Source of the DNA: Maribellus sediminis
GTDB taxonomy: Bacteria; Bacteroidota; Bacteroidia; Bacteroidales; Prolixibacteraceae
Reading direction: 5' to 3'
DNA length: 64,000 bases
Assembly: GCF_011799805.1 (NCBI RefSeq)
Contig: NZ_WXUB01000002.1
Coordinates: forward strand, 248,001 to 312,000
The notes beneath the pieces are model-generated. The model worked only from the letters and a program-made list of their open reading frames with translations. It was not told the DNA's origin and did no database searches. The first letter of the stretch is position 1. The number at the start of each line of letters is the position of its first letter. This document shows, piece by piece, positions 1 to 64,000 of this stretch. The translations under genes and the position numbers were made by a program.

Positions 1-1322
1 TATGCAGCATCGCCGTAAGGCACAAACCGACGTTGTCCGCTCATGCAGTTGTTCCAGGCTTTAATGGTTCCGCCATCTTCTTTCGAGAAAGTAGGCATAT
101 CGGAATAGTCGTTCGACTGGGTGTTCTCATCAAACACATCGGAACCCTGCATCGAAGTCAGCATCGGATACCTGCAATTGCGGAAATAATTCGCCTCCAC
201 AAATACTGACGACCCCATAGTTGAACCTACGCCATACTTTGCAATTCCATCGTAATAATTATTGTAAACGTGTGCCGAATAAAAACGAACACGTGGGTGG
301 CGCGAATCGGAATGATCGTACCAGTTGTGGTGGTATGTTATAAAAAGTCCTTCGGTAGTATCTTCGTTAAGGCCTAAAAGGTTGCTTTTGCCGGTGTCCC
401 AAAAGTGGTTGTACGATAAAGTTACATAGGTCGACCGTTTACAATCCATGGCGCCATCGCCTTTTGCTTGGTCGGCATCGCCACCGGCATCGCCATAAAA
501 AAGATCGCAATGATGTACCCAAATGTATTCATTCTCTTGTTGCAGACCAATATCGTCGCCTTCATCGCTGTTGGTATTCATCAACCCAATATTCCGGATC
601 TCAACATTAGAGGCATTTTTTACCCGGATTCCCCAGCCATCGGCAACTGCGTCGTTACCCACACCTTCGAAGGTAATGTAACCTGATTGATTGTTGTTGT
701 TTTCAATTACAATATCGCCTTTGTCCATATATTCCAGGTCGGTAATTTGTCCGATTAAACGAACAATCAGCGGCCTGTTGTCTTTACCTTTCTTGAAGCC
801 TTCAAGAATCGTTTGCAAACCCACGCAGGGATTGGCATTTGCTCCTGTTACATCAAGCGAAATGGTATTTTTTGTGTTCTGGGTGATGTACAAAATCACA
901 GCATTGTCTTTGGGTGTTCCATTGGCTTTGTAGGCGCCCGGAACTTTCTCGTTTGCAAAAGCGAAACCAGTTCGGTCGTGGGCAGTTATGATTAATGAAC
1001 CGGTTTCAGTGCTTTCACCTGCAGTGCCGGCAATCACCGGTATTATTTTCAAGGTATAAGTTCCCGGTGCCAGCCCCAGTGCATCGGCGCGAAAATAAGC
1101 CCCGTAATCACGAACGAGCTGTCCGTCGATTTGTTGATTGGTAATGCCTTCTCCGCTTACATATACGTTGTAGCTTTCAGCTCCTTCTACAGCGTGCCAT
1201 TTTACCCAGACCGATTCAAGCCACCCCCCGGCATCTTCAATCGTTACCGGTTGTGACCAGGCAGCCGGGTTGGCCAAACAGAGAGTCAAGAACAGGAGAA
1301 ATATTTTAATTCGATGTTTCAT
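1..1322 (-). CDS. Pectate lyase, polysaccharide lyase family 1 (C-terminus cut by window edge)
   Basis: Reading the minus strand from an ATG at 1322 gives an open frame to the window edge (about 440 residues, no stop). It begins with a signal peptide (MKHRIKIFLLFLTLCLANPAAWSQ). A fibronectin-like stretch follows to about residue 110 and then a parallel beta-helix lyase domain. PL1 hallmarks visible are GWGIRVKNASNVEIRN, WVHHCDLFYGDAGGDADQAKGDGAMD (acidic calcium-site region), ITYHHNWYDHSDSRHPRVR (the RxPR region carrying the catalytic Arg in PL1) and VYNNYYDG. PL1 enzymes cleave polygalacturonate by beta-elimination; the signal peptide implies export. It lies 46 bp downstream of the esterase gene on the same strand, so the two probably form a pectin-degrading operon. 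The C-terminus, and any sorting domain, is outside the window. Confidence 0.88.
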   Translation of the reverse strand, partial: MKHRIKIFLLFLTLCLANPAAWSQPVTIEDAGGWLESVWVKWHAVEGAESYNVYVSGEGITNQQIDGQLVRDYGAYFRADALGLAPGTYTLKIIPVIAGTAGESTETGSLIITAHDRTGFAFANEKVPGAYKANGTPKDNAVILYITQNTKNTISLDVTGANANPCVGLQTILEGFKKGKDNRPLIVRLIGQITDLEYMDKGDIVIENNNNQSGYITFEGVGNDAVADGWGIRVKNASNVEIRNIGLMNTNSDEGDDIGLQQENEYIWVHHCDLFYGDAGGDADQAKGDGAMDCKRSTYVTLSYNHFWDTGKSNLLGLNEDTTEGLFITYHHNWYDHSDSRHPRVRFYSAHVYNNYYDGIAKYGVGSTMGSSVFVEANYFRNCRYPMLTSMQGSDVFDENTQSNDYSDMPTFSKEDGGTIKAWNNCMSGQRRFVPYGDAA

Positions 1323-1368
1323 TTGTATCAATTGGTTATGGCATTTTTACTACCGTTCATAGCAACGA

Positions 1369-2343
1369 TTATTCTTCTTTAAAAACGTAATCCAGGAAAT
1401 TCACCACTTTGGGCCAGGTTTCGTCGAACCAGGGATAAAACAGCCAGAACGGATGCGGTGTTTTTGGAATGTTATGTACTTCGTTATAGGTTCCGTAGCT
1501 GTCGAGCACTTTTAAAAAATCGCCTCGCCCGGCATGAAAACGGGCATTCTTGCTATTTATGAAAATTGTTGCTGGTGTTTCTGCATCCACGTAATTAACG
1601 GCAGAAGCTTCCTTCCAAAGCTCCGGTTTTTGTTTATAGGTGGCACCAAACCAACGTGCACCTGCTGAAGGTTTTGCCGGATCTTCGTCTTTTGCACTTT
1701 CCGATGGAGTAGTAAAATCAGGTACACCGTCGATGTTTACCAACGCTTGCACACGATCACCCGCATTCCCTTCCGCTTTGTGCGAAGGGTAAACAGCTTT
1801 ACCGCCGGTTGTGGCCAGCAAACTGGCCAATGTAGCACCTGCCGACGTGCCGAGCACAGCAATAAGCGAACTGTCGCATCCAAAGCCCGAGGCATTAATT
1901 TTCAGCCATTTTACTGCAGTCTTCAAATCGATTACTGCAGCCGGGTATAGTGCTTCGGGCGACAGACGGTATTCAACACAGGTAGCTACATAACCATGTT
2001 CTGCCAGTTTTTGGGCCAGCGGAACAAGATGCGACTTGTCTCCCGATGCCCAGCCTCCTCCGTGGATTAGAATTACACCGGGATATGTTTCCGATTTGTC
2101 TGACGGATAAAAAACATCCGCATGCAGTTTTCGTTTTCCAAAAGAATAATAAACCACATCTCTTTTTTCCTGAACTCCCTTTATGTTGAATGCCTTAACC
2201 GGCTCGATAAAAGGGTAATATTTTCGTTCTTTCAGATAGGTATCGTGAATATTAAAAGAGGTATCTCGCGGAAAATCTCCACCGCTGATTTGTGATAACC
2301 CAACGAACGGTAAGAACAGAAGGGAAATAATTAACAACTTCAT
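1369..2343 (-). CDS. Secreted alpha/beta-hydrolase (BD-FAE-like esterase)
   Basis: 324 residues with a signal peptide (MKLLIISLLFLPFVGLSQ). The alpha/beta-hydrolase core shows the oxyanion-hole motif HGGGW at residues 94-98 and the nucleophile elbow GTSAGA with Ser167; a C-terminal PHPFWLFYPW supplies a candidate catalytic His. This arrangement is typical of small carbohydrate or feruloyl-type esterases and acetylxylan or pectin esterase relatives. The gene is directly upstream of the PL1 pectate lyase, which suggests removal of acetyl or other ester groups from pectin. Substrate is inferred from context only; a general lipase or peptidase-like role is possible. Confidence 0.82.
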   Translation of the reverse strand: MKLLIISLLFLPFVGLSQISGGDFPRDTSFNIHDTYLKERKYYPFIEPVKAFNIKGVQEKRDVVYYSFGKRKLHADVFYPSDKSETYPGVILIHGGGWASGDKSHLVPLAQKLAEHGYVATCVEYRLSPEALYPAAVIDLKTAVKWLKINASGFGCDSSLIAVLGTSAGATLASLLATTGGKAVYPSHKAEGNAGDRVQALVNIDGVPDFTTPSESAKDEDPAKPSAGARWFGATYKQKPELWKEASAVNYVDAETPATIFINSKNARFHAGRGDFLKVLDSYGTYNEVHNIPKTPHPFWLFYPWFDETWPKVVNFLDYVFKEE

Positions 2344-2610
2344 ATTCTATGCTTATTGTTAGTTTTTCGCTTTTCAAGAAAACGGATAAACTTTTTCATT
2401 GTATTAATCTCAGGATCACGGGCACAAGCCGATGATACCCATATTTCTAATTGCTTGCAAGGTGTACTGATTAAAAGAAACAGTGTACCATCATAAATAT
2501 AATAGATATATAAGCGTTTCCGGTGAACCAATTCCAAAAAATATTTTGGTTCACCGTTTTGTTCACATTTACGATGGTTTTAAATGGTGTTATTTAACTT
2601 CATAGAAATA

Positions 2611-2651
2611 AAAAAGCCCGCAAATCAACTGATTTACAGGCTTTTGGTTTT
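2611..2651 (-). terminator. Intrinsic terminator downstream of tRNA-Pro
   Basis: Hairpin with arms AAGCC...GGCTT and an inner AAATC/GATTT stem. On the minus strand it is followed by TTTTTTATTTC. It lies about 20 bp beyond the tRNA 3' end. Confidence 0.7.
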
Positions 2652-2668
2652 TTTGACTTTTGTCTCAG

Positions 2669-2742
2669 TCGGGATGACAGGATTTGAACCTGCGACCCCG
2701 TCGTCCCGAACGACGTACGCTACCGGACTGCGCTACATCCCG
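2669..2742 (-). tRNA. tRNA-Pro (anticodon CGG)
   Basis: Seventy-four nucleotides fold as a full cloverleaf. The acceptor arm is CGGGATG/CATCCCG with discriminator A. The D stem is GCGC/GCGT, the anticodon stem CGTCG/CGACG with loop TTCGGGA (anticodon CGG, reading CCG), and the T arm GCAGG-TTCAAAT-CCTGT. The CCA end is not encoded (CTG follows). A second copy of the tRNA's first 13 bases plus two flanking bases sits just upstream, at 2811-2825. Confidence 0.96.
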
Positions 2743-2825
2743 AATATTTCAAAGAATGCTCGCCATGTGTCCTTAACGGACTACCTGCCCGAAAGAATTC
2801 GTTCAGGCGGGCGCTACATCCCGAA
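2730..2825. repeat. 15-bp direct repeat of the tRNA-Pro 5' end flanking a palindrome-bearing insert
   Basis: The 15-mer GCGCTACATCCCGAA occurs at 2730-2744 (inside and just beyond the tRNA 5' end) and again at 2811-2825. The 66 bp between the copies hold a 28-bp imperfect palindrome at 2784-2811 centred on GAATTC (three mismatched pairs of fourteen, two of which can wobble in one RNA strand). The layout resembles a small palindromic mobile repeat that duplicated its target while leaving an intact tRNA. No transposase is present. Confidence 0.65.
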
Positions 2826-2829
2826 ATGA

Positions 2830-3270
2830 TTATTTAAAATTTACTGTTCAAATAACCGATAGCAAAAATAAACATTTTTTACTTTTTACAATAGGGAATC
2901 GGTTTTCATTATTCCTGTAAAAATCCACAACATTTCAATATATATAAATTAACATAATATAAATTATAAGACTTGTCAGAGATTGGATTTTATTAAGGTT
3001 TTTATATCCCAATTTATGTCTGACTCCGCTGTTTTCCTAAAATCAGATATTTGGCAGTAACTGTTGAATATCGCAAGGGATTTATGAAAAGTTAATAGAA
3101 TGTACTTTAAAACAATTTTCAGATAATACATTTCCTTCATTGATAGAATTGAAAAAAAATCAAATACTAAACGCATCGAGATTTTGTTTTTCTGTACAAC
3201 CGCACATAAATATTTTTTTATGCGATTCTCGCTCGTTATGAATATTCGTGCATTTAGTCGTTGAACCAGG
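2830..3270. other. AT-rich intergenic region, no gene seen
   Basis: Between the tRNA-flanking repeat and the DUF349 terminator I see no credible coding frame on either strand. One minus-strand frame at 2976-3176 lacks any recognisable domain. The tRNA promoter should lie near 2830-2880 on the minus strand, but no clear TAnnTTTG box stands out. Confidence 0.5.
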
Positions 3271-3275
3271 CATAA

Positions 3276-3299
3276 AAAAAGCCGGTTTAAAACCGGCTT
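3276..3299 (-). terminator. Intrinsic terminator of the DUF349 gene
   Basis: Arms GCCGGTTT (3281-3288) and AAACCGGC (3290-3297), extended by A/T pairs. On the minus strand a run of seven T follows. It lies immediately beyond the stop codon at 3308. Confidence 0.9.
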
Positions 3300-3307
3300 G
3301 TATTCTT

Positions 3308-5830
3308 TTACTCATTTTCGTCTACTTCATCAATAACCCTGATCTTTTCCTTGAGCAATTCAATTTTCTGTTTGGTCATTTCTATTTTCTTCTGCACATC
3401 TTTAATCAACGATTCAGCATTTTTCGATTCAGCAAAGAAACCAATATTATTGTCTAACAATACCAGATCGTTTTCCAGTTGCTTCATCTTATTCATGTAT
3501 TTATCGCGCTCAAATCGCATTTTATTCTGACCACGTGATGATTCAGAATAAGTAGTCATTTTTGTCCTGAATTTAAGCAGATTACGTTGCTCATCATCAA
3601 TTTTCAGGTCGTCATACAATTTATTGATCGCTTCACGGAAATTAACCTGAATTTCGTCTTTCTTTTTAAAAGGAACATGGCCTATTTCGGCCCAGCGACG
3701 TTGAAATTCCTTCAGTCTGTCAAGATTATTTTCCACATCTTTAGAAGACTTGAAGTTCTTAATCTCCTCAATTAGATCTTCTTTTAATTTCAGGTTATCA
3801 ACCTGTTCAGTATCCATTTCAGAGAAATGTTCCGATTTCTTATCAAAGAAATAATCACAGGCAGTGCGGAAGCGTTTCCAGATACTGTCGGACTGTTTGC
3901 GCGGTACCGGACCTATCTCCTTCCATTTTTTCTGAATTTCAATCAAATCCTGTGTGGTTTTCTTCCAATCGTTGCTGTCTTTCAACGATTCTGCCTGAAC
4001 ACAAAGATCAATTTTCAGCTGCAGGTTATTCTGCTGCTCTTCTTTATTTTTGGAATAAAAGGCACGTTTAGCATCAAAAAAGCGATCACAGGCAGAACGG
4101 AAACGATCATAAATCCGGTTGTTATCCTTGCGTGGAGCAAAGCCAATTGTGCGCCAAACTTTCTGTAATTCAACAAGTTCTTTCGAATGTTTATCCCATT
4201 CCTTGTGCGAGTCTATTTCGTCGATTTTGATTGCTTCAACTTTCTCGCAAAGTGCGGTTTTGGCATCCAGGTTATTTTTTTGTTCCTGTTTACGCTCTTC
4301 GAAAAATTCCTGGTGCTTTTTATTGATTTTAGTTGTTGCAGCTTTAAAACGCTCCCAGATATCGTCTTTTTGTTCGCGCGGAACAGGTCCGATCTCGCGC
4401 CACTGTTCGTGGTATTTTTGTAGCGTATTAAAAGCCCTGATAATGGATGAATCCAACAACAATTCTTCGGCTTTTTCGCACAACTTTATTTTGGCTTCCA
4501 GGTTTTTCTTCAGATCAAGATCACGCAGTTCGCGGTTGATCTTTACGTAATCGTAAAAATTCTCGACATGAAAATGATACGTATCCCACAATGTTTTCAT
4601 TTTCGACTGCGGAACCAAACCAATTTCGCGCCATTCCTGTTGCAAACTTCTGAATTCGTTAAAGGTTTTATTGATCGATTCTTCGTTATTGATTAATCCT
4701 TTTATTTTTTCGATTACCTCGTATTTTTTTGCGAGGTTTTCTTCTTTTTCCTGCTCATGTTTCTTACTGTACTCAATCCGAATCTGACGGTATTCTTTCA
4801 GCAGGTCTTTTATGTCGTTTTCGTATGGATCTTCTTCTTCAACAAAATCTTCTTCTGCCCCACCCGCTTCTATAAACTGCTTTTTAGCTTCCTCAACTGC
4901 GTCTTTCATATTTTTGTAGAAGGCAGCCTTCATGGCGTCGACATCGGCTTTTACATCACGATCGTCGCTTTCACCCAAAACATCGCGCATGGCATTTACC
5001 AGCTCGATTTGAGAGAATTTTGTGTAGTCAACTTTCTCTTCAACCTTTTTTTCCTTTTTGGGCGCCTCCTCTGAAACATCCTTTTCTTTTGTATCCTCAG
5101 GAGTATCTTCCTTCGTTGCTTCTTCAATTACAGGAACAGATTCAGGTACCGTATCAATAGGAACTGTTTTCTCTTTGGATGCTTCTTTCTTTTCCTCTTC
5201 TTTTTCCTTTTTCGGCGCAGGAGTTTCTTCTGCTACTTCATCCTCAATTACCGGAACTGATTCAGGAACAGTATCGATTGGAACCGTATTTTCGGCTGAT
5301 GCTTCAGTCGCTTCCTCTTTCTTTTCCTTTTTTGGTGCAGGATTTTCTTCTACTACTTCATCCTCAATTACCGGAACTGATTCAGGAACAGTATCGATTG
5401 GAACTGTATTTTCGGCTGTTGTTTCAGTCACCACCTCTTTCTTTTCCTTTTTTGGTGCAGGAGCTTCTTCCTCAGCTACTTCTTCAATTACAGGAACAGA
5501 TTCAGGGACTGTGTCGATTGGCACTGTTTTCTCACTTGTTTCTTCTTCCTCAACATCCTTTTTTGCCTTTTTAGGCGCAGGCGTTTTTTCTTCAGAAATA
5601 GCCTCAATCACCGGAACTGATTCCGGTACCGTGTCGATCGGAATTTTATCTGATGCGGTGGTTTTCACCGCTTCTTCTTTCTCTTTTTCTTGTTCGGGTG
5701 CTGGTTCCGCTTGAACCGGTTCTTCTTTTTTTACTTCTTCAGTAACCGGTTTTGTTACGTTCTCTTTCTTAAGGTCCTCCTTTTCCGGACTTTTTAACTC
5801 GTCAGAGTTTTTTAGATCTTTAGGTTCCAT
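3308..5830 (-). CDS. DUF349 repeat protein with five 40-residue N-terminal tandem repeats
   Basis: 840 residues, very acidic and lysine-rich, without signal peptide or membrane segments. Residues 61-250 consist of about five repeats of exactly 40 residues, each starting with (K/N)TVPIDTVPESVPVIE and continuing into a variable Glu/Lys-rich linker with PAPKKEKK. Residues about 260-330 form a helical segment (YTKFSQIELVNAMRDVLGES). The remainder carries five DUF349 units, each marked by W-x-x-I-G-x-(V/A)-P (WREIGLVP, WREIGPVP, WRTIGFAP, WKEIGPVP, WAEIGHVP). The C-terminus is a predicted coiled coil. DUF349 proteins are widespread in Bacteroidota; the function is unknown to me. The repeat array spans about 5081-5650. 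Confidence 0.9.
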   Translation of the reverse strand: MEPKDLKNSDELKSPEKEDLKKENVTKPVTEEVKKEEPVQAEPAPEQEKEKEEAVKTTASDKIPIDTVPESVPVIEAISEEKTPAPKKAKKDVEEEETSEKTVPIDTVPESVPVIEEVAEEEAPAPKKEKKEVVTETTAENTVPIDTVPESVPVIEDEVVEENPAPKKEKKEEATEASAENTVPIDTVPESVPVIEDEVAEETPAPKKEKEEEKKEASKEKTVPIDTVPESVPVIEEATKEDTPEDTKEKDVSEEAPKKEKKVEEKVDYTKFSQIELVNAMRDVLGESDDRDVKADVDAMKAAFYKNMKDAVEEAKKQFIEAGGAEEDFVEEEDPYENDIKDLLKEYRQIRIEYSKKHEQEKEENLAKKYEVIEKIKGLINNEESINKTFNEFRSLQQEWREIGLVPQSKMKTLWDTYHFHVENFYDYVKINRELRDLDLKKNLEAKIKLCEKAEELLLDSSIIRAFNTLQKYHEQWREIGPVPREQKDDIWERFKAATTKINKKHQEFFEERKQEQKNNLDAKTALCEKVEAIKIDEIDSHKEWDKHSKELVELQKVWRTIGFAPRKDNNRIYDRFRSACDRFFDAKRAFYSKNKEEQQNNLQLKIDLCVQAESLKDSNDWKKTTQDLIEIQKKWKEIGPVPRKQSDSIWKRFRTACDYFFDKKSEHFSEMDTEQVDNLKLKEDLIEEIKNFKSSKDVENNLDRLKEFQRRWAEIGHVPFKKKDEIQVNFREAINKLYDDLKIDDEQRNLLKFRTKMTTYSESSRGQNKMRFERDKYMNKMKQLENDLVLLDNNIGFFAESKNAESLIKDVQKKIEMTKQKIELLKEKIRVIDEVDENE
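5081..5650 (-). repeat. 120-bp in-frame tandem repeat (about 4.75 copies)
   Basis: The DNA encoding residues 61-250 of the DUF349 protein repeats with a 120-bp period. The PIDTVPESVPVIE segment is nearly invariant in all copies, while the Glu/Lys linker drifts. The exact codon-multiple period keeps frame if copies are gained or lost. Confidence 0.9.
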
Positions 5831-6176
5831 ACGCAGTTTATTTTACCATTTTAGAATGGTGTACATTGTCATTCAATTCTCTACGAAAATAGGCAAAAGC
5901 GCAGTAATACTCAATTTTTAGCCTGAAATAAAAAGGCAATTGTCTATTTTGTTTTGATTTTCAATTATTTGTAGCTGATAATCTTCTGGATCGGTAACTC
6001 TAATATCTTCATTTTGAGGTATTTTTAACAAAAACTGATTGCTGCATTAAAATATTATGTTGCTCCTGATTATGCTCCAAAACATTGCCATAGTTATTTA
6101 AGCAGGACTTTCAGCATATTTTGAGCTTCAATTTTTACTTATCTTTTCCATTCAATAACAGTAAAACCAGTGGAAA
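5831..6176. other. Intergenic region between divergent genes, no gene seen
   Basis: AT-rich and non-coding on both strands as far as I can see. It must hold the promoter of the DUF349 gene (a loose TATTTTCG lies near 5885 on the minus strand) and of the ArsC-like gene, but no box matches TAnnTTTG exactly. Confidence 0.4.
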
Positions 6177-6177
6177 A

Positions 6178-6611
6178 ATGGGGTAAGTGTATTTTTCTTA
6201 AGCGAACGAAATTCATGCCGGAGCCAGATGGCAGAAGCAATTTTGCGAAGTTTCGATAGCGATCTTGAAATTTATTCAGCAGGTATCGATCCGGCCGATC
6301 ATGTTAGTCCGATAGCCATTGAAGTGATGCAGGAAATTGGCATTGATCTACAGCCCGGTTTGCCCAAAACGGTGGAGGAAATTAAAGTACATTCTTTTGA
6401 TTTTCTGATTACAGTTGGCGAAGGGACACAGGAAGAGCTGGAAATCCCGGAAATACAATACGAACGTAAACTTCACCTGGGGTTTCACAGCCCTTATAAA
6501 AACTCGAAATCGCACGACGAAATCCGGGAAAAATGTCGAGAAGTAAGGGATGAACTTATGACAGAACTGGAATATTTCTATTATCGAATAATAAAAAAGA
6601 GCGTCTGTTAA
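6178..6611 (+). pseudogene. ArsC / low-molecular-weight phosphatase-like gene, frameshifted and lacking catalytic cysteines
   Basis: From 6228 a 127-residue frame matches the ArsC (thioredoxin-type arsenate reductase) / LMW-PTP fold: MAEAILRSF, YSAGIDP, DFLITVGEG, LHLGFHSPY, REVRDELMTELE. The catalytic P-loop is encoded upstream in the same frame (6204-6230) as S-E-R-N-S-C-R-S-Q-M, but no ATG, GTG or TTG in that frame precedes it before the stop at 6162. An ATG at 6178 would join it only if the GGGG run at 6180-6183 had one more G. The nucleophile Cys of CTGNSCRS is Ser here, and the two resolving Cys positions of ArsC (VCD, ETCP) read VGE and EELE. It is therefore either a decaying gene or a non-catalytic relative starting at 6228. 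Confidence 0.6.
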
Positions 6612-6623
6612 ACGCTCTTTTTT
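6593..6623 (+). terminator. Intrinsic terminator of the ArsC-like gene
   Basis: Arms AAGAGCGT (6597-6604) and ACGCTCTT (6612-6619) followed by a T run. The 5' arm lies inside the last codons, so the hairpin overlaps the stop codon. Confidence 0.88.
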
Positions 6624-6667
6624 ATTAATTATGTATACAGTATTCCTACTATATATTTTGCAATGCT

Positions 6668-8059
6668 TTATTTGCTGTTTACCGTTGCTTCAACTTCTTC
6701 AGGAGTTATCGGGATACGCTTTCCAAGAATCCGACTTCCTGTTTCAGTTACCAGGATATCGTCTTCTAACCTGACGCCGCCAAATCCACGGTATTCATTC
6801 ACCTTATCAAAATTGATGAAGTCTTTGTTAATGCCTTCGGCCTGCCATTTGTCAATCAGTGCCGGAATAAAATAACATCCTGGTTCGTTGGTGATTACAT
6901 AACCTGGTTTCAGGCGTTTTCCAAGTCGCAGAGCCGCTGTGCCAAACTGATCAACCGGACGGATTTCATCGTCGTAACCCACATAAATCTGTCCCAGATC
7001 TTCCATGTCGTGAACATCGAGCCCCATCATATGGCCGAGTCCGTGCGGGAAAAACAGAGCGTGAGCTCCGTTCTCAACAACTTCTTTTACATTGCCTTTT
7101 AACAACCCAAGATCAATCAAACCTGAAGCAATAACTTCTGCCGCAGCCAGGTGAACCGATAAATAGGTTACGCCCGGTTTAGTTAGCTCAGTGGCTTTGT
7201 TGTTGGCGGCCAGGACTATTTCGTATATCTCGCGCTGCTTTTGGGTGAATATTCCCCCTACCGGCGTTGTGCGTGTAAAATCGCTGGCATAGTGCATTGC
7301 AGATTCAGCACCGGCATCGGTAATGATGAGCCTGCCTTTTTCGAGGTATTGTGAATGATTATGGTTATGTAGTGTTTCGCCGTTTTGTGACAAAATAATG
7401 GGGAATGCAGTCATCGATCCTCCGGCAATAGCAATTCCTTCAATAGTACCTGCTATTTTTTGTTCCCAAACTCCCGGATGTGCCATTTTCATAGCAGCAA
7501 CGTGCATGTCGTAACCAATTGCACAGGCCTTTTCAATTTCAGTAACTTCCTGGTCTTCTTTAACCTCACGCAAAGAAATTACAGCCTTTACAAAATCGAG
7601 GGAAGCATGTGCATTGATTGATAAAGCGGACAAGCCGGTCAATTTCTCGAGCAATATTTTGTTGTCTCCACGGTATGGCGGCAGGAAATGTACTTTTCGG
7701 CCTTTTTGCTGAGCATCGCGCACCAGATCGAAAACTTTTGCAAAAGGCGCGGTTTTTTCTACTCCCACTTTTGCGGCATTTTCCTTTAATGTGACTTGTG
7801 GTCCAGTCCAGATAATGTCATCGATTTCAAAATCATCGCCAAAAATAAAATCTTCTCCACTTTCGAAATCTATAACACCGATCAATCCCGGGAAATCAAG
7901 TCCGAAAAAATACAGGAAATTACTGTCCTGGCGATAATGATAAGTATTATCGAGGTAATTCATGGGGGCTTCACCATTTCCGGTAATGATGCCAATTCCG
8001 CTTAATCCTTTTTCTTTTAATGCTTTACGTCGGTTTGTATAAGTATTTTTATCGAACAT
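6668..8059 (-). CDS. pepP: Xaa-Pro aminopeptidase (aminopeptidase P, M24B)
   Basis: 463 residues, cytosolic, with no signal peptide. The N-terminal creatinase/AMP_N domain covers residues 1-165 (including NYLDNTYHYRQDSNFLYFFGL). The M24 pita-bread domain follows with the five di-metal ligands in order: D in IITDAGAE (248), D in SDFTRTTPVGG (260), H in PHGLGHMMGLDVHD, E in NEPGCYF and E in RLEDDILVT. The family removes N-terminal residues preceding proline, using two Mn ions. The length matches bacterial PepP. It is transcribed alone, convergent with the ArsC-like gene. Confidence 0.93.
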   Translation of the reverse strand: MFDKNTYTNRRKALKEKGLSGIGIITGNGEAPMNYLDNTYHYRQDSNFLYFFGLDFPGLIGVIDFESGEDFIFGDDFEIDDIIWTGPQVTLKENAAKVGVEKTAPFAKVFDLVRDAQQKGRKVHFLPPYRGDNKILLEKLTGLSALSINAHASLDFVKAVISLREVKEDQEVTEIEKACAIGYDMHVAAMKMAHPGVWEQKIAGTIEGIAIAGGSMTAFPIILSQNGETLHNHNHSQYLEKGRLIITDAGAESAMHYASDFTRTTPVGGIFTQKQREIYEIVLAANNKATELTKPGVTYLSVHLAAAEVIASGLIDLGLLKGNVKEVVENGAHALFFPHGLGHMMGLDVHDMEDLGQIYVGYDDEIRPVDQFGTAALRLGKRLKPGYVITNEPGCYFIPALIDKWQAEGINKDFINFDKVNEYRGFGGVRLEDDILVTETGSRILGKRIPITPEEVEATVNSK

Positions 8060-8318
8060 ATTACTTCTTTATTTTGATGATAATTGAAATTACAATACTC
8101 GTTCAGTTTTGTTCATATTCAAAACCGGGCATGAAATTAGAAATATCCTGCTGAATATTCGATGATGCATGTCATTCCTCCCCGAATTTAAGGCTAATTA
8201 ACAACTATAAAATTTTCAACTGATAATGCGAATGTATTTATCGCTAAAATATTTTCTGTAAAACATAACCAAAAGGTAATTGCCTCGTAAATTAAACTGA
8301 ACTTTAAAAAACTGCGCC

Positions 8319-9041
8319 ATGGGAAACGCCCTTTTAAATTACCTGAATAAGCGACTGGAAGAATCAAACTCCTTTCACAAAGTCGCAAAAGGGCCGGCCG
8401 GTCCGGTAATCACTATTTCGAGAGAAGTAGGTTGCAACGGTCTGCCTCTGGCCCGCGAACTTGCAGCGCATTTAAACCAACAACGCATGTTTACCGAGTG
8501 GAAAGTGTTGAGCAAGGAAGTGTTTTATAAAAGTGCACAGGAATTGAACCTTGAACCGGAAAAGGTTCAACGCATGTTCAAAAAAGCCGATAAATACACT
8601 TTTGAACAAATCCTTACAGCCTTTGGCGAAAAGCGTTATAAAAGCGAAGCGAAGATATCGAATACAGTTCGCGATGTAATTCATTCGCTTGCAGTAGACG
8701 GCTTTAATATTATTGTGGGCCGCGCCAGCCATATAATTGCCGGCGATATTAAAAATGCTTTTCACCTTCGTTTAACGGCACCACTCGACTACCGTGTTGC
8801 AAACATTATGGAAAACAATAAGTTGAGCCGTAATGATGCCATTAAATTTATTGACCGTGTTGAAAAAGAACGCGATGCTTTTCGCAAGGCTATTAAGGCA
8901 GGCGATTCGCAGGATGATAACTTTGATATGACCATTAACCGCGCAACTTTTACAACAACACAATGTATTGAAATTATTATGATGGCCATCGAAAAGAAAA
9001 GCATTCTCTCCGATTACAAACAAAAGGTGGAATTCTTCTGA
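8319..9041 (+). CDS. Cytidylate kinase-like family protein (copy 1)
   Basis: 240 residues. The N-terminal nucleotide-binding segment is GPVITISREVGCNGLPLARELAAHL, followed by NIIVGRASHII and LRLTAPLDYRVANIMENNKLSRNDAIKFIDRVEKERDAF. These resemble the cytidylate_kin2 group of nucleoside monophosphate kinases (PF13189), in which the classical GxxGSGKGT P-loop is replaced by an ISRExGxxG form. That is why I do not call it cmk. The substrate is unknown. A 240-residue paralogue with the same layout lies at 62752-63474. The start is the ATG in the context gcgccATGG; the gene stands alone. Confidence 0.85.
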   Translation: MGNALLNYLNKRLEESNSFHKVAKGPAGPVITISREVGCNGLPLARELAAHLNQQRMFTEWKVLSKEVFYKSAQELNLEPEKVQRMFKKADKYTFEQILTAFGEKRYKSEAKISNTVRDVIHSLAVDGFNIIVGRASHIIAGDIKNAFHLRLTAPLDYRVANIMENNKLSRNDAIKFIDRVEKERDAFRKAIKAGDSQDDNFDMTINRATFTTTQCIEIIMMAIEKKSILSDYKQKVEFF

Positions 9042-9057
9042 AATGTCACATTATGAA

Positions 9058-10524
9058 TTACCCCGTTATTTTAGCCGGCAGACCTTTTACAATAACCGGT
9101 TTTAATGAATTGGGTTTGATTTCGAACATATCATTCGGTTCCAGTTCACATTCTTCGAGCATTTGCAGGCAATAATCCAGTTTTCCCAATTCATGGGTTA
9201 CGTTATTTGTTCCGAAAGTGAATTTAACTCCGGCTGCTTTGGCCATTTTAATCATTTCAGCATTTGGCGTTTTATACCTTGCGTTAATCTCCAATGCAAT
9301 TCCATTATCGGCCAGTACTTTCACTACCCTTTCCATTCTTTCTTTTGTCCAGAGTGTTTCGTATTCGGGCATCAGCGAGGCGGGTAAAACCGTTGGATTC
9401 ACGTAAATATCAACCGGTTCCTGTGAAAATATGGCCTCAATCTTGGCCACCAAATCATCCATGAATTGTTGTTTGTCATCCACCCAAACTTCTTCGGGTA
9501 TCCAAATACGGTTTCTACGGCCTTTCCTGTCGGTAAAAGTCATGGCGTCGGTAAATACATAATCAAATTTGGCCACAGCTTCCGGCGAAAATAAAGTAAT
9601 CCACTCCCTGCCCTCGGCTTGCATTCCTTTGAAAGTGGGGCTTCCTTTTACTTCTTCCATGTAAGAATAAAGTGATTCGTCGTCGGTTACCGGGAAATGC
9701 AGCCCGCAATTGGGTGCAATGCCGTAATTAATTCCCGTTTTTTGTGAATTGGCCACACAATCTTCCAGCGTTAATCCGCCCTTTAAATGCACGTGGTAAT
9801 CGACTAATGGAAATCCGGCCCGCATTAATTTGGTCACTTTGGTATCCCACTCCAAATCATCCACTTTTTTGCGTTCGCCATCGGGTAAAGCTTTAATACG
9901 AAGGTTCCGGAAATAAACTGTACTTCCCGGATCATGCGCCTGTAAAGCAACCGTGCCATGACTCAATCTAATGTTTTCACCGCCTTCCCATCGCCATGGA
10001 TCTTCCGGTTCGGTGTACTCATTTACCTTCACATCGTTTACAAAAACCTCGACGAAATTTTCCACCACTTTTATTCGCATCGTAAACCATTCGTCGTCTC
10101 CGGCCAGTGGGTAATAAATGTTTCGAATATTGTATACACTCGCCGTCTTTCTTAGTTCAGGATGTTCTTCCGAGCCACGAAAAGAGTTGTTTACCTGTAT
10201 CTCGTAACCTTTAGCCGGCCAGCCTTCACTTTGGTATTCAGTATGAATAAAAACGCCTGAATTGGAATGTTCCTGCGCCTTAATTTCAGCTTCAAACTCA
10301 AAATTTTTATAATCGCCTTTGTAAAACAGATGCGAACGTTTGCCCGAACATTTTATCATTCCGTCCTCAACGCTTATGCTTTCGGGATTTTCGGCGGCTT
10401 TTTGCCAGCCATTCAACGATTCGCCATCGAATATACTTTGCCACTCTCCTACCGGAGCTTGGGTGTTACAGGAAATAAGTCCTATCAGAAAAGCGAGTAA
10501 GACTGCCAATTGAAGTTTTTTCAT
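9058..10524 (-). CDS. Lipoprotein fusing a DUF1080 (3-keto-glycoside hydrolase/lyase) domain to a PHP-like hydrolase domain
   Basis: 488 residues with a lipoprotein signal (LAFLIGLISCNT, lipobox Cys19). Residues about 25-215 form a DUF1080 concanavalin-like domain (WQSIFDGESLNGWQ, NSGVFIHTEYQSEGWPAKGYEIQVNNSF, GTVALQAHDPGSTVYFRNLRIK). DUF1080 enzymes cleave 3-keto-glycosides. The rest (about 235-488) starts with PLVDYHVHLKGGLTLEDCVANSQKTGINYGIAPNCGLHF and contains IALEINARYKTPNAEMIKMAKAAGVKFTFGTNN, a PHP/amidohydrolase-like barrel with DxHxH metal ligands. It is last in the MFS-M81-DUF1080 gene set (121 bp after the M81 gene). Cleavage of a modified glycoside or lactone is a reasonable guess; the substrate is not determinable. 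Confidence 0.8.
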   Translation of the reverse strand: MKKLQLAVLLAFLIGLISCNTQAPVGEWQSIFDGESLNGWQKAAENPESISVEDGMIKCSGKRSHLFYKGDYKNFEFEAEIKAQEHSNSGVFIHTEYQSEGWPAKGYEIQVNNSFRGSEEHPELRKTASVYNIRNIYYPLAGDDEWFTMRIKVVENFVEVFVNDVKVNEYTEPEDPWRWEGGENIRLSHGTVALQAHDPGSTVYFRNLRIKALPDGERKKVDDLEWDTKVTKLMRAGFPLVDYHVHLKGGLTLEDCVANSQKTGINYGIAPNCGLHFPVTDDESLYSYMEEVKGSPTFKGMQAEGREWITLFSPEAVAKFDYVFTDAMTFTDRKGRRNRIWIPEEVWVDDKQQFMDDLVAKIEAIFSQEPVDIYVNPTVLPASLMPEYETLWTKERMERVVKVLADNGIALEINARYKTPNAEMIKMAKAAGVKFTFGTNNVTHELGKLDYCLQMLEECELEPNDMFEIKPNSLKPVIVKGLPAKITG

Positions 10525-10645
10525 TTTATTTCAGGTTTTAGTTGGTTTCAGCTATGATTTGAGAAGATTAATGATTCTTAATCATGTATTCAAAGTTAAA
10601 AAATAATACTTCTACATTCATCCTTCGTTAATCTTCATTTATAAT

Positions 10646-12214
10646 TCACTTCAGTGCTTCATCGGCCAGTGGTATAAGCTGCGCATTCAGGTCGGGATCC
10701 GTCATGTCTTTATCGAGCGGAAACATTGGCCGATTGATTCTTTTGTAGCCCAGTCGCTCCAGGTCCTGATCAACACCTCCCGGTGTCAGTGCCATCAGCC
10801 AGCCTGCGCGCATGTTGTATAATTCCGGTACCAGATAGCCAATTTTTACAACTACTATATCGGTTTTCCTTGGGTTCAGTCCCAGGTCAGTGAAATCTTT
10901 TTCGTAGTGATAAGGTTTTCGTTTTTTGGTAACGATTACCTGAACACTGCCGGCCTGAACCACGACTTCGGTTTCGGCATTTTTGTCGCCTTGCTTTATT
11001 GCTTTTACGGTACCAGTGAGTTTTAATGGTGGAGCAAAGCGGTCGTCAACGATTGCGCCAACATATCCACTAACTTTTCCTCCAACACCAGCTTGAACAG
11101 CTTTAGCCACCAGGTCAGGCCCCGGAATAGAAGCATAAATTAACGATGGTCCGTTTTCGCTACTGAATGCTTTATGTTTCAAAATTTCTGTCAAGGTCCA
11201 GGTGACATCACCGGCACCTCCTGCGGTTGGATTATCGCCCATGTCGCTGATTATAAAAGGTTGTCCTTTGAAAGCAATAGCTGTATCCAAACATTCCTCA
11301 AGCGAGGCGACAGGGGCTACAAACTCAAATTCATTGCGAACATTCCAGAAACTATTTGCCAGTTGTTCGGCTGCAAAACTTACGGCTTCCTTATCGTCAC
11401 CATAAGCCATTACAACGCCATGATTTCGCGGTTCGTCGGCCCAGGCATAACCAATCCAGATAGCTGCATCAATAACACCTTCCTGTTCGGTTAATGGCTG
11501 AACCTGTGCATATAAACTTTTACCGGGTTCGATGCGGGTACTTGTTTTTTCGCCCGGCAACAGTATCGGAACCGGGATCCAGGCTTTGTATTTTGGCTTG
11601 CCTAAGCCGCTTTCCATGCGATCGAACAAATTTTCAAGTGCCCGTTGTTTCGATTCCAGGGCGTCCTCGTGTGGTGCCAATCGGTAGCAGGTGATCAGAT
11701 CGGAATAACGTGCGAGCGTTTTACTCACATTTCCATGCAGATCCATTGAGGTTGAAATCATGGTTTCAGGCCCTACAACTTCGCGGATTCGCGTAATAAA
11801 ATCACCTTCAGGATCGTCGAGTCCTACAACGCTCATGGCGCCATGAATATCGAAAAACAATCCATCGTAAGGCAGGTTTTCACGGAGGCGATCGAGCGTT
11901 TCACCAACCAGCGTTTCGTAGGCTTCGCGCGTTACTATTCCGCCAGGTATTGCATGGCCGCGCAATGTTGGAAACCACTCGGCACGGCTGCGGTCGGGGG
12001 CAGTGTCGGCCATAAACGGATAATATGAAAAAATCTCGTCACCCCTGCGTGCCTGAAAAGCATCTATATCCGATTGAGCAGGCGAAAACGTGCTCGATTC
12101 AATGGCCAGTCCGGCAATGGCTACACGAGGCAGCTTTTTCTCTTTTGGTTGACAGGAAAACAGTACTACCTGTGCTATCAGTATAGTTAAAACAAGAAAT
12201 TTCTTCATGATCAT
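10646..12214 (-). CDS. M81 family metallopeptidase (MlrC/microcystinase-like) lipoprotein
   Basis: 522 residues. A lipoprotein-type N-terminus (MKKFLVLTILIAQVVLFSCQPKEKK, lipobox Cys near 21) follows; the internal ATG at 12208 may be the true start. The M81/MlrC N-terminal domain is clear: RVAIAGLAIESSTFSP, DGLFFDIHGAMSV, STSMDLHGNVS, CYRLAPHEDALES. The C-terminal MlrC domain includes FIISDMGDNPTAGGAGDVTWTL. Conserved His and Asp residues (DIHGAM, DLHGN, PHED) are the probable zinc ligands. M81 members cleave or deamidate unusual peptides, microcystin being the known case. It lies 64 bp after an MFS transporter and before the DUF1080-PHP gene, suggesting uptake and processing of one specific compound. 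Confidence 0.88.
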   Translation of the reverse strand: MIMKKFLVLTILIAQVVLFSCQPKEKKLPRVAIAGLAIESSTFSPAQSDIDAFQARRGDEIFSYYPFMADTAPDRSRAEWFPTLRGHAIPGGIVTREAYETLVGETLDRLRENLPYDGLFFDIHGAMSVVGLDDPEGDFITRIREVVGPETMISTSMDLHGNVSKTLARYSDLITCYRLAPHEDALESKQRALENLFDRMESGLGKPKYKAWIPVPILLPGEKTSTRIEPGKSLYAQVQPLTEQEGVIDAAIWIGYAWADEPRNHGVVMAYGDDKEAVSFAAEQLANSFWNVRNEFEFVAPVASLEECLDTAIAFKGQPFIISDMGDNPTAGGAGDVTWTLTEILKHKAFSSENGPSLIYASIPGPDLVAKAVQAGVGGKVSGYVGAIVDDRFAPPLKLTGTVKAIKQGDKNAETEVVVQAGSVQVIVTKKRKPYHYEKDFTDLGLNPRKTDIVVVKIGYLVPELYNMRAGWLMALTPGGVDQDLERLGYKRINRPMFPLDKDMTDPDLNAQLIPLADEALK

Positions 12215-12278
12215 TCAAATTAGACTCGAAATACACAAAGTTAAACGAAACAGGGAGAAACAAAAGCCTTTCGGGTCT

Positions 12279-13622
12279 TTAATCGCCTGTCCTTTCACTT
12301 TCATATTTATCCTGCGGATTATGCGCTTTATAAGCCAGCGCCGACAGGATAAGTATTGCTATGAGAAGCAGGTAGCTGGCGTGCGAATACGTTCCGAAAT
12401 GTGAGTGCGACAAACTAAAAAGAATCGGCCCCAGTGCACTGGCAAACACAATTATCGCCATTACAAAACCGGTGATTTTACCGAGGTGATCGCGGCCATA
12501 AAAACGTGGCCAGGTTACCGAAAGCAACACATTATACATTCCACTCGGAATACTACTCCCGATGATGAATGCGTAGTAATAGAATCCGTGGTTGATACGA
12601 GCCAGAGAAATAAGTGCAACGATCATTCCTGCAAGCATCAAGAACAGTAAATATTGCAATTTAATTTTATCACTTATCCAACCTCCTGCAAATGCGAGGG
12701 TAACCGAAATCAGAGAAATAGGAATAAACACCGAGAGTGCCTTATCCTTGTCGATGTCGGCTTCAGCAAATACCGAAACCAAATGAAATACATAACCGGT
12801 TATAAACATGGCATAAATGGCTATCGGTAGCACAAACAACCAGAAAGTAAGTCCGCTGCGGGCTTCTTTTAAAGTAAACTGTTTGAATGGTCTGATAATC
12901 ACATCGCGTTCTTTGTTGCCATGCTGTTCGCCGTCGGGAATCTGGTCGCAATCTTCCGGGTTGTCGCGGAAAAAGATAAAAACAAATAAGAAGAAACCAA
13001 TTCCGATTCCCATCGCCATTAACAACCAGGCCCAGCGCCACGAAGTACCTTCAATGAGTAAATCGAAACTCAGGGGAGCTATTGAAAAGCCCAACGAAAC
13101 AAATACCGATGAGATACCGTTTACCAGCCCCCTGCGGGCAATAAACCACTTCATCAGCATGTTCCGCGAAACCATGGTTATAACTCCCTGGCCCGAAAAA
13201 CGCAGCATGAAAAAGAACAGGATGCAGGTGGCAATAGCCACACTTACATAAGCACTTGAATGCTGTGGAACGATGGCTTTTATAATGCGATCGGATTGAC
13301 TGAAAAGCACCAGTACAAATCCCATGAGCAATGCTACGGCCATCCCCACCCAACGTGCTCCGTATTTGTCGTAAAGTTGCCCGGCATAGGTAAGAATAAA
13401 CGAACTTCCAATGGTCCCGAACATATAGGCAGTACTGATCTGGTCGCGGCTGATGCCGATGTTTTCAATCAGGTAATCGGTGAATGTAGCTACGCCGGTT
13501 GTTTGGCCCGGGGCACTGAACAATACACCAATGGTAGCGGCAAATACCACCACCCAACCGTAAAAGAATGGGATTTTTGATGGATTAAACGGGAAGTTAT
13601 TGAACCGCTGTTTTAACTGCAT
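12279..13622 (-). CDS. MFS transporter, OFA/monocarboxylate-type
   Basis: 447 residues with about twelve hydrophobic segments. The start PFFYGWVVVFAATIGVLFSAPGQTTGVATFTDYLIE and the loop 2-3 motif GQLYDKYGARWVG mark the major facilitator superfamily; FYGWVVV at the first helix is common in oxalate/formate-antiporter and monocarboxylate porter relatives. Loop 6-7 is hydrophilic (PEDCDQIPDGEQHGNKERD). It is first of three same-strand genes (MFS, M81 peptidase, DUF1080-PHP) and probably moves the substrate or product of that pathway. Confidence 0.87.
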   Translation of the reverse strand: MQLKQRFNNFPFNPSKIPFFYGWVVVFAATIGVLFSAPGQTTGVATFTDYLIENIGISRDQISTAYMFGTIGSSFILTYAGQLYDKYGARWVGMAVALLMGFVLVLFSQSDRIIKAIVPQHSSAYVSVAIATCILFFFMLRFSGQGVITMVSRNMLMKWFIARRGLVNGISSVFVSLGFSIAPLSFDLLIEGTSWRWAWLLMAMGIGIGFFLFVFIFFRDNPEDCDQIPDGEQHGNKERDVIIRPFKQFTLKEARSGLTFWLFVLPIAIYAMFITGYVFHLVSVFAEADIDKDKALSVFIPISLISVTLAFAGGWISDKIKLQYLLFLMLAGMIVALISLARINHGFYYYAFIIGSSIPSGMYNVLLSVTWPRFYGRDHLGKITGFVMAIIVFASALGPILFSLSHSHFGTYSHASYLLLIAILILSALAYKAHNPQDKYESERTGD

Positions 13623-13721
13623 GGGCGTATTCTTTATACAAAGCTAAACTTAAACCAACGATTGAATACCGAAAAAGGGAAATAGTAAACATTGGTAACG
13701 TTTTTTTATTGGGTAAGAATA

Positions 13722-14342
13722 CTACCGATCGTGAATACCCTTCCCGTTTAGAATATCGGAAATGTGTTTTTCAATTCTTGCTTCACGTGTTTTTGATTGT
13801 TTTGGTGCCGAGAAAAAAAGAATATAGCCACGTTGCCGGCCAGGAGTCAGGACTTCGAAAGCCGATTGCAATTCGGGCATTTCAGAAAACTTATTCAGTA
13901 GCTCTTCAGGCAAAGGCTCCGATTCTTTTTTAAAGCTTACTTTTAATCCGGCCTTTTCCACTTCGATGGCTTCGTAGACATAGGCTTTGATATCGGCCTC
14001 CAGTTTCCTGATATCAGCAACACTCGTAAACCGAAACTGGCGCGTGGCCTGCGAATTTTCACCGGGTTTTGCCAGTAAATTGTTCGAGTCCTTTAATAAC
14101 GAACCTTTAAAGAATGCGATTGCTGCATACTCTTTGAATGCTGTAACCAATAATACATTATTGCCTTTCCAGGTATAGCAGGGTTGTTTCCATTTGAATT
14201 CTTCGGTGAGGCCACAGCTGAGAACAATGCTTCGCAGCAATTTCAATTCTTCCTGCCAGCTGTTTACTTTACATTCGGGCGTTTTGTAGAACGAACAGCG
14301 GCCGCAACCGTCTTCCAGGTAGGTATCAATTTTTGGATTCAT
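13722..14342 (-). CDS. DUF1801 / YdeI-OmpD-associated family protein
   Basis: 206 residues, soluble. Residues 15-125 match the YdhG/YdeI (DUF1801) fold (LTEEFKWKQPCYTWKGNNVLLVTAFKEYAAIAFFKGSLL, TRQFRFTSVADI). The C-terminal segment (PLPEELLNKFSEMPELQSAFEVLTPGRQRGYILFFSAPKQSKTREARIEKHISDIL) is the YdeI/OmpD-associated extension. The N-terminus has a CGRCSFYKTPEC cysteine cluster, which is unusual and might bind metal. The cellular role of the family is poorly known. The gene is divergent from the plus-strand RNA unit at 14507-14766. Confidence 0.85.
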   Translation of the reverse strand: MNPKIDTYLEDGCGRCSFYKTPECKVNSWQEELKLLRSIVLSCGLTEEFKWKQPCYTWKGNNVLLVTAFKEYAAIAFFKGSLLKDSNNLLAKPGENSQATRQFRFTSVADIRKLEADIKAYVYEAIEVEKAGLKVSFKKESEPLPEELLNKFSEMPELQSAFEVLTPGRQRGYILFFSAPKQSKTREARIEKHISDILNGKGIHDR

Positions 14343-14483
14343 GATTTCACAGATTTCGAAAATAGAAACATACTAATTAGAAATTGGTTTGATTTCTTTT
14401 TGAATCAATTCGGTTTGTTAAGAAAGAAGAGGTCATGTAATTGCTTTATCATGAACGCTTGTTCGATAACATGTTTTTTAAAC

Positions 14484-14514
14484 TTGACTCGAAACAATGA
14501 AAAGCCTAACTTTA
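14484..14514 (+). promoter_or_regulatory. Putative promoter of the orphan plus-strand RNA
   Basis: A TTG at 14484-14486 lies 20 bp upstream of TAACTTTA (14507-14514), one mismatch from the Bacteroidota -7 consensus TAnnTTTG. It would start transcription near 14520. Confidence 0.45.
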
Positions 14515-14519
14515 ATTAA

Positions 14520-14766
14520 CAAAAATTAAAATAACCTGATAACACGTTTCTGAATTCCCAAACAGAAGCCCGTTTCAGCAGATAAACCAAAAAACAGACA
14601 GGACCTCGGCATGAACTATAAGCATTATAAGGAATTAACGTTTTGCAGGTGGTCTTTTGCAATTCAATAAAAGCTTGGAGGAAGAGGACAGCCCTGTTGT
14701 TTCTATTGAAGAATAACAGGTTACACATTCCCGGAAAGGCACCCAGTTGGGTGCCTTTTTAGTTTT
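14520..14766 (+). ncRNA. Candidate structured non-coding RNA (about 245 nt)
   Basis: A plus-strand unit bounded by the putative promoter above and a strong terminator, with no convincing reading frame (a 19-residue frame at 14611 and a TTG-led frame ending EEEDSPVVSIEE are the best). Its ends pair: TAACCTG at 14532-14538 with CAGGTTA at 14717-14723. An inner helix pairs AACAGACAGG (14593-14602) with CCTGTTGTT (14693-14701), continuing as CCTC (14604-14607) with GAGG (about 14684-14687). The long, interrupted hairpin with a closing stem recalls 6S-like RNAs, but I cannot assign a family. Confidence 0.45.
14735..14766 (+). terminator. Intrinsic terminator of the orphan RNA
   Basis: Arms GGCACCC (14738-14744) and GGGTGCC (14749-14755) around AGTT, followed by TTTTTAGTTTTTT. 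The orientation is plus, while both neighbouring genes are on the minus strand. Confidence 0.9.
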
Positions 14767-14784
14767 TTGTTTCCGTTATTCTTA

Positions 14785-14824
14785 AAACAAAACGGACCGG
14801 ACAATTATTGCCCGGTCCGTTTCA
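14785..14824 (-). terminator. Intrinsic terminator of the metal-cluster operon
   Basis: Eleven-bp arms AAACGGACCGG (14790-14800) and CCGGTCCGTTT (14812-14822). On the minus strand it is followed by the U-rich TTTTGTTTTAAG. It lies 30 bp beyond the HMA gene stop. Confidence 0.85.
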
Positions 14825-14851
14825 AATAATATTACTAACAACTAAGTTAGT

Positions 14852-15226
14852 TTAATTCTGTGTCCGGTCTTTATGCTGTTCACTGCCATGTTCGTGGCCA
14901 TGTGCACTGGCAGCAACAATCTTTTCGTATTCCCCGGTACTGATTTTTTCAGCTTTATAGCCCTTTTTCTCAATTGCCTTGGCCAAACCTTCATCGGTAT
15001 TCTTTCCGTCATTATATTCCACTTTAATGGTGTTTGTAACATGATCTACCTTCAGGTCTTTCACTCCCTTCTCGAATTTAAGGTAATCGCTAATGGTTTG
15101 TTCGCAGTTGCTGCAATCCATATTGCTTTTAAAACAAACCACCTTGTTTTCTTTTTTCTGTGCATACAGCGGATTGGCAGCAACACCAATCAGCAAAGCA
15201 ACGGCAATAATCAATAGTTTCTTCAT
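14852..15226 (-). CDS. Exported heavy-metal-associated (HMA) domain protein
   Basis: 124 residues: signal peptide (MKKLLIIAVALLIGVAANPLYAQ), then an HMA ferredoxin-like domain with the metal motif MDCSNCEQ (CxxC) and the typical GVKDLKVDHVTNTIKVEYND and IEKKGYKAE strands. The tail is His-rich (HGHEHGSEQHKD). HMA domains bind Cu(I), Zn or Hg through the CxxC pair; the signal peptide places it in the periplasm. It is last in a set with a TonB receptor and a Cys/His-rich protein, consistent with periplasmic metal (likely copper) handling. Confidence 0.9.
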   Translation of the reverse strand: MKKLLIIAVALLIGVAANPLYAQKKENKVVCFKSNMDCSNCEQTISDYLKFEKGVKDLKVDHVTNTIKVEYNDGKNTDEGLAKAIEKKGYKAEKISTGEYEKIVAASAHGHEHGSEQHKDRTQN

Positions 15227-15228
15227 TT

Positions 15229-15316
15229 TTCTTTAGCTTTTAGTTTCGAGCAACGAGCTTCTAGTCTGTGAGTCCGATTAGCTCGTTACTCATAGCTCAC
15301 AGCTCGTAGCTTCTTA
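15229..15316. repeat. Degenerate AGCTCGTAGCTT-type spacer repeat
   Basis: The spacer between the TonB receptor and HMA genes is a patchwork of related words (AGCAACGAGCTT, TAGCTCGTTACT, ATAGCTCACAGCTCGTAGCTT). A cousin, AAGCTTGTAGCTTGAAGCT, lies at 18254-18272. Short degenerate repeats of this sort often occur between Bacteroidota genes; no function is evident. Confidence 0.5.
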
Positions 15317-17539
15317 TTATTCATAATTCAAATTAAATCGTAATCCTAAATATACTTTTCGACCCATAACCGGACCCCATATGTTGGTGGCATCAAAGTC
15401 CGACCCGAAAGGATTGTCGGCACCGGCCACCGGATTGGCTTGCGTAAAGTCGGTAAGGTTTTCGGCCCCTAAATAAATACTCCAGTAACGGAAATATTTG
15501 GTTACCTGGGCATTCATGATCGTGTAAGGCTTAAAATGCCCGAAATCTGATGACATATCTACTCTGCTCATCCACTCCTCATAAACATAGGGAATACGTC
15601 CACCCCCGTTAAACTGAAGGGTATAATCGAACATCCACTTTTTCAGATTCGTGGTGTAATTCAGATTAATCAAACCCTTGTAATCACTTTGCAAAGGTTT
15701 ATCACGCAACTCGCCGCCAACGGTTTGTTTGATATCGTTTACCCGATAAGCCAACAAAAGATCCAGTCTTTCAATCGGTTGCCAACGCACATCGAACTGA
15801 AGGCTGTTGGCGTATGAAGTGCCATCAAGCGGTGCCAAGATCACGTAATCGGCCGAAGTTTCGCGGTCGATTACCAGTTGCGTTTTAAAATCGGTGCGGA
15901 AAAATTCGGCATTCAGTGTAAGGTCGCGCCCCAGCAGCATGTAATTCTGAATCAGCGAAAATCCATAATTCCAGGCTTCTTCCTGCATTACATCGTCGGT
16001 GTATTGTAAAGCACGCGAGCTGGCCAGCAAATAGGTGTTCTCCGATAAAACATTTGCCGTTCGATAACCTTTCCCTGCATTGGCCCGAACCGTAAAATGC
16101 TCGGCAAATCGATAGCGGAAGTGCATACGTGGTGTTACAAAGGTTCCGAAAATATTGTGGAAATCGGTGCGAATCCCTGTCATCAGCGTCAGGTTCTCAT
16201 TGGGTTTGAAGGTATATTCAGCAAACAATCCGGGCACTTTTTCGGTACGTTGAATAGCGTCGGAATAAAGCTGCTCGTTAAAATCATCGTAAATATAACT
16301 TCCCCCCACATTTAAAGTATGCTCCTCGAGCGGGCCCATGTATTTGGTGTAAATGGCACTGGCAAAAAGGCGTGTTTCGTCGCCGATATAGTCAGTCAGA
16401 CCATAAAACGACTCGGTTTCGTGACGCGAGAAATTCGACAGCCAGGCAATGGCATTTTTGCCGTTTGGTGTTACATAACCTCCTTTTAGAAAAGCTTCCA
16501 GGCGTTTGGTATCGATACTTACTCCGTAAGGATTGCTCAGCGAAGGTGTCATGTCCCAGTCCACTCCCGTTTGTCCGCCAAGGCGGTCTTCCTGAAGGTA
16601 AGTAAACCCGGTTTGCAGCATCAATCCTTTGTGGTTGTTGTATTTCCAGCGGTTGGAAATCTGGTACATTTGCGACATGGGAATATCCAGAAATCCATCA
16701 TGGTTGTGATCGTTTTTTGTCATTAACTGATTGGCATGAACAAAAATTCCCGTTGTAAGCGTGTCTCCGATAAGCCTGATATTTCCATTAGCGTTAAACT
16801 CATAACGCCCTTCCATATTTCCAAATGCATTCAGAAATAGTTTTTCGTTGCTATCCGGCTTTTTCAATTCAGCATTGATCTGGCCGGCAATAGCATCGTA
16901 ACCGTTCAGTACCGAAGCCGCACCTTTCGAAACCTGTATCGATTCCATCCATGGTCCTGGAATATAAGTCAGTCCGAAGGTTGTAGCCAAACCACGCAGG
17001 TTAGGCATGTTTTCTACCTGCATCAGCGAATAGGTTCCGTCGAGGCCCAGCAGTTTAATTTGCTTGGCACCGGTCACAGCATCACTGTAACTCATATCCA
17101 CCGAAGGATTGGTCTCGAAACTTTCGGCCAGGTTACAACAGGCTGCCTTGTGCAGTTCGGCACCACTGATACTTTCGGTTTGAATAGGATTAATAACCGA
17201 CAAATAGGTACCGCGGTCTTTCCTGATCACGGTTACTTCCTCCAACTCCACGTTGGGTTCCATAAGCACTTCCAGTGCTCCTGCGCTCTCAACACGAACT
17301 ACTTGTTGTTTGTAGCCAACGAAGCTGAACACCAGCATATGTTGCCCGTCTTTTTGTTGAATACTGAAACTTCCGTCGTCAACTGATGCTGTTCCCTGAG
17401 TTGTTCCCTCCCAGTAAATATTTACACCCGGGAGCGGTTGTTTTCCGCCTTCCTCTCTTGTAAATACAAAGCCTTTAATTTCGTCGGCAAACGAGAAGAC
17501 GGGTAAAAAAATAAGTAGTAAAAAATAAAATCGTTTCAT
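15317..17539 (-). CDS. TonB-dependent receptor, metal-cluster type
   Basis: 740 residues. Signal peptide (MKRFYFLLLIFLPVFSFA), carboxypeptidase-regulatory-like domain (residues 20-105: GVNIYWEGTTQGTASVDDGSFSIQQ), plug (about 115-230: TESISGAELHKAACCNLAESFETNPSVDMSYSDAVTGAKQIKLLGLDGTYSLMQVENMP, VSKGAASVLNGYDAIAGQINAELK) and a beta-barrel ending in VYLGLRFNLNYE. The CC in the plug and the position between a Cys/His-rich protein and an HMA protein are typical of a Bacteroidota metal-linked receptor group. It probably imports copper or a metal chelate in an energised way; the ligand is inferred from neighbours. Confidence 0.9.
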   Translation of the reverse strand: MKRFYFLLLIFLPVFSFADEIKGFVFTREEGGKQPLPGVNIYWEGTTQGTASVDDGSFSIQQKDGQHMLVFSFVGYKQQVVRVESAGALEVLMEPNVELEEVTVIRKDRGTYLSVINPIQTESISGAELHKAACCNLAESFETNPSVDMSYSDAVTGAKQIKLLGLDGTYSLMQVENMPNLRGLATTFGLTYIPGPWMESIQVSKGAASVLNGYDAIAGQINAELKKPDSNEKLFLNAFGNMEGRYEFNANGNIRLIGDTLTTGIFVHANQLMTKNDHNHDGFLDIPMSQMYQISNRWKYNNHKGLMLQTGFTYLQEDRLGGQTGVDWDMTPSLSNPYGVSIDTKRLEAFLKGGYVTPNGKNAIAWLSNFSRHETESFYGLTDYIGDETRLFASAIYTKYMGPLEEHTLNVGGSYIYDDFNEQLYSDAIQRTEKVPGLFAEYTFKPNENLTLMTGIRTDFHNIFGTFVTPRMHFRYRFAEHFTVRANAGKGYRTANVLSENTYLLASSRALQYTDDVMQEEAWNYGFSLIQNYMLLGRDLTLNAEFFRTDFKTQLVIDRETSADYVILAPLDGTSYANSLQFDVRWQPIERLDLLLAYRVNDIKQTVGGELRDKPLQSDYKGLINLNYTTNLKKWMFDYTLQFNGGGRIPYVYEEWMSRVDMSSDFGHFKPYTIMNAQVTKYFRYWSIYLGAENLTDFTQANPVAGADNPFGSDFDATNIWGPVMGRKVYLGLRFNLNYE

Positions 17540-17638
17540 TGCTTAAGATTTATCAATAACACGGCTGAACTGCTGTTCAACCATTATCCTGATAGTACGA
17601 CATTGTAATTTTCTCTGCCAATGCAGAGAAGCTGAATC

Positions 17639-18130
17639 TTAAGCCGTTAATGAAGGGATTTTAAGTTGTTGTATCTCAACCAGGAAGTCGAGAGAGGTGT
17701 CTTTTACAGGTGGAGGATCGCCCTTGAAATTTTCAACCTCTGTATCGTCAATTACCGGAAGTAATAATTCAAAAACCTGAAGTCTGGCAATAAGCATGAC
17801 AATCGGTTCTGTCTTTACAAATCTTATTCCTTCGTTGGTGACGTCATGTTTCAATTTAAAAAAGAAAACTATCGGCGATTCACAACCACAATCATCGGAA
17901 TGGTCCGAACAGTCGTGGCATGTTTCTGCTGAGCATAAAAACTCACTTCCATCATCTTCGTGTTGATGATGTTTATGAAAAGAAGTCTCGCAGGTTTCGG
18001 GCCGAATGAAGACACTTGTTTGCTCCTCTCCTGTACATGAACAGCTGCTTTGGTACAAAACATAACCCGACGAAGACAATAGGAAAATTGCCCCGAAAAG
18101 GAATATCGTAATGTTTTGCAACAGTTTCAT
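17639..18130 (-). CDS. Small Cys/His-rich membrane-anchored protein (HYC_CC_PP-like)
   Basis: 163 residues. An N-terminal hydrophobic segment (ITIFLFGAIFLLSSSGYVLY) precedes a short Cys/His-rich stretch (SSCSCTGEE, HKHHQHEDD, CSAETCHDCSDHSDDCGC) and a DPPPV motif near the end. The layout (SSG, Cys cluster, paired Cys, PP) resembles the Bacteroidota HYC_CC_PP group that sits beside TonB receptors and HMA proteins, although the HYC triplet itself is not intact. It is first in the metal operon, 99 bp before the receptor. Metal binding is likely from composition; the precise role is unknown. Confidence 0.68.
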   Translation of the reverse strand: MKLLQNITIFLFGAIFLLSSSGYVLYQSSCSCTGEEQTSVFIRPETCETSFHKHHQHEDDGSEFLCSAETCHDCSDHSDDCGCESPIVFFFKLKHDVTNEGIRFVKTEPIVMLIARLQVFELLLPVIDDTEVENFKGDPPPVKDTSLDFLVEIQQLKIPSLTA

Positions 18131-18201
18131 TTCACAAATATAACAGAAAATGCAGGCAGGATGTTGTTAACGCAATGTTAAACAGAAATGTTAAGCCAAT
18201 G

Positions 18202-18243
18202 AAAAAGGGATGACATCTTAACAGAAAGATGTCATCCCTTTTC
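18202..18243 (-). terminator. Bidirectional intrinsic terminator
   Basis: Seventeen-bp arms, with AAAAGGGATGACATCTT at 18203-18219 and its complement at 18225-18241 around ACAGA. It is U-rich on both strands. It serves the M49 peptidase gene, whose stop lies at 18271. Confidence 0.85.
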
Positions 18244-18270
18244 TTATAACTTGAAGCTTGTAGCTTGAAG

Positions 18271-19914
18271 CTATTTCAACACTTCCGGGCCTTGCTCAAA
18301 AACAATATCACGCGGAATACCGGCCTCTCCTATCCTGTCGAGGTCTTTTTGTAATTCTTCGCGGATAGTGCCTTTTTCCTCGATCATAGCTTTTGCCAGG
18401 TCATAATCGCCATCGCCCTGAAGTTTCAGAATGGTTCCGGAAAGATCGAGCATGGCCTGTTTCATTTTTTCGTAATCAACACGGTAGGTTCCGGTAGCTT
18501 CGTCGCGGGTAAAAGCGCCGGCTTCCTGGAAATAATAGAAGCGCATCATGTTGGCTTTTCCATGTGCGCTGGCAGCTCCAAAGCGCACCGAGCGGAAAAT
18601 GCCGGCCATAAATGTCACGAAATTATCCATCATGTCTTTTTCGCCCAATTCGCCCATTTCATTCAACTGGTACACGCACCATAAGCCCAAAATGTCGGCT
18701 TTCCCTTCTTCAATCGATGAATAGGTATCTTTTAAGGCCTCGCGAACTGTTGAACGCTGGTCTACAGTATTTCCAAGTCCCAGCCCGTGAGCTACTTCGT
18801 GAAACATGGTATTTTCGAAAAAGGCATCGAATTTCACATGTTGGCGCTGATCTTCGGCAATTAACAAATCCGCAATCGGAACGAGTATCTTATCGAATTT
18901 CGCCTGCATCGAGTTTTTCAACTGCAACTTGCGACTACCTTTTGATTCGCGAACTTTCTCGTCGTTGGGCAGGTTAATGGCAATGGTTTTACTTCCGGCA
19001 TTACAGTCTCCGGCATAATAAATGGCATCGTATACATTCATGTCTGACTCTACACCAGGCGTTTCATCCTTGTATTTTTGCTCGCAAGGCAGGGCTTTCT
19101 GCAAACCGGGCAGCAGCGCAGCATATTTCACCAACTTCTCGCTCCAGTCTTTATCTTTTACAAGAATGAATGATTCATGGGCGGCTTTGTAACCGTACAA
19201 TTGATCTTCGTAATTTTCGATGGGGCCAATAATAAATTCAATCGTATTGTTTTTCATCTCTATCCAGGCCACGTCACTCTCGTAATAGTCATCGGTGCGC
19301 AATGCGTCAGCACGTTTTTCGAGGTAAGATTTTAAGCCGGCATCTTCGGCCAGTTCAGCGGCCTGCATCAACAAATCAGCTGCTTTATCAATCTGTTCTT
19401 CAAATGCGATGTGGTACGGAATCGATTTTAATTTGCCGTCTTCGTCGCGTCTGATCAAAGTGTACAGGCTTGTTTTTGTTGCATCGTCCCAGGCTTCAAA
19501 TTCTTCCTTCGTCATATCATTCGGGTAGAAATTGGCACCGGCAGGCTTAGCTCCATAGCCCGGTAAAAAAGGCTCGTTGTTGTTCAGGCGCTCCCACGGG
19601 CCGTAATTTATTTGAAGAAATTTCCGGGTGTATTCATCCATGTCTTTCGAAAACAGCTCGTCTTTATCTCCAAAAGCTTCCATCCAATAAATGTCTTCCA
19701 TTAATTTGGCTGCTTCGAACAAGAGCGGAAGCATCTGTTTCTCTTTTTCTGAGAGTACACTTAAATCAGTAGTAAGCCTGAAAGAAGCGAATTCCTCAGC
19801 TTTTTGCTTAATCTCCTCGTTATTCATTGTTTTCTTACTTGTTTCTTTTGTTGTGTTCGTTGTGCATGCAAATGCCAATAGTCCGGCCAGCATCAGAATA
19901 AAACCTCGTTTCAT
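18271..19914 (-). CDS. M49 (dipeptidyl-peptidase III-like) zinc peptidase, lipoprotein
   Basis: 547 residues with a lipoprotein signal (GFILMLAGLLAFACTTN, lipobox Cys). The zinc site is HEVAHGLG (an HExxH, where canonical M49 has HExxGH), with the third-ligand motif EEGKADILGLW about 50 residues later. Other M49-type segments are NYGPWERLNNNEPFLPGYGAKPAGANFYP and NLPNDEKVRESKGSRKLQLKN. DPP III enzymes remove dipeptides from oligopeptides; this form is shorter than the eukaryotic enzyme (over 700 residues) and presumably anchored in the periplasm. It ends at a strong terminator and stands 86 bp downstream of the M28 peptidase, so the pair may be co-transcribed. Confidence 0.87.
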   Translation of the reverse strand: MKRGFILMLAGLLAFACTTNTTKETSKKTMNNEEIKQKAEEFASFRLTTDLSVLSEKEKQMLPLLFEAAKLMEDIYWMEAFGDKDELFSKDMDEYTRKFLQINYGPWERLNNNEPFLPGYGAKPAGANFYPNDMTKEEFEAWDDATKTSLYTLIRRDEDGKLKSIPYHIAFEEQIDKAADLLMQAAELAEDAGLKSYLEKRADALRTDDYYESDVAWIEMKNNTIEFIIGPIENYEDQLYGYKAAHESFILVKDKDWSEKLVKYAALLPGLQKALPCEQKYKDETPGVESDMNVYDAIYYAGDCNAGSKTIAINLPNDEKVRESKGSRKLQLKNSMQAKFDKILVPIADLLIAEDQRQHVKFDAFFENTMFHEVAHGLGLGNTVDQRSTVREALKDTYSSIEEGKADILGLWCVYQLNEMGELGEKDMMDNFVTFMAGIFRSVRFGAASAHGKANMMRFYYFQEAGAFTRDEATGTYRVDYEKMKQAMLDLSGTILKLQGDGDYDLAKAMIEEKGTIREELQKDLDRIGEAGIPRDIVFEQGPEVLK

Positions 19915-19999
19915 TATGAATAGTTTTGAATTTGTTTCAAATTTATAAAAGTGCTGGCGGAAAATAGCCTGTATTCGTCAGCTTTTATACCAGTGTGAA

Positions 20000-21367
20000 T
20001 TACAAATCGTATTTGTCAATCAGGTAGATAAACGAAGCGATGGCAGCACTTCCCATCTGAAATTCACGAAAATTCACCTGCTCAAATGTGTCGAATCCCG
20101 AATGGTGAAAATCGAAATATCGCTGATCATCGGGAATGTAAGAACTCAAGGGAGTGCCAAACTCGCGCAGCGGACTGATATCAACTCCTCCACCGCCTTT
20201 TATAAAATCTGTAATTCCGTAAAGTTCGAAATACTTTTTAAGCGCAAGAATCTTTTCTACACGTTCTTCAGGGCCACTAACACCAAAGCCGCGAGGTACC
20301 AATGCACCACGGTCGGATTCCAGGGCAAAATAATGTTTCTCGCCTTTCATTGCCGCCTGACGGGCGTATTCTTTACCGCCACATTGCGCTACTTCCTCGT
20401 CCATAAACATGACAGCACGAATGGTTCGTTTGGGTTGAATTCCCAGCTGTTTGTATAGGCGAAGGACTTCGATGCTTTGCATGCAACCAGCCCCATCGTC
20501 GTGTGCCCCTTCCCCATTTTCCCAGGCATCGAGGTGGCCGCCAACAGTGATTATCTCTTCGGGGAATTCACTGCCGCGAATCTCGCCAATCACGTTATTC
20601 GATTCTACATCCGGTAGTGTTTTGCAGGTAGTTCGGAAATAAAACTTCAGCTCCGGATCTTCAGCAAGCTGTTTGTGTAGTAATTCAGCTCCATTTGTGC
20701 TGATTGCTACAGCAGGTATTTTCTCCACTTCAGGATTGTAACGCATCACGCCGGTGTGCGGATAATCGTCGAGGGCGGTTGTTATTGAACGTACAACCAC
20801 ACCCACGGCACCATATTTCGCGGCACGAGCAGCTCCAGTGGTACGATAAGAACTTGCCTCGCCATAAGCTAAAAAAGTGTTTATTGAAGTAATTTTCATG
20901 GGATAATTAAAAAACACTATTTTTCCTTTTATCTGTGCTTCACCCGCGTTTTCCATTTCATCGAAATTGTTGAATTCAATAATCCTGGCCTGTAATCCGT
21001 TGTTTCCCGTTCCGATGGTCATTCCCAATGCAGTAACAGGAACCTCAGTTTTCCCGAATTTAGATGAAGTAATGTAGGCTTGTTCATCCTCTCCTCTCAC
21101 CCATTGCGGCACCTGGACGGGCTGTTTGTCAACTGCATCCAGGTTCATTTTATTCATTAATTCATAGGTATATTCCACTGCGTTTTCAGCTTCAGGAGAA
21201 CCTGTGATTCTGCCTTTGTGTTCTTTGCATAAAACACGCAAATTTTCGTATGCAGTTCTGTCGGTCAATGCTTCATCAAAAATGCTTTTTAAAGTTGAGG
21301 CGTCGTCCTGTGCGAAGGTTCCCAATTGTGCGAATAGTAGAACTACCAGAAATATTTTGTGTTTCAT
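20000..21367 (-). CDS. Secreted M28 family peptidase with PA domain
   Basis: 455 residues with a signal peptide (MKHKIFLVVLLFAQLGTFAQ). A PA domain occupies about 105-235 (GKIVFFNYPM, GAARAAKYGAVGVVVRS, IPAVAIS). The M28 catalytic domain carries the di-zinc ligands GGHLDAW, GAHDDGAG, MDEEVAQCGG, ALESDRG and HHSGFDTF. This is the carboxypeptidase Q-like architecture; members act as di- or aminopeptidases outside the cytoplasm. It lies upstream of the M49 lipoprotein on the same strand, suggesting joint periplasmic peptide degradation. Confidence 0.92.
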   Translation of the reverse strand: MKHKIFLVVLLFAQLGTFAQDDASTLKSIFDEALTDRTAYENLRVLCKEHKGRITGSPEAENAVEYTYELMNKMNLDAVDKQPVQVPQWVRGEDEQAYITSSKFGKTEVPVTALGMTIGTGNNGLQARIIEFNNFDEMENAGEAQIKGKIVFFNYPMKITSINTFLAYGEASSYRTTGAARAAKYGAVGVVVRSITTALDDYPHTGVMRYNPEVEKIPAVAISTNGAELLHKQLAEDPELKFYFRTTCKTLPDVESNNVIGEIRGSEFPEEIITVGGHLDAWENGEGAHDDGAGCMQSIEVLRLYKQLGIQPKRTIRAVMFMDEEVAQCGGKEYARQAAMKGEKHYFALESDRGALVPRGFGVSGPEERVEKILALKKYFELYGITDFIKGGGGVDISPLREFGTPLSSYIPDDQRYFDFHHSGFDTFEQVNFREFQMGSAAIASFIYLIDKYDL

Positions 21368-21555
21368 CTTCCATATTTTGCTTCTAAATTTAACAAGATC
21401 GCTTTCTCAATCATCCGATTTCCAGCAAATATTTGAAAAATTGCGCGTAACTTAATTTTTGAACATTAGCGAACAATATTCGGCTAGTTCGGTTAATTAT
21501 GCTGAAGTTTTAAATGGAAACAGCTAGCTTTTACCTGTATTTATTTAAACTCAAT

Positions 21556-21563
21556 TAAATTTG
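21556..21563 (+). promoter_or_regulatory. -7 promoter box of fabI
   Basis: TAAATTTG, an exact TAnnTTTG. It predicts a start near 21570 and a 5' UTR of about 22 nt to the ATG at 21592. It also argues against the in-frame TTG at 21568 as start codon. Confidence 0.6.
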
Positions 21564-21591
21564 CAGCTTGTATATTTATAAAAACAAACCA

Positions 21592-22467
21592 ATGGGTAAT
21601 AACTTACTAAAAGGAAAAAAAGGAATCGTATTCGGGGCTTTAAACCCTGATTCAATCGCCTGGAAAGTGGCTGAAAGAGCCCACGAAGAAGGCGCAACAT
21701 TAACCTTAACCAATACTCCGGTTGCCATTCGCATGGGCGAAACCCAGGCATTGGCTGACAAACTGAATACCATTGTAATTGGTGCCGACGCCACAAACAC
21801 CGACGATCTTAAAAACCTGTTTGAGAAATCGATGGAGTACCTTGGAGGCAAAGTGGATTTTGTCCTCCACTCGATTGGAATGTCGCCAAACGTTAGAAAA
21901 GAACGACACTACAGTGACCTTGACTATAACTATCTGGATAAAACGCTTGATGTTTCTGCCATTTCGTTTCATAAAGTGATGCAGACGGCACGCAAACTGG
22001 ATGCCATTAACGAATGGGGTTCGGTAGTAGCATTGTCGTACGTGGCCGCACAACGGACATTTTATGGCTATAACGATATGGCTGATGCCAAGGCCCTACT
22101 TGAGTCGTTTGCCCGTAGTTTCGGATACATTTACGGACGCGAACGTCGTGTACGTGTAAATACAATATCTCAATCGCCAACCTTAACCACTGCCGGCAGT
22201 GGTGTTAAAGGTTTCGATCGCTTGCTGGATTTTGCAGAACGCATGTCGCCGCTTGGAAATGCTACATCAGACGAATGTGCCGATTACTGTATCACCCTGT
22301 TCTCTGACCTTACACGTAAAGTAACCATGCAGAACCTGTTTAACGATGGAGGATTCTCGAATATGGGTATGAGTTTGCGTGCTTTGGAACAGTATGAGAA
22401 AGGCTTGCATAAAGATTGTGCATGTGGCGAAGATTTGCCATCTGCAGACGAGCACCGTTACGATTAA
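21592..22467 (+). CDS. fabI: Enoyl-[acyl-carrier-protein] reductase (NADH)
   Basis: 291 residues from the ATG at 21592 (MGNNLLKGKKGIVFGALNPDSIAWKVAERAHEEGA). It is a short-chain dehydrogenase fold of the FabI type: GALNPDSIAW for the nucleotide-binding loop, HSIGMSP, and the catalytic Tyr-x6-Lys in FYGYNDMADAKALLE, followed by RVNTISQSPTLTTAGSGVKGF. It catalyses the last step of fatty-acid elongation in the cytoplasm. It is a single gene with its own promoter and terminator. The C-terminal CACGEDLPSADEHRYD is a Bacteroidota-style tail. Confidence 0.95.
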   Translation: MGNNLLKGKKGIVFGALNPDSIAWKVAERAHEEGATLTLTNTPVAIRMGETQALADKLNTIVIGADATNTDDLKNLFEKSMEYLGGKVDFVLHSIGMSPNVRKERHYSDLDYNYLDKTLDVSAISFHKVMQTARKLDAINEWGSVVALSYVAAQRTFYGYNDMADAKALLESFARSFGYIYGRERRVRVNTISQSPTLTTAGSGVKGFDRLLDFAERMSPLGNATSDECADYCITLFSDLTRKVTMQNLFNDGGFSNMGMSLRALEQYEKGLHKDCACGEDLPSADEHRYD

Positions 22468-22493
22468 TCGTAATTACTTATTAATATATATCT

Positions 22494-22524
22494 AAGCCGT
22501 TCTTTTTAGGACGGCTTTTTTTGT
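22494..22524 (+). terminator. Intrinsic terminator of fabI
   Basis: Arms AAGCCGT (22494-22500) and ACGGCTT (22511-22517) followed by a run of T. Confidence 0.88.
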
Positions 22525-22559
22525 TTCAAATTCTGCTGCACCTTCGGGTTATAAAGCAA

Positions 22560-22597
22560 AAAAAACAGTGGCTACATCGTAACCACTGTTTTCTTTT
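22560..22597 (-). terminator. Intrinsic terminator of pyrG-yidC
   Basis: Ten-bp arms AAAACAGTGG (22562-22571) and CCACTGTTTT (22583-22592), with A/T-rich flanks that give U runs on the minus strand. It lies 20 bp beyond the yidC stop. Confidence 0.85.
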
Positions 22598-22614
22598 ATA
22601 TCGTCGTTTTCAGC

Positions 22615-24561
22615 TTATTTCTTTTTCTTCTGAACTTGCTGCTGTTGTTTGGCCATATCTTCCAAACGTTTCTGGAAACCCGATTTCTTGGTAGGTTTCT
22701 TTTTGTTGGCCTGCAGTTGTGCCCTGATCTTTTCATCATCAACAAACTGACGGATTGCATAGGTTTGACCGATGGTGATTAGGTTGGCCAGAAAGTAGTA
22801 GTAACTTAAACCTGAAGGGTAACTGTTCAACAGGAAGAAGAACATTACCGGCATCATGTACATCATGGTTTTCATTCCCGGCATTCCCTGTGAAGTGGCC
22901 GACGATTGGCTCAATTGAGTTGAAATAATTGTTGTAATCGTCATTAAAATGGTAAACAAACTCAGGTGGTTACCCATGAAATTACCAATTATCGGGATAT
23001 TGAAATTCCAGCTAACAATGGAATCGTAAGTCGATAAATCGTGTGCCCATAAGAAACTTTGTCCCCTTAATTCAATAGAAGTCGGGAAGAAAAAGAACAT
23101 GGCAAACAGGATTGGCATTTGCAACACCATTGGCAAACACCCGCCCATCGGATTCACTCCGGCCTTTCGATACAGGTTCATGGTGGCCTGTTGTTTTTCC
23201 ATCGCCTTATCACTTCCGTATTTTGCATTAATCTCGTCAACCTCAGGTTTCAATGCACGCATTTTTGCCTGACTCATGTACGACTTGTAGGTGAACGGGA
23301 ACAATGCCATCTTGATCATGATGGTGAGCAACAGGATAATGATACCGAAATTATCGATGTATCTTCTCAGAAAGTTAAAAACCGGGATAATGATGTATTT
23401 ATTTACCGGACGAACAATGGCATAACCAAGGTCGATCTGGCGCTCCATATCCAGGTCATATTGTTTTAAAGTCTGGTAGTGGTTAGGTCCAAAATAAAAA
23501 CGCATATCCATATTTTCGTTGGGTGCGCCATTATATGGAATCGCTATATCGGCTTTAAAATAAGCCAGGTAATCTTTGTTATCCTCGTATTCGTATTTAT
23601 CCTGCTTTACCGATGCATTCGGAAAAGCATCGTCGGCAATGATTGTTGAACTAAAGAAAAGCTGTTTGAACCCGATCCATTTTACACGGGTAGTCAGGTT
23701 TTCTTCGTCAGTCTTTCCTTTTGTCAGGTTATCCACCTCGTCTTCGAAAAACTTATAGGTAATATTGGTATAACGGTCTTCACCAAAACGCGAATAATGC
23801 TCCTGGCGTGGCACGTCGTAAGCCCAACTAAAATTCAGGTACGATTGATTCCCTGTGATATACTCGTTCATCCCTTTCATGTTCACGCTAAAATCAACCA
23901 TAAATGAGTTGTGTGACAGCGTGTACACGTATTCGATGTATTTTCCCGGTTCAGGTTCCAAACGGAAAGTAACACTTTCTTTGCCACCCGGATTTTCGCG
24001 GTTAACTTTTATTCTTCCTTCATCTCCGGTTTTAACGGCAGGCCCGGTTACTTTTATATTTTTCTGACCTCCCAACTGCTGGAAAAACAATTGTTCGGTC
24101 TGAATACTGCGGTTTTGTGAGAAAAAGTTAAGACCAAATTGCGTTTCAGGTCCGTCGAACAGTACCAACGCCGTTGAATCATAACGCTTATAATCTTTTA
24201 ACTGAACTGAATAAATACGCCCTCCTTTGTTGGAGAAGGTAATGATCATCCGGTCGTTTTCCAGGGTCGAGAACTCCTCTTTTCCAAAAGCTGCTGTTCC
24301 GAAAATACCAAGTTCATTCTTTTTTTCCTGTTCCAGTTCGTTCCGTAAAGTGCTGTCACCCGATTCAATCGCAGTTTCGTTAACGATTTGTTGCTGCTGA
24401 ATTTGCTGCTGTTCGAGTGCTCTCTGGGCTTCTACTCGCTCTATGGAATCGCGACGGATGTTTGCTGCTTCAATCTCTTCTTTCGAAGGCTTGGTGACGT
24501 ATTGAAACACCACCAATATGGCAAAAATCAGAACGATTCCGATTATCGATTTTCTATCCAT
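22615..24561 (-). CDS. yidC: Membrane protein insertase YidC
   Basis: 648 residues. N-terminal membrane anchor (IIGIVLIFAILVVFQYVTKP), a large periplasmic beta-sandwich domain (about 60-380), then the 60-kDa insertase core with five helices (FGIIILLLTIMIKMALFPFTYKSYMSQAKMRALKPEVDEI, NPMGGCLPMVLQMPILFAMFFFFP). The basic tail (KKKPTKKSGFQKRLEDMAKQQQQVQKKKK) can contact ribosomes. It inserts membrane proteins with or without SecYEG. It starts 3 bp after the pyrG stop, so the two are one operon. Confidence 0.96.
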   Translation of the reverse strand: MDRKSIIGIVLIFAILVVFQYVTKPSKEEIEAANIRRDSIERVEAQRALEQQQIQQQQIVNETAIESGDSTLRNELEQEKKNELGIFGTAAFGKEEFSTLENDRMIITFSNKGGRIYSVQLKDYKRYDSTALVLFDGPETQFGLNFFSQNRSIQTEQLFFQQLGGQKNIKVTGPAVKTGDEGRIKVNRENPGGKESVTFRLEPEPGKYIEYVYTLSHNSFMVDFSVNMKGMNEYITGNQSYLNFSWAYDVPRQEHYSRFGEDRYTNITYKFFEDEVDNLTKGKTDEENLTTRVKWIGFKQLFFSSTIIADDAFPNASVKQDKYEYEDNKDYLAYFKADIAIPYNGAPNENMDMRFYFGPNHYQTLKQYDLDMERQIDLGYAIVRPVNKYIIIPVFNFLRRYIDNFGIIILLLTIMIKMALFPFTYKSYMSQAKMRALKPEVDEINAKYGSDKAMEKQQATMNLYRKAGVNPMGGCLPMVLQMPILFAMFFFFPTSIELRGQSFLWAHDLSTYDSIVSWNFNIPIIGNFMGNHLSLFTILMTITTIISTQLSQSSATSQGMPGMKTMMYMMPVMFFFLLNSYPSGLSYYYFLANLITIGQTYAIRQFVDDEKIRAQLQANKKKPTKKSGFQKRLEDMAKQQQQVQKKKK

Positions 24562-24564
24562 TTT

Positions 24565-26712
<2,148 letters not shown>

Positions 26713-26757
26713 AAAAAAAGAAGGCCATCCATCCGTTGGTTGACGGATGAACAGCCT
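26713..26757 (-). terminator. Intrinsic terminator of the E2-E1-flavodoxin operon
   Basis: Outer arms AAGGC/GCCTT and inner arms CATCCGT/ACGGATG. On the minus strand it is followed by CTTTTTTTGT. Confidence 0.82.
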
Positions 26758-26784
26758 TGACTTATTGCAAATAGAAAATCTTTA

Positions 26785-27294
26785 CTAATTAAAGAATTCT
26801 CCTTTTATTTTCTCAACCCAGTCGCTTACTCTTTTTTTGGTCAAACGAGCCTGGTTTTCCTGATCGATCAATAAACCAACGAATACATCACCACGCTGAG
26901 CTTTCGACGATTCATAGTTATATCCTTCAACAGAAGTCTCTCCAACCAGTTTCGCGCCACAGCTTTCCAGTATTTCAGCCATTAAGCCAATGGCATCGCA
27001 AAAGTTCTCGGGATATCCTTTTTGGTCGCCCAAGCCAAAAATGGCAAAGGTTTTCTTCGAAAGATCCATCTCTTCAAGGTCCGGAATAAACTCATCCCAA
27101 TAGTTGGGAAGTTCACCATCGAACCAGGTCGGAGCACTTATTACAAAGTTATCGTAGTTTTCAAGTACTTCCTTTGTTAGTTCTTCAGCATTGATAGCTT
27201 CTATCTCCTCTTTACCAAAAGCCTCGATCACTTTCTCGGCAACCTTCTTCGACTTTTGCGTATGAAAGCTGTATATAATTGCGTTTTTACTCAT
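26785..27294 (-). CDS. Flavodoxin (long-chain type)
   Basis: 169 residues, soluble. The phosphate-loop region is atypical (YSFHTQKSKKVAEKV instead of the usual GSxTGNT), but the rest is clear: SAPTWFDGELPNYWDEF, FGLGDQKGYPENFCDAIGLMAEILESCGAKLVG and GLLIDQENQARLTKKRVSDWVEKI. Flavodoxins carry single electrons on FMN in the cytoplasm. It follows the 2-oxoacid dehydrogenase E1 gene by 11 bp, a tight and unusual pairing. The partner is unknown. Confidence 0.88.
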   Translation of the reverse strand: MSKNAIIYSFHTQKSKKVAEKVIEAFGKEEIEAINAEELTKEVLENYDNFVISAPTWFDGELPNYWDEFIPDLEEMDLSKKTFAIFGLGDQKGYPENFCDAIGLMAEILESCGAKLVGETSVEGYNYESSKAQRGDVFVGLLIDQENQARLTKKRVSDWVEKIKGEFFN

Positions 27295-27305
27295 GATTTC
27301 AGTTT

Positions 27306-29357
27306 TTAATATTCAATGATTTCTTTTGCGGCATTGTACACTTTTTCCATATCAGGTAAAATAGCTTTCTCCAGAATACGGTTAAATCCTACAGGTGTGA
27401 ACGGAGAACCAATTCGTTTGATAGGAGCATCGAGGTATTCGAATGCTTTTTCGTTAATGATAGCACTCAACTCGCCACCAAAACCGCCAAATACCTTGTC
27501 TTCGTGAACAATAAGTACCCGGTTGGTTTTCTTTATCGATTCAAGAATTGCTTCTTCGTCAAGCGGGACCAATGATCGTAAATCGATTACCTCGATATTT
27601 CCAATACCTTCTTCCGCCAACTTATTGGCAGCCTTAAGACTGAAATGTGTAGCATTTCCGTAAGTAAGTATGGTTAAATCACTTCCTTCGCGGCGAACGC
27701 GTGCTTTACCAAAAGGCACTTCGAAATCGTCGGGAACAACCGTGGCAGCTTTTGGATCCTGATACAAAGCTTTTGGCTCCATAAACATGGTTAAACCTTT
27801 CGAACGAATTGATGTACGCAACAAACCGGCTGCATCGTCAGCAAACGAAGGATAAACAATGCGTACTCCGGGAATAGCAGCCAGCGAACCTTCAATGTTT
27901 TGCGAGTGGTACATTCCACCACCGATATAACCGCCAGAAGCCAGACGAATGGTGATATTTGGCGCAAATTTTCCATTCGATCTCCAGTAATCGTGACTGA
28001 TATCAACATACTGTTCCATGGCCGGCCAGAAATAATCGGCAAACTCGGCACCTTCAACAACAACACGTATTTTCTCGTCGTAACGCGACATACCGTTTGC
28101 GGTTCCCAGTATAAAGTCTTCGGCGATCGGTCCGTTAAATACACGTTTGTCACCAAATTCCTTCTGCATGCCTTTCGACACGTTGAAGATTCCGCCTTTA
28201 TCTTTGTTCGCCATGTCCTGTCCCCAAATAAATGTATCCGGATTAGCACGGAACTCGGCTTTCAATGTCTCATTTAGTGCAGTGATCAATTTTTTCTTTT
28301 CACCTTCTTCATGGTGTACACCTTCAGGGTATTTTTCTGATACCACAGGCTCGGCAAAAACAAAGTCGTAGATCGATGCAGGATCCGGATCCGGAGCTGC
28401 CATAGCCGCTTTGTGAGCAGCTTTAATCACCGCTTTTGTATCCACCTCAATGGCTTGTAATTCCTCTTCGGTGAAGCGCTCGTAACGCAGCAACATACGT
28501 CGGAACTTTGCCAGCGGATCGTAATCTATAACATAGTTTCTTTCCGAGTCGGAACGATAGAGAAGATGATCATCGGAATTTGAATGCGAGCCCATTCGCA
28601 CGCAGTTTGCCTGCAAAATAACGGGTTTGCTTTCTTCGATGGCATAACGCTTGGCTTCTGCCATTGCATTCATCGAATCGAACACATCTTTACCGTTACA
28701 GTGAATGATGCGGGTATTTTTAAAACCAATAAAGTTGTTGGCAACTTTACGTTGAGCGGTCTGGTCTTTTTTCGGAACCGAAATACCATATCCGTTATCC
28801 TGGAAAACAAATATCACCGGCAATTCTTCTTTATCGGCACCGGTGATGGCTTCGTATACATAGCCTTCGCTCACCGACGATTCACCCTGGCTACTGATTG
28901 ATACAACTTTTTCGTTGTAGTATTTAATGGCACGAGCCACCCCTACTGCGTGCAGCGTGTGGTTACCGGTAGCTGATGAAACACTGTGAATGTTCCACTC
29001 AGGTTTTGCCAGGTGGTTCGACATGTGACGCCCACCACTCGATGGATCGGTAGCTTTTGAAATACCGTTCAGAATTATTTCTTCCGCAGTCATTCCACTT
29101 GAAAGCGCAGTAAGCATATCGCGGTAATATGGGAAAAGGTGGTCTTTATTTTTATCGAAATGTTGCCCGATAGCCAGCTGAATTCCGTCGTGACCTGCGT
29201 AAGGTGCGTGGTACGACCAGCCAATGGCCTGTTTCAGGTAATTCGGAGCTTTTTCGTCGATAGCACGTCCGATTGTCATCAGGCGGTACCATTTCTCCAA
29301 ATCCTCTTTCGGGGTTTTCTTGATCGTGTATAATTTTGGTATTCTCAAATCGTTCAT
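27306..29357 (-). CDS. Fused alpha/beta E1 subunit of a 2-oxoacid dehydrogenase complex
   Basis: 683 residues. Residues 1 to about 340 are the E1-alpha thiamine-diphosphate domain (YPYYRDMLTALSSGMTAEEII, SISSQGESSVSEGYVYEAITGADKEELPVIFVFQDNGYGISVP). About 355-683 are E1-beta (FIWGQDMANKDKGGIFNVSKGMQKEFGDKRVFNGPIAEDFILGTANGMS, LIVHEDKVFGGFGGEL). The single-chain fusion is common in Bacteroidota. Together with the E2 gene 6 bp upstream it decarboxylates a branched-chain 2-oxoacid or pyruvate; the sequence alone does not settle which. E3 is not in the window. Confidence 0.92.
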   Translation of the reverse strand: MNDLRIPKLYTIKKTPKEDLEKWYRLMTIGRAIDEKAPNYLKQAIGWSYHAPYAGHDGIQLAIGQHFDKNKDHLFPYYRDMLTALSSGMTAEEIILNGISKATDPSSGGRHMSNHLAKPEWNIHSVSSATGNHTLHAVGVARAIKYYNEKVVSISSQGESSVSEGYVYEAITGADKEELPVIFVFQDNGYGISVPKKDQTAQRKVANNFIGFKNTRIIHCNGKDVFDSMNAMAEAKRYAIEESKPVILQANCVRMGSHSNSDDHLLYRSDSERNYVIDYDPLAKFRRMLLRYERFTEEELQAIEVDTKAVIKAAHKAAMAAPDPDPASIYDFVFAEPVVSEKYPEGVHHEEGEKKKLITALNETLKAEFRANPDTFIWGQDMANKDKGGIFNVSKGMQKEFGDKRVFNGPIAEDFILGTANGMSRYDEKIRVVVEGAEFADYFWPAMEQYVDISHDYWRSNGKFAPNITIRLASGGYIGGGMYHSQNIEGSLAAIPGVRIVYPSFADDAAGLLRTSIRSKGLTMFMEPKALYQDPKAATVVPDDFEVPFGKARVRREGSDLTILTYGNATHFSLKAANKLAEEGIGNIEVIDLRSLVPLDEEAILESIKKTNRVLIVHEDKVFGGFGGELSAIINEKAFEYLDAPIKRIGSPFTPVGFNRILEKAILPDMEKVYNAAKEIIEY

Positions 29358-29363
29358 ATCAAA

Positions 29364-30671
29364 TTAAATTGTGCGGTTTGTATCAAAATTCTCCAAAATG
29401 TCTGCAATTCTGCGCAGGAATGCACCTCCAAGAGCACCATCAATAATGCGGTGATCGTAAGAAAGCGACAGGTACATTTTATGACGGATAGCAATTACAT
29501 CTCCGCTTGGTGTTTCCAAAACGGCTGGTTTTTTCTCGATAATTCCGGTGGCCAGAATCGCAACTTGCGGTTGGTTGATAATTGGTGTTCCTATAATGTT
29601 TCCAAATGAGCCGAAATTGGTAATCGTAAATGTTCCTCCCTGAATATCTGAAGGATCGAGTTTATTTGTACGTGCAGCATTCGCCAAACGGTTAAGATCT
29701 TTAGTAAGTCCAACCAGGTTTTTCTGCTCGGCATTTCTGATTACCGGTACAATAAGGTTTCCATCAGGTTTGGCAACTGCGATACCCACGTTGATGTCGC
29801 GTTTCATAATGATTTTGTCGCCATCAACCGATGAATTTACCAATGGAAATTCTGACAATGCAGTAGCAACAGCTTCTGTAAAAATTGGCATGAACGTAAT
29901 TTTATCGCCATGTTTCTCCTGGAATGCATTTTTATTCTTATTTCGCCAGAGAACCAGTTCCGTAACATCGGCTTCCACTACTGAAGTAACATGAGGAGAA
30001 ACTTGTTTCGACATTACCATGTGGTCGGCAATGAGTTTACGAATACGATCCATTTCTACTACTGTATCTCCTTCGCCAACTGTTACCGGAGCAGGTGCCT
30101 TACGCTCAACTGCAGGTGTAGCAGAAGCAGCAGCCACTTTTTTCTCTGGTGCCGGTGCAGTAGCTTTGGCACTTCCCCTGTTTTCAAGGTAATCCAGAAT
30201 ATCTTTTTTCTGAACACGTCCGCCGGCTCCCGAACCTTCAATGGATTCAAGCTCTTCAAGCGATACGTTTTCTTCTTTTGCGATGGTTTTTACCAATGGA
30301 GAGTAGAAACGATTCGAAAGTTTTCTGCTGTCGTCAACATTACTTTCTGCAGTTGTTTCTGTTTCTGATTTGGTTTCAGTAGTTTCTGCAGCAGCAGTTT
30401 CAACGGCATCAGCTGATTCTTCAACTTCGCCATCGAGGCTTATAACCGCCAGCACTTCACCAACAGCTACCAGACTATCTTCCGGGAACAGGATTTTAGT
30501 AATAACTCCGTCAACCGGCGAAGGAATCTCCGAGTCTACCTTGTCGGTAGCCACTTCGAACAGCATATCGTCTTCTTCTACTGTATCTCCCTCCTTTACA
30601 AACCATTTAGTAATAGTACCTTCCTGGATACTCTCACCTAATTTGGGCATTACAATGTTAAAACTTGCCAT
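29364..30671 (-). CDS. Dihydrolipoamide acyltransferase (E2) of the same complex
   Basis: 435 residues. Lipoyl domain 1-80 with the lipoylation site FEVATDKVDSEIPSP, a flexible Thr/Ala/Glu linker, the E3/E1-binding domain (FYSPLVKTIAKEENVSLEELESIEGSGAGGRVQKKDILDYL, about 120-160), an Ala/Pro linker, then the catalytic 2-oxoacid acyltransferase domain ending in SYDHRIIDGALGGAFL (the DHRxxDG active site). It carries acyl groups from E1 to CoA. First gene of the E2-E1-flavodoxin operon. Confidence 0.94.
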   Translation of the reverse strand: MASFNIVMPKLGESIQEGTITKWFVKEGDTVEEDDMLFEVATDKVDSEIPSPVDGVITKILFPEDSLVAVGEVLAVISLDGEVEESADAVETAAAETTETKSETETTAESNVDDSRKLSNRFYSPLVKTIAKEENVSLEELESIEGSGAGGRVQKKDILDYLENRGSAKATAPAPEKKVAAASATPAVERKAPAPVTVGEGDTVVEMDRIRKLIADHMVMSKQVSPHVTSVVEADVTELVLWRNKNKNAFQEKHGDKITFMPIFTEAVATALSEFPLVNSSVDGDKIIMKRDINVGIAVAKPDGNLIVPVIRNAEQKNLVGLTKDLNRLANAARTNKLDPSDIQGGTFTITNFGSFGNIIGTPIINQPQVAILATGIIEKKPAVLETPSGDVIAIRHKMYLSLSYDHRIIDGALGGAFLRRIADILENFDTNRTI

Positions 30672-30762
30672 AATATAAATTCTTTAATTATCTATTTTGC
30701 TATTTGCAGTTTCTATAACGAAACTAAAATTGAAATGTTCACATTACAATTTTAAATTTGCG

Positions 30763-30770
30763 CAAATATA
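30763..30770 (-). promoter_or_regulatory. -7 promoter box of the E2-E1-flavodoxin operon
   Basis: TATATTTG on the minus strand; predicted start near 30756, leader about 85 nt. No clear -33 TTTG. Confidence 0.5.
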
Positions 30771-30943
30771 GATTGAAAAGAAGATTTTAGGCCCTTAGAA
30801 GCGTTAAAAAACACTAAATAGTATTTATCTGTGATAGATATTTTCGATCACAATAAACACATAATCAATAAGTTGAAATTGAGTTGTTTAGCAATGAAAT
30901 ACTGCCTTCTTAAAATGCACCTAAATGGTAGGTTAATTAACGT

Positions 30944-31855
30944 TTAAAGCTGCAGTGAACCAATCAGTTCTTCAACGGAATTCATGTTATGACGTTCCAA
31001 ATATTCTTTTACCCCATCAATAATTTGCAAGGCTACCAAAGGATCTTTAAAAACTGCCGTACCAACCTGAACTACCGAAGCTCCTGCCAACATAAATTCA
31101 ATGGCATCGGCTGCATTCATAATACCCCCCATTCCAATAACCGGTATTTTAACTGCATTGGCCACCTGCCAAACCATGCGTAAGGCAATTGGTTTAATGG
31201 CCGGACCTGAAAGTCCGCCAGTAATGGTAGAAAGTTTTGGCTTTCGTGTTTCTGCTTCGATGGCCATTCCAAGAAAAGTATTTACCAGGGAAACGGCATC
31301 AGCTCCCTGCCCTTCTACAGCCTGGGCAATGTCGGTAATACTGGTTACGTTTGGCGAAAGTTTAACAATTAGAGTTTTATCGTAAACCTTGCGTACTTCG
31401 CGGGTTACCATCTCTGCACTCGGGCAGCTAACACCAAATGCCATTCCACCTTCCTTCACATTCGGACATGAAATATTTAGTTCGATCCCCTGAATCTTAT
31501 CAAGTTCGTTTACCTTTTCAGTAAGTGCGATGTAATCTTCAACGGTCGATCCGTTTACATTTATAATAAGTTGAGTATCGTAGTCAATTATTTCGGGGTA
31601 GATGTTTTCAATAAAATAATCGATGCCTTTATTTTGAAGCCCAACAGCATTTAGCATTCCCGATGGAGTTTCTGCCATTCGCGGGTAAGCATTCCCGTCC
31701 CTGTTTTTAAGGGTTGTGCCCTTCAGAAAGAAACCTCCAACCAACGACGGATCAAAAAAATCGGTCATCTCACGCGCAAAACCACATGTTCCGGAAGCCA
31801 GTGTTATAGGATTCTTGAATTCTAAGTTGTGAACTTTTACCTTTAAATCTACCAT
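30944..31855 (-). CDS. pyrD: Dihydroorotate dehydrogenase, class 1B catalytic subunit
   Basis: 303 residues. TIM-barrel FMN enzyme: [23 protein letters not shown], the active-site loop with catalytic Cys in [55 protein letters not shown]. It oxidises dihydroorotate to orotate in pyrimidine synthesis. It overlaps the electron-transfer subunit gene by 7 bp, which identifies the NAD-linked class 1B enzyme (PyrD/PyrK heterotetramer). Confidence 0.95.
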
Positions 31856-32625
31856 TTTAATTCATTGATATTAAATACCGGACCATCAGTACAAACACAT
31901 TGATTCCCATTCTTAGTTGGCTCGATGCAGCACAAACACACTCCGAAGCCACACGCCATAAGGTTTTCGAGCGAAACCTCGCAGTAAACTTCTGCATCTT
32001 TAGCGTGTTTGGCAACAGCGCGCATCATTCCGTCGGGTCCACAGGCATAAATTTTAGTATAATTCTTGAGGTTAGTTGTAAACACCGAATGTTGTGTTAC
32101 AAAACCCTTCTCACCCAGAGAACCATCTTCTGATGCATAATGTAAACTGGCATACTTAGCGTAATCTTCCACATTTACATGATCCTGGCTGGTTCGGGCT
32201 CCTAATATTAAATCCACCTGGCTGATAGGTAATCCTGATTCTTTTGCCAGGAATAACATTGGAGCTACGCCACTTCCTCCACCAACAAGCAGAATTTTAT
32301 CATCCTTATCCGGATACGTGAAGCTCTTCCCCAGCGGATAAACCAGACTCAGCTTGCTTCCAACCTTTATTTCTGTAAGTTTTCCTGAACCTTTCCCCAG
32401 AATTTTAACGATCATCGATAAGGTATTATCTTCATAATCGACTTCAAATACAGAAAAGGGACGCCGCAGAAATATGTCTGTAGCTTCATGTATTTCAACG
32501 TTTACAAATTGTCCGGGCTTAATTTCAGGCAGCAGAGTTGGTGCTTTTACCTTGATAAGAAAATTTGTAGCATTTAACGCTCTATTTTCCACTACCACAA
32601 ACTCTGCAACAAACTTTTTTGGCAT
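31849..32625 (-). CDS. pyrK: Dihydroorotate dehydrogenase electron transfer subunit
   Basis: 258 residues. FAD-binding ferredoxin-reductase fold ([40 protein letters not shown]). The C-terminal [2Fe-2S] site is CGFGVCLCC...CVCTDGPVF, with four Cys. It passes electrons from PyrD to NAD. It is upstream of and overlaps pyrD. A -7 box TATCTTTG lies at 32644-32651, giving a very short leader; the small-RNA array lies further upstream on the same strand. Confidence 0.94.
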
Positions 32626-32643
32626 CTGATTTTAATTTGAGGC

Positions 32644-32651
32644 CAAAGATA
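32644..32651 (-). promoter_or_regulatory. -7 promoter box of pyrK-pyrD
   Basis: TATCTTTG on the minus strand; predicted start near 32637, about 12 nt before the pyrK ATG. No clear -33 element. Confidence 0.5.
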
Positions 32652-32687
32652 ATAGTTTTATTTCGCTTTTTTTCTGAAGAAACTGCA

Positions 32688-32770
32688 ATAAAAAAGACCG
32701 TCGTGATGCGGTCTCTTTTATGCTTGAAAATTATTGATTGATAAAAAATAAAGGGTCATTTGTTAATCGA
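32688..32770 (-). ncRNA. Candidate small RNA 1 of the tandem array (about 83 nt)
   Basis: Predicted transcript from promoter P1 to a hairpin with arms GAGACCG and CGGTCT (32695-32700 with 32709-32714 on the plus strand) and a six-U run. The best frame would encode 13 residues and has no clear ribosome-binding site, so I treat the unit as non-coding. It is the nearest unit to pyrK and could instead be read as an attenuated leader of pyrK-pyrD, but pyrK has a closer -7 box of its own. Confidence 0.5.
32689..32718 (-). terminator. Intrinsic terminator of array unit 1
   Basis: GACCG/CGGTC stem with flanking A/T pairs, followed by TTTTTTATTG on the minus strand. Confidence 0.8.
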
Positions 32771-32774
32771 ACAG

Positions 32775-32808
32775 TACAAATGTAATTATTAATATTTACA
32801 TATGCAAA
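32775..32808 (-). promoter_or_regulatory. Array promoter P1
   Basis: Minus strand: TTTGCATATGTAAA (32808-32795) supplies -33 TTTG, a 20-bp spacer follows, then -7 TACATTTG (32784-32777), extended to the palindrome TACATTTGTA. The 14-mer is a near-palindrome (TTT-R-CATATG-Y-AAA), so it may also be an operator. Confidence 0.75.
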
Positions 32809-32849
32809 CTGATTTCTTAAAATATTTAAAGTAGAACACTCACCTCTAT

Positions 32850-32978
32850 AAAACCAGAAAGGCCACTATTACTAGTGGCCTAAAGCGACTTCTGGATTTA
32901 TCTACTTAAAAAAATTGGGTTTGTAAATTGATCTATTATTTTGTGATCATCTTGTCTAATAACTTTTGTAAAAATCTT
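32850..32978 (-). ncRNA. Candidate small RNA 2 of the tandem array (about 129 nt)
   Basis: Predicted transcript from promoter P2 to a 9-bp hairpin with arms AGGCCACTA and TAGTGGCCT. The only AUG frames are a few codons long. The body shares no long similarity with units 1 and 3. A 12-mer, TTGTAAATTGAT (32930-32941), recurs upstream of P2 near 33045. Confidence 0.5.
32852..32881 (-). terminator. Terminator-like hairpin of array unit 2
   Basis: AGGCCACTA/TAGTGGCCT around a 4-nt loop. The following minus-strand tail TTCTGGTTTTA is only moderately U-rich, so termination may be partial. Confidence 0.65.
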
Positions 32979-32982
32979 ACGA

Positions 32983-33016
32983 TACAAATGTAATGCATAG
33001 TTTTTACATATGCAAA
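32983..33016 (-). promoter_or_regulatory. Array promoter P2
   Basis: Same architecture as P1: TTTGCATATGTAAA (33016-33003), 20-bp spacer, TACATTTG (32992-32985), extended to TACATTTGTA. The conserved 14-mer, the identical spacing and the identical -7 box make coincidence unlikely. Confidence 0.75.
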
Positions 33017-33075
33017 CATTGCGCGAATTATTTTTACATTATTTTGTAAATTGATTTAATACTACCTTACAACAC

Positions 33076-33097
33076 TTGTAAATACAGGTGTTTACAT
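33076..33097. repeat. Inverted repeat between array units
   Basis: AACAC-tTGTaaatACAg-GTGTT pairs as two 5-bp arms plus inner TGT/ACA. It lies between P2 and unit 3. It could be an operator or part of a read-through RNA. Confidence 0.4.
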
Positions 33098-33187
33098 TTT
33101 TAGAGATATGAAAATTACATTTAGGATTGTACAAACATGAATTATTCATCATTCTATTTCTCCGAAACTAATTGATCTCATTACCGA

Positions 33188-33304
33188 ATAAAAATAGGAA
33201 GACCGACTAAACCAGCCGATCTTCCTATTCTCTTTCATCGATTAGTTCCTGATTGAAACCATCGATTGTTACCGATACAATTATTCTCTACAACAACAAA
33301 TTAA
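33188..33304 (-). ncRNA. Candidate small RNA 3 of the tandem array (about 117 nt)
   Basis: Predicted transcript from promoter P3 to a strong terminator. The body contains its own hairpin: AUCGAU repeated at both sides with inner GUUUC/GGAAC. A 31-residue AUG frame runs into and beyond the terminator and looks fortuitous. This unit lies closest to the XRE gene. Confidence 0.5.
33189..33230 (-). terminator. Intrinsic terminator of array unit 3
   Basis: Ten-bp arms AATAGGAAGA (33193-33202) and TCTTCCTATT (33220-33229), extended by CG/CG after one mismatch; TTTTTATTCGG follows on the minus strand. Confidence 0.85.
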
Positions 33305-33308
33305 TGTA

Positions 33309-33341
33309 TACAAATATACAACAATAATTTACATATGCAAA
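33309..33341 (-). promoter_or_regulatory. Array promoter P3
   Basis: TTTGCATATGTAAA (33341-33328), a 19-bp spacer, then TATATTTG (33318-33311). The -33 TTTG overlaps the U run of the XRE terminator, so the array begins exactly where the regulator transcript should end. Confidence 0.72.
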
Positions 33342-33370
33342 AAAGGACTTTCAAAATGTAAAAGTCCTTT
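33337..33370 (-). terminator. Intrinsic terminator of the XRE gene
   Basis: Perfect 10-bp arms AAAGGACTTT (33342-33351) and AAAGTCCTTT (33361-33370), with a six-U run on the minus strand that merges into promoter P3. Confidence 0.9.
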
Positions 33371-33408
33371 AATCGTTACTCTAAATCTATGATTGGTTTT
33401 TCGACAGA

Positions 33409-33831
33409 TTATTTCTTCCTGTAAGTAGTAAACGTACCGTCATTAAATAGTAAAACAACTTTGTTTACATCATCATCCGAATACGGTATCCCTGGTTTTG
33501 TTTTACTAGCTTTTTCTGCTATCGGTTCTGATTTCTCAGTTTCTGACGGAGTATGTGTCTTATCTACTGGTATGAAATGTTCTTGATGTGCTGCAGGTGT
33601 AATGTCCTGGCTTACATTATTAGCTTCCACCATAGTTCCCTGGCCTGTTAAAAGCCACCTGGCATTCAGATCCGGGAATACATTCAACATCTTTTCTATT
33701 AAGGCCGCACTGGGTTTGTTTCTGCCATTTAATATATGTGAAATGTTAGAACGCTGAACTTCCAGCTTTACAGCTAGTTCTCCGGCGTTAATTCCCTTGT
33801 GATCCATATACTCCTGTATTCTATCCTTCAT
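33409..33831 (-). CDS. XRE-family helix-turn-helix regulator
   Basis: 140 residues. Residues 1-62 are an HTH_3/XRE domain (RIQEYMDHKGINAGELAVKLEVQRSNISHILNGRNKPSAALIEKMLNVFPDLNARWLLTGQG). A disordered polar linker (about 65-115) leads to a short C-terminal motif, VNKVVLLFNDGTFTTYRKK, seen in Bacteroidota regulators of this type. It is a DNA-binding protein, probably dimeric. The gene has its own promoter overlapped by a palindrome, ends in a strong terminator and is followed on the same strand by three promoter-terminator units. It is the obvious candidate for binding the repeated TTTGCATATGTAAA element, but that is inference. Confidence 0.9.
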   Translation of the reverse strand: MKDRIQEYMDHKGINAGELAVKLEVQRSNISHILNGRNKPSAALIEKMLNVFPDLNARWLLTGQGTMVEANNVSQDITPAAHQEHFIPVDKTHTPSETEKSEPIAEKASKTKPGIPYSDDDVNKVVLLFNDGTFTTYRKK

Positions 33832-33904
33832 TCTTATTCTATTAGATATACAATTATAAGAACCTATTAAGTTGTATAACTAAACCATTAACCTACATAC
33901 AATA

Positions 33905-33944
33905 CAAATGTAACAAATAATTTAAAACACACAATAGCATTGTG
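33905..33944 (-). promoter_or_regulatory. Promoter and operator-like palindrome of the XRE gene
   Basis: -7 TACATTTG at 33912-33905 (within TACATTTGTA, the same 10-mer as P1 and P2). A -33 TTG at 33934-33932 is embedded in the perfect inverted repeat CACAAT-AGC-ATTGTG (33930-33944). A repressor bound there would block the promoter, which suits autoregulation. Predicted leader about 67 nt. Confidence 0.6.
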
Positions 33945-34772
33945 ATCAAAAAATACGATCTAGTAACTCTATTCTTTTTGAAATTTAAGCATATAACACT
34001 TTATTTAATTGCTGTATAAAGCAGATATACAGGAACATAATGCCAATTATATGTTACATTTTGATAGATTTTACGCAATCATACTCAAAATTCAATAATG
34101 AACTTTAAATAAACACTTTAAATAACTGATATAATGAATAATAAATACAATTAACATGTATTTTAGGTGTTGGTTTAAAATGTGAAATTTAATGTGGGTA
34201 CTTCTTTCTTGTAATTCAGATATGTAATAATAATTCTTGCGAACTGGATTCATTGGATTATTTATTGTTTCAATATCAATTTAATAATGTATAACGAATA
34301 TAGAACTCATGTAACAGATGTATTGATTGATTCACATGAGTAAAATATATTATATATTACACTTGTAACAAATTACATATTACTCCTATCCTATCGTATT
34401 TACAAAAATACAGTCGCTTAATTTATGCTTACAATAATCACTCGTTTGATAGATTACTAAAAATGGGGCACACTAGTTTTAAAGAAAAATGATACATTCT
34501 GGGAATGTAAATTCTATTAAACTGTTCTTCATAAAAATTGACAAGCATTTAACAGAAAGAAACAAAAAGGTAAAGATTGTGGCTTTAAAATAGAATTAGG
34601 CTGGATATAAATCTATCATTTATGTACCTGAGGCAATATTCTTTAGAATATTTAATTCTCAGAGCGGTTAAATGCAACTTTTCAATACGCAATTAGTAGA
34701 TAAACAAATACTTAGCAACAAATACCAGTGCAGGTATATTTTGGGCAGATATTGAGAATTCCGGCTATCCAA
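33945..34772. other. Long AT-rich intergenic region, no gene seen
   Basis: Over 800 bp with no frame above 60 residues on either strand. A minus-strand TATTTTTG near 34404 with TTG about 21 bp upstream could be another promoter reading toward the XRE gene. Many TTACAT/ATGTAA words occur, but no further copy of TTTGCATATGTAAA. It is the longest gene-free stretch in the window. Confidence 0.45.
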
Positions 34773-34791
34773 CAAAATTTAGCAAATTTTG
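34773..34791 (-). terminator. Hairpin after the peptidase-propeller gene
   Basis: Perfect arms CAAAATTT and AAATTTTG around AGC, directly beyond the stop codon. All A/T-rich and without a strong U run; possibly a weak terminator. Confidence 0.45.
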
Positions 34792-34793
34792 CG

Positions 34794-37673
34794 CTACAGT
34801 GAATTGAAATCAACCGAAAGGAGGAAATCAAAACTGACATCTTTTATCTCGGGTAGATAAGATGTGCGCCAACCAATTTTAACCGGAGCATAAAAACGCA
34901 GGAAGTTCATATCTCCAGTTATTTCTACTCCATACGATGAAATGTTTGTGTTGTACTTCCCGACCACACTTCCATTCTGGTATTGATAACGACTTAAAAG
35001 TCCGTAATCGTAGAATAAATTAGCGGTAATACGTCGAATGTAACTCAGCCCTCCAATACTCCAGTCGGGATTTAGTATAGGAAGTTCGTAGTCGAACTGT
35101 AAAACTGAAAGTTCTTTTGTGGTTACCCTGGCCCATCCTCTTGGAAAACGTATAACATCAGAAAAACTGTAATGATTGCCATTGGTTCGCTGTTGCATTC
35201 CACAATATATTGTTGTACCGTGATTGGCCAATATTCCGGGGAGATATATGATCGACTGGCCCCCTATCATTGATCCCATATTTCGGGAACCAAAAGGCGA
35301 ATGATAATAACTACCGTCCAGCAAGAATCCGAAATTCGGTTGTACATCCTGATAACTCCGGCGAAGCAACTGATGAAAATACAAACGATACGAAACCGAT
35401 GAGTAAGCGCCTTCGGGAAAACCTTCAGGTGTTGAATCATCATTACTATTAGAAGTGTATTCGTACTTGACCTGAGGTTGAAAAAGCCTGGAATATTTGC
35501 CCGACGATAAAACAAGCGGCAACTTTCCGCTTACCGAAAAGTTGGTTTCATTCCAGGTATAACGTTTTGATACCGTATCGCGCTGAACAACGTTCCCATT
35601 ATTATCAATATATTCGGTGATCTGGCTGTAGTTAGAAGCTCTTTTACCACGGCTTGCTTCAAAATCGAGAACCGGGTACCAACCTTTGTAAATATAGTGC
35701 GCATAAAACTGTCCCGTTTTTTCAGAAGTATCCCATTTGTAACCTAAAACGGTTTCGGCAGTACCCAAAACATTCTGCGACATTACGCTTACACCGGGTG
35801 AAAATTCATAAGCGTAAGGATCGACAAACAGTGGTGCCCAGCTGTGAAAATTCAGTAAGTGTTTGGCTTTGTTGTACTTTTTTGAAGGAAAAGTAATGGA
35901 ATCGGAAACTGAAAGATCCGGTATTCCCATTTCCTGTTTCGCTATAGTTCCAGCCAGAGGATATTCAGCAGAAGCCAGAGTAGCAAGGCCTTTTGACTCA
36001 GATTGTTCGAGTTCAATTAATCGATAGCCACCAGCAGAATATTCACTTAAAACGATTTTTCCATTAGGGCTTTTTGCAGGATAAGCTACACCAAATCGAG
36101 GTTCATATACTTGTTTGATTTCACCATTTTTGAAGTTGTAAAAATAAAGTGCATCCACTCCGGTATGAGAAGCAATAAAATACAAGTCGTTTCCTTTGAT
36201 TACTAATTGCTTAATGTTTCCCAGTTCGTGATCGAAAAGCAAGTCGTGCCGGCCTGTTTTTAAACTGAATTTAGCCAATCGTTTTCCCTCGTGAGTGAGT
36301 ATAATTGCAACCAGTTCATCAGCATTCAGCCATTGTGGCGACAATATATAATTGTTGTCGGGAGTTTGAATTCGGGTAATAAGTTCGTTTGTAACCAGGT
36401 CGTAAACCGACAGGAAATAGTTGCTCGAGAAGTCGGCTTCAACCATTGCAACTTGTTTCAGATTGGGTGATAGTGCCGGTGCAAAGGCTTTAAATTCGGG
36501 TTGAATCTGCATTTTTTTCTTCGACTTTACATTCAGTAACCGAATTAACGAACGCCCGCTGTGCGACCAGCGAAGGTCGGGTATTTGCTCCGACCAAACT
36601 ATCCATTCTCCATGGTAATTGATCGATTCGTCGAAAATTGTACCCGGTTGATGAATGATTTGCTCCTGCCCGTTTTTATCGATCTTCACAAAGGCCGGAA
36701 TTCGATTTAAAGATGTTCTATACGAAAGCAAATCTCCATTTTCGAGCCAATGATTAAAGGTATAACTGGAATATACTTTTTGTGATTTTGTGCGGTAATT
36801 CATTTTTTCATCCTGCACAAAATCCCGGCTGTTCCAGGTGGTAGCCAGGCTATCGAATATTGAATTGTACAAATCGACCTTGCCAAAACCGGTATTCTCT
36901 TTAAGTGCTTTATTAAATGGAGTCAGCGAAAAAGGTTTGTCGCCTACCCGCTGCATAACCTTTTCCCAAACATCGGCACCATATCGTTGACGTGTATTTC
37001 CAACCAAATAATACCCCAATTGGTAATGATTCGGAACATAATCTTTGTAAGATCCCAGGTATGCTTTGTCGTACGAATATTTTCCTTTTTCAATTAGCTG
37101 GGCGCGATGCTCCATAAGAAAAGAGGGCAATCGACCTCGGCCAAAATTGCTCAATCCGGTTTCGGTGGCAACGGCATCGCCTTCAATAAACCACCAGGGT
37201 AAATAAGCACCAAACACCAACGCAGTTCCCTGTTCGCCAAGCAATATTTTAACAATGGCAGGCAACTCAGAATTCACCTTGTCGATTTGAACAACATGCC
37301 GGAATTCGTGAACAGCCAGTTGTTCCAGCCAGTCGAGTGGATAAATATCCTGATTTGGTGTAGTATAAAACTCCGAACGTTTGGGCGCGTACGCCACCAG
37401 TCCATTTGACTTTACTGTTTGCGTGTGCAGAATAATCGAAATTTTACTCGGTTTATGTTTAAGGGAATAGCTGGCATAATCGTAAACCTTTTCCAATTTT
37501 TGGGTAAGTACCTGTGCTTGGTCTTCGTAATAATCAGGATAAATAAGCTGAAAATTTTCGGTATTGATTTGGCGCCATTTGATGGAAGCCGGATCTTGTC
37601 CTGTTTGAAAATACTGGGCTACAGAAATAAGCGTAATCAAAAGAAAAACAGATACAACTACGAGCTTCTTCAT
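34794..37673 (-). CDS. Exported peptidase-MA-like protein with TolB/PD40-type propeller and C-terminal barrel-like region
   Basis: 959 residues from the ATG at 37673 (MKKLVVVSVFLLITLISVAQ, signal peptide); a GTG 18 bp upstream is less likely. Residues about 20-270 resemble gluzincin (peptidase MA) domains: zinc motif HEFRHVVQ, then WWFIEGDAVATETGLS supplying the third ligand. The middle has WD40/PD40-like blades (IWSEQIPDLRWSHSGRSLIRLLN, PALSPNLKQVAMVEADFSSNYFLSVYD, AYPAKSPNGKIVLSEYSAGG). The last 350 residues alternate as beta strands with many aromatic residues, like an outer-membrane barrel. Likely surface-associated; the substrate is unknown. Confidence 0.75.
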   Translation of the reverse strand: MKKLVVVSVFLLITLISVAQYFQTGQDPASIKWRQINTENFQLIYPDYYEDQAQVLTQKLEKVYDYASYSLKHKPSKISIILHTQTVKSNGLVAYAPKRSEFYTTPNQDIYPLDWLEQLAVHEFRHVVQIDKVNSELPAIVKILLGEQGTALVFGAYLPWWFIEGDAVATETGLSNFGRGRLPSFLMEHRAQLIEKGKYSYDKAYLGSYKDYVPNHYQLGYYLVGNTRQRYGADVWEKVMQRVGDKPFSLTPFNKALKENTGFGKVDLYNSIFDSLATTWNSRDFVQDEKMNYRTKSQKVYSSYTFNHWLENGDLLSYRTSLNRIPAFVKIDKNGQEQIIHQPGTIFDESINYHGEWIVWSEQIPDLRWSHSGRSLIRLLNVKSKKKMQIQPEFKAFAPALSPNLKQVAMVEADFSSNYFLSVYDLVTNELITRIQTPDNNYILSPQWLNADELVAIILTHEGKRLAKFSLKTGRHDLLFDHELGNIKQLVIKGNDLYFIASHTGVDALYFYNFKNGEIKQVYEPRFGVAYPAKSPNGKIVLSEYSAGGYRLIELEQSESKGLATLASAEYPLAGTIAKQEMGIPDLSVSDSITFPSKKYNKAKHLLNFHSWAPLFVDPYAYEFSPGVSVMSQNVLGTAETVLGYKWDTSEKTGQFYAHYIYKGWYPVLDFEASRGKRASNYSQITEYIDNNGNVVQRDTVSKRYTWNETNFSVSGKLPLVLSSGKYSRLFQPQVKYEYTSNSNDDSTPEGFPEGAYSSVSYRLYFHQLLRRSYQDVQPNFGFLLDGSYYHSPFGSRNMGSMIGGQSIIYLPGILANHGTTIYCGMQQRTNGNHYSFSDVIRFPRGWARVTTKELSVLQFDYELPILNPDWSIGGLSYIRRITANLFYDYGLLSRYQYQNGSVVGKYNTNISSYGVEITGDMNFLRFYAPVKIGWRTSYLPEIKDVSFDFLLSVDFNSL

Positions 37674-37710
37674 GTGGTTAAAATTGCACACCCAAAATAC
37701 ACAATCCCGC

Positions 37711-37747
37711 TCAATAAAAAAGAAAAAGCCCGGAAAAATCCGGGCTT
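37711..37747 (-). terminator. Intrinsic terminator of the DUF975-like gene
   Basis: Arms AAGCCCGG (37726-37733) and CCGGGCTT (37740-37747), followed by TTTCTTTTTTATTG on the minus strand. Confidence 0.9.
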
Positions 37748-37772
37748 CGCTGCTTGCTTTGTTTTTTGTTTT

Positions 37773-38474
37773 TTATACTACTTCGTTGATTCCTAAAATC
37801 GGAATCGGATTATCATCGTCGCTTTCATTCAATACTGATTGGTACAGACTGGCAAAAGCGGAATGTATCCACATTAACGAAACTATTGCTCCCACGAAGA
37901 ATACAATCACACCGGCAAAAAATATAAAGAAAGAGAGAATGGCCATTCCAAATATCTTCCAGCCGTGACCGCGTGTCATCTGCCAGCTTTTTTCTACGGC
38001 TTTCATTGCTTCCATATCTTTATCCATTACCAGGTACGAGACAAACGCCAGGCGACAGGCTACAATAATTCCCGGGATAACTAGCAACATCACACCGAGA
38101 ATGACGAGTGCCGCCACAATCAGATTCGCCAGAACGATATTAAGGTACTTGGTTTTGAAGCCTTCGAATAATGTTTTCAAATCTACGTCCTCGTCGCGAA
38201 TGGCCTGAACAAAGATGTAGTCTTTACCAAATTCGAGAACCGGCAAAAATAAAAAGGCATACGCCAAACCGAACAAGGCCAGTGGCAATAAAAAAAACAT
38301 CGGTCCCCAGTGATCATTGTCAAACTTCAATCCATACGACGGACCATTCAATAAGCCCATTATTATAACTGTAAGTAGTAAAGGCAGAAATTGTTTTCCA
38401 AATATTCTGCTCCAGCCATGGCTGAAACTTCCTCCAACCGACGGAACCAGGTTTCTGTAATTATTGTTTTCCAT
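37773..38474 (-). CDS. Polytopic membrane protein, DUF975/YciC-like
   Basis: 233 residues with five or six hydrophobic segments (FLPLLLTVIIMGLL, MFFLLPLALFGLAYAFLFLPVL, IVLANLIVAALVILGVMLLVIPGIIVACRLAFVSYLV, IFGMAILSFFIFFAGVIVFFVGAIVSLMWI). The LLVIPGIIVACRLAFVSYLVMD and EAMKAVEKSWQMTRGHGWKIFG segments are characteristic of DUF975/GPDPase-like integral membrane proteins. Function unknown. It is a single gene with its own terminator, divergent from the LuxR-type regulator. Confidence 0.75.
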   Translation of the reverse strand: MENNNYRNLVPSVGGSFSHGWSRIFGKQFLPLLLTVIIMGLLNGPSYGLKFDNDHWGPMFFLLPLALFGLAYAFLFLPVLEFGKDYIFVQAIRDEDVDLKTLFEGFKTKYLNIVLANLIVAALVILGVMLLVIPGIIVACRLAFVSYLVMDKDMEAMKAVEKSWQMTRGHGWKIFGMAILSFFIFFAGVIVFFVGAIVSLMWIHSAFASLYQSVLNESDDDNPIPILGINEVV

Positions 38475-38514
38475 GATTTAAAATTTTAAAGTTAAACTGA
38501 ACATTGTTTTTTGC

Positions 38515-38533
38515 CTGCCTGCGGTAGGCAGGT
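38515..38533. repeat. Palindromic repeat CCTGCCTgcggtAGGCAGG
   Basis: Seven-bp perfect arms around a 5-nt loop, in the intergenic region between divergent genes. The sequence resembles the GC-rich CCTGCC...GGCAGG dispersed palindromes seen in many Bacteroidota genomes; the element beside the tRNA (2784-2811) shares the CCTGCC/CAGG ends. Confidence 0.6.
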
Positions 38534-38602
38534 TTTTGTTGAATCAAATGTACGTCAGGCAACAAAAATTTCCTTCCTACCAAAGTTGGATTTCTTAAAT
38601 TC

Positions 38603-38658
38603 ACTACTTTCGTAGTTAACAGTAAACACAGGGAGTTTGTAAACTTGTAGTACACTAC
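38603..38658 (+). promoter_or_regulatory. Two inverted repeats with ACTAC/GTAGT arms upstream of the LuxR-type gene
   Basis: ACTAC-TTTC-GTAGT at 38603-38616 and GTAGT-AC-ACTAC at 38647-38658, 15-70 bp before the ATG at 38673. The same arms in opposite order suggest operator half-sites, possibly for the gene's own product. Confidence 0.45.
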
Positions 38659-38672
38659 TTTAGTCTTGGCTC

Positions 38673-39620
38673 ATGTGGATAGAAAATCTTACGTATGTTA
38701 TAACATTTGTTGTTTCGGCAGGTATGTCGGCACTGGGAATTCTGGTTGCTTACCAGCTGTATCAACAGTATAGAAAGCCGGTGCTTTCAATACTTCTGTA
38801 TCAGCAGATCTTTCTTTTTTCGTTTCTTTTCTACAGCATTTGGGGGAACATCGCACTCCGTGTAATTCTTAGTGACATCCAAATTTCTGAAGCAATTTCG
38901 ACCAAGCTGGCTTTGTTTGTTCCAATTATTGGAGTTCCTTTTATGGTTGTCAGTTGGTTTATGTTGCTGAAAATTGCATTAAAACTGAATGGCATTAATT
39001 CAATAAAAACACTTGCAATTTCGTTCTTTCCAACTTTAGTAGTACTCGTTTTAGTCTTTACAATACTCTTTCAAAAGCAAATAATACCACTTCCGGTAAA
39101 TGCCGACTTGTTTGTGGTGAGAATTTTAAGTGGGATAAACCTGGTGATTCATTTCATTTTTCTGCTGATTTTTCTGAATCAAAAAGCAGAAAGAAAAGAA
39201 ATAAAAGAAAGTGGGTTTTCTTTAAAAGAGGCAGCTATTCTGTTTGGACTTACGCTCCTTTACTCAACAGCAATGAGCTTCTTCGATATTTTCGGATTTA
39301 TTTCGACCTGCATTTCCATTGCTTTTATATTTGCAGTTGGAGTTTATATTCCGATAAGTATCAGGCTGAGGCAACAGTTTTCTGAAACAGAAAAGATCAT
39401 GGATTTTAATGCTTTTTGTTCGGCTTACGAAATTTCGAAGCGCGAGGCCGAAATCGTACTTGAGATTTGTTCGGGTAAAACCAACAAAGCCATTTCCGAA
39501 AAATTGTTTATAACGCTGCAAACGGTAAAAGACCACAACCACCGTATTTTCACCAAAACAGGTGTTAAAAGCCGCGTTCAGCTCAGCAACCTGGTTCGCG
39601 AGAAAACCGGAAAAAAATAA
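38673..39620 (+). CDS. Membrane-integrated LuxR-type transcriptional regulator
   Basis: 315 residues. About seven hydrophobic segments fill residues 1-230. The C-terminal cytosolic part has a LuxR/GerE helix-turn-helix (YEISKREAEIVLEICSGKTNKAISEKLFITLQTVKDHNHRIFTKTGVKSRVQLSNLV, about 250-308). There is no receiver or autoinducer domain; the membrane part is probably the sensor. Such one-component membrane regulators need the DNA to reach the membrane. Targets are not evident, but the gene is divergent from a small membrane protein gene and has inverted repeats upstream. Confidence 0.85.
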   Translation: MWIENLTYVITFVVSAGMSALGILVAYQLYQQYRKPVLSILLYQQIFLFSFLFYSIWGNIALRVILSDIQISEAISTKLALFVPIIGVPFMVVSWFMLLKIALKLNGINSIKTLAISFFPTLVVLVLVFTILFQKQIIPLPVNADLFVVRILSGINLVIHFIFLLIFLNQKAERKEIKESGFSLKEAAILFGLTLLYSTAMSFFDIFGFISTCISIAFIFAVGVYIPISIRLRQQFSETEKIMDFNAFCSAYEISKREAEIVLEICSGKTNKAISEKLFITLQTVKDHNHRIFTKTGVKSRVQLSNLVREKTGKK

Positions 39621-39626
39621 CGCCGA

Positions 39627-40874
39627 TTACTCGTCGAAAAACAAATCTTCTTTTAGTTTTTCGATTCGGGTAAGTGCATATTCAGTGTTCTTGCCAGCCT
39701 CACCTGCTTCCTGTAAATAAATCCGGTAGTAGTTCATTGCCAGCGTTTTATTCGAATTGAATTCCTCGTAAGTTGTTGCAATTTCGAACAGGACCTCAAC
39801 TTTATCAGGATTCATTTGATAAGCTTTTTCCAAAGCTTCCACCGATTCTTTGAACTTTCGCTGCTGCCCGTAAATTTGCCCCAAATGGTGATACATTTCA
39901 GAAACATAATCAGGAGTTGAGCCTTCAATTGCCCATTTCATCAACTTTTCAGATTGCTCAAAATCCTTCAGCTTTTTATAACATAAACTCTGGTAATACA
40001 TCACCAGCGGATCGTTTGGATTCTGGTTGTATAAATCGCCAAAAATTTCCAGAGCTTTTTCTTCGAAACCGGCAAAATATGTTGCAATTCCGTAGTTCAT
40101 TATGGTCTCGTATTCCGGCATTTCTTCTACGTCGAGGTATTTTTCAAACTGAACCATGGCCGGGCCATAGCGCTTGGTTTTATAAAAATACATGGCTTCT
40201 TCGTAAAGTAATTCCGGATCAGCTGGAAATTCTTTCAATCCCTTCTGAATGGCCATCATTATCTCGTTTCCCTCTTTTTTCCAGTTGTAGCAGTTAATCA
40301 GGTTGATGTACGAGCCATGATCGCGCGGATTTGCCTCAATCACTTTTTCGTATAAATGAACGGCTTCCTCGCGCTCAAATACCCTGAATGCACAGTAAGC
40401 CAACTGTTTGTTCCAATACACATTACTTGAATCTTTGGCATAAATCGACGAAAATACCTGGTAAGCAGGCTTGTAAAGCTTCAAATTGATATAAACCCGC
40501 CCCAATTTTCCGGCCAAAGCCAGATTAGTAGTATCCAGTTCCACCGCTTTTTTATAGAATGAAATAGCATCCTGGTTGTTACCCAAAACCGAAAAGCTTT
40601 CGGCTGTTTCTTCCAGTAAGTTTACATTGTTTGGTTCATATCCAAGTCCTTCGGTGTAGGCAGCCACAGCATTCTGGTAATCCTGAAGGTTTTTATAGAC
40701 CAGTCCTTTTTTCAGAAACAGACCGGCTGACGGATGGCTTGCTGCTTCTTTGTTGATTGCAACCAGGGCTTTATCATATTCCTTATTCAGGATAAGTTGA
40801 TCGATATGATTTTGAGTTTGCGCCATTAACGGGAATATTAACAGCAGCAGAATTGAGTAGATTTTTCCTGACAT
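39627..40874 (-). CDS. Exported TPR-repeat protein
   Basis: 415 residues with a signal peptide (SILLLLIFPLMAQTQ) and about ten tetratricopeptide repeats (AVAAYTEGLGYEPNNVNLLEETAESFSVLGNNQDAISFYKKAVELDTTNLALAGKLGRVYINL, VEALEKAYQMNPDKVEVLFEIATTYEEF). TPRs mediate protein contacts. It lies 64 bp downstream of the M56/TonB gene on the same strand, so it may be the last gene of the BlaI-M56 unit. Partner unknown. Confidence 0.85.
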   Translation of the reverse strand: MSGKIYSILLLLIFPLMAQTQNHIDQLILNKEYDKALVAINKEAASHPSAGLFLKKGLVYKNLQDYQNAVAAYTEGLGYEPNNVNLLEETAESFSVLGNNQDAISFYKKAVELDTTNLALAGKLGRVYINLKLYKPAYQVFSSIYAKDSSNVYWNKQLAYCAFRVFEREEAVHLYEKVIEANPRDHGSYINLINCYNWKKEGNEIMMAIQKGLKEFPADPELLYEEAMYFYKTKRYGPAMVQFEKYLDVEEMPEYETIMNYGIATYFAGFEEKALEIFGDLYNQNPNDPLVMYYQSLCYKKLKDFEQSEKLMKWAIEGSTPDYVSEMYHHLGQIYGQQRKFKESVEALEKAYQMNPDKVEVLFEIATTYEEFNSNKTLAMNYYRIYLQEAGEAGKNTEYALTRIEKLKEDLFFDE

Positions 40875-40938
40875 TTTTTTGAAGGTTTCTGATTATTGTT
40901 TTATTGTTTTACTCGTTTTCGTTCTGAACTCTTAAAAA

Positions 40939-42360
40939 TTAATTAAGCGTGAAATTTATTGGTACAGTATAACTTACGTTTACCGCTTGTCCGTTTTGTT
41001 TACCCGGTTTCCACACCGGCAACGAATTAATCACACGTAGGGCTTCCTTGTCCAGGATCGGATCAACACCTTTTGCAATCTTGGCATTGGCAATGTTTCC
41101 GCTTTTTGTCACCACAAAATTCACGAATACTTTTCCCTGAATTCCATGCTCATGAGCCAATTCAGGATATTTTACAACGCCAACAATGTATTTACGCAAG
41201 GCTGCATCACCGCCGGGAAATTCCGGCATTTCTTCCACAACGTAAAATACTTCGGCATTATCTGGCAGAATCCTGCTGATTATTACATCAGTTTCGGCAT
41301 TCTTTTCCGCTGAAACATATGTTATTCCATCATCGCTGGTGGTGTCAATACGGTAATCTTTGGCACTAAGTAAGTCCTTCAGTACGCCCATTATTTCGTC
41401 GCCCGTAATTGTAAGCTGCTTTCCTTCAATGCTCAACACAACTTTCTCTGTTACCGTTGGTGCTGTTTCGATGGCTTCTTTTTGCTCGCAGGCAAAAATG
41501 ATGACGAGAATAACAATACTGAGCGCACCGGCAACATATTTCAAATTTGCCAGTTTCGACGATTTCATTTTTGAAAACATTTTTATGCGCTTTTTAACCA
41601 GCGACGAATTGAAATTATTAGCCAGCTGTACGTCGAAACCAACAACCTGGTTCAGCAATAATTTTTTGTACTGAGTGGTTGTCACTCCTGAATCGAGCAC
41701 GGCTTTATCGGCCAGAAATTCGTGGTTTTCGCGAATCACATTCTTAAGAATCCACATAAAAGGATTGAACCATTGCAACATGGTGAGCACTTCAAGAATA
41801 ACCACGTCGAAAGAATGGCCCTGACGGATGTGTTCCAGCTCATGTTCAATGATTTTTTCGTAGCCTTCTTCATTCCTTTTTTCGGGATTAATAAATATGT
41901 AATTCAAAAAGGAAAATGGACTAAACTCGACATCGATAAGCACAAATTTTACATTCCCCACCCGCCTGATTTCATTTTTTCGAACGAGCTTTTGAATTTG
42001 TGAGATTCGCATAATGAACTTCAGCATAAAAAACAGCAAACCAAGCAAATAAACCAGAATTATCAGCCGGCTTGAACTGATTTGATGCACCATGTTACCC
42101 GACAAATCCTGGCCGTAAATGGTTACTGCTTCCAGCAAATTTCGATATGGAGTTACCGTAACTTCCGACAGCAGGAATGATTTCGGTTCGTATACTTTTA
42201 AATGCAGAAACGGCAGCAACATGGAAAAAGCTACCGACACCAGCAGAAATATCCGGTTTAACCTGAAGAAAGTTTCCTTCCTCAGGAAAAGAATGTAAAT
42301 CAGGGAAAAAACTGCCAGGCTAATTCCCGATTCTACCAGAAAGTTAATCGCGTGATTCAT
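40939..42360 (-). CDS. BlaR1-like M56 metallopeptidase fused to a C-terminal TonB domain
   Basis: 473 residues. Four hydrophobic segments (three in 1-120 and one near 275-295) bracket a gluzincin domain with HELEHIRQGHSFD (HExxH) and WFNPFMWILKNVIRENHEFLADKAVLDSG. Instead of a penicillin-sensor domain, the outer part ends in a TonB_C domain (EEMPEFPGGDAALRKYIVGVVKYPELAHEHGIQGKVFVNFVV...VWKPGKQNGQAVNVSYTVPINFTLN). BlaR1 proteins sense a signal and cut the BlaI repressor. The gene overlaps blaI by 17 bp. The fusion suggests the sensor responds to TonB-dependent or envelope events; this is inference. Confidence 0.88.
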   Translation of the reverse strand: MNHAINFLVESGISLAVFSLIYILFLRKETFFRLNRIFLLVSVAFSMLLPFLHLKVYEPKSFLLSEVTVTPYRNLLEAVTIYGQDLSGNMVHQISSSRLIILVYLLGLLFFMLKFIMRISQIQKLVRKNEIRRVGNVKFVLIDVEFSPFSFLNYIFINPEKRNEEGYEKIIEHELEHIRQGHSFDVVILEVLTMLQWFNPFMWILKNVIRENHEFLADKAVLDSGVTTTQYKKLLLNQVVGFDVQLANNFNSSLVKKRIKMFSKMKSSKLANLKYVAGALSIVILVIIFACEQKEAIETAPTVTEKVVLSIEGKQLTITGDEIMGVLKDLLSAKDYRIDTTSDDGITYVSAEKNAETDVIISRILPDNAEVFYVVEEMPEFPGGDAALRKYIVGVVKYPELAHEHGIQGKVFVNFVVTKSGNIANAKIAKGVDPILDKEALRVINSLPVWKPGKQNGQAVNVSYTVPINFTLN

Positions 42361-42739
42361 CGTCTTCCGGTTTTTCAGTTTCCAGGTCGCGTTTTACATC
42401 TTCCATCAATTCGTCCAGTTCCGAAATACTCATATTGTCTTCCTTGGCAAAGAAAGAGACCATTTCCTGGAACGAACCACTGAAATAATTGCGCATAAAG
42501 TTCTTCATGAACAAGCGTGTGTACTCCTTTCGGCTGATGAGCGGAAAATACTCGTGCGTTTTTCCATAGGCGTTGTGCCCCACAAAACCCTTTTTCTCCA
42601 GAATTCGAACAATGGTAGAAACCGTGTTATATGCGGGTTTAGGTTCCGGCATTTTTTCGATCACGTCTTTAACGAAAGCTTTTTCAAGCTTCCAGAGCAA
42701 TTGCATCACCTGCTCTTCTGCCTTGGTTAGTTCTTTCAT
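42344..42739 (-). CDS. BlaI/MecI/CopY-family transcriptional repressor
   Basis: 131 residues from the ATG at 42739 (MKELTKAEEQVMQLLWKLEKAFVKDVIEKMPEPKPAYNTVSTIVRILEKKGFVGHNAYGKTHEYFPLIS). The N-terminal winged helix binds DNA and the C-terminal helices dimerise. An in-frame TTG 9 bp upstream is a poorer start. It overlaps the M56 sensor gene, the classical BlaI-BlaR1 pairing. Inverted repeats upstream (42778-42815) and three related boxes before the tonB genes are the likely operators. Confidence 0.93.
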   Translation of the reverse strand: MKELTKAEEQVMQLLWKLEKAFVKDVIEKMPEPKPAYNTVSTIVRILEKKGFVGHNAYGKTHEYFPLISRKEYTRLFMKNFMRNYFSGSFQEMVSFFAKEDNMSISELDELMEDVKRDLETEKPEDDESRD

Positions 42740-42777
42740 CTTATACAATTTTAGCTATTTGCAACTAACAAAAACTA

Positions 42778-42815
42778 TACCTAAGATGTTAGTCGTACAA
42801 CTAAAATCTTAGGTA
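42778..42815. promoter_or_regulatory. Double BlaI-type operator before the blaI-M56 unit
   Basis: A 38-bp imperfect palindrome centred on GTAC at 42795-42798. It contains two related sites, CCTAAGATGTTAGT and ACTAAAATCTTAGG, arranged head to head. It lies 39-76 bp upstream of the blaI ATG. Confidence 0.65.
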
Positions 42816-42839
42816 TTTTGTATAAAAATTAAATTCAGA

Positions 42840-43235
42840 TTAACTCAAAGCAAAATTAATCGGCAAAGTATACTTTACTTTTACCGCTTTTCCTTTTTCC
42901 TTTCCGGGAGTCCATTTTTCTAAAAGCTTGATAACGCGTACAGCTTCTTTATCAATATCATCGTCAACACCACGAAGCACTTTAACCTTGGTTACTGCAC
43001 CACTTTCGTCAATAATGAAGTTTACAAACACTTTTCCCTGTATCTCGTTCTTAATGGCATTTTCGGGATACTTAACGTTCTCGCTAATAAATTTTAGTAA
43101 TGCTTCCTGTCCACCGGGATATTCGGGCATAATTTCTACTTTGTCATAAACTTTTTCTTTTCCAGTGTCCTGAGCACTAACTGCAAAAGCTGCAGCAAAA
43201 GTGAACAGGATCAAAAATAAGGCCGTTTTCATCAT
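42840..43235 (-). CDS. Small exported TonB C-terminal domain protein
   Basis: 131 residues: signal peptide (MMKTALFLILFTFAAAFAVSAQ) followed directly by a TonB_C domain (EIMPEYPGGQEALLKFISENVKYPENAIKNEIQGKVFVNFIID...VLRGVDDDIDKEAVRVIKLLEKWTPGKEKGKAVKVKYTLPINFALS). There is no stable membrane anchor or proline spacer, so it may compete with or modulate full TonB rather than transmit energy itself. It follows the longer tonB gene by 27 bp. Confidence 0.88.
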   Translation of the reverse strand: MMKTALFLILFTFAAAFAVSAQDTGKEKVYDKVEIMPEYPGGQEALLKFISENVKYPENAIKNEIQGKVFVNFIIDESGAVTKVKVLRGVDDDIDKEAVRVIKLLEKWTPGKEKGKAVKVKYTLPINFALS

Positions 43236-43262
43236 TTTAGAATTTAAATTATTCCACTTTTA

Positions 43263-43955
43263 TTATTGCAATTGAAAGTTGATAACTCCGCTAAATGAAA
43301 CACGTACAGCTTTCCCCCTTTGCATGCCCGGTTTCCATCTTGGCATAGTTTTAAGAACTCGTATCGCTTCTGTGTCAATAGCGGAATCTACTCCTCTCAT
43401 AACTTTTATATCAGTAACCGAGCCATCTTTCTCTATGGTAAAAGAATAATAGACCTTTCCCTGAATTCCATTTTCCTGGGCAATAACAGGATATCTTATC
43501 TGTTTCACCAAATAGGGTTTCAGTGCATCTATCCCTCCCGGAAACTCCGGCTGTTGTTCAAGAATAAAGAATGGCACCGGGTCATTCGACTCCTCTTCTT
43601 CATCACCAGTTTCAATTATCGGGGCAACATCAACAAAAGTGTTGTCATCGGCTTCCGAATCATCTATTTCCAGTTCATCTTCGATCTCCACATCATCTTC
43701 AACGATGTTCAGTACTTCTACAACTTTGGGAGGCGGCGGAGGTGGCGGAGGTTGAACCTGTTGCTCACGCGTTACGGGGATGATTTCCTCCTCCACTTCA
43801 ACACTCGTAAGATTTCCAAGCGTTTCCGTTTTTGTAGGTTTGCTACTCCACTCAAATGCCAGTAGTGTGCTTCCTAAAGCCAGTACCAGACCAATCAAAA
43901 AGAAGGTGTTTCTTTTTCCTTCGAGATCGGCTTTTTGCGATTTTTTTAGTTCCAT
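43263..43955 (-). CDS. Energy transducer TonB
   Basis: 230 residues. N-terminal inner-membrane helix (TFFLIGLVLALGSTLLAFEW), a proline spacer with eight prolines in a row (QPPPPPPPPKVVEV), an acidic segment and the TonB_C domain (QQPEFPGGIDALKPYLVKQIRYPVIAQENGIQGKVYYSFTIEKDG...RWKPGMQRGKAVRVSFSGVINFQLQ). It couples proton-motive force to outer-membrane receptors. ExbB/ExbD are not in the window. First gene of a tonB pair, preceded by three BlaI-type boxes. Confidence 0.93.
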   Translation of the reverse strand: MELKKSQKADLEGKRNTFFLIGLVLALGSTLLAFEWSSKPTKTETLGNLTSVEVEEEIIPVTREQQVQPPPPPPPPKVVEVLNIVEDDVEIEDELEIDDSEADDNTFVDVAPIIETGDEEEESNDPVPFFILEQQPEFPGGIDALKPYLVKQIRYPVIAQENGIQGKVYYSFTIEKDGSVTDIKVMRGVDSAIDTEAIRVLKTMPRWKPGMQRGKAVRVSFSGVINFQLQ

Positions 43956-44054
43956 GAATTTTAAATTTTAAGTTCAACAATCCTTTTACCGTTCAGATGT
44001 ACTAAGCTTTACTTCGCGCGAAATTATTTTGAACAATGTCCTTCACAAACATAT

Positions 44055-44154
44055 AACTAAATATTTAGTTTTCAAACTAACTCTTTAGTTTAATTCAGAA
44101 CAAAGTTCATACCAAACTCATTAAAAGGAATATACAAGAACTAAATTTTTAGTT
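44055..44154. promoter_or_regulatory. Three BlaI-type palindromic boxes upstream of the tonB pair
   Basis: AACTAAATATTTAGTT (44055-44070, perfect), AACTAACTCTTTAGTT (44075-44090) and AACTAAATTTTTAGTT (44139-44154). Half-site AACTAA/TTAGTT agrees with the sites before blaI. The first two are one box-length apart, which would suit cooperative binding. The rest of the 313-bp gap (43956-44268) shows no gene. Confidence 0.7.
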
Positions 44155-44268
44155 GTAGCGGATTGTACAAGGAAGACTAAATGTCTGAAAACGAATGTTA
44201 TGATCAACAAAAATAAAATTTCAAAGGCATTAAAAACAAGGTGTGTACTGTTGATGAATTCGTAGCAA

Positions 44269-45036
44269 TTATAAGATTCTGAATTGATCGCGATCGCTTA
44301 ACAATGGGAATGATTTGCGAAACCGGTGCAAATCGTCGTAGGAAATTTCAAAGGTTTGAACGGCCTCCTGCTCTCCCATGAACTCAGCGAAACCTTTCGG
44401 CGAAACCATAGCCGAGTCACCCAGATAATTCAGTCCTGCCCCGTCGGAACCCACGCGGTTACACCCGATGCAGTAACATTGGTTCTCGATTGCGCGTGCA
44501 ACCAACAGGTTTTTCCAAACGTGGTGCCGTGGCGAAGGCCAGTTGGCCATGTAAATAAGTACATCGTAATCTTCTGCATTTCGCGCCCACACCGGGAAAC
44601 GCAGGTCGTAACAAATAAGTGGACAAAATTTCCAGCCTTTGTATTCCACAATTGTTTTCGAAGTTCCGGCGGTGTAATGCTCGGTCTCCTGTCCCATGGT
44701 ATACAAATGATGTTTATCGTACGTACTGAGACTTCCTTCGGGAAATGCCCAAACCGCACGGTTATATACCTTTCCATGCTCTTCAATGATCAAACTACCA
44801 ACAACTGCAGCCTGTTTTTCTTTTGCCAGCTGTTTCATCCAGCTCACACTCTCGTCGTCAATCGTTTCTTTCAATTCGTCGATTTTCATCGAAAAGCCAG
44901 TGGTGAACATTTCAGGCAGCACGATTACATCCGTTTCTGCAACACCGGAAATGATGTAATTGTACTTATCCAGGTTGGTTTCTACATTTTCCCAAATAAT
45001 ATCAGGTTGAATGATGGTAATTTTCAGATTTTGCAT
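44269..45036 (-). CDS. Nitrilase-superfamily amidohydrolase (omega-amidase-like)
   Basis: 255 residues, soluble. The catalytic triad Glu-Lys-Cys is visible in VIVLPEMFTTGFSM, STYDKHHLYTMGQE and PLICYDLRFPVWARN; GDSAMVSPKG is typical of the YafV/omega-amidase branch. These enzymes hydrolyse 2-oxoglutaramate or related amides as metabolite repair. It starts 2 bp after the alcohol dehydrogenase stop, suggesting co-transcription. Confidence 0.9.
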   Translation of the reverse strand: MQNLKITIIQPDIIWENVETNLDKYNYIISGVAETDVIVLPEMFTTGFSMKIDELKETIDDESVSWMKQLAKEKQAAVVGSLIIEEHGKVYNRAVWAFPEGSLSTYDKHHLYTMGQETEHYTAGTSKTIVEYKGWKFCPLICYDLRFPVWARNAEDYDVLIYMANWPSPRHHVWKNLLVARAIENQCYCIGCNRVGSDGAGLNYLGDSAMVSPKGFAEFMGEQEAVQTFEISYDDLHRFRKSFPLLSDRDQFRIL

Positions 45037-45038
45037 TA

Positions 45039-46079
<1,041 letters not shown>

Positions 46080-46224
46080 TTCTTACATTCTTGTCTCTCA
46101 AATGTAGTCATTATAGTTTTATATTGTTTATCACAATTCCATCACCTAATAAAAGTTAAACAAACAACATTTTCCCCAAAAAACTGTTGTATTGCCAGAA
46201 CCATATCAACGCGTTTAAACAGAT

Positions 46225-47493
46225 ATGAGAGTAAGTGCTTTATTATTGATTCCTTTGTTATTGTTTATGCTGCTGGTGGATGTTTATACCTGGCGTGGCA
46301 TTAAACCGCTGGTCGCCAGAATCGGATTCCGGCTGGTAAGGCAATTTATTCGAATTCTTTTTTGGGGAATTTCAATATTAATTTTTGCTGCATTTATCCT
46401 GTTTGTTTTCGGGATAAAACATGTAAAACAAGCTGAAGCTTATATATTTGCGGGCTGGTTGGTGGCCGGATTTGCGTTGTTTTATCTGCCCAAATTTGTG
46501 TTTATCGTCTTTGTGCTGATAAAAGACATACAACTGGCCATTAGCGGGTTGATCAGATGGTTTAGAAAGAAAAAAAGCAGTAAGGATTTAAAAGTTAAGT
46601 CGGGAAGAAAAATGGAGAGAGCAGAATTCTTGTATCAAATGGGGTTGTTTTTGGCAGCTATACCGTTTGCATCAATTCTTTATGGGGTGACCAAAGGGAA
46701 ATTCAAATTTCGGGTAATGCGCGAGCGTTTAAGCTTTAATCGCCTGCCTGAATCGTTCAAAGGATTAAAGATTGTTCAGATATCGGACATGCACCTGGGT
46801 AGTTTTAATAAAAAATACGAACCCATTGAAAAAGCGATTGAACTGATTAACGAGCAGGAGCCTGACCTGATCTTTTTCACCGGCGACCTGGTAAATAATT
46901 TTGCCGAAGAAACCGAAGGTTGGGCACCGATTTTAAAGAAAATGAATGCCAAAATCGGTAAATATTCCATCCTTGGCAATCACGATTACGGTGATTATTC
47001 GGAATGGAAAACACCGGAAGAAAAGGCGAAAAATCTGGCGGCTATAAAAGGCTTTCATAAAAAGATAGGTTTTAAGTTGCTTTTGAATGAAACGGAAATC
47101 ATCCGTATCAATGATGAAGAAATCAGCCTGATCGGCGTGGAGAACTGGGGCAAACCGCCCTTCCCGCAACACGGCGATTTGAAAAAAGCGATGGAGAACG
47201 TTGATCCCAATTCATTTAAACTTTTGTTGAGCCACGATCCCTCACACTGGGATGCCGAAGTACTGGGCAAGACTGACATCGAGCTCGCCTTCGCAGGCCA
47301 CACGCACGGGATGCAGTTCGGCATCGAACGTGCCGGAATTAAGTGGAGTCCGGTGCAATACAAATACCCGCGCTGGGGAGGATTGTACAAAGAAAAGCAA
47401 CAATACCTGTATGTAAACCGTGGTTTTGGTTACATTGGTTTTCCGGGCCGCATTGGCATGCCACCTGAAATTACTGTAGTGGAACTTGTTTAA
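46225..47493 (+). CDS. Membrane-anchored metallophosphoesterase
   Basis: 422 residues. Three or four hydrophobic segments in 1-110 and another near 135-155 precede a calcineurin-like domain with the metal motifs QISDMHLGSF, FFTGDLVNN, LGNHDYGDY, LLSHDPSHWD and AGHTHGMQFG. Relatives of the YkuE type act on membrane lipids (UDP-diacylglucosamine or lipid phosphates). The catalytic domain follows the last helix; its side of the membrane cannot be decided here. Single gene with terminator. Confidence 0.9.
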   Translation: MRVSALLLIPLLLFMLLVDVYTWRGIKPLVARIGFRLVRQFIRILFWGISILIFAAFILFVFGIKHVKQAEAYIFAGWLVAGFALFYLPKFVFIVFVLIKDIQLAISGLIRWFRKKKSSKDLKVKSGRKMERAEFLYQMGLFLAAIPFASILYGVTKGKFKFRVMRERLSFNRLPESFKGLKIVQISDMHLGSFNKKYEPIEKAIELINEQEPDLIFFTGDLVNNFAEETEGWAPILKKMNAKIGKYSILGNHDYGDYSEWKTPEEKAKNLAAIKGFHKKIGFKLLLNETEIIRINDEEISLIGVENWGKPPFPQHGDLKKAMENVDPNSFKLLLSHDPSHWDAEVLGKTDIELAFAGHTHGMQFGIERAGIKWSPVQYKYPRWGGLYKEKQQYLYVNRGFGYIGFPGRIGMPPEITVVELV

Positions 47494-47515
47494 TTCCTAA
47501 TCAATATTTTGGACA

Positions 47516-47557
47516 AAAAGGAACCGTTCTCTCGAAAAAGAACGGTTCTTTTTTTAT
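47516..47557 (+). terminator. Bidirectional intrinsic terminator between convergent genes
   Basis: Ten-bp arms GAACCGTTCT (47521-47530) and AGAACGGTTC (47539-47548) followed by nine T; A-rich on the other side, so it can also serve the fumarase gene. Confidence 0.92.
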
Positions 47558-47573
47558 ATCTGAAAAGTTGCTT

Positions 47574-49178
47574 TTACAGCGCTTTAAAGAAATCGTTTCC
47601 TTTATCATCAACAATAATAAATGCCGGGAAATTCTCCACTTTAATTTTGCGAACGGCTTCCATTCCCAGTTCAGGGAAATCGACCACTTCAACCGACTTA
47701 ATACTGTTTTTAGCAAGAATTGCTGCCGGTCCGCCAATAGAACCCAAGTAGAAACCTCCGTGTTTTTTACAAGCGTCGGTAACAGCCTGCGAACGGTTTC
47801 CTTTGGCCAGCATGATCATCGAACCACCATGATCCTGAAACTCGTCAACGTACGGATCCATACGCCCCGCAGTTGTTGGTCCGAAACTTCCTGATGCCAT
47901 TCCTTTTGGTGTTTTTGCCGGTCCTGCATAATACACCGGGTGATTTTTGAAGTATTCCGGCATTGGCTGGCCATCGTCAAGCATTTTTTTGATCTGCGCA
48001 TGCGCAATGTCGCGGGCAACAATCAAAGTTCCGCTTAGGTTTAAACGGGTTTTTATCGGGTATTTTGTAAGTTCTTTCAATATATCTTCCATCGGTTGAT
48101 CCAGGTCGATATCTACTGCCGGTTGCATCGATGGCGCTTTTGAAGGCAGGAAGCGTGCCGGATTTTTCTCCAACTGTTCCAGGAAAATGCCGTCTTCGGT
48201 AATTTTGGCTTTAATGTTACGGTCGGCACTACAGCTAACTCCCAATCCAACCGGACAGGATGCAGCATGACGAGGCAAGCGAATCACACGTACGTCGTGT
48301 ACAAAATATTTTCCGCCAAACTGCGCTCCCACTCCGCTTTCCTGGCAAATTTTTGTTACTTTCTCTTCCCATTCAAGGTCACGGAAAGCCTGTCCACCAT
48401 CGTTTCCTTCAGTCGGTAAATTATCGTAATAGCCCGCCGACGCTTTTTTAACCGTTGCCAGTGTAGCTTCAGCCGAGGTACCACCAATTACCAGGGCCAG
48501 ATGATACGGTGGACAAGCCGAAGTTCCCAAATCCATAATTTTTTCCTTTACAAATTTGGTCAGGTTTTCTTCGGTCAACAGCGATTTGGTTTGCTGGTAT
48601 AAATATGTCTTGTTACCCGAACCTCCACCTTTGGTTACAAACAGAAACTCATATTTATTTCCTTGTTCAGCGTAAATATCTATTTGGGCCGGAAGATTTG
48701 AGCCGGTATTTTTCTCCTCAAACATGCTGAACGGAACGACTTGTGAATAACGCAGGTTTCTTTCGTCGTAAGTTGTGTAAATCCCTTTCGAAAGGTATTC
48801 GGCATCATTTGCTCCCGTAAAAACGTTCTCTCCCTTTTTACCAATTACAATCGCCGTTCCGGTGTCCTGGCAGGTTGGTAATTCACCTTCTGCAGAAACA
48901 GCCTGATTCATCAACATGGTGTGCGCCACAAAACGGTCGTTGTCTGTTGCTTCCGGATCTTCCAGAATTTTGGCTAATTTTTCAAGATGAGCCGAACGCA
49001 GGTAGAACGAAACATCGCTAATGGCTTCGTTGGCCAGGTATTCCAGGCCTTTCGGATCGACTTTTAATATTTTACGTCCGTCGAGCTCAAGCTTTGAAAC
49101 AAAATCTTTTGTGAGTAAACGGTACTCTGTATCGTCTTTAAGAATTGGAAATGGTTTTTGGTATTTAAAATCTGACAT
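47574..49178 (-). CDS. Fumarate hydratase, class I (iron-sulfur)
   Basis: 534 residues. N-terminal domain with [12 protein letters not shown] and [16 protein letters not shown], and C-S-C motif [16 protein letters not shown]: the Cys residues that hold the [4Fe-4S] cluster. The C-terminal beta domain holds [28 protein letters not shown]. Converts fumarate to malate in the citric-acid cycle. Single-chain two-domain form, as in FumA/FumB. Single gene. Confidence 0.95.
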
Positions 49179-49363
49179 TATAGAAACGGTTTAATGAATA
49201 ATTTTACCAAAGATAAAACTATTCGTTTTTATTACATGGTTTGAGGTTTTGGAATTCTGCAGAACCTGCATCATTTAATATTTACAGGATTTGCCTTTCC
49301 CTGACATTTATACACAGTTGAAAGACAGGAAACGATCTGTATAATTTTCAACAAAATAAACGA

Positions 49364-49376
49364 ACCAAAGTTTGGT
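49364..49376. promoter_or_regulatory. Palindrome ACCAAA-g-TTTGGT upstream of the membrane protein/regulator pair
   Basis: Perfect 6-bp arms around one base, 41 bp before the ATG at 49417. A candidate operator for the winged-helix protein encoded by the second gene of the pair. Confidence 0.4.
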
Positions 49377-49416
49377 CTGTATTACAAACTTGTTTAATTT
49401 TATAAACAAAAACGAC

Positions 49417-50034
49417 ATGGAATCAAAAGCAACACCACGTGAAATGAGCGAAAGCGAATTGCTAAAGACACTCAAAACGGCAGTATCCACTTCCAGACAA
49501 ACCCTCTACAACGACTGGATTCTTCTTGTTTTATGGGGTACTTCATTCACTATCGGATATTTTTTGATGTATTATAAATCCACCCGGATAGTGGTTTGGT
49601 GGGAACGCAATATAATAGATACCTTGAATATACTGGCGGCAATTTTGCTGATTGGCTTTACTGTATACTATCTCTATTTTCGTAAACCAAAATACAGTAC
49701 TTACACGGCCATTTCCACACGTTATGTTTGGATCGGGATTATTGTCGCTCATAACCTGAATGTGATCGTAACAAAAAGTTTTTTACAGGAAGTCAATTTT
49801 TCGCTGCTTCATCCTTTGCAAATGGTATTACTTGGTTTTGCACTATTTGTCACCGGAGGTATTTATCGCTATAAGTTGCTCTCGATAAGTGGCGTGGTTA
49901 TGTGGATTGCAGCTGTACTTTGTTCGCGTTTCGAATTGGTCGATCAGTTCCTGATTCGCTCAATTGCCAATTTTATATGCTTTGTTGTTCCGGGAATTAT
50001 TATGTACACCAAAAGCAGGAGTCAGCATGTTTAA
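49417..50034 (+). CDS. Six-helix membrane protein of unknown function
   Basis: 205 residues from the ATG at 49417 (MESKATPREMSESELLKTLK). A soluble N-terminus of about 40 residues precedes six hydrophobic segments (ILLVLWGTSFTIGYFLMYY, LNILAAILLIGFTVYYLYF, YVWIGIIVAHNLNVIV, PLQMVLLGFALFVTGGIY, LSISGVVMWIAAVLC, IANFICFVVPGIIMY). Genes of this kind commonly precede an ArsR/HTH_34-type regulator; the 8-bp overlap with the next gene indicates translational coupling. No enzyme motif seen. Confidence 0.78.
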   Translation: MESKATPREMSESELLKTLKTAVSTSRQTLYNDWILLVLWGTSFTIGYFLMYYKSTRIVVWWERNIIDTLNILAAILLIGFTVYYLYFRKPKYSTYTAISTRYVWIGIIVAHNLNVIVTKSFLQEVNFSLLHPLQMVLLGFALFVTGGIYRYKLLSISGVVMWIAAVLCSRFELVDQFLIRSIANFICFVVPGIIMYTKSRSQHV

Positions 50035-50323
50035 AGCGCTCGATCCGGTTCTTCATTCTCAGGTCAGGCTTTCTATTATGACCATTCTGCTGCCCTTAAA
50101 GTCGGCAGAGTTTTCATATTTGCTGTCGAACATCGAAACCACAAAAGGAAATCTCAGTTTCCAGATTACCAAACTGAAGGATGCAGGTTATATTGAAGTA
50201 AAAAAATCGTTCAAAAACAATTATCCGCTTACTACGCTTAAAATTACTTCAAAAGGAATCGACGCCTATGAACAATACATTGCGTCGATCTCTGAATATT
50301 TCAAAAAATCAGGGAAGATTTAG
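50027..50323 (+). CDS. Winged-helix transcriptional regulator (HTH_34-like)
   Basis: 98 residues from the ATG at 50027 (MFKALDPVLHSQVRLSIMTILLPLKSAEFSYLLSNIETTKGNLSFQITKLKDAGYIEVKKSFKNNYPLTTLKITSKGIDAYEQYIASI). Typical of the small MarR/PadR-like winged-helix family in which LDPVLHSQVRLSIM opens the domain. Its start overlaps the membrane-protein gene by 8 bp, so the two act together; likely targets include their own promoter. Confidence 0.88.
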   Translation: MFKALDPVLHSQVRLSIMTILLPLKSAEFSYLLSNIETTKGNLSFQITKLKDAGYIEVKKSFKNNYPLTTLKITSKGIDAYEQYIASISEYFKKSGKI

Positions 50324-50382
50324 ATTACTAAACACTCCTTTTATCTCTTTTATTTTGTTGATATTCAACTAGGTAGTGTTAA

Positions 50383-50444
50383 TAAGTTTGATGCTTTTTT
50401 TGCTGTACTACTTCAGGTAATTATAGTTTTGTGGCAGCAAAAAG
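50383..50444 (+). promoter_or_regulatory. Promoter and leader hairpin of the T9SS protein gene
   Basis: -7 TAAGTTTG at 50383-50390. The leader that follows contains TTTTTGCTG (50397-50405) pairing with CAGCAAAAA (50435-50443) around a 29-nt loop, just before the start codon at 50460. Confidence 0.45.
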
Positions 50445-50459
50445 ACAAAAGATTAGCAA

Positions 50460-51677
50460 ATGAGGGGGGCATTATATGCATTGGTGAATGTGTATGTTCT
50501 TTTATACGCACCAATATTATTTTTACTCTCAAGCACTCCTTCAAATTCATACAGCGAAAACAACACGCCGGTGGCTGTTGACGATCATTATACATTGATG
50601 GTCAACTGCAACAACGATTTTCTAAGCGGCAATTTGTTAGACAACGACCTGATTGATTCAACAATTGTTGCACAGATTGCCTACGTAGTACCTTCTGATA
50701 CCGGAAAGTTTACCTGCGATCCGGATGGAAATTTCGTTTATATTCCGGAAGATGGTTTTACGGGAACGATCACAGTTAGTTATTGTGTTTGGAATGCCTA
50801 TCAGCGGGAATGGCATACCGAAGCCCGGGTTTTTATTTCGGTTTTGCCCGACAACGATTGCGATAATGTACCCGACGATGAAGATATTGACAACGATAAC
50901 GACGGAATCCTGAATATTCACGAAGGAAGTGACGATCTGCTGGATTCAGACAACGACGGCATTCCTGATTGTTTTGACATTGACTCGGATAACGATGGCA
51001 TTACCGATCTTATCGAATGGCAACAGGAAGATTATTTCATCCAGCCAAAATTAGTGGATGAAAATCGCGATGGCTGGGACGACGCTTTTGACGCTGTATT
51101 GGGCGGCGATTATTACGAACCGGTTGATACGGATATGGATGGAATACCTGATTATATTGATCAGGATTCGGACCATGACGGGATTAGTGATTACATTGAA
51201 GCAAACGATTTGAATAACGACTTCGTTGCAGATATTTCCATAACATTTCACGACGAAGATATGGATGGACTTGACGATGCATTTGATACCATAAATTGTT
51301 GTTCGTACCAGGAATGCACGGTCGTTAGCAATGTTGCCCTGCCTGATTTCAACCAGAACAATGTGCGCAACTGGCGTGATGTGGAAAATGTGACAGAACC
51401 GGTTGAAGAGAATGCTGCAAAAGCGCTTAATAATTTGTTAGTTTATCCGAATCCGACAACAGGCAATTGTACCGTCGCTTTTCTGGAACCTTTATCTTCC
51501 AGCGCTGCACATTGGCAATGTCACCTGTACAATCAGTCAGGTAACCTGGTTATGCAGTTCAAGATCCAAAAGCTGCCTTTTAATCTGAATATTAGCAATT
51601 TACCTGAAGGAACTTATCATTTACAGATTTTCGACAAGTACAACAGTTCGCATGCAACGCTAATTAAAACGAATTAA
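50460..51677 (+). CDS. Secreted calcium-binding (TSP3) protein with type IX sorting domain
   Basis: 405 residues. Signal segment (LYALVNVYVLLYAPILFLLSS), a cadherin/Big_9-like beta domain (NTPVAVDDHYTLMVNCNNDFLSGNLLDNDLIDST...GTITVSYCVWNA, 35-125), then thrombospondin type-3 repeats rich in DxDxDG (DEDIDNDNDGILNIHEGSDDLLDSDNDGIPDCFDIDSDNDGITD, 135-275) that bind calcium, and a C-terminal T9SS type A domain (LLVYPNPTTGNCTVAFLEPL...LPEGTYHLQIFDKYNSSHATLIKTN). Exported through the type IX system and probably left on the surface; function unknown. Confidence 0.85.
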   Translation: MRGALYALVNVYVLLYAPILFLLSSTPSNSYSENNTPVAVDDHYTLMVNCNNDFLSGNLLDNDLIDSTIVAQIAYVVPSDTGKFTCDPDGNFVYIPEDGFTGTITVSYCVWNAYQREWHTEARVFISVLPDNDCDNVPDDEDIDNDNDGILNIHEGSDDLLDSDNDGIPDCFDIDSDNDGITDLIEWQQEDYFIQPKLVDENRDGWDDAFDAVLGGDYYEPVDTDMDGIPDYIDQDSDHDGISDYIEANDLNNDFVADISITFHDEDMDGLDDAFDTINCCSYQECTVVSNVALPDFNQNNVRNWRDVENVTEPVEENAAKALNNLLVYPNPTTGNCTVAFLEPLSSSAAHWQCHLYNQSGNLVMQFKIQKLPFNLNISNLPEGTYHLQIFDKYNSSHATLIKTN

Positions 51678-51756
51678 ATTTCCTGTTAAATTCAGCCTAA
51701 AACTGAGATTTATTGTTGCAAATAATTAGCTTTATGGAAACATCAAACTTATTATA

Positions 51757-53763
51757 ATGTACACAAAAAGATTTCTTTTAGCTATCCTATTGTTAGCCCT
51801 GACAATTGGAGTAAACGCCAACGTCAAACTTCCGAGAATTTTCAGCTCAAATATGGTACTTCAGCAAGGAATAGATATTCCTGTTTGGGGTTGGGCTGAT
51901 AGTGGTGAAGAAATCTCCGTAATGCTGACGAAAACAGTCGTTCGCATGAATGAGAATACAAATGAGGGGGAAAAGCTAACCATAATGACAGCCTCAGCAA
52001 AAGCCATTGCCGATGAAAGTGGAAAATGGATAGTAAAATTACCGGCACAAGAATATGGAGGACCCTTTACATTGAGAATAAAAGGCAAGAACACTATCAC
52101 TTTTGACAATGTAATGATCGGTGAAGTTTGGGTGTGTTCAGGACAATCGAACATGGAATGGCCACTTATAAATGCAAAAAACGGAGAGAATGAAGTCGCT
52201 GCTGCCAACTATCCTAATATTCGCTTATTCACGGTATCAAAGCGCGTGTCGCAATTTCCGCAGGAAGATCTAACAGATGGTGAATGGGTGGAATGCACCC
52301 CGGAAACTGCTCGCTTATTTTCTGCTGTAGGCTATTTCTTCGGTCGTTCCCTACTCGAAGAATTGGATGTGCCAATAGGTTTGATTCACACTTCGTGGGG
52401 AGGAACCGTTGCTGAAACCTGGACCAGTCCTGAAACCATTAAAAATGATCCGGACTTCAGGGAACCCATGGTCGAATTGCAGCAAATGGATGTGGAAGCT
52501 TATAAAAAGGAGAAAGAAGCCAAGGTTCGAAAATTGTTGGGCGGCGAACTTCCAACTGAAGATAAGGGTATGCAGAATGGGAAAGCGCTGTGGTCGGATC
52601 CGGATATGAACGACAGTGACTGGAGCAAAATAAAAGCTCCGGGTTTGTGGGAAGAACAAGGCTACCTCGATATAGATGGGATTGCCTGGTACCGAAAAGA
52701 ACTGGACCTTATCGAAGAACAGACGCAAACTAACCTCAACCTGCATTTGGGCAAAATCGATGATGCTGATATCACATTTATAAATGGAATTGAAATAGGA
52801 AAAACCAATGCTTACGATGAAGAGCGGGTTTATACTATCGATAAAAAATACCTGAAACCGGGTAAAAACATGATCGTCGTTCGTGTGAACGACACCGGCG
52901 GTGGCGGCGGAATCTGGGGCGATCCGAAGGATCAGTATGTTGCTATTGGCCAGGAAAAAATTGATATTTCGGGCGACTGGAAATTCAAAATTTCCAAAGC
53001 TGTCGTACAAGCCATCGATTTGGGACCGAATTCGTACCCTACCCTTTTATTTAATGGAATGATCAATCCTATTGTTCCTTACGGCATTAAAGGAGCGATC
53101 TGGTACCAGGGCGAATCGAATGCCGATCGTGCGAAACAATACCAGCGCATTTTCCCGAATATGATCAAAGATTGGCGCACACACTGGAATCAGGGTGATT
53201 TTCCGTTTTTGTTTGTACAACTGGCCAATTATATGAAACCTACACAAAAACCTGCTGAAAGTGCCTGGGCTGAACTCCGTGAAGCTCAAACCTTGACGCT
53301 CGACCTAAGCAATACCGGAATGGCTTCTGCAATTGACATTGGTGAAGCAAACGACATTCACCCAAGAAACAAGCAGGATGTTGGAGAACGTTTGGCATTG
53401 AATGCGTTTAAAGTAGCTTACAACAAGGATATTGTTTACACCGGTCCTACCTACGAATCGGTAGAGTTTAAAGACGGCAAAGCATACATCACTTTTACCA
53501 ATACCGGAGACGGTTTGGCCGTAAAAGACAAATACGGTTATGTGAAAGCTTTTGCGATTGCAGGTGCTGATAAAGTATTTCACTGGGCTAAAGCTGAGAT
53601 CATCAACCCAACAACGGTGGTGGTACAATCCTACGCAGTAAAAGATCCGGTGGCAGTTCGCTTTGGCTGGGCTGATAATCCCGATGATCTGAACTTATAT
53701 AATCTTGAAGAGCTTCCGGCTAATCCGTTCCGAACAGACGACTGGCCCGGAATAACTAAATAA
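51757..53763 (+). CDS. Sialate O-acetylesterase
   Basis: 668 residues with a signal peptide (RFLLAILLLALTIGVNA). SGNH-type esterase: CSGQSNMEWP contains the nucleophile Ser; HTSWGGTVAETWT, WYQGESNADRAKQYQ, IDIGEANDIHPRNK (catalytic Asp-x-x-His). A jelly-roll domain is inserted in the catalytic part (about 285-415: DSDWSKIKAPGLWEEQGYLDIDGIAWYRKELDL...IVVRVNDTGGGGGIWGDP), as usual in this family. Removes O-acetyl groups from sialic acids or other acetylated glycans in the periplasm. Confidence 0.92.
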   Translation: MYTKRFLLAILLLALTIGVNANVKLPRIFSSNMVLQQGIDIPVWGWADSGEEISVMLTKTVVRMNENTNEGEKLTIMTASAKAIADESGKWIVKLPAQEYGGPFTLRIKGKNTITFDNVMIGEVWVCSGQSNMEWPLINAKNGENEVAAANYPNIRLFTVSKRVSQFPQEDLTDGEWVECTPETARLFSAVGYFFGRSLLEELDVPIGLIHTSWGGTVAETWTSPETIKNDPDFREPMVELQQMDVEAYKKEKEAKVRKLLGGELPTEDKGMQNGKALWSDPDMNDSDWSKIKAPGLWEEQGYLDIDGIAWYRKELDLIEEQTQTNLNLHLGKIDDADITFINGIEIGKTNAYDEERVYTIDKKYLKPGKNMIVVRVNDTGGGGGIWGDPKDQYVAIGQEKIDISGDWKFKISKAVVQAIDLGPNSYPTLLFNGMINPIVPYGIKGAIWYQGESNADRAKQYQRIFPNMIKDWRTHWNQGDFPFLFVQLANYMKPTQKPAESAWAELREAQTLTLDLSNTGMASAIDIGEANDIHPRNKQDVGERLALNAFKVAYNKDIVYTGPTYESVEFKDGKAYITFTNTGDGLAVKDKYGYVKAFAIAGADKVFHWAKAEIINPTTVVVQSYAVKDPVAVRFGWADNPDDLNLYNLEELPANPFRTDDWPGITK

Positions 53764-53835
53764 GAAATGTGAATAAAATTGCTTCATTTGCACAATTTAT
53801 TTATCAATAAAAGGTTGATAATAAATCCTGTTAAT

Positions 53836-53843
53836 TAGTTTTG
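53836..53843 (+). promoter_or_regulatory. -7-like box directly before the TonB receptor gene
   Basis: TAGTTTTG matches TAnnTTTG, with a TTG about 18 bp upstream. It ends 5 bp before the ATG at 53849, so a transcript from it would be leaderless or nearly so. Confidence 0.5.
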
Positions 53844-53848
53844 CGCCA

Positions 53849-56257
53849 ATGAAGCAATTTTACATCCTCATAATTCTCTTGCTAACCGCCACTCTCAGTT
53901 TTGGGCAAAGCAGTAACGCAACCTTAAAAGGTGTTCTGAAAGATTCAAAAGGAGTGCCAATTGACATGGTCAATGTGGTATTAAAAGAATTTCCTACCCT
54001 GGGAACTACTACCAATGCAAAAGGAGAATTTTCGCTTCGCATTCCTGCAAAAAAGCAGCTAACGGTGGTATATTCCTTATTGGGATATAAAACTTTCCAG
54101 GATTCTGTTTTTGCCAAAGCTGAAGAAACAATCATCAAAAACATTGAAATGCCGGAGCAAAATCTGGAACTGGCAGAGATTGTGGTGCGTGAACAACGGC
54201 GAAACGGAGGAAGTCTGACCAGCCTCGATCCTAAAATTGTGACGGCCATTCCAAATGCTTCAGGCGCTTTAGAAACCATGCTGAAAACATTGCCCGGTGT
54301 ATCCTCAAATAATGAACTGAGTTCGCAATACACGGTTCGGGGTGGCAATTTCGACGAAAACATGGTGTATGTGAACGATGTGGAAGTTTATCGTCCATTC
54401 CTGATTCGCTCAGGGCAACAGGAAGGATTAAGTTTTATAAACAGCGACATGGTTTCCACCATCGATTTTTCGGCCGGTGGTTTTAATGCCAAATACGGCG
54501 ATAAAATGTCATCGGTGCTCGATATTAAATACCGAAAACCCAGCGATTTCAGAGGATCGGCGACCATGAGTCTTCTGGGAGCCACTGCACATTTTGAGGA
54601 TGTTGGTTTAAAAGGAAAACTCTCTCACATTACCGGAATCCGGTATAAAACAAGTAAGTACATACTGGGAAGTTTGGATGAAACGGGCGAATACGATCCA
54701 AAATTCCTCGATATTCAGACTTATATTTCATTCCAGCTTTCCGAAAAATTTGACATTTCGTTTCTCGGGAATATTGCCCAGAACCAATACAAATTTATTC
54801 CTGAGGACCGAGTGACAAGTTTTGGCACCTGGCAAAATCCGTTGAATACAAAGATTTATTTCGAAGGACAGGAAGTGGATGATTTTAAAACCTACCTGGG
54901 AGCGTTAACGCTGAATTATCACCCGAACAGAAACCTGAACCTGAAATTTATAGGTTCGGCATATCATACCAAAGAAGAGGAAACTTACGATATTTTGGGG
55001 CAATATTATTTGAATCAGCTTGAACGAAACCTGGGTTCGGATGAATTCGGCGACAGCACCTTAAACCTTGGCGTTGGAAGTTTTCTAAATCACGCCCGTA
55101 ACTACCTAACAGCAAACGTATTCAGCTTTTACCACAAAGGAGCATACAATTCTGACAAACATTTACTCAACTGGGGAATAAAATTTCAGCATGAAGAAAT
55201 TGAAGACCAGCTGAATGAATGGATTTACCGCGATTCAGCAGGTTATTCCATTCCTTATTCTGACACTCAGGTTTTGTTGTATTACTCGATAAATACCAAA
55301 AACCGTATCAGTTCAAACCGAATTTCGGGCTACATTCAGGATACCTGGAGTTTCCCGCTTAGTTCAGGTGACCTCTACCTGAACGGAGGAATCCGCTTTA
55401 ATTACTGGGATTTTAACGACGAACTGCTGGTCAGCCCGCGGGCCACGTTAACCTATTTTCCGGAATGGGAAAAGAAAATGTCTTTTCGCTTGTCCGCCGG
55501 TATGTATCACCAGTCGCCTTTCTTCAAGGAAATTAAAAACAGCGACGGAAGCATTAATTACAATGCAAAAGCACAGCGTTCGATGCAGGTTGTTGGAGGA
55601 AGCGATCTGTTATTTCAGGCCTGGGGACGTCCGTTCCGTTTTACTTCTGAAGCCTATTACAAGCACATGAGCCGTCTGATTCCCTATCAGATCGATAATG
55701 TTCGTATCCGCTACCTGGGCGAACAGGAAGCCACCGGCTATGCAACGGGTATTGATATGAAGGTAAACGGTGAATTTGTAAGTGGATTGCAGTCGTGGGC
55801 AAGTTTATCCTTTCTTCAAACCGAAGAAAATATAAAAGGCGACGGTCATGGAAATATTCCGCGCCCAACAGACCAAACGGTTAATTTCAGCCTGTTTTTC
55901 CAGGATTATTTCCCCGGAAATCCTACATACCGCATGCAACTGTCTGCCTTTTACGGTTCACGTTTACCCACTGGACCACCAAATGGCGAACGCTACCAGG
56001 ATGTGTTCAGAATGCCGGCTTACCGCAGGATCGACCTGGGTTTTTCAAAAGTATTCATCAGCCCGGCCAACACCAGCAATGCATGGCTGTTGAAAGACTT
56101 AACCGATCTTTGGCTAAGTCTCGAAGTGTTTAACCTGCTCGACATCAACAATACCATTTCCTATTTTTGGGTATCGAGTATTTATGGCGATCAGTTTGCA
56201 GTACCTAATTACCTTACCGGAAGAAAGATAAACCTGAAACTTACGGTTAAATTCTAA
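53849..56257 (+). CDS. TonB-dependent receptor
   Basis: 802 residues. Signal peptide (QFYILIILLLTATLSFGQ), carboxypeptidase-regulatory-like domain (25-105: LKGVLKDSKGVPIDMVNVVLKEFPTLGTTTNAKGEFSLRIP), plug (110-230: ALETMLKTLPGVSSNNELSSQYTVRGGNFDENMVYVNDVEVYRPFLIRSGQQEGLSFINSDMVSTIDFSAGGFNAKYGDKMSSVLDIKYR) and a barrel ending NYLTGRKINLKLTVKF. No SusD partner is adjacent, so glycan import by the SusCD mode is unlikely; the ligand is unknown. Confidence 0.92.
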   Translation: MKQFYILIILLLTATLSFGQSSNATLKGVLKDSKGVPIDMVNVVLKEFPTLGTTTNAKGEFSLRIPAKKQLTVVYSLLGYKTFQDSVFAKAEETIIKNIEMPEQNLELAEIVVREQRRNGGSLTSLDPKIVTAIPNASGALETMLKTLPGVSSNNELSSQYTVRGGNFDENMVYVNDVEVYRPFLIRSGQQEGLSFINSDMVSTIDFSAGGFNAKYGDKMSSVLDIKYRKPSDFRGSATMSLLGATAHFEDVGLKGKLSHITGIRYKTSKYILGSLDETGEYDPKFLDIQTYISFQLSEKFDISFLGNIAQNQYKFIPEDRVTSFGTWQNPLNTKIYFEGQEVDDFKTYLGALTLNYHPNRNLNLKFIGSAYHTKEEETYDILGQYYLNQLERNLGSDEFGDSTLNLGVGSFLNHARNYLTANVFSFYHKGAYNSDKHLLNWGIKFQHEEIEDQLNEWIYRDSAGYSIPYSDTQVLLYYSINTKNRISSNRISGYIQDTWSFPLSSGDLYLNGGIRFNYWDFNDELLVSPRATLTYFPEWEKKMSFRLSAGMYHQSPFFKEIKNSDGSINYNAKAQRSMQVVGGSDLLFQAWGRPFRFTSEAYYKHMSRLIPYQIDNVRIRYLGEQEATGYATGIDMKVNGEFVSGLQSWASLSFLQTEENIKGDGHGNIPRPTDQTVNFSLFFQDYFPGNPTYRMQLSAFYGSRLPTGPPNGERYQDVFRMPAYRRIDLGFSKVFISPANTSNAWLLKDLTDLWLSLEVFNLLDINNTISYFWVSSIYGDQFAVPNYLTGRKINLKLTVKF

Positions 56258-56354
56258 ACCACCTTGCCTCTTTGTTAAACACTACAAAATGAGAAGATTA
56301 GATTAATTCTTTCTTGTAAAAACTTTTTTGCAGAACTCGGTGTTCAATATCTAC

Positions 56355-56362
56355 TAACTTTG
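56355..56362 (+). promoter_or_regulatory. -7 promoter box of the PhzF-like gene
   Basis: TAACTTTG, exact TAnnTTTG, about 40 bp before the ATG at 56403. Confidence 0.55.
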
Positions 56363-56402
56363 AGGTACTGAAATTTTAACTCACACCATACAATATTTAA
56401 AG

Positions 56403-57185
56403 ATGAAACTTACCATCTACCAGGTTGATGCATTTGCAGAGAACGTATTCGAAGGGAATCCGGCTGCCGTAATTCCACTCGAGAACTGGTTGCCGGACGA
56501 AACGATGCAAAATATTGCGCTTGAAAACAATCTTTCGGAAACGGCTTTTTTCTGCCCCACCGAAAATGGCTTTCAAATAAGATGGTTTACGCCACTGGCC
56601 GAAGTGGATCTTTGCGGACACGCAACACTGGCCTCTTCGCACGTATTGTTTCAGCATTTGAAATACGACAAGGATGAGATACTGTTTGAATCGCGTAGCG
56701 GCATTCTAAAAGTTACCAAGGAAGAAGATCAAATGGTGATGAATTTTCCATCGGCGAAGATTGAGGCCAAATACATTCCAACACGGCTAAAAACGGCCTT
56801 TAACGTGCATCCTGTGAAATGTTATATCGGACGTGATGATCTGATGCTGGTGTTTAACCGCGAATCCGATATTCAGAAATTACAACCCGATTTTACCAGT
56901 GTTGCTGAATCAACTAAACGCGGTTTGATCTGCACGGCAAAATCGGAGAAATACGACTTTGTCTCGCGTTTTTTTGCACCGGCTGTCGGAATTAACGAAG
57001 ATCCGGTAACGGGCTCGGCACATACCATGCTTATTCCATACTGGGCCAAACAGCTGAATAAAACTAAAATGGTTGCCCGGCAAGTTTCGAAACGAGGCGG
57101 CACTTTATATTGCAAATACCTCGACGACCGGGTTGAAATAGGCGGTAAAGCCGTGACTTACATGCAAGGTGAGATCACGATTTAG
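56403..57185 (+). CDS. PhzF-family isomerase/epimerase
   Basis: 260 residues in two similar halves of the diaminopimelate-epimerase fold: IYQVDAFAENVFEGNPAAVIPLENWLPDETMQNIALENNLSETAFF with the catalytic Glu in NNLSETAF, then VDLCGHATLASSHVLF, and in the second half FFAPAVGINEDPVTGSAHTMLIPYWA. The family isomerises small metabolites; only a few members act in phenazine synthesis and no phz genes are near. The 3' end overlaps the convergent gene by 11 bp. Confidence 0.92.
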   Translation: MKLTIYQVDAFAENVFEGNPAAVIPLENWLPDETMQNIALENNLSETAFFCPTENGFQIRWFTPLAEVDLCGHATLASSHVLFQHLKYDKDEILFESRSGILKVTKEEDQMVMNFPSAKIEAKYIPTRLKTAFNVHPVKCYIGRDDLMLVFNRESDIQKLQPDFTSVAESTKRGLICTAKSEKYDFVSRFFAPAVGINEDPVTGSAHTMLIPYWAKQLNKTKMVARQVSKRGGTLYCKYLDDRVEIGGKAVTYMQGEITI

Positions 57186-58422
57186 CACTGATATCGTAAG
57201 CCATCAGCGCATCGCCATGACGAACATATAAAACGCCGTTTTTTATCACCGGATGAGCCCAGTGTTCTTTGGTTCCAAGTGGCACCTCGAATTTACTGAC
57301 AATTTCAAAACTTTCAGGAGTTGCTTTAGCCAGTGCTATTTCGCCTTCGCGTTCGGCATAACAATAAAATCTGTCGTCGGCATAAATAACTGCGCCGCCG
57401 CCAAAATCTTTATTTTCAGCCAGTGTTTCCCCGTTTTTCCAGTTCATCACCCGCCAATCGGCCTTCATGTACGAAGAACCATAAAAACAACTATCAAGCT
57501 TAATTACTCCGCCCATCAGGTTTGTGTATCGGTTATTGCGCCATACTTCTTCCACACTTTTCCCGTCTTCGGATAATTGCAACTGAACCATTCCCGAAGT
57601 TTTTTCGCGCCCAGCACTAACCACCAGGATTTTCCCATCGGCATAAATTGGTGTATTGGCGTGAATTTTATTGCCTTGAGTTTGCTCCACACGCCAGTAT
57701 TTTTCGCCTGTTTCGGCATCTATTCCCATAACCGAAGCCGAAGTCATCGCAATAACGAGCTTTTTACCGTTGTGCTCAATCAATATCGGGGAATTGTAAG
57801 TCGCTATCTCCCCTTCTCCTTTGCAGCTCCAAACCGGTTCGCCTGTAAAACGATTTAATGCAACTACATTCTTTTCGTTTCCGCCTGCAACACAAATCAG
57901 GTGATCGCCATCAATCAGTACCGATTCGGCATTCCCGAACTGGATTACTGAATCCACTCCAAAATCAGTTTGAAAGTCTTTCGACCATATTTCGTTACCG
58001 GAATTGGCATCAAGGGCATAAATTGCTCCCATTCCACTTTCGATATAAATAATATCACCCACAACAACCGGAGTTGAACGTGTACCATGAAAATTCAGGC
58101 TAAAATCTTTTCCGTATTCTTTTTCATAGAGCAGCTGGCCTTTATCGTTGAAAGCAAACAGTTTGCCCATCGATTCGATTGTATCGTTTACTCCAGTGAC
58201 AAATACTTTGTTATTAGCAGCTGCAACCGAGCTGTGTCCGTATCCCAGTCCTTCAAACGACCACAACATTTCAGGACCGTTTTCGGGCCATTCTTTTAAC
58301 AATCCGGTTTCGTTATAGATTCCGTCGCGATTGGGGCCGCGCCAGTCCGAAATTTCCTGCTTCTGCAAACAGCTGAAAGTGAATACGATTAATATGAAGG
58401 CGAGAAAAGAATACGTTTTCAT
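57175..58422 (-). CDS. PQQ-like beta-propeller lipoprotein
   Basis: 415 residues from the ATG at 58422 (MKTYSFLAFILIVFTFSCLQKQE, lipobox Cys). Upstream in-frame sequence to 58515 is probably untranslated. WD-like PQQ blades recur: ISDWRGPNRDGIYNETGLLKEWPENGPEMLWSFEGLGYGHSSVAAANNKVFVTGV, ALDANSGNEIWSKDF, ALNRFTGEPVWSCKG, GIDAETGEKYWRVEQTQG. The opening WRGPNRDG is shared with outer-membrane or periplasmic PQQ-like proteins. No PQQ-dependent dehydrogenase residues are evident; likely structural or sugar-related, function unknown. Confidence 0.87.
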   Translation of the reverse strand: MKTYSFLAFILIVFTFSCLQKQEISDWRGPNRDGIYNETGLLKEWPENGPEMLWSFEGLGYGHSSVAAANNKVFVTGVNDTIESMGKLFAFNDKGQLLYEKEYGKDFSLNFHGTRSTPVVVGDIIYIESGMGAIYALDANSGNEIWSKDFQTDFGVDSVIQFGNAESVLIDGDHLICVAGGNEKNVVALNRFTGEPVWSCKGEGEIATYNSPILIEHNGKKLVIAMTSASVMGIDAETGEKYWRVEQTQGNKIHANTPIYADGKILVVSAGREKTSGMVQLQLSEDGKSVEEVWRNNRYTNLMGGVIKLDSCFYGSSYMKADWRVMNWKNGETLAENKDFGGGAVIYADDRFYCYAEREGEIALAKATPESFEIVSKFEVPLGTKEHWAHPVIKNGVLYVRHGDALMAYDISAKS

Positions 58423-58475
58423 ACGTTTTGGTTTAAAGTAGTTGCGACTAAAATAGAAATAAATTACACGATTAG

Positions 58476-58483
58476 TATCTTTG
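58476..58483 (+). promoter_or_regulatory. -7 promoter box of the methyltransferase gene
   Basis: TATCTTTG, exact TAnnTTTG, about 39 bp before the ATG at 58522. Confidence 0.55.
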
Positions 58484-58521
58484 CGCTGCAATTGATTACA
58501 GCAATTTAACAGCATTTATAT

Positions 58522-59247
58522 ATGAACTCAACAGCCGTGAGCAACAACGATCCGTTTGGAGCTGCCATTCATGATTTTTTTGAACAGGGTAAGGCGCCCG
58601 ACATTGCCGTGAATACAAATTATACCGAAGATGAAATAATTCCTGTTTCCTATTTGTTTCGAAAGGAAAATGAAATGCCCGGACTCGAGAAAATGGCGTT
58701 GAAACTGTGTAAAGGAACGGTTCTGGATATTGGCGCAGCTGCCGGTTGTCATGCACTTGTTTTGCAGGAAAAAGGTCTGGATGTTACAGCGCTCGATAAT
58801 TCGGCTCTTGCTGTTGAGGTGATGAAAAAACGAGGAGTTAAACAGGTATTGAATGCCGACATTTATGAGTTTTCTGAAAGGAAATTTGATACCCTCCTGT
58901 TATTAATGAACGGCACCGGAATTGGTGGTACGATTTCGGGATTAAAAAAACTCCTTGTACACCTTAAAAGTCTGCTAAATCCAAATGGTCAGGTTTTAAT
59001 CGATTCTTCCGACATTAAATATTTATTTGAAGAGGAAGACGGATCAATGTGGATTGACCTGAACAACAGCAACTATTATGGCGAAATGCAATACGAGCTG
59101 AGTTATAAAAATCATAAAACAACGTTCGACTGGCTTTTCATTGATTCTAAAAAACTTCAAAAGCTTGCCACTGAGGCCGGTTTTCGATTCGAACTGGTGA
59201 AAAAAGGCGAACACTTCGATTACCTGGCGCAACTAACTATAATTTAG
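58522..59247 (+). CDS. Class I SAM-dependent methyltransferase
   Basis: 241 residues. Motif I VLDIGAAAGCHALVLQEKG with motif II VTALDNSALAVEVMKKRG (acidic residue for the ribose), then TLLLLMNGTGIGGTISGLKKLLVHLKSLLNPNGQVLIDSSD. The NGTGIG loop replaces the usual acidic post-strand-4 motif. Substrate not recognisable. Soluble, single gene. Confidence 0.85.
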   Translation: MNSTAVSNNDPFGAAIHDFFEQGKAPDIAVNTNYTEDEIIPVSYLFRKENEMPGLEKMALKLCKGTVLDIGAAAGCHALVLQEKGLDVTALDNSALAVEVMKKRGVKQVLNADIYEFSERKFDTLLLLMNGTGIGGTISGLKKLLVHLKSLLNPNGQVLIDSSDIKYLFEEEDGSMWIDLNNSNYYGEMQYELSYKNHKTTFDWLFIDSKKLQKLATEAGFRFELVKKGEHFDYLAQLTII

Positions 59248-59358
59248 GCTTTAAAGTAATAAGTAGATGAAACATTGGTTTTCATCTTCGAGTGTTTTTG
59301 CAGACTGTAATCAGTCGTTTGCAGAATAGTTGGCGTTGTTCACCGATATTATTTTACA

Positions 59359-59404
59359 CTTTGTTGTGATTTACATAATTTGGAATCGAATTTTTACAAC
59401 AAAG
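59359..59404 (+). promoter_or_regulatory. Leader inverted repeat before the small protein gene
   Basis: Perfect 9-bp arms CTTTGTTGT (59359-59367) and ACAACAAAG (59396-59404) around a 28-nt AT-rich loop. The 3' arm ends 10 nt before the ATG at 59415 and would cover the ribosome-binding region when folded. Confidence 0.5.
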
Positions 59405-59414
59405 CAAAAAAACC

Positions 59415-59648
59415 ATGAAAGTAATTATTCTACTATCCTCCATTTTCTACATTTTAGGACTAAAACTGAGTAATAAAATCGACTTGATTAAATCAACTCC
59501 GAGAATAGAAAAAATCAGTATTCAAAAAGCAACTCCCTCCAAATCTGAGAAAACAATCGAATATAGTGAAGCGGAGTCGCTAAAAGCAAAAACCGACACG
59601 ATTAAATGTGGCGGCAGCTGCACCAGTGAGGTGCTGGAATACAAATGA
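59415..59648 (+). CDS. Small protein with N-terminal hydrophobic segment and CGGSC motif
   Basis: 77 residues. A short hydrophobic start (VIILLSSIFYILGLKL) suggests export or anchoring. A Lys/Ser/Glu-rich polar stretch follows and the end is DTIKCGGSCTSEVLEYK, with two Cys three residues apart. No family recognised. Support for it being real: a tidy leader hairpin, an ATG with an A-rich upstream context and a strong terminator 35 bp after the stop. The Cys pair could bind metal or form a disulfide. Confidence 0.6.
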   Translation: MKVIILLSSIFYILGLKLSNKIDLIKSTPRIEKISIQKATPSKSEKTIEYSEAESLKAKTDTIKCGGSCTSEVLEYK

Positions 59649-59683
59649 TCTTACATTTAAGATAGATAAAAATTATATTGTTT

Positions 59684-59719
59684 AAGGGAAATCTTGCTGC
59701 AGGATTTCCCTTTTTCTTT
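59684..59719 (+). terminator. Intrinsic terminator of the small protein gene
   Basis: Ten-bp arms AAGGGAAATC (59684-59693) and GATTTCCCTT (59703-59712) followed by TTTCTTTT. Confidence 0.9.
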
Positions 59720-59755
59720 TAACTTACAGGACCTAAAAACCAAAGATCGGCGAGT

Positions 59756-60565
59756 ATGAATTGCAGAATAACTTCAAACGACATTCGGATTGAAAGCTGG
59801 AACCAACTGGTGGATGAAGTGTATTTTGATTCGTGGAAATCCTCGCTGGGAAGATTCCGCAGCGATTTTGCTTTTCGTGGTTTATCCGATTGCCGCTACC
59901 AACTCGCAAACAGTTTTCTGCGCAATTGCGGCAACCGGCCTGAATTGGAATATCATCTGCTTCGTAACTTCAGAAAATACGCACGAACAACAGAATCGGG
60001 ACAGACTGAAACACAGCTTCGCTCGCTGGTACTGGCTCAACATCATGGTTTATCAACCCGCCTGCTCGATTGGACCTATTCACCATTTGTGGCCATGCAT
60101 TTTGCCACTGCCAATACCGAAAAATACGATATCGACGGGGTGATCTGGCAGGTTGATTTTGTAAAAGTAAATGCGCAGATTCCTGAACCTTTAAAGGTGC
60201 TACTTGATGAAGAAAAGTGTAATGCCTTTACGGTTGAAATTCTCGAATCGAAATTTTCAACCATTCATCAACTGGATAAAACCATCGGAGCCGGACAGGT
60301 CTTATTTTTTGAGCCACCTTCGCTTGACGACCGGATTGTGAACCAGTTTGCTTTGTTCTCGGTTATGACCACTCCAACATCTATTCTGGATGAATGGCTG
60401 ATCAGACATCCCGATTTTTACCGGAGAATAATTATACCCGCTAAATTAAAATGGGAGATCAGGGACAAACTCGATCAGGCCAACATTACTGAACGTGTGC
60501 TTTTCCCCGGGCTGGATGGTCTGGCCGCCTGGTTAAAGCGGCATTATCAACCAAAAGGCGGCTAA
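59756..60565 (+). CDS. FRG domain-containing protein
   Basis: 269 residues, soluble. The FRG domain is plain: SDFAFRGLSDCRYQLANSF (the Phe-Arg-Gly signature) and LRSLVLAQHHGLSTRLLDWTYSPFVAMHFATA. FRG domains occur in phage-related and defence contexts and in stand-alone proteins; their biochemistry is not settled. Here there is no partner toxin, helicase or nuclease next door, so a defence role cannot be claimed. Confidence 0.9.
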   Translation: MNCRITSNDIRIESWNQLVDEVYFDSWKSSLGRFRSDFAFRGLSDCRYQLANSFLRNCGNRPELEYHLLRNFRKYARTTESGQTETQLRSLVLAQHHGLSTRLLDWTYSPFVAMHFATANTEKYDIDGVIWQVDFVKVNAQIPEPLKVLLDEEKCNAFTVEILESKFSTIHQLDKTIGAGQVLFFEPPSLDDRIVNQFALFSVMTTPTSILDEWLIRHPDFYRRIIIPAKLKWEIRDKLDQANITERVLFPGLDGLAAWLKRHYQPKGG

Positions 60566-60598
60566 AACGTTATTGTTTATAGAATTAATATCTAAGCT

Positions 60599-61522
60599 AT
60601 GTCTATATCAAACATGAATCGTCGGAAATTTATCGGAGCCCTGGGATTGGGAACCGCCCATTTAATGTTTTCAAATCCATTGTATGCCGGTAATTCACAT
60701 GCACTGGGAACCAGTCCTGTACAACGTATTAAACTCGGAAATTCAGGCATTGAAACCACATTGATCGGGATGGGAACCGGCGTTCATGCCACCAACCGCA
60801 CCAGCTATCTTACACGGCAAGATAAAGCTAAAAGTCTGGAAGCACTTGAATTTGCATACGATAAAGGCATCCGGAATTTCGATTTAGCCGATACCTACGG
60901 CACGCATCCATTAATGGCCGAAGCTTTGAAAAAAATGGACCGCGATGATTTGACATTAACCTCAAAAATATGGTTTCGTGGCGGCGGAATTCCCGAAAAA
61001 GAACGTCCGGATGCAGATGTTGTGATCGACAGGTTTAGACAAGAATTACAAACCGATCAAATTGATTTGGTTCAGATACATTGCATGGTTGAGGAAAACT
61101 GGACGGAAACCATGAAGCCGCAAATGGAGATCATGGAAACGCTAAAAGCCAGAGGCATAATTCGTGCCCACGGTGTTTCTGTGCATTCGCTCGATGCGAT
61201 GAAAGATGCATTGAAGAGTCCATGGGTTGACGTGATCCACGTTAGGATCAATCCGTATGGAATTGCAATGGATAAACCTGACCCAAAGGAAGTGGTGGAT
61301 GTGATTCATCAATTACACAACTCGGGTAAAGGTGTGATCGGTATGAAACTCGTTGGTGACGGCCAGTTACGCGATGACAGTCAGAAAATTGACAATTCGC
61401 TGCGTTTCGTTCTTGGTCTGGGAAGTATAAATATGATGATCGTAGGCTTTGAAACACCGGAGCAAATCCAAAACTATCTGGCTCGAATGGAAAGAGCTTT
61501 ATCAGAGATGAATAAAGGATAA
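60599..61522 (+). CDS. Aldo/keto reductase with Tat-type signal
   Basis: 307 residues. The N-terminus MNRRKFIGALGLGTAHLMF (ATG at 60599, or at 60614 which begins exactly MNRRKF) carries twin arginines and a hydrophobic stretch typical of Tat export. The AKR barrel follows: IKLGNSGIETTLIGMGTG, NFDLADTYGTHPLMAEAL (catalytic Asp and Tyr), LTSKIWFRG (Lys), VQIHCMVE (His). Reduces or oxidises a carbonyl compound, probably in the periplasm, with an NADP-type cofactor loaded before export. Confidence 0.88.
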   Translation: MSISNMNRRKFIGALGLGTAHLMFSNPLYAGNSHALGTSPVQRIKLGNSGIETTLIGMGTGVHATNRTSYLTRQDKAKSLEALEFAYDKGIRNFDLADTYGTHPLMAEALKKMDRDDLTLTSKIWFRGGGIPEKERPDADVVIDRFRQELQTDQIDLVQIHCMVEENWTETMKPQMEIMETLKARGIIRAHGVSVHSLDAMKDALKSPWVDVIHVRINPYGIAMDKPDPKEVVDVIHQLHNSGKGVIGMKLVGDGQLRDDSQKIDNSLRFVLGLGSINMMIVGFETPEQIQNYLARMERALSEMNKG

Positions 61523-61539
61523 TTTGTCTTACAGGCTCA

Positions 61540-62586
61540 TCAAAGAATTATCGTTCGCTTTTCGCGGTTACTAAGCAGGCAAGCCTCCAGAATTTTTAGC
61601 ACTTTCGCTGCTTCTTTCGGTTTTACCAGTAATTCAGCCTTATTTCTGATTGCCTCAAAAATATTATCGTAAAACATATTGTAGTTGCCAGGAATGGTTT
61701 CAATCAGTTCTTCCACATCCTCACCGTCTTCTTCGTAAACCAACGTACCCCATAACTCCGGCTCTTCCCTGCCCCAGTCTTCACCTTCGGGTAAATTCCC
61801 GGCTTTCAAGGTCTCTTCCTGCGGATCGATGCCATATTTATAAAAGGTACCGTATTCACCATGAATGGTATAGCGTGGACCAGGATCTTTTACCAGGTAG
61901 GAACACTTTAGCAAGGCCGCAAATTCATCGTACTCCAGGCGAATATCGTAGTAATCGGTAACGACCCCGTTTTTCCGAACAATTTTTAAATGCGCAGTAA
62001 CTGCTTTTGGCCAGCCGAATAAAACAAATGCCTGGTCAACCATATGCGATCCCAGGTTATAGAGCACGCCACTGTATTCGTCTCCTTCTTCTTTCCATGT
62101 ATCAGGAGTGATAGTAGTTCGGTACCTGTCGAAATGCGATTCAAACTCCACCAACCGACCGAATTTAGCTTCTTTAATCACTTGCTCAACCGTTCTGAAA
62201 TCGGCATCCCACCTGCGGTTTTGAAAAACTGAGAAAACCACTCCTTTTTCTTTGGCAAGTTCTGCTAATTCTTTTGCTTCACTACTTTTTAAAGTGACAG
62301 GCTTTTCTACAACTATATGTTTTCCTGCAATGATGGCTGCTTTTGCCATCTCGTAATGTAATTTGTCGGGGGTATTCACAATTACCAGTTCAATATCCGA
62401 ATCGTTCAGTATAGCATCGTAATTGCGTACAATTTTTGCATCCGGAAAAAGTTCTTTCGACAGTTCTTTTGATCGCTCAAGAACAGCAAGCACTTCGAAG
62501 GAAGGATTCACTTTTAATAAGGGGCCGTGAAATACTTTACCCGACATCCCGTACGAGGCAATTGCGGTTTTTATAGCAGTACTCAT
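61540..62586 (-). CDS. Gfo/Idh/MocA-family oxidoreductase
   Basis: 348 residues. Rossmann NAD-binding domain (AIASYGMSGKVFHGPLL, VIVNTPDKLHYEMAKAAIIAGKHIVVEKPVTL, with the conserved EKP) and the GFO_IDH_MocA C-terminal domain (YSGVLYNLGSHMVDQAFVLFGWPKAV; the GSHMVDQ motif holds the catalytic His and Asp). Soluble. Acts on sugars, inositols or related polyols; substrate unknown. Single gene, convergent with the aldo/keto reductase. Confidence 0.92.
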   Translation of the reverse strand: MSTAIKTAIASYGMSGKVFHGPLLKVNPSFEVLAVLERSKELSKELFPDAKIVRNYDAILNDSDIELVIVNTPDKLHYEMAKAAIIAGKHIVVEKPVTLKSSEAKELAELAKEKGVVFSVFQNRRWDADFRTVEQVIKEAKFGRLVEFESHFDRYRTTITPDTWKEEGDEYSGVLYNLGSHMVDQAFVLFGWPKAVTAHLKIVRKNGVVTDYYDIRLEYDEFAALLKCSYLVKDPGPRYTIHGEYGTFYKYGIDPQEETLKAGNLPEGEDWGREEPELWGTLVYEEDGEDVEELIETIPGNYNMFYDNIFEAIRNKAELLVKPKEAAKVLKILEACLLSNREKRTIIL

Positions 62587-62751
62587 TTCATTCTATTTTT
62601 TGATTTTTAAATGTAATGAAATAAGCTGAGCCGGCTAAAACTTGTTGAAAAACATCTGCCGTTTTCCCTATTGTATAACACATTCATCGCTAAAAGAAAA
62701 GAAATGATCGTAACTTAGAGATACAATAAACCAGATTGGCTAAGCTAAATT

Positions 62752-63474
62752 ATGGAGACATTTATCAACAGTTACCTTAAAAATCTCAAATGCATGAATC
62801 TCGAAACCGGTGATTTTCCCGGTCCGTTTCTAACCATCTCACGACAGGCAGGTTGTTCAGCACAACGAATTGCGATTAAGCTATCGAAAATCCTTACGGG
62901 TTACAGTTACATGTCGGAAACCAAAACTGACGCCGAATGGAAATGGGTCGATAAGAAGGTGTTTTCGGATGCTGTAGACGAAATGATCGACGAAGTTAAA
63001 TCGGGCGATTTCGATGATGCAGAAGAATCGGTTCAGTTTTTAAAAGAGGTGTCGCGTGCATTTTCCGACGAAACGATTTACGACATTTCGGATGAAAACC
63101 TCATAAACACTTTAAAAGGAATCATTTGCAGACTGGCCAATCAGGGAAGAACGATTATTGTTGGCCGATCGGCGGGTGTAATCCTGAAAGATGTTCCCAA
63201 CAAGCTAAACATCAGACTTGAGGCACCAACCGACTGGCGCATTCACCGGGTAATGCAGTTAAAGGATCTTAGTCGTGCCGAGGCTGAAACCTATATTAAC
63301 CAGGCCGATTCGAAACGTGATTCGTTTATTGAAAAAATAATTGGGCGAAAAGCCGAGAACAATGATTTTGATGTCATTTTTAATTATGCATCGCTGGAAG
63401 ATGATCAGATTGTTGATGCGGTTATCAACATTTTGAAGAATAAGCGAATTATTGCTTCGTTAAATGATGCATAA
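62752..63474 (+). CDS. Cytidylate kinase-like family protein (copy 2)
   Basis: 240 residues, same family and length as the protein at 8319-9041. Shared segments: GPFLTISRQAGCSAQRIAIKLSKIL (nucleotide loop without the GxxGSGK form), TIIVGRSAGVILKDVPNKLNIRLEAPTDWRIHRVMQLKDLSRAEAETYINQADSKRDSF and NDFDVIFNYASLEDDQIVDAVINIL. The middle 60 residues differ. A nucleotide kinase fold is likely; the substrate is unknown. Ends before the hairpins at 63.5 kb. Confidence 0.85.
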   Translation: METFINSYLKNLKCMNLETGDFPGPFLTISRQAGCSAQRIAIKLSKILTGYSYMSETKTDAEWKWVDKKVFSDAVDEMIDEVKSGDFDDAEESVQFLKEVSRAFSDETIYDISDENLINTLKGIICRLANQGRTIIVGRSAGVILKDVPNKLNIRLEAPTDWRIHRVMQLKDLSRAEAETYINQADSKRDSFIEKIIGRKAENNDFDVIFNYASLEDDQIVDAVINILKNKRIIASLNDA

Positions 63475-63777
63475 AACCTTAGAATTATTAAATTTACTCA
63501 CATGAATTAACGTCTCCGCTAACGGAGATATAAATACTTAAATCTCACCTTACAAGGGCCTTTTTTCGAAAAGGCCTTTTATTTTTGAAAAAACTTGCCC
63601 TACTGTGATGCATTTCTGATAAATATGACTTTAATTTGTATATAGAATTTTAAACGTACTTCACTTTCAAGCGGTTGTGTTGCCGTATAATTTTCTAAAC
63701 GTTCTTCTTAAACTTATTTTGCAGGCGTATTTAACGCCTAAACTTATTACATTTTAATTTAATTTTCTTTTTATTTT
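63475..63777. other. Intergenic region with three hairpins before the RRM gene
   Basis: No gene. TCTCCG-CTAA-CGGAGA lies at 63513-63528, an intrinsic terminator at 63557-63583, and AGGCGT-ATTTA-ACGCCT near 63723-63738 in the long AT-rich leader of the RRM gene. A clear TAnnTTTG box is not seen. Confidence 0.5.
63557..63583 (+). terminator. Intrinsic terminator after the cytidylate kinase-like gene
   Basis: Eight-bp arms GGCCTTTT (63557-63564) and AAAAGGCC (63569-63576) around TTCG, followed by a T-rich tail. Confidence 0.88.
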
Positions 63778-64000
63778 ATGAATTTATTTGTTGCACGGTT
63801 GAAGCCTACAATTACAGGCGAAAACCTCGAGGAACTCTTCTCAGTATTCGGAGAAGTAACATCAGCTAAAGTTATTATTGACAAAGAAACCGGAAACTCA
63901 AAAGGTTTTGGTTTTGTTGAAATGCCTAACGAAGAAGAAGCAAATGCAGCTATTGCAGGACTAAATGAAACGGAAGTAGAAGGTAACAACATCGTAGTAA
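63778..64000 (+). CDS. RNA-recognition-motif (RRM) protein, start only
   Basis: The first 74 residues (from ATG 63778) are a single RRM: MNLFVARLKPTITGENLEELFSVFG (RNP2-type strand NLFVARL), VTSAKVIIDKETGNSKGFGFVEM (RNP1 KGFGFVEM) and EEEANAAIAGLNETEVEGNNIVV. The frame runs off the window. Short RRM proteins are abundant in Bacteroidota, which lack Hfq and are thought to use them as RNA chaperones. The leader holds a GC hairpin (63723-63738), suggesting post-transcriptional control. Confidence 0.92.
   Translation, partial: MNLFVARLKPTITGENLEELFSVFGEVTSAKVIIDKETGNSKGFGFVEMPNEEEANAAIAGLNETEVEGNNIVV

Follow-up and report, generated by a model that had tools for sequence, protein, structure and literature searches.

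Clustered small RNA (sRNA) genes under one regulator are known from LhrC, PrrF, OmrA/B and AbcR, where, as far as the accessible parts of the sources go, they are copies of one RNA. In Listeria, lhrC1-4 are clustered sRNA genes of 111-114 nt under one regulator, according to the available portion of the account (PMC12101431). The omrA and omrB genes are described, in an excerpt of PMC4211561, as having differing promoter regions. For FopS/GibS of Bacteroides thetaiotaomicron, the accessible text of PMC11697453 describes 14 RNAs with a common seed and canonical promoters, one of them derived from a 3'-UTR.

The window analysed here is a stretch of 64,000 nucleotides of Maribellus sediminis (assembly GCF_011799805.1, contig NZ_WXUB01000002.1, positions 248,001 to 312,000). 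It contains an array of three promoter-terminator units between a gene for an XRE-type regulator and pyrK. Comparison with related genomes suggests that the array is probably a regulator-linked battery of three unrelated sRNA genes under common XRE control.

Organisation of the locus

All features discussed here lie on the minus strand, in the order regulator gene, terminator-like hairpin, units A, B and C, pyrK and pyrD. Unit A spans 33341-33187 (unit 3 of the initial annotation), unit B 33016-32850 and unit C 32808-32690 (its unit 1). The pyrK-like gene (31849-32625) encodes Pfam DHODB_Fe-S_bind and oxidoreductase domains, and is followed by the dihydroorotate dehydrogenase gene pyrD (30944-31855), also assigned by Pfam.

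The regulator gene (33409-33831) encodes a protein of 140 aa with an HTH_3 domain (Pfam, 31.8 bits against a cut-off of 23), which is the proposed owner of the putative operator described below. The likely -7 box of this gene, TACATTTG, was located by sequence at 33905-33912, with a best dyad score of 7/12, and its terminator-like hairpin lies at 33341-33369, with a T run that extends into the first putative operator. In an AlphaFold2 model, five helices within residues 2-62 are joined by a low-confidence linker to C-terminal strands at residues 124-128 and 134-138. Foldseek matches of this fold include SinR, 434 Cro/repressor and C-proteins (best E 0.0065), and domain and predicted helix-turn-helix fold are both those of an XRE (HTH_3) repressor.

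An identity as HigA antitoxin was considered and rejected. The NCBIfam equivalog reaches 23.8 bits against a cut-off of 47.7, and pairing with HigB is not seen, the flanking genes of the regulator being pyrK and a 965-aa gene without a Pfam match at E 0.001.

Three predicted promoters with a common dyad

For the main sigma factor of Bacteroides, the accessible part of PMC7366714 gives TAnnTTTG at -7 and TTTG near -33 as the consensus. The initial annotation had reported the 14-mer TTTGCATATGTAAA three times on the minus strand, each copy providing a -33 TTTG and followed after 20, 20 and 19 bp by a TAnnTTTG box. All of this is borne out. Exact copies, each a putative operator, lie at 33328-33341 (unit A), 33003-33016 (unit B) and 32795-32808 (unit C), and the matching -7 boxes are TATATTTG at 33311-33318 (A), TACATTTG at 32985-32992 (B) and TACATTTG at 32777-32784 (C). 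From the start of the 14-mer to the start of the box the distance is 24 bp for C and B and 23 bp for A.

The element itself was corrected to a 14-bp dyad with the consensus TTTGCAnnTGTAAA and the half-sites TTTGCA and TGTAAA; the -33 TTTG forms one of its ends. Because the 14-mer is a near-palindrome, a search of the window with at most two mismatches returns six matches, which are the three sites read on both strands; shuffled windows gave a mean of 1.40 and reached six in 1 of 100 cases. The whole genome (G000; 5,595,594 bases) contains three exact copies, every one of them in the array, against none for the reversed control.

A search of 41 genomes for the exact 14-mer gave 22 matches (reversed control 0), comprising 14 in arrays, seven upstream of an OadG-like gene and one (L048) that is apparently coding. 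The OadG-like gene was named by eye; in these seven relatives (L032, L033, L034, L037, L038, L040 and L049) TTTGCATATGTAAA lies near position 1501 of the respective locus, in a conserved context that has no -7 box at promoter spacing and is possibly a further operator. A degenerate pattern for the composite promoter matched 35 times in 61 genomes (reversed control 3). Of these matches, 32 lie in the array, one shortly after the regulator gene, close to the edge of a contig (G027), one before a regulator homologue in another family (G059) and one in apparently coding sequence (G001).

Bodies, boxes and terminators of the three predicted RNAs

The predicted sRNA A (33187-33304) carries the box TTGTTGTNGTAGAGAA near its 5' end and a predicted terminator hairpin at 33190-33226. 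The predicted sRNA B (32850-32978), delimited by alignment and by the covariance model R1, has two boxes, GACAAGATGAT at 32946-32956 (GACARGATGAT in most aligned copies) and TTTACAAACCC at 32917-32927 (nearly invariant in the alignment), and ends in a nested terminator stem (32850-32895). The predicted sRNA C (32690-32770), delimited by alignment and by the covariance model R2, contains the C-box GACCCTTTATTTTTTATC (32740-32757), which is repeated elsewhere in the genome, and a predicted terminator hairpin at 32690-32714. The unit alignments of relatives took in 17 of 21 A units, 28 of 37 B units and 17 of 21 C units; each unit type has a conserved box upstream of its terminator, and the C-box consensus in the C alignment is GACCCTT(T)ATTTTTTAYC.

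The claim that each unit ends in a hairpin agrees with the predictions for all three. Among relatives, a hairpin followed by a T run was found in 20/21 A, 36/37 B and 20/21 C units (76/79 together) versus 4/370 shuffled pieces. The window's own C is the sole C unit that fails this test; in its predicted fold, the hairpin stem absorbs the T run. The terminator stem of B shows changes on both sides at five of six consensus pairs in at least one of 28 sequences, the C alignment shows a double change at one of eight pairs (17 sequences), and RNAalifold found no consensus pair in the A alignment (17 units). In minimum free energy folds, 92/121 box positions are unpaired in B (11 loci), 82/124 in C and 30/70 in A; a single-stranded box is thus predicted for B, partly for C and not for A.

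The bodies had been described as unlike each other, and pairwise local alignments of A, B and C in six loci indeed score no better than dinucleotide shuffles, the fraction of shuffles that reach the observed score being 0.11-0.86. The homology expected of sibling or multicopy sRNAs is therefore absent among A, B and C in these six loci and present between the B copies of the 4/37 loci in which B is duplicated. A likeness between the boxes of B and C, seen by eye, was discarded when it disappeared in the shuffling test. Rfam detects only a tRNA above threshold in the whole window; for 32600-33420, searched up to E 10, it returns 19 sub-threshold matches, the best with 21.5 bits against 44.

No minus-strand frame of at least 30 aa lies inside any unit, so that the absence of a credible ORF, as initially annotated, holds as far as tested. 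The suggestion that the units encode tiny or leader peptides can draw on an ATG in or near box 1 of B in most of the 11 loci inspected, but these frames stop after 2 to 13 further codons and vary in length and sequence between loci. A 37-aa frame in the spacer between A and B (33039-33152) is likewise not conserved, with no match better than E 0.99 in the other 38 of 39 loci, and a coding function is extremely improbable. The units instead have the attributes of trans-acting intergenic sRNA genes, namely a promoter of their own (as a sequence match), an intrinsic terminator and no conserved ORF.

Conservation among relatives

Of 61 genomes, 47 contain a match to the regulator protein. A second set of relatives consisted of the best 80 of 110, in which Maribellus, Draconibacterium and Mariniphaga are nearest; the relatives include Draconibacterium orientale and Maribellus luteus. 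Both lists together, with duplicates left out, gave a near-clade set of 39 loci, of which the 37 with pyrK on the contig were kept. In these 37 loci, the regulator gene precedes pyrK on the same strand, at a distance of 88 to 1401 bp. RNA B is present in 33 of them and A, B and C together in 21, always in this order, and four loci (L022, L073, L075 and L076) have no unit. The raw count for A was 22 loci and became 21 when fuzzy matches in L072 and L056 (in the latter, the second one) were dropped. Many relatives thus keep the arrangement regulator, array and pyrK with conserved order. B is duplicated in 4/37 loci (L006, L025, L027 and L066). At L006 (genome G009), positions 2657-3069 hold two near-identical tandem copies of B, which gives a four-unit array.

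In each genome, the covariance searches scored a subset of the first-look candidates (58 or 70 for the B and C models in the 61 genomes, nine for the B model in 393 genomes across the order), and because of this weak relatives were possibly missed in the following counts: the B model matches at E<=1e-8 in 26/61 genomes, 25 times beside the regulator gene and once (G012) beside pyrK; the C model matches at E<=1e-6 in 19/61; and in the 393 genomes the B model matches in 17 at E<=0.001 and strongly in three, all with the arrangement regulator-B-pyrK. Two of the strong matches (G357 and G207) are the loci L055 and L066. Among the weak matches in other families, those that were read look for the most part like ordinary gene terminators.

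In relatives, the dyad is not kept in every unit. Scored as matches to TTTGCAnnTGTAAA over 12 positions, it reaches at least 10/12 in 8/21 A, 24/37 B and 14/21 C units of the 37 loci. The remaining 13/21 A, 13/37 B and 7/21 C units score below 10/12 or have no -7 box; those of B are all in loci with B only, and unit C of L054 and L057 lacks a recognised -7 box. A common regulator site at each promoter is thus found exactly at all three units in this genome and partly in relatives. The proposal of three sRNAs under one control, as initially annotated, is supported by synteny and order, boxes, terminators, the covariation in B and the contrast between array promoters and the pyrK promoters described next. 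The common control is strict in this genome, but some units of relatives lack the dyad.

In 35/37 loci, pyrK has a TAnnTTTG box beginning 24-27 bp ahead of it, past the terminator of C where C is present. In the window, this likely -7 box of pyrK is TATCTTTG (32644-32651), identified by sequence and apart from the array. None of the 35 pyrK promoters scored has a dyad of at least 10/12, and the best reaches 7/12. These promoters bear on the alternative, raised in the initial annotation, that unit C is an attenuator of pyrK-pyrD, or more broadly that the units are cis-acting leaders, of which at least C senses a nucleotide and governs read-through into pyrK. The constant position of the units before pyrK would suit such a role, and duplexes of C with the pyrK start have energies below the shuffle mean in 6/7 loci (z 0.6 to -2.3), which is a weak hint in the same direction. 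Against this, a promoter-like box stands between C and the gene, which is at odds with a pyr leader or attenuator, A and B have terminators of their own further upstream, and no Rfam leader scores above threshold. An attenuator is unlikely because pyrK has its own dyad-free promoter (as a sequence match), and the whole cis-leader reading is considered very unlikely.

The dyad and the XRE-type regulator

XRE/HTH_3 repressors, such as SinR, 434 Cro/repressor and the C-proteins, bind short dyads. An association of the dyad with the regulator family is seen in 56 homologue loci outside the clade, in which TAnnTTTG sites with a dyad score of at least 9 amount to 23/84 upstream of the regulator versus 9/619 elsewhere. 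With TTG fixed at -33, at least 6/8 matches to CAnnTGTAAA occur in 15/39 promoter-like sites upstream of the regulator versus 1/70 others in the same loci. The significance of both enrichments is overstated, because these loci are interrelated and were retrieved in part with peptide patterns covering some of the recognition helix.

A draw made independently of the regulator used the pattern TTTGCANNTGTRAA-N9-11-TANNTTTG in the 393 genomes. It yielded 24 matches in 21 genomes (reversed control 0), three of which are the window's own. Of the 21 matches outside the window's genome, two of which are near-identical copies in G249, seven sit 13-137 nt before an XRE gene of the regulator's type (the one in L260 assigned by eye) and 14 do not. 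In other Bacteroidales families, the dyad occupies the same promoter position before the regulator's own gene. Within the clade, 33 regulator promoters were scored. Three of them, in the B-only loci L009, L061 and L062, have a dyad of at least 10/12; none does in the 21 loci with A, B and C, which have the dyad at promoters of the array, and this genome is among those without it. The operator link rests mainly on other families, because the regulator promoters of the clade are mostly without the dyad.

Judged from the pattern across families, the dyad probably serves as operator for the XRE-type regulator family whose gene adjoins the array. It may have moved in this lineage from the promoter of the regulator to the array, which would fit the distribution in the clade. 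A competing account keeps the sRNA genes but lets a different factor read the dyad, or takes it as an extended element of main-sigma promoters, with the XRE gene sharing this control in some families. It can point to the fact that TTTG itself is the -33 element, to the 30/33 clade loci in which the scored regulator promoter is without the dyad, and to the 14 of 21 draw matches that precede other genes. A general promoter element is, however, hard to reconcile with the 35 dyad-free pyrK promoters in the same loci, and the extension remains enriched before the regulator family when the -33 element is held fixed. Control by another factor is considered quite unlikely, and the XRE-type regulator remains the preferred owner of the dyad.

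C-box copies and candidate targets

The C-box (17-18 nt) has 50 matches in 22/61 genomes, as compared to two for the reversed pattern; four are in the window's genome. Array units C account for 19 of the 50, and 31 lie elsewhere, 29 of which were read in context. Sixteen of the 29 are located between genes of the DUF2461 and DUF5020 types, before a G+C-rich hairpin and a T run. Nine come just past the stop codon of genes whose C-terminus resembles a secretion tail, and four are in other places. A Pfam search of a single locus from each of the first two groups put the secretion-tail match at 20.4 bits, below the cut-off of 27.

In L355 (about 1450-1600) and its orthologues L358, L361-L363, L365 and L368-L372, a conserved GGGTTACTTTTT ... 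GAATATNATNATATAA precedes the C-box, and a G+C-rich hairpin with a T run follows. This stretch looks like a further small RNA that would start near the C-box from a different type of promoter. The C-box directly follows the stop codon of genes with a secretion-tail-like end in L357 (about 1484), L359, L360, L364, L367, L374, L327, L333 and L347, and these copies are possible 3'-UTR-derived RNAs. Taken together, the C-box looks like a seed common to several RNAs, by analogy with FopS of Bacteroides. For C as a leader of pyrK-pyrD, the contexts cut both ways: one C-box site precedes a DUF5020 gene, after which comes a permease-like frame, whereas the nine post-stop sites speak against it.

The exact 13-mer of the B box occurs once in the window's genome, with no repetition like that of the C-box, and a 12-mer of the A box occurs twice. 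For the complement of the B box, 33 matches in 25 genomes compare with 14 for the reversed pattern. Many of these matches fall in the B gene itself, and a widely conserved site did not emerge. Two orthologous groups with this complement (L204, L216 and L230; L210 and L229) were rejected as targets, since they show long translated similarity and look coding. The search with the A-box complement gave nothing convincing, and the complement of a 13-mer of the C-box has 62 matches versus 75 for the control. Duplexes of A, B and C with the starts of the regulator gene and pyrK in seven loci gave z values of -2.4 to 2.2, with no consistent pair.

Near position 1500 of five loci (L300, L305, L317, L318 and L321), a conserved AAAAATAAGGGTCGTATTAAG lies 88-96 nt before an OmpA/PD40 gene, as assigned by Pfam on L300. 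Thirteen nt of it, which are among the 62 matches, are perfectly complementary to the C-box in these five genomes. A C-box complement before an OmpA-family gene was not found in the window's genome by exact pattern, and the OmpA-family 5' region is only a lead as a target of C.

Short, nearly invariant boxes would also suit RNAs that do not pair with mRNAs but serve as sponges for a protein, for example one of the RRM type. The mostly unpaired box of B, which is without a widely conserved complement, would fit this, and the FopS sRNAs of Bacteroides bind RbpB, as stated in the accessible part of PMC11697453. A box of 17-18 nt as in C is, however, in our opinion long for a protein site, and three different boxes would be needed. 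Protein sponging is regarded as unlikely, and base pairing is preferred.

Proposed mechanism

From the units, boxes, terminators, synteny, dyad and dyad-regulator family association that emerge from the comparison of genomes, we infer regulator binding, repression, common induction, action in trans and targets as follows. The 140-aa XRE-type protein would bind the TTTGCAnnTGTAAA dyad as a dimer. In each sRNA promoter the dyad takes in the -33 element and some of the spacer, so that the bound dimer would block RNA polymerase and keep all three promoters shut. Repression is favoured over activation because of this position, and we hold it with fair, though not high, confidence. Loss or inactivation of the regulator would then let the A, B and C RNAs rise together. 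Each RNA would be about 80-130 nt long and consist of a conserved box, a candidate pairing region, followed by an intrinsic terminator, and would most likely act in trans via base pairing with mRNAs. The C-box copies elsewhere resemble other RNAs, and several signals could therefore converge on the targets of C.

A bolder version, which we put forward tentatively and rate somewhat below an even chance, holds that one XRE repressor commands an ordered trio of unrelated sRNAs, that further transcripts with different control, among them the 3' ends of secreted-protein mRNAs, also release the seed of C, and that this hub was built by moving an ancestral self-operator. If true, such a hub would convert a single protein signal into several post-transcriptional outputs while merging it with other signals.

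Comparison with known sRNA clusters and XRE-type repressors

Three unrelated sRNAs in fixed order beside a likely repressor, with its putative operator, did not turn up in searches of the open-access literature, nor did an XRE-linked sRNA array in Bacteroidota. The locus adds three predicted sRNA families without Rfam entries, together with a predicted operator, regulator and common seed, all of which also occur in relatives. Two questions become testable: whether a linked repressor can join unrelated sRNAs into one regulon, and by which transcription factors the sRNAs of Bacteroidota are controlled. For an HTH family that many Bacteroidales possess, the predicted operator supplies a DNA-binding site.

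The array resembles LhrC1-5, which are controlled by LisRK, in being a set of clustered sRNA genes under one regulator. According to the accessible parts of the sources, however, the lhrC genes encode variants of a single RNA and depend on a two-component regulator, whereas the RNAs of the array are unrelated and probably answer to an adjacent XRE protein. PrrF1/2, OmrA/B and AbcR1/2 share with the array the neighbouring position of their sRNA genes. Such siblings, as far as the available accounts describe them, have sequence in common, whereas A, B and C do not, and of the three only B has duplicates, in 4/37 loci.

Within the same phylum, the repeated C-box resembles the FopS arrangement, a likeness drawn from the accessible description. 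The FopS copies are dispersed and their regulator is described there as unknown, whereas the array is clustered beside its likely regulator. The N-terminal domain of the regulator has a predicted fold like that of SinR, 434 Cro/repressor and the C-proteins. The regulator differs from these proteins in its C-terminal part, a short pair of strands that carries a conserved DGTF-like motif, and in its predicted target promoters, which would drive sRNAs.
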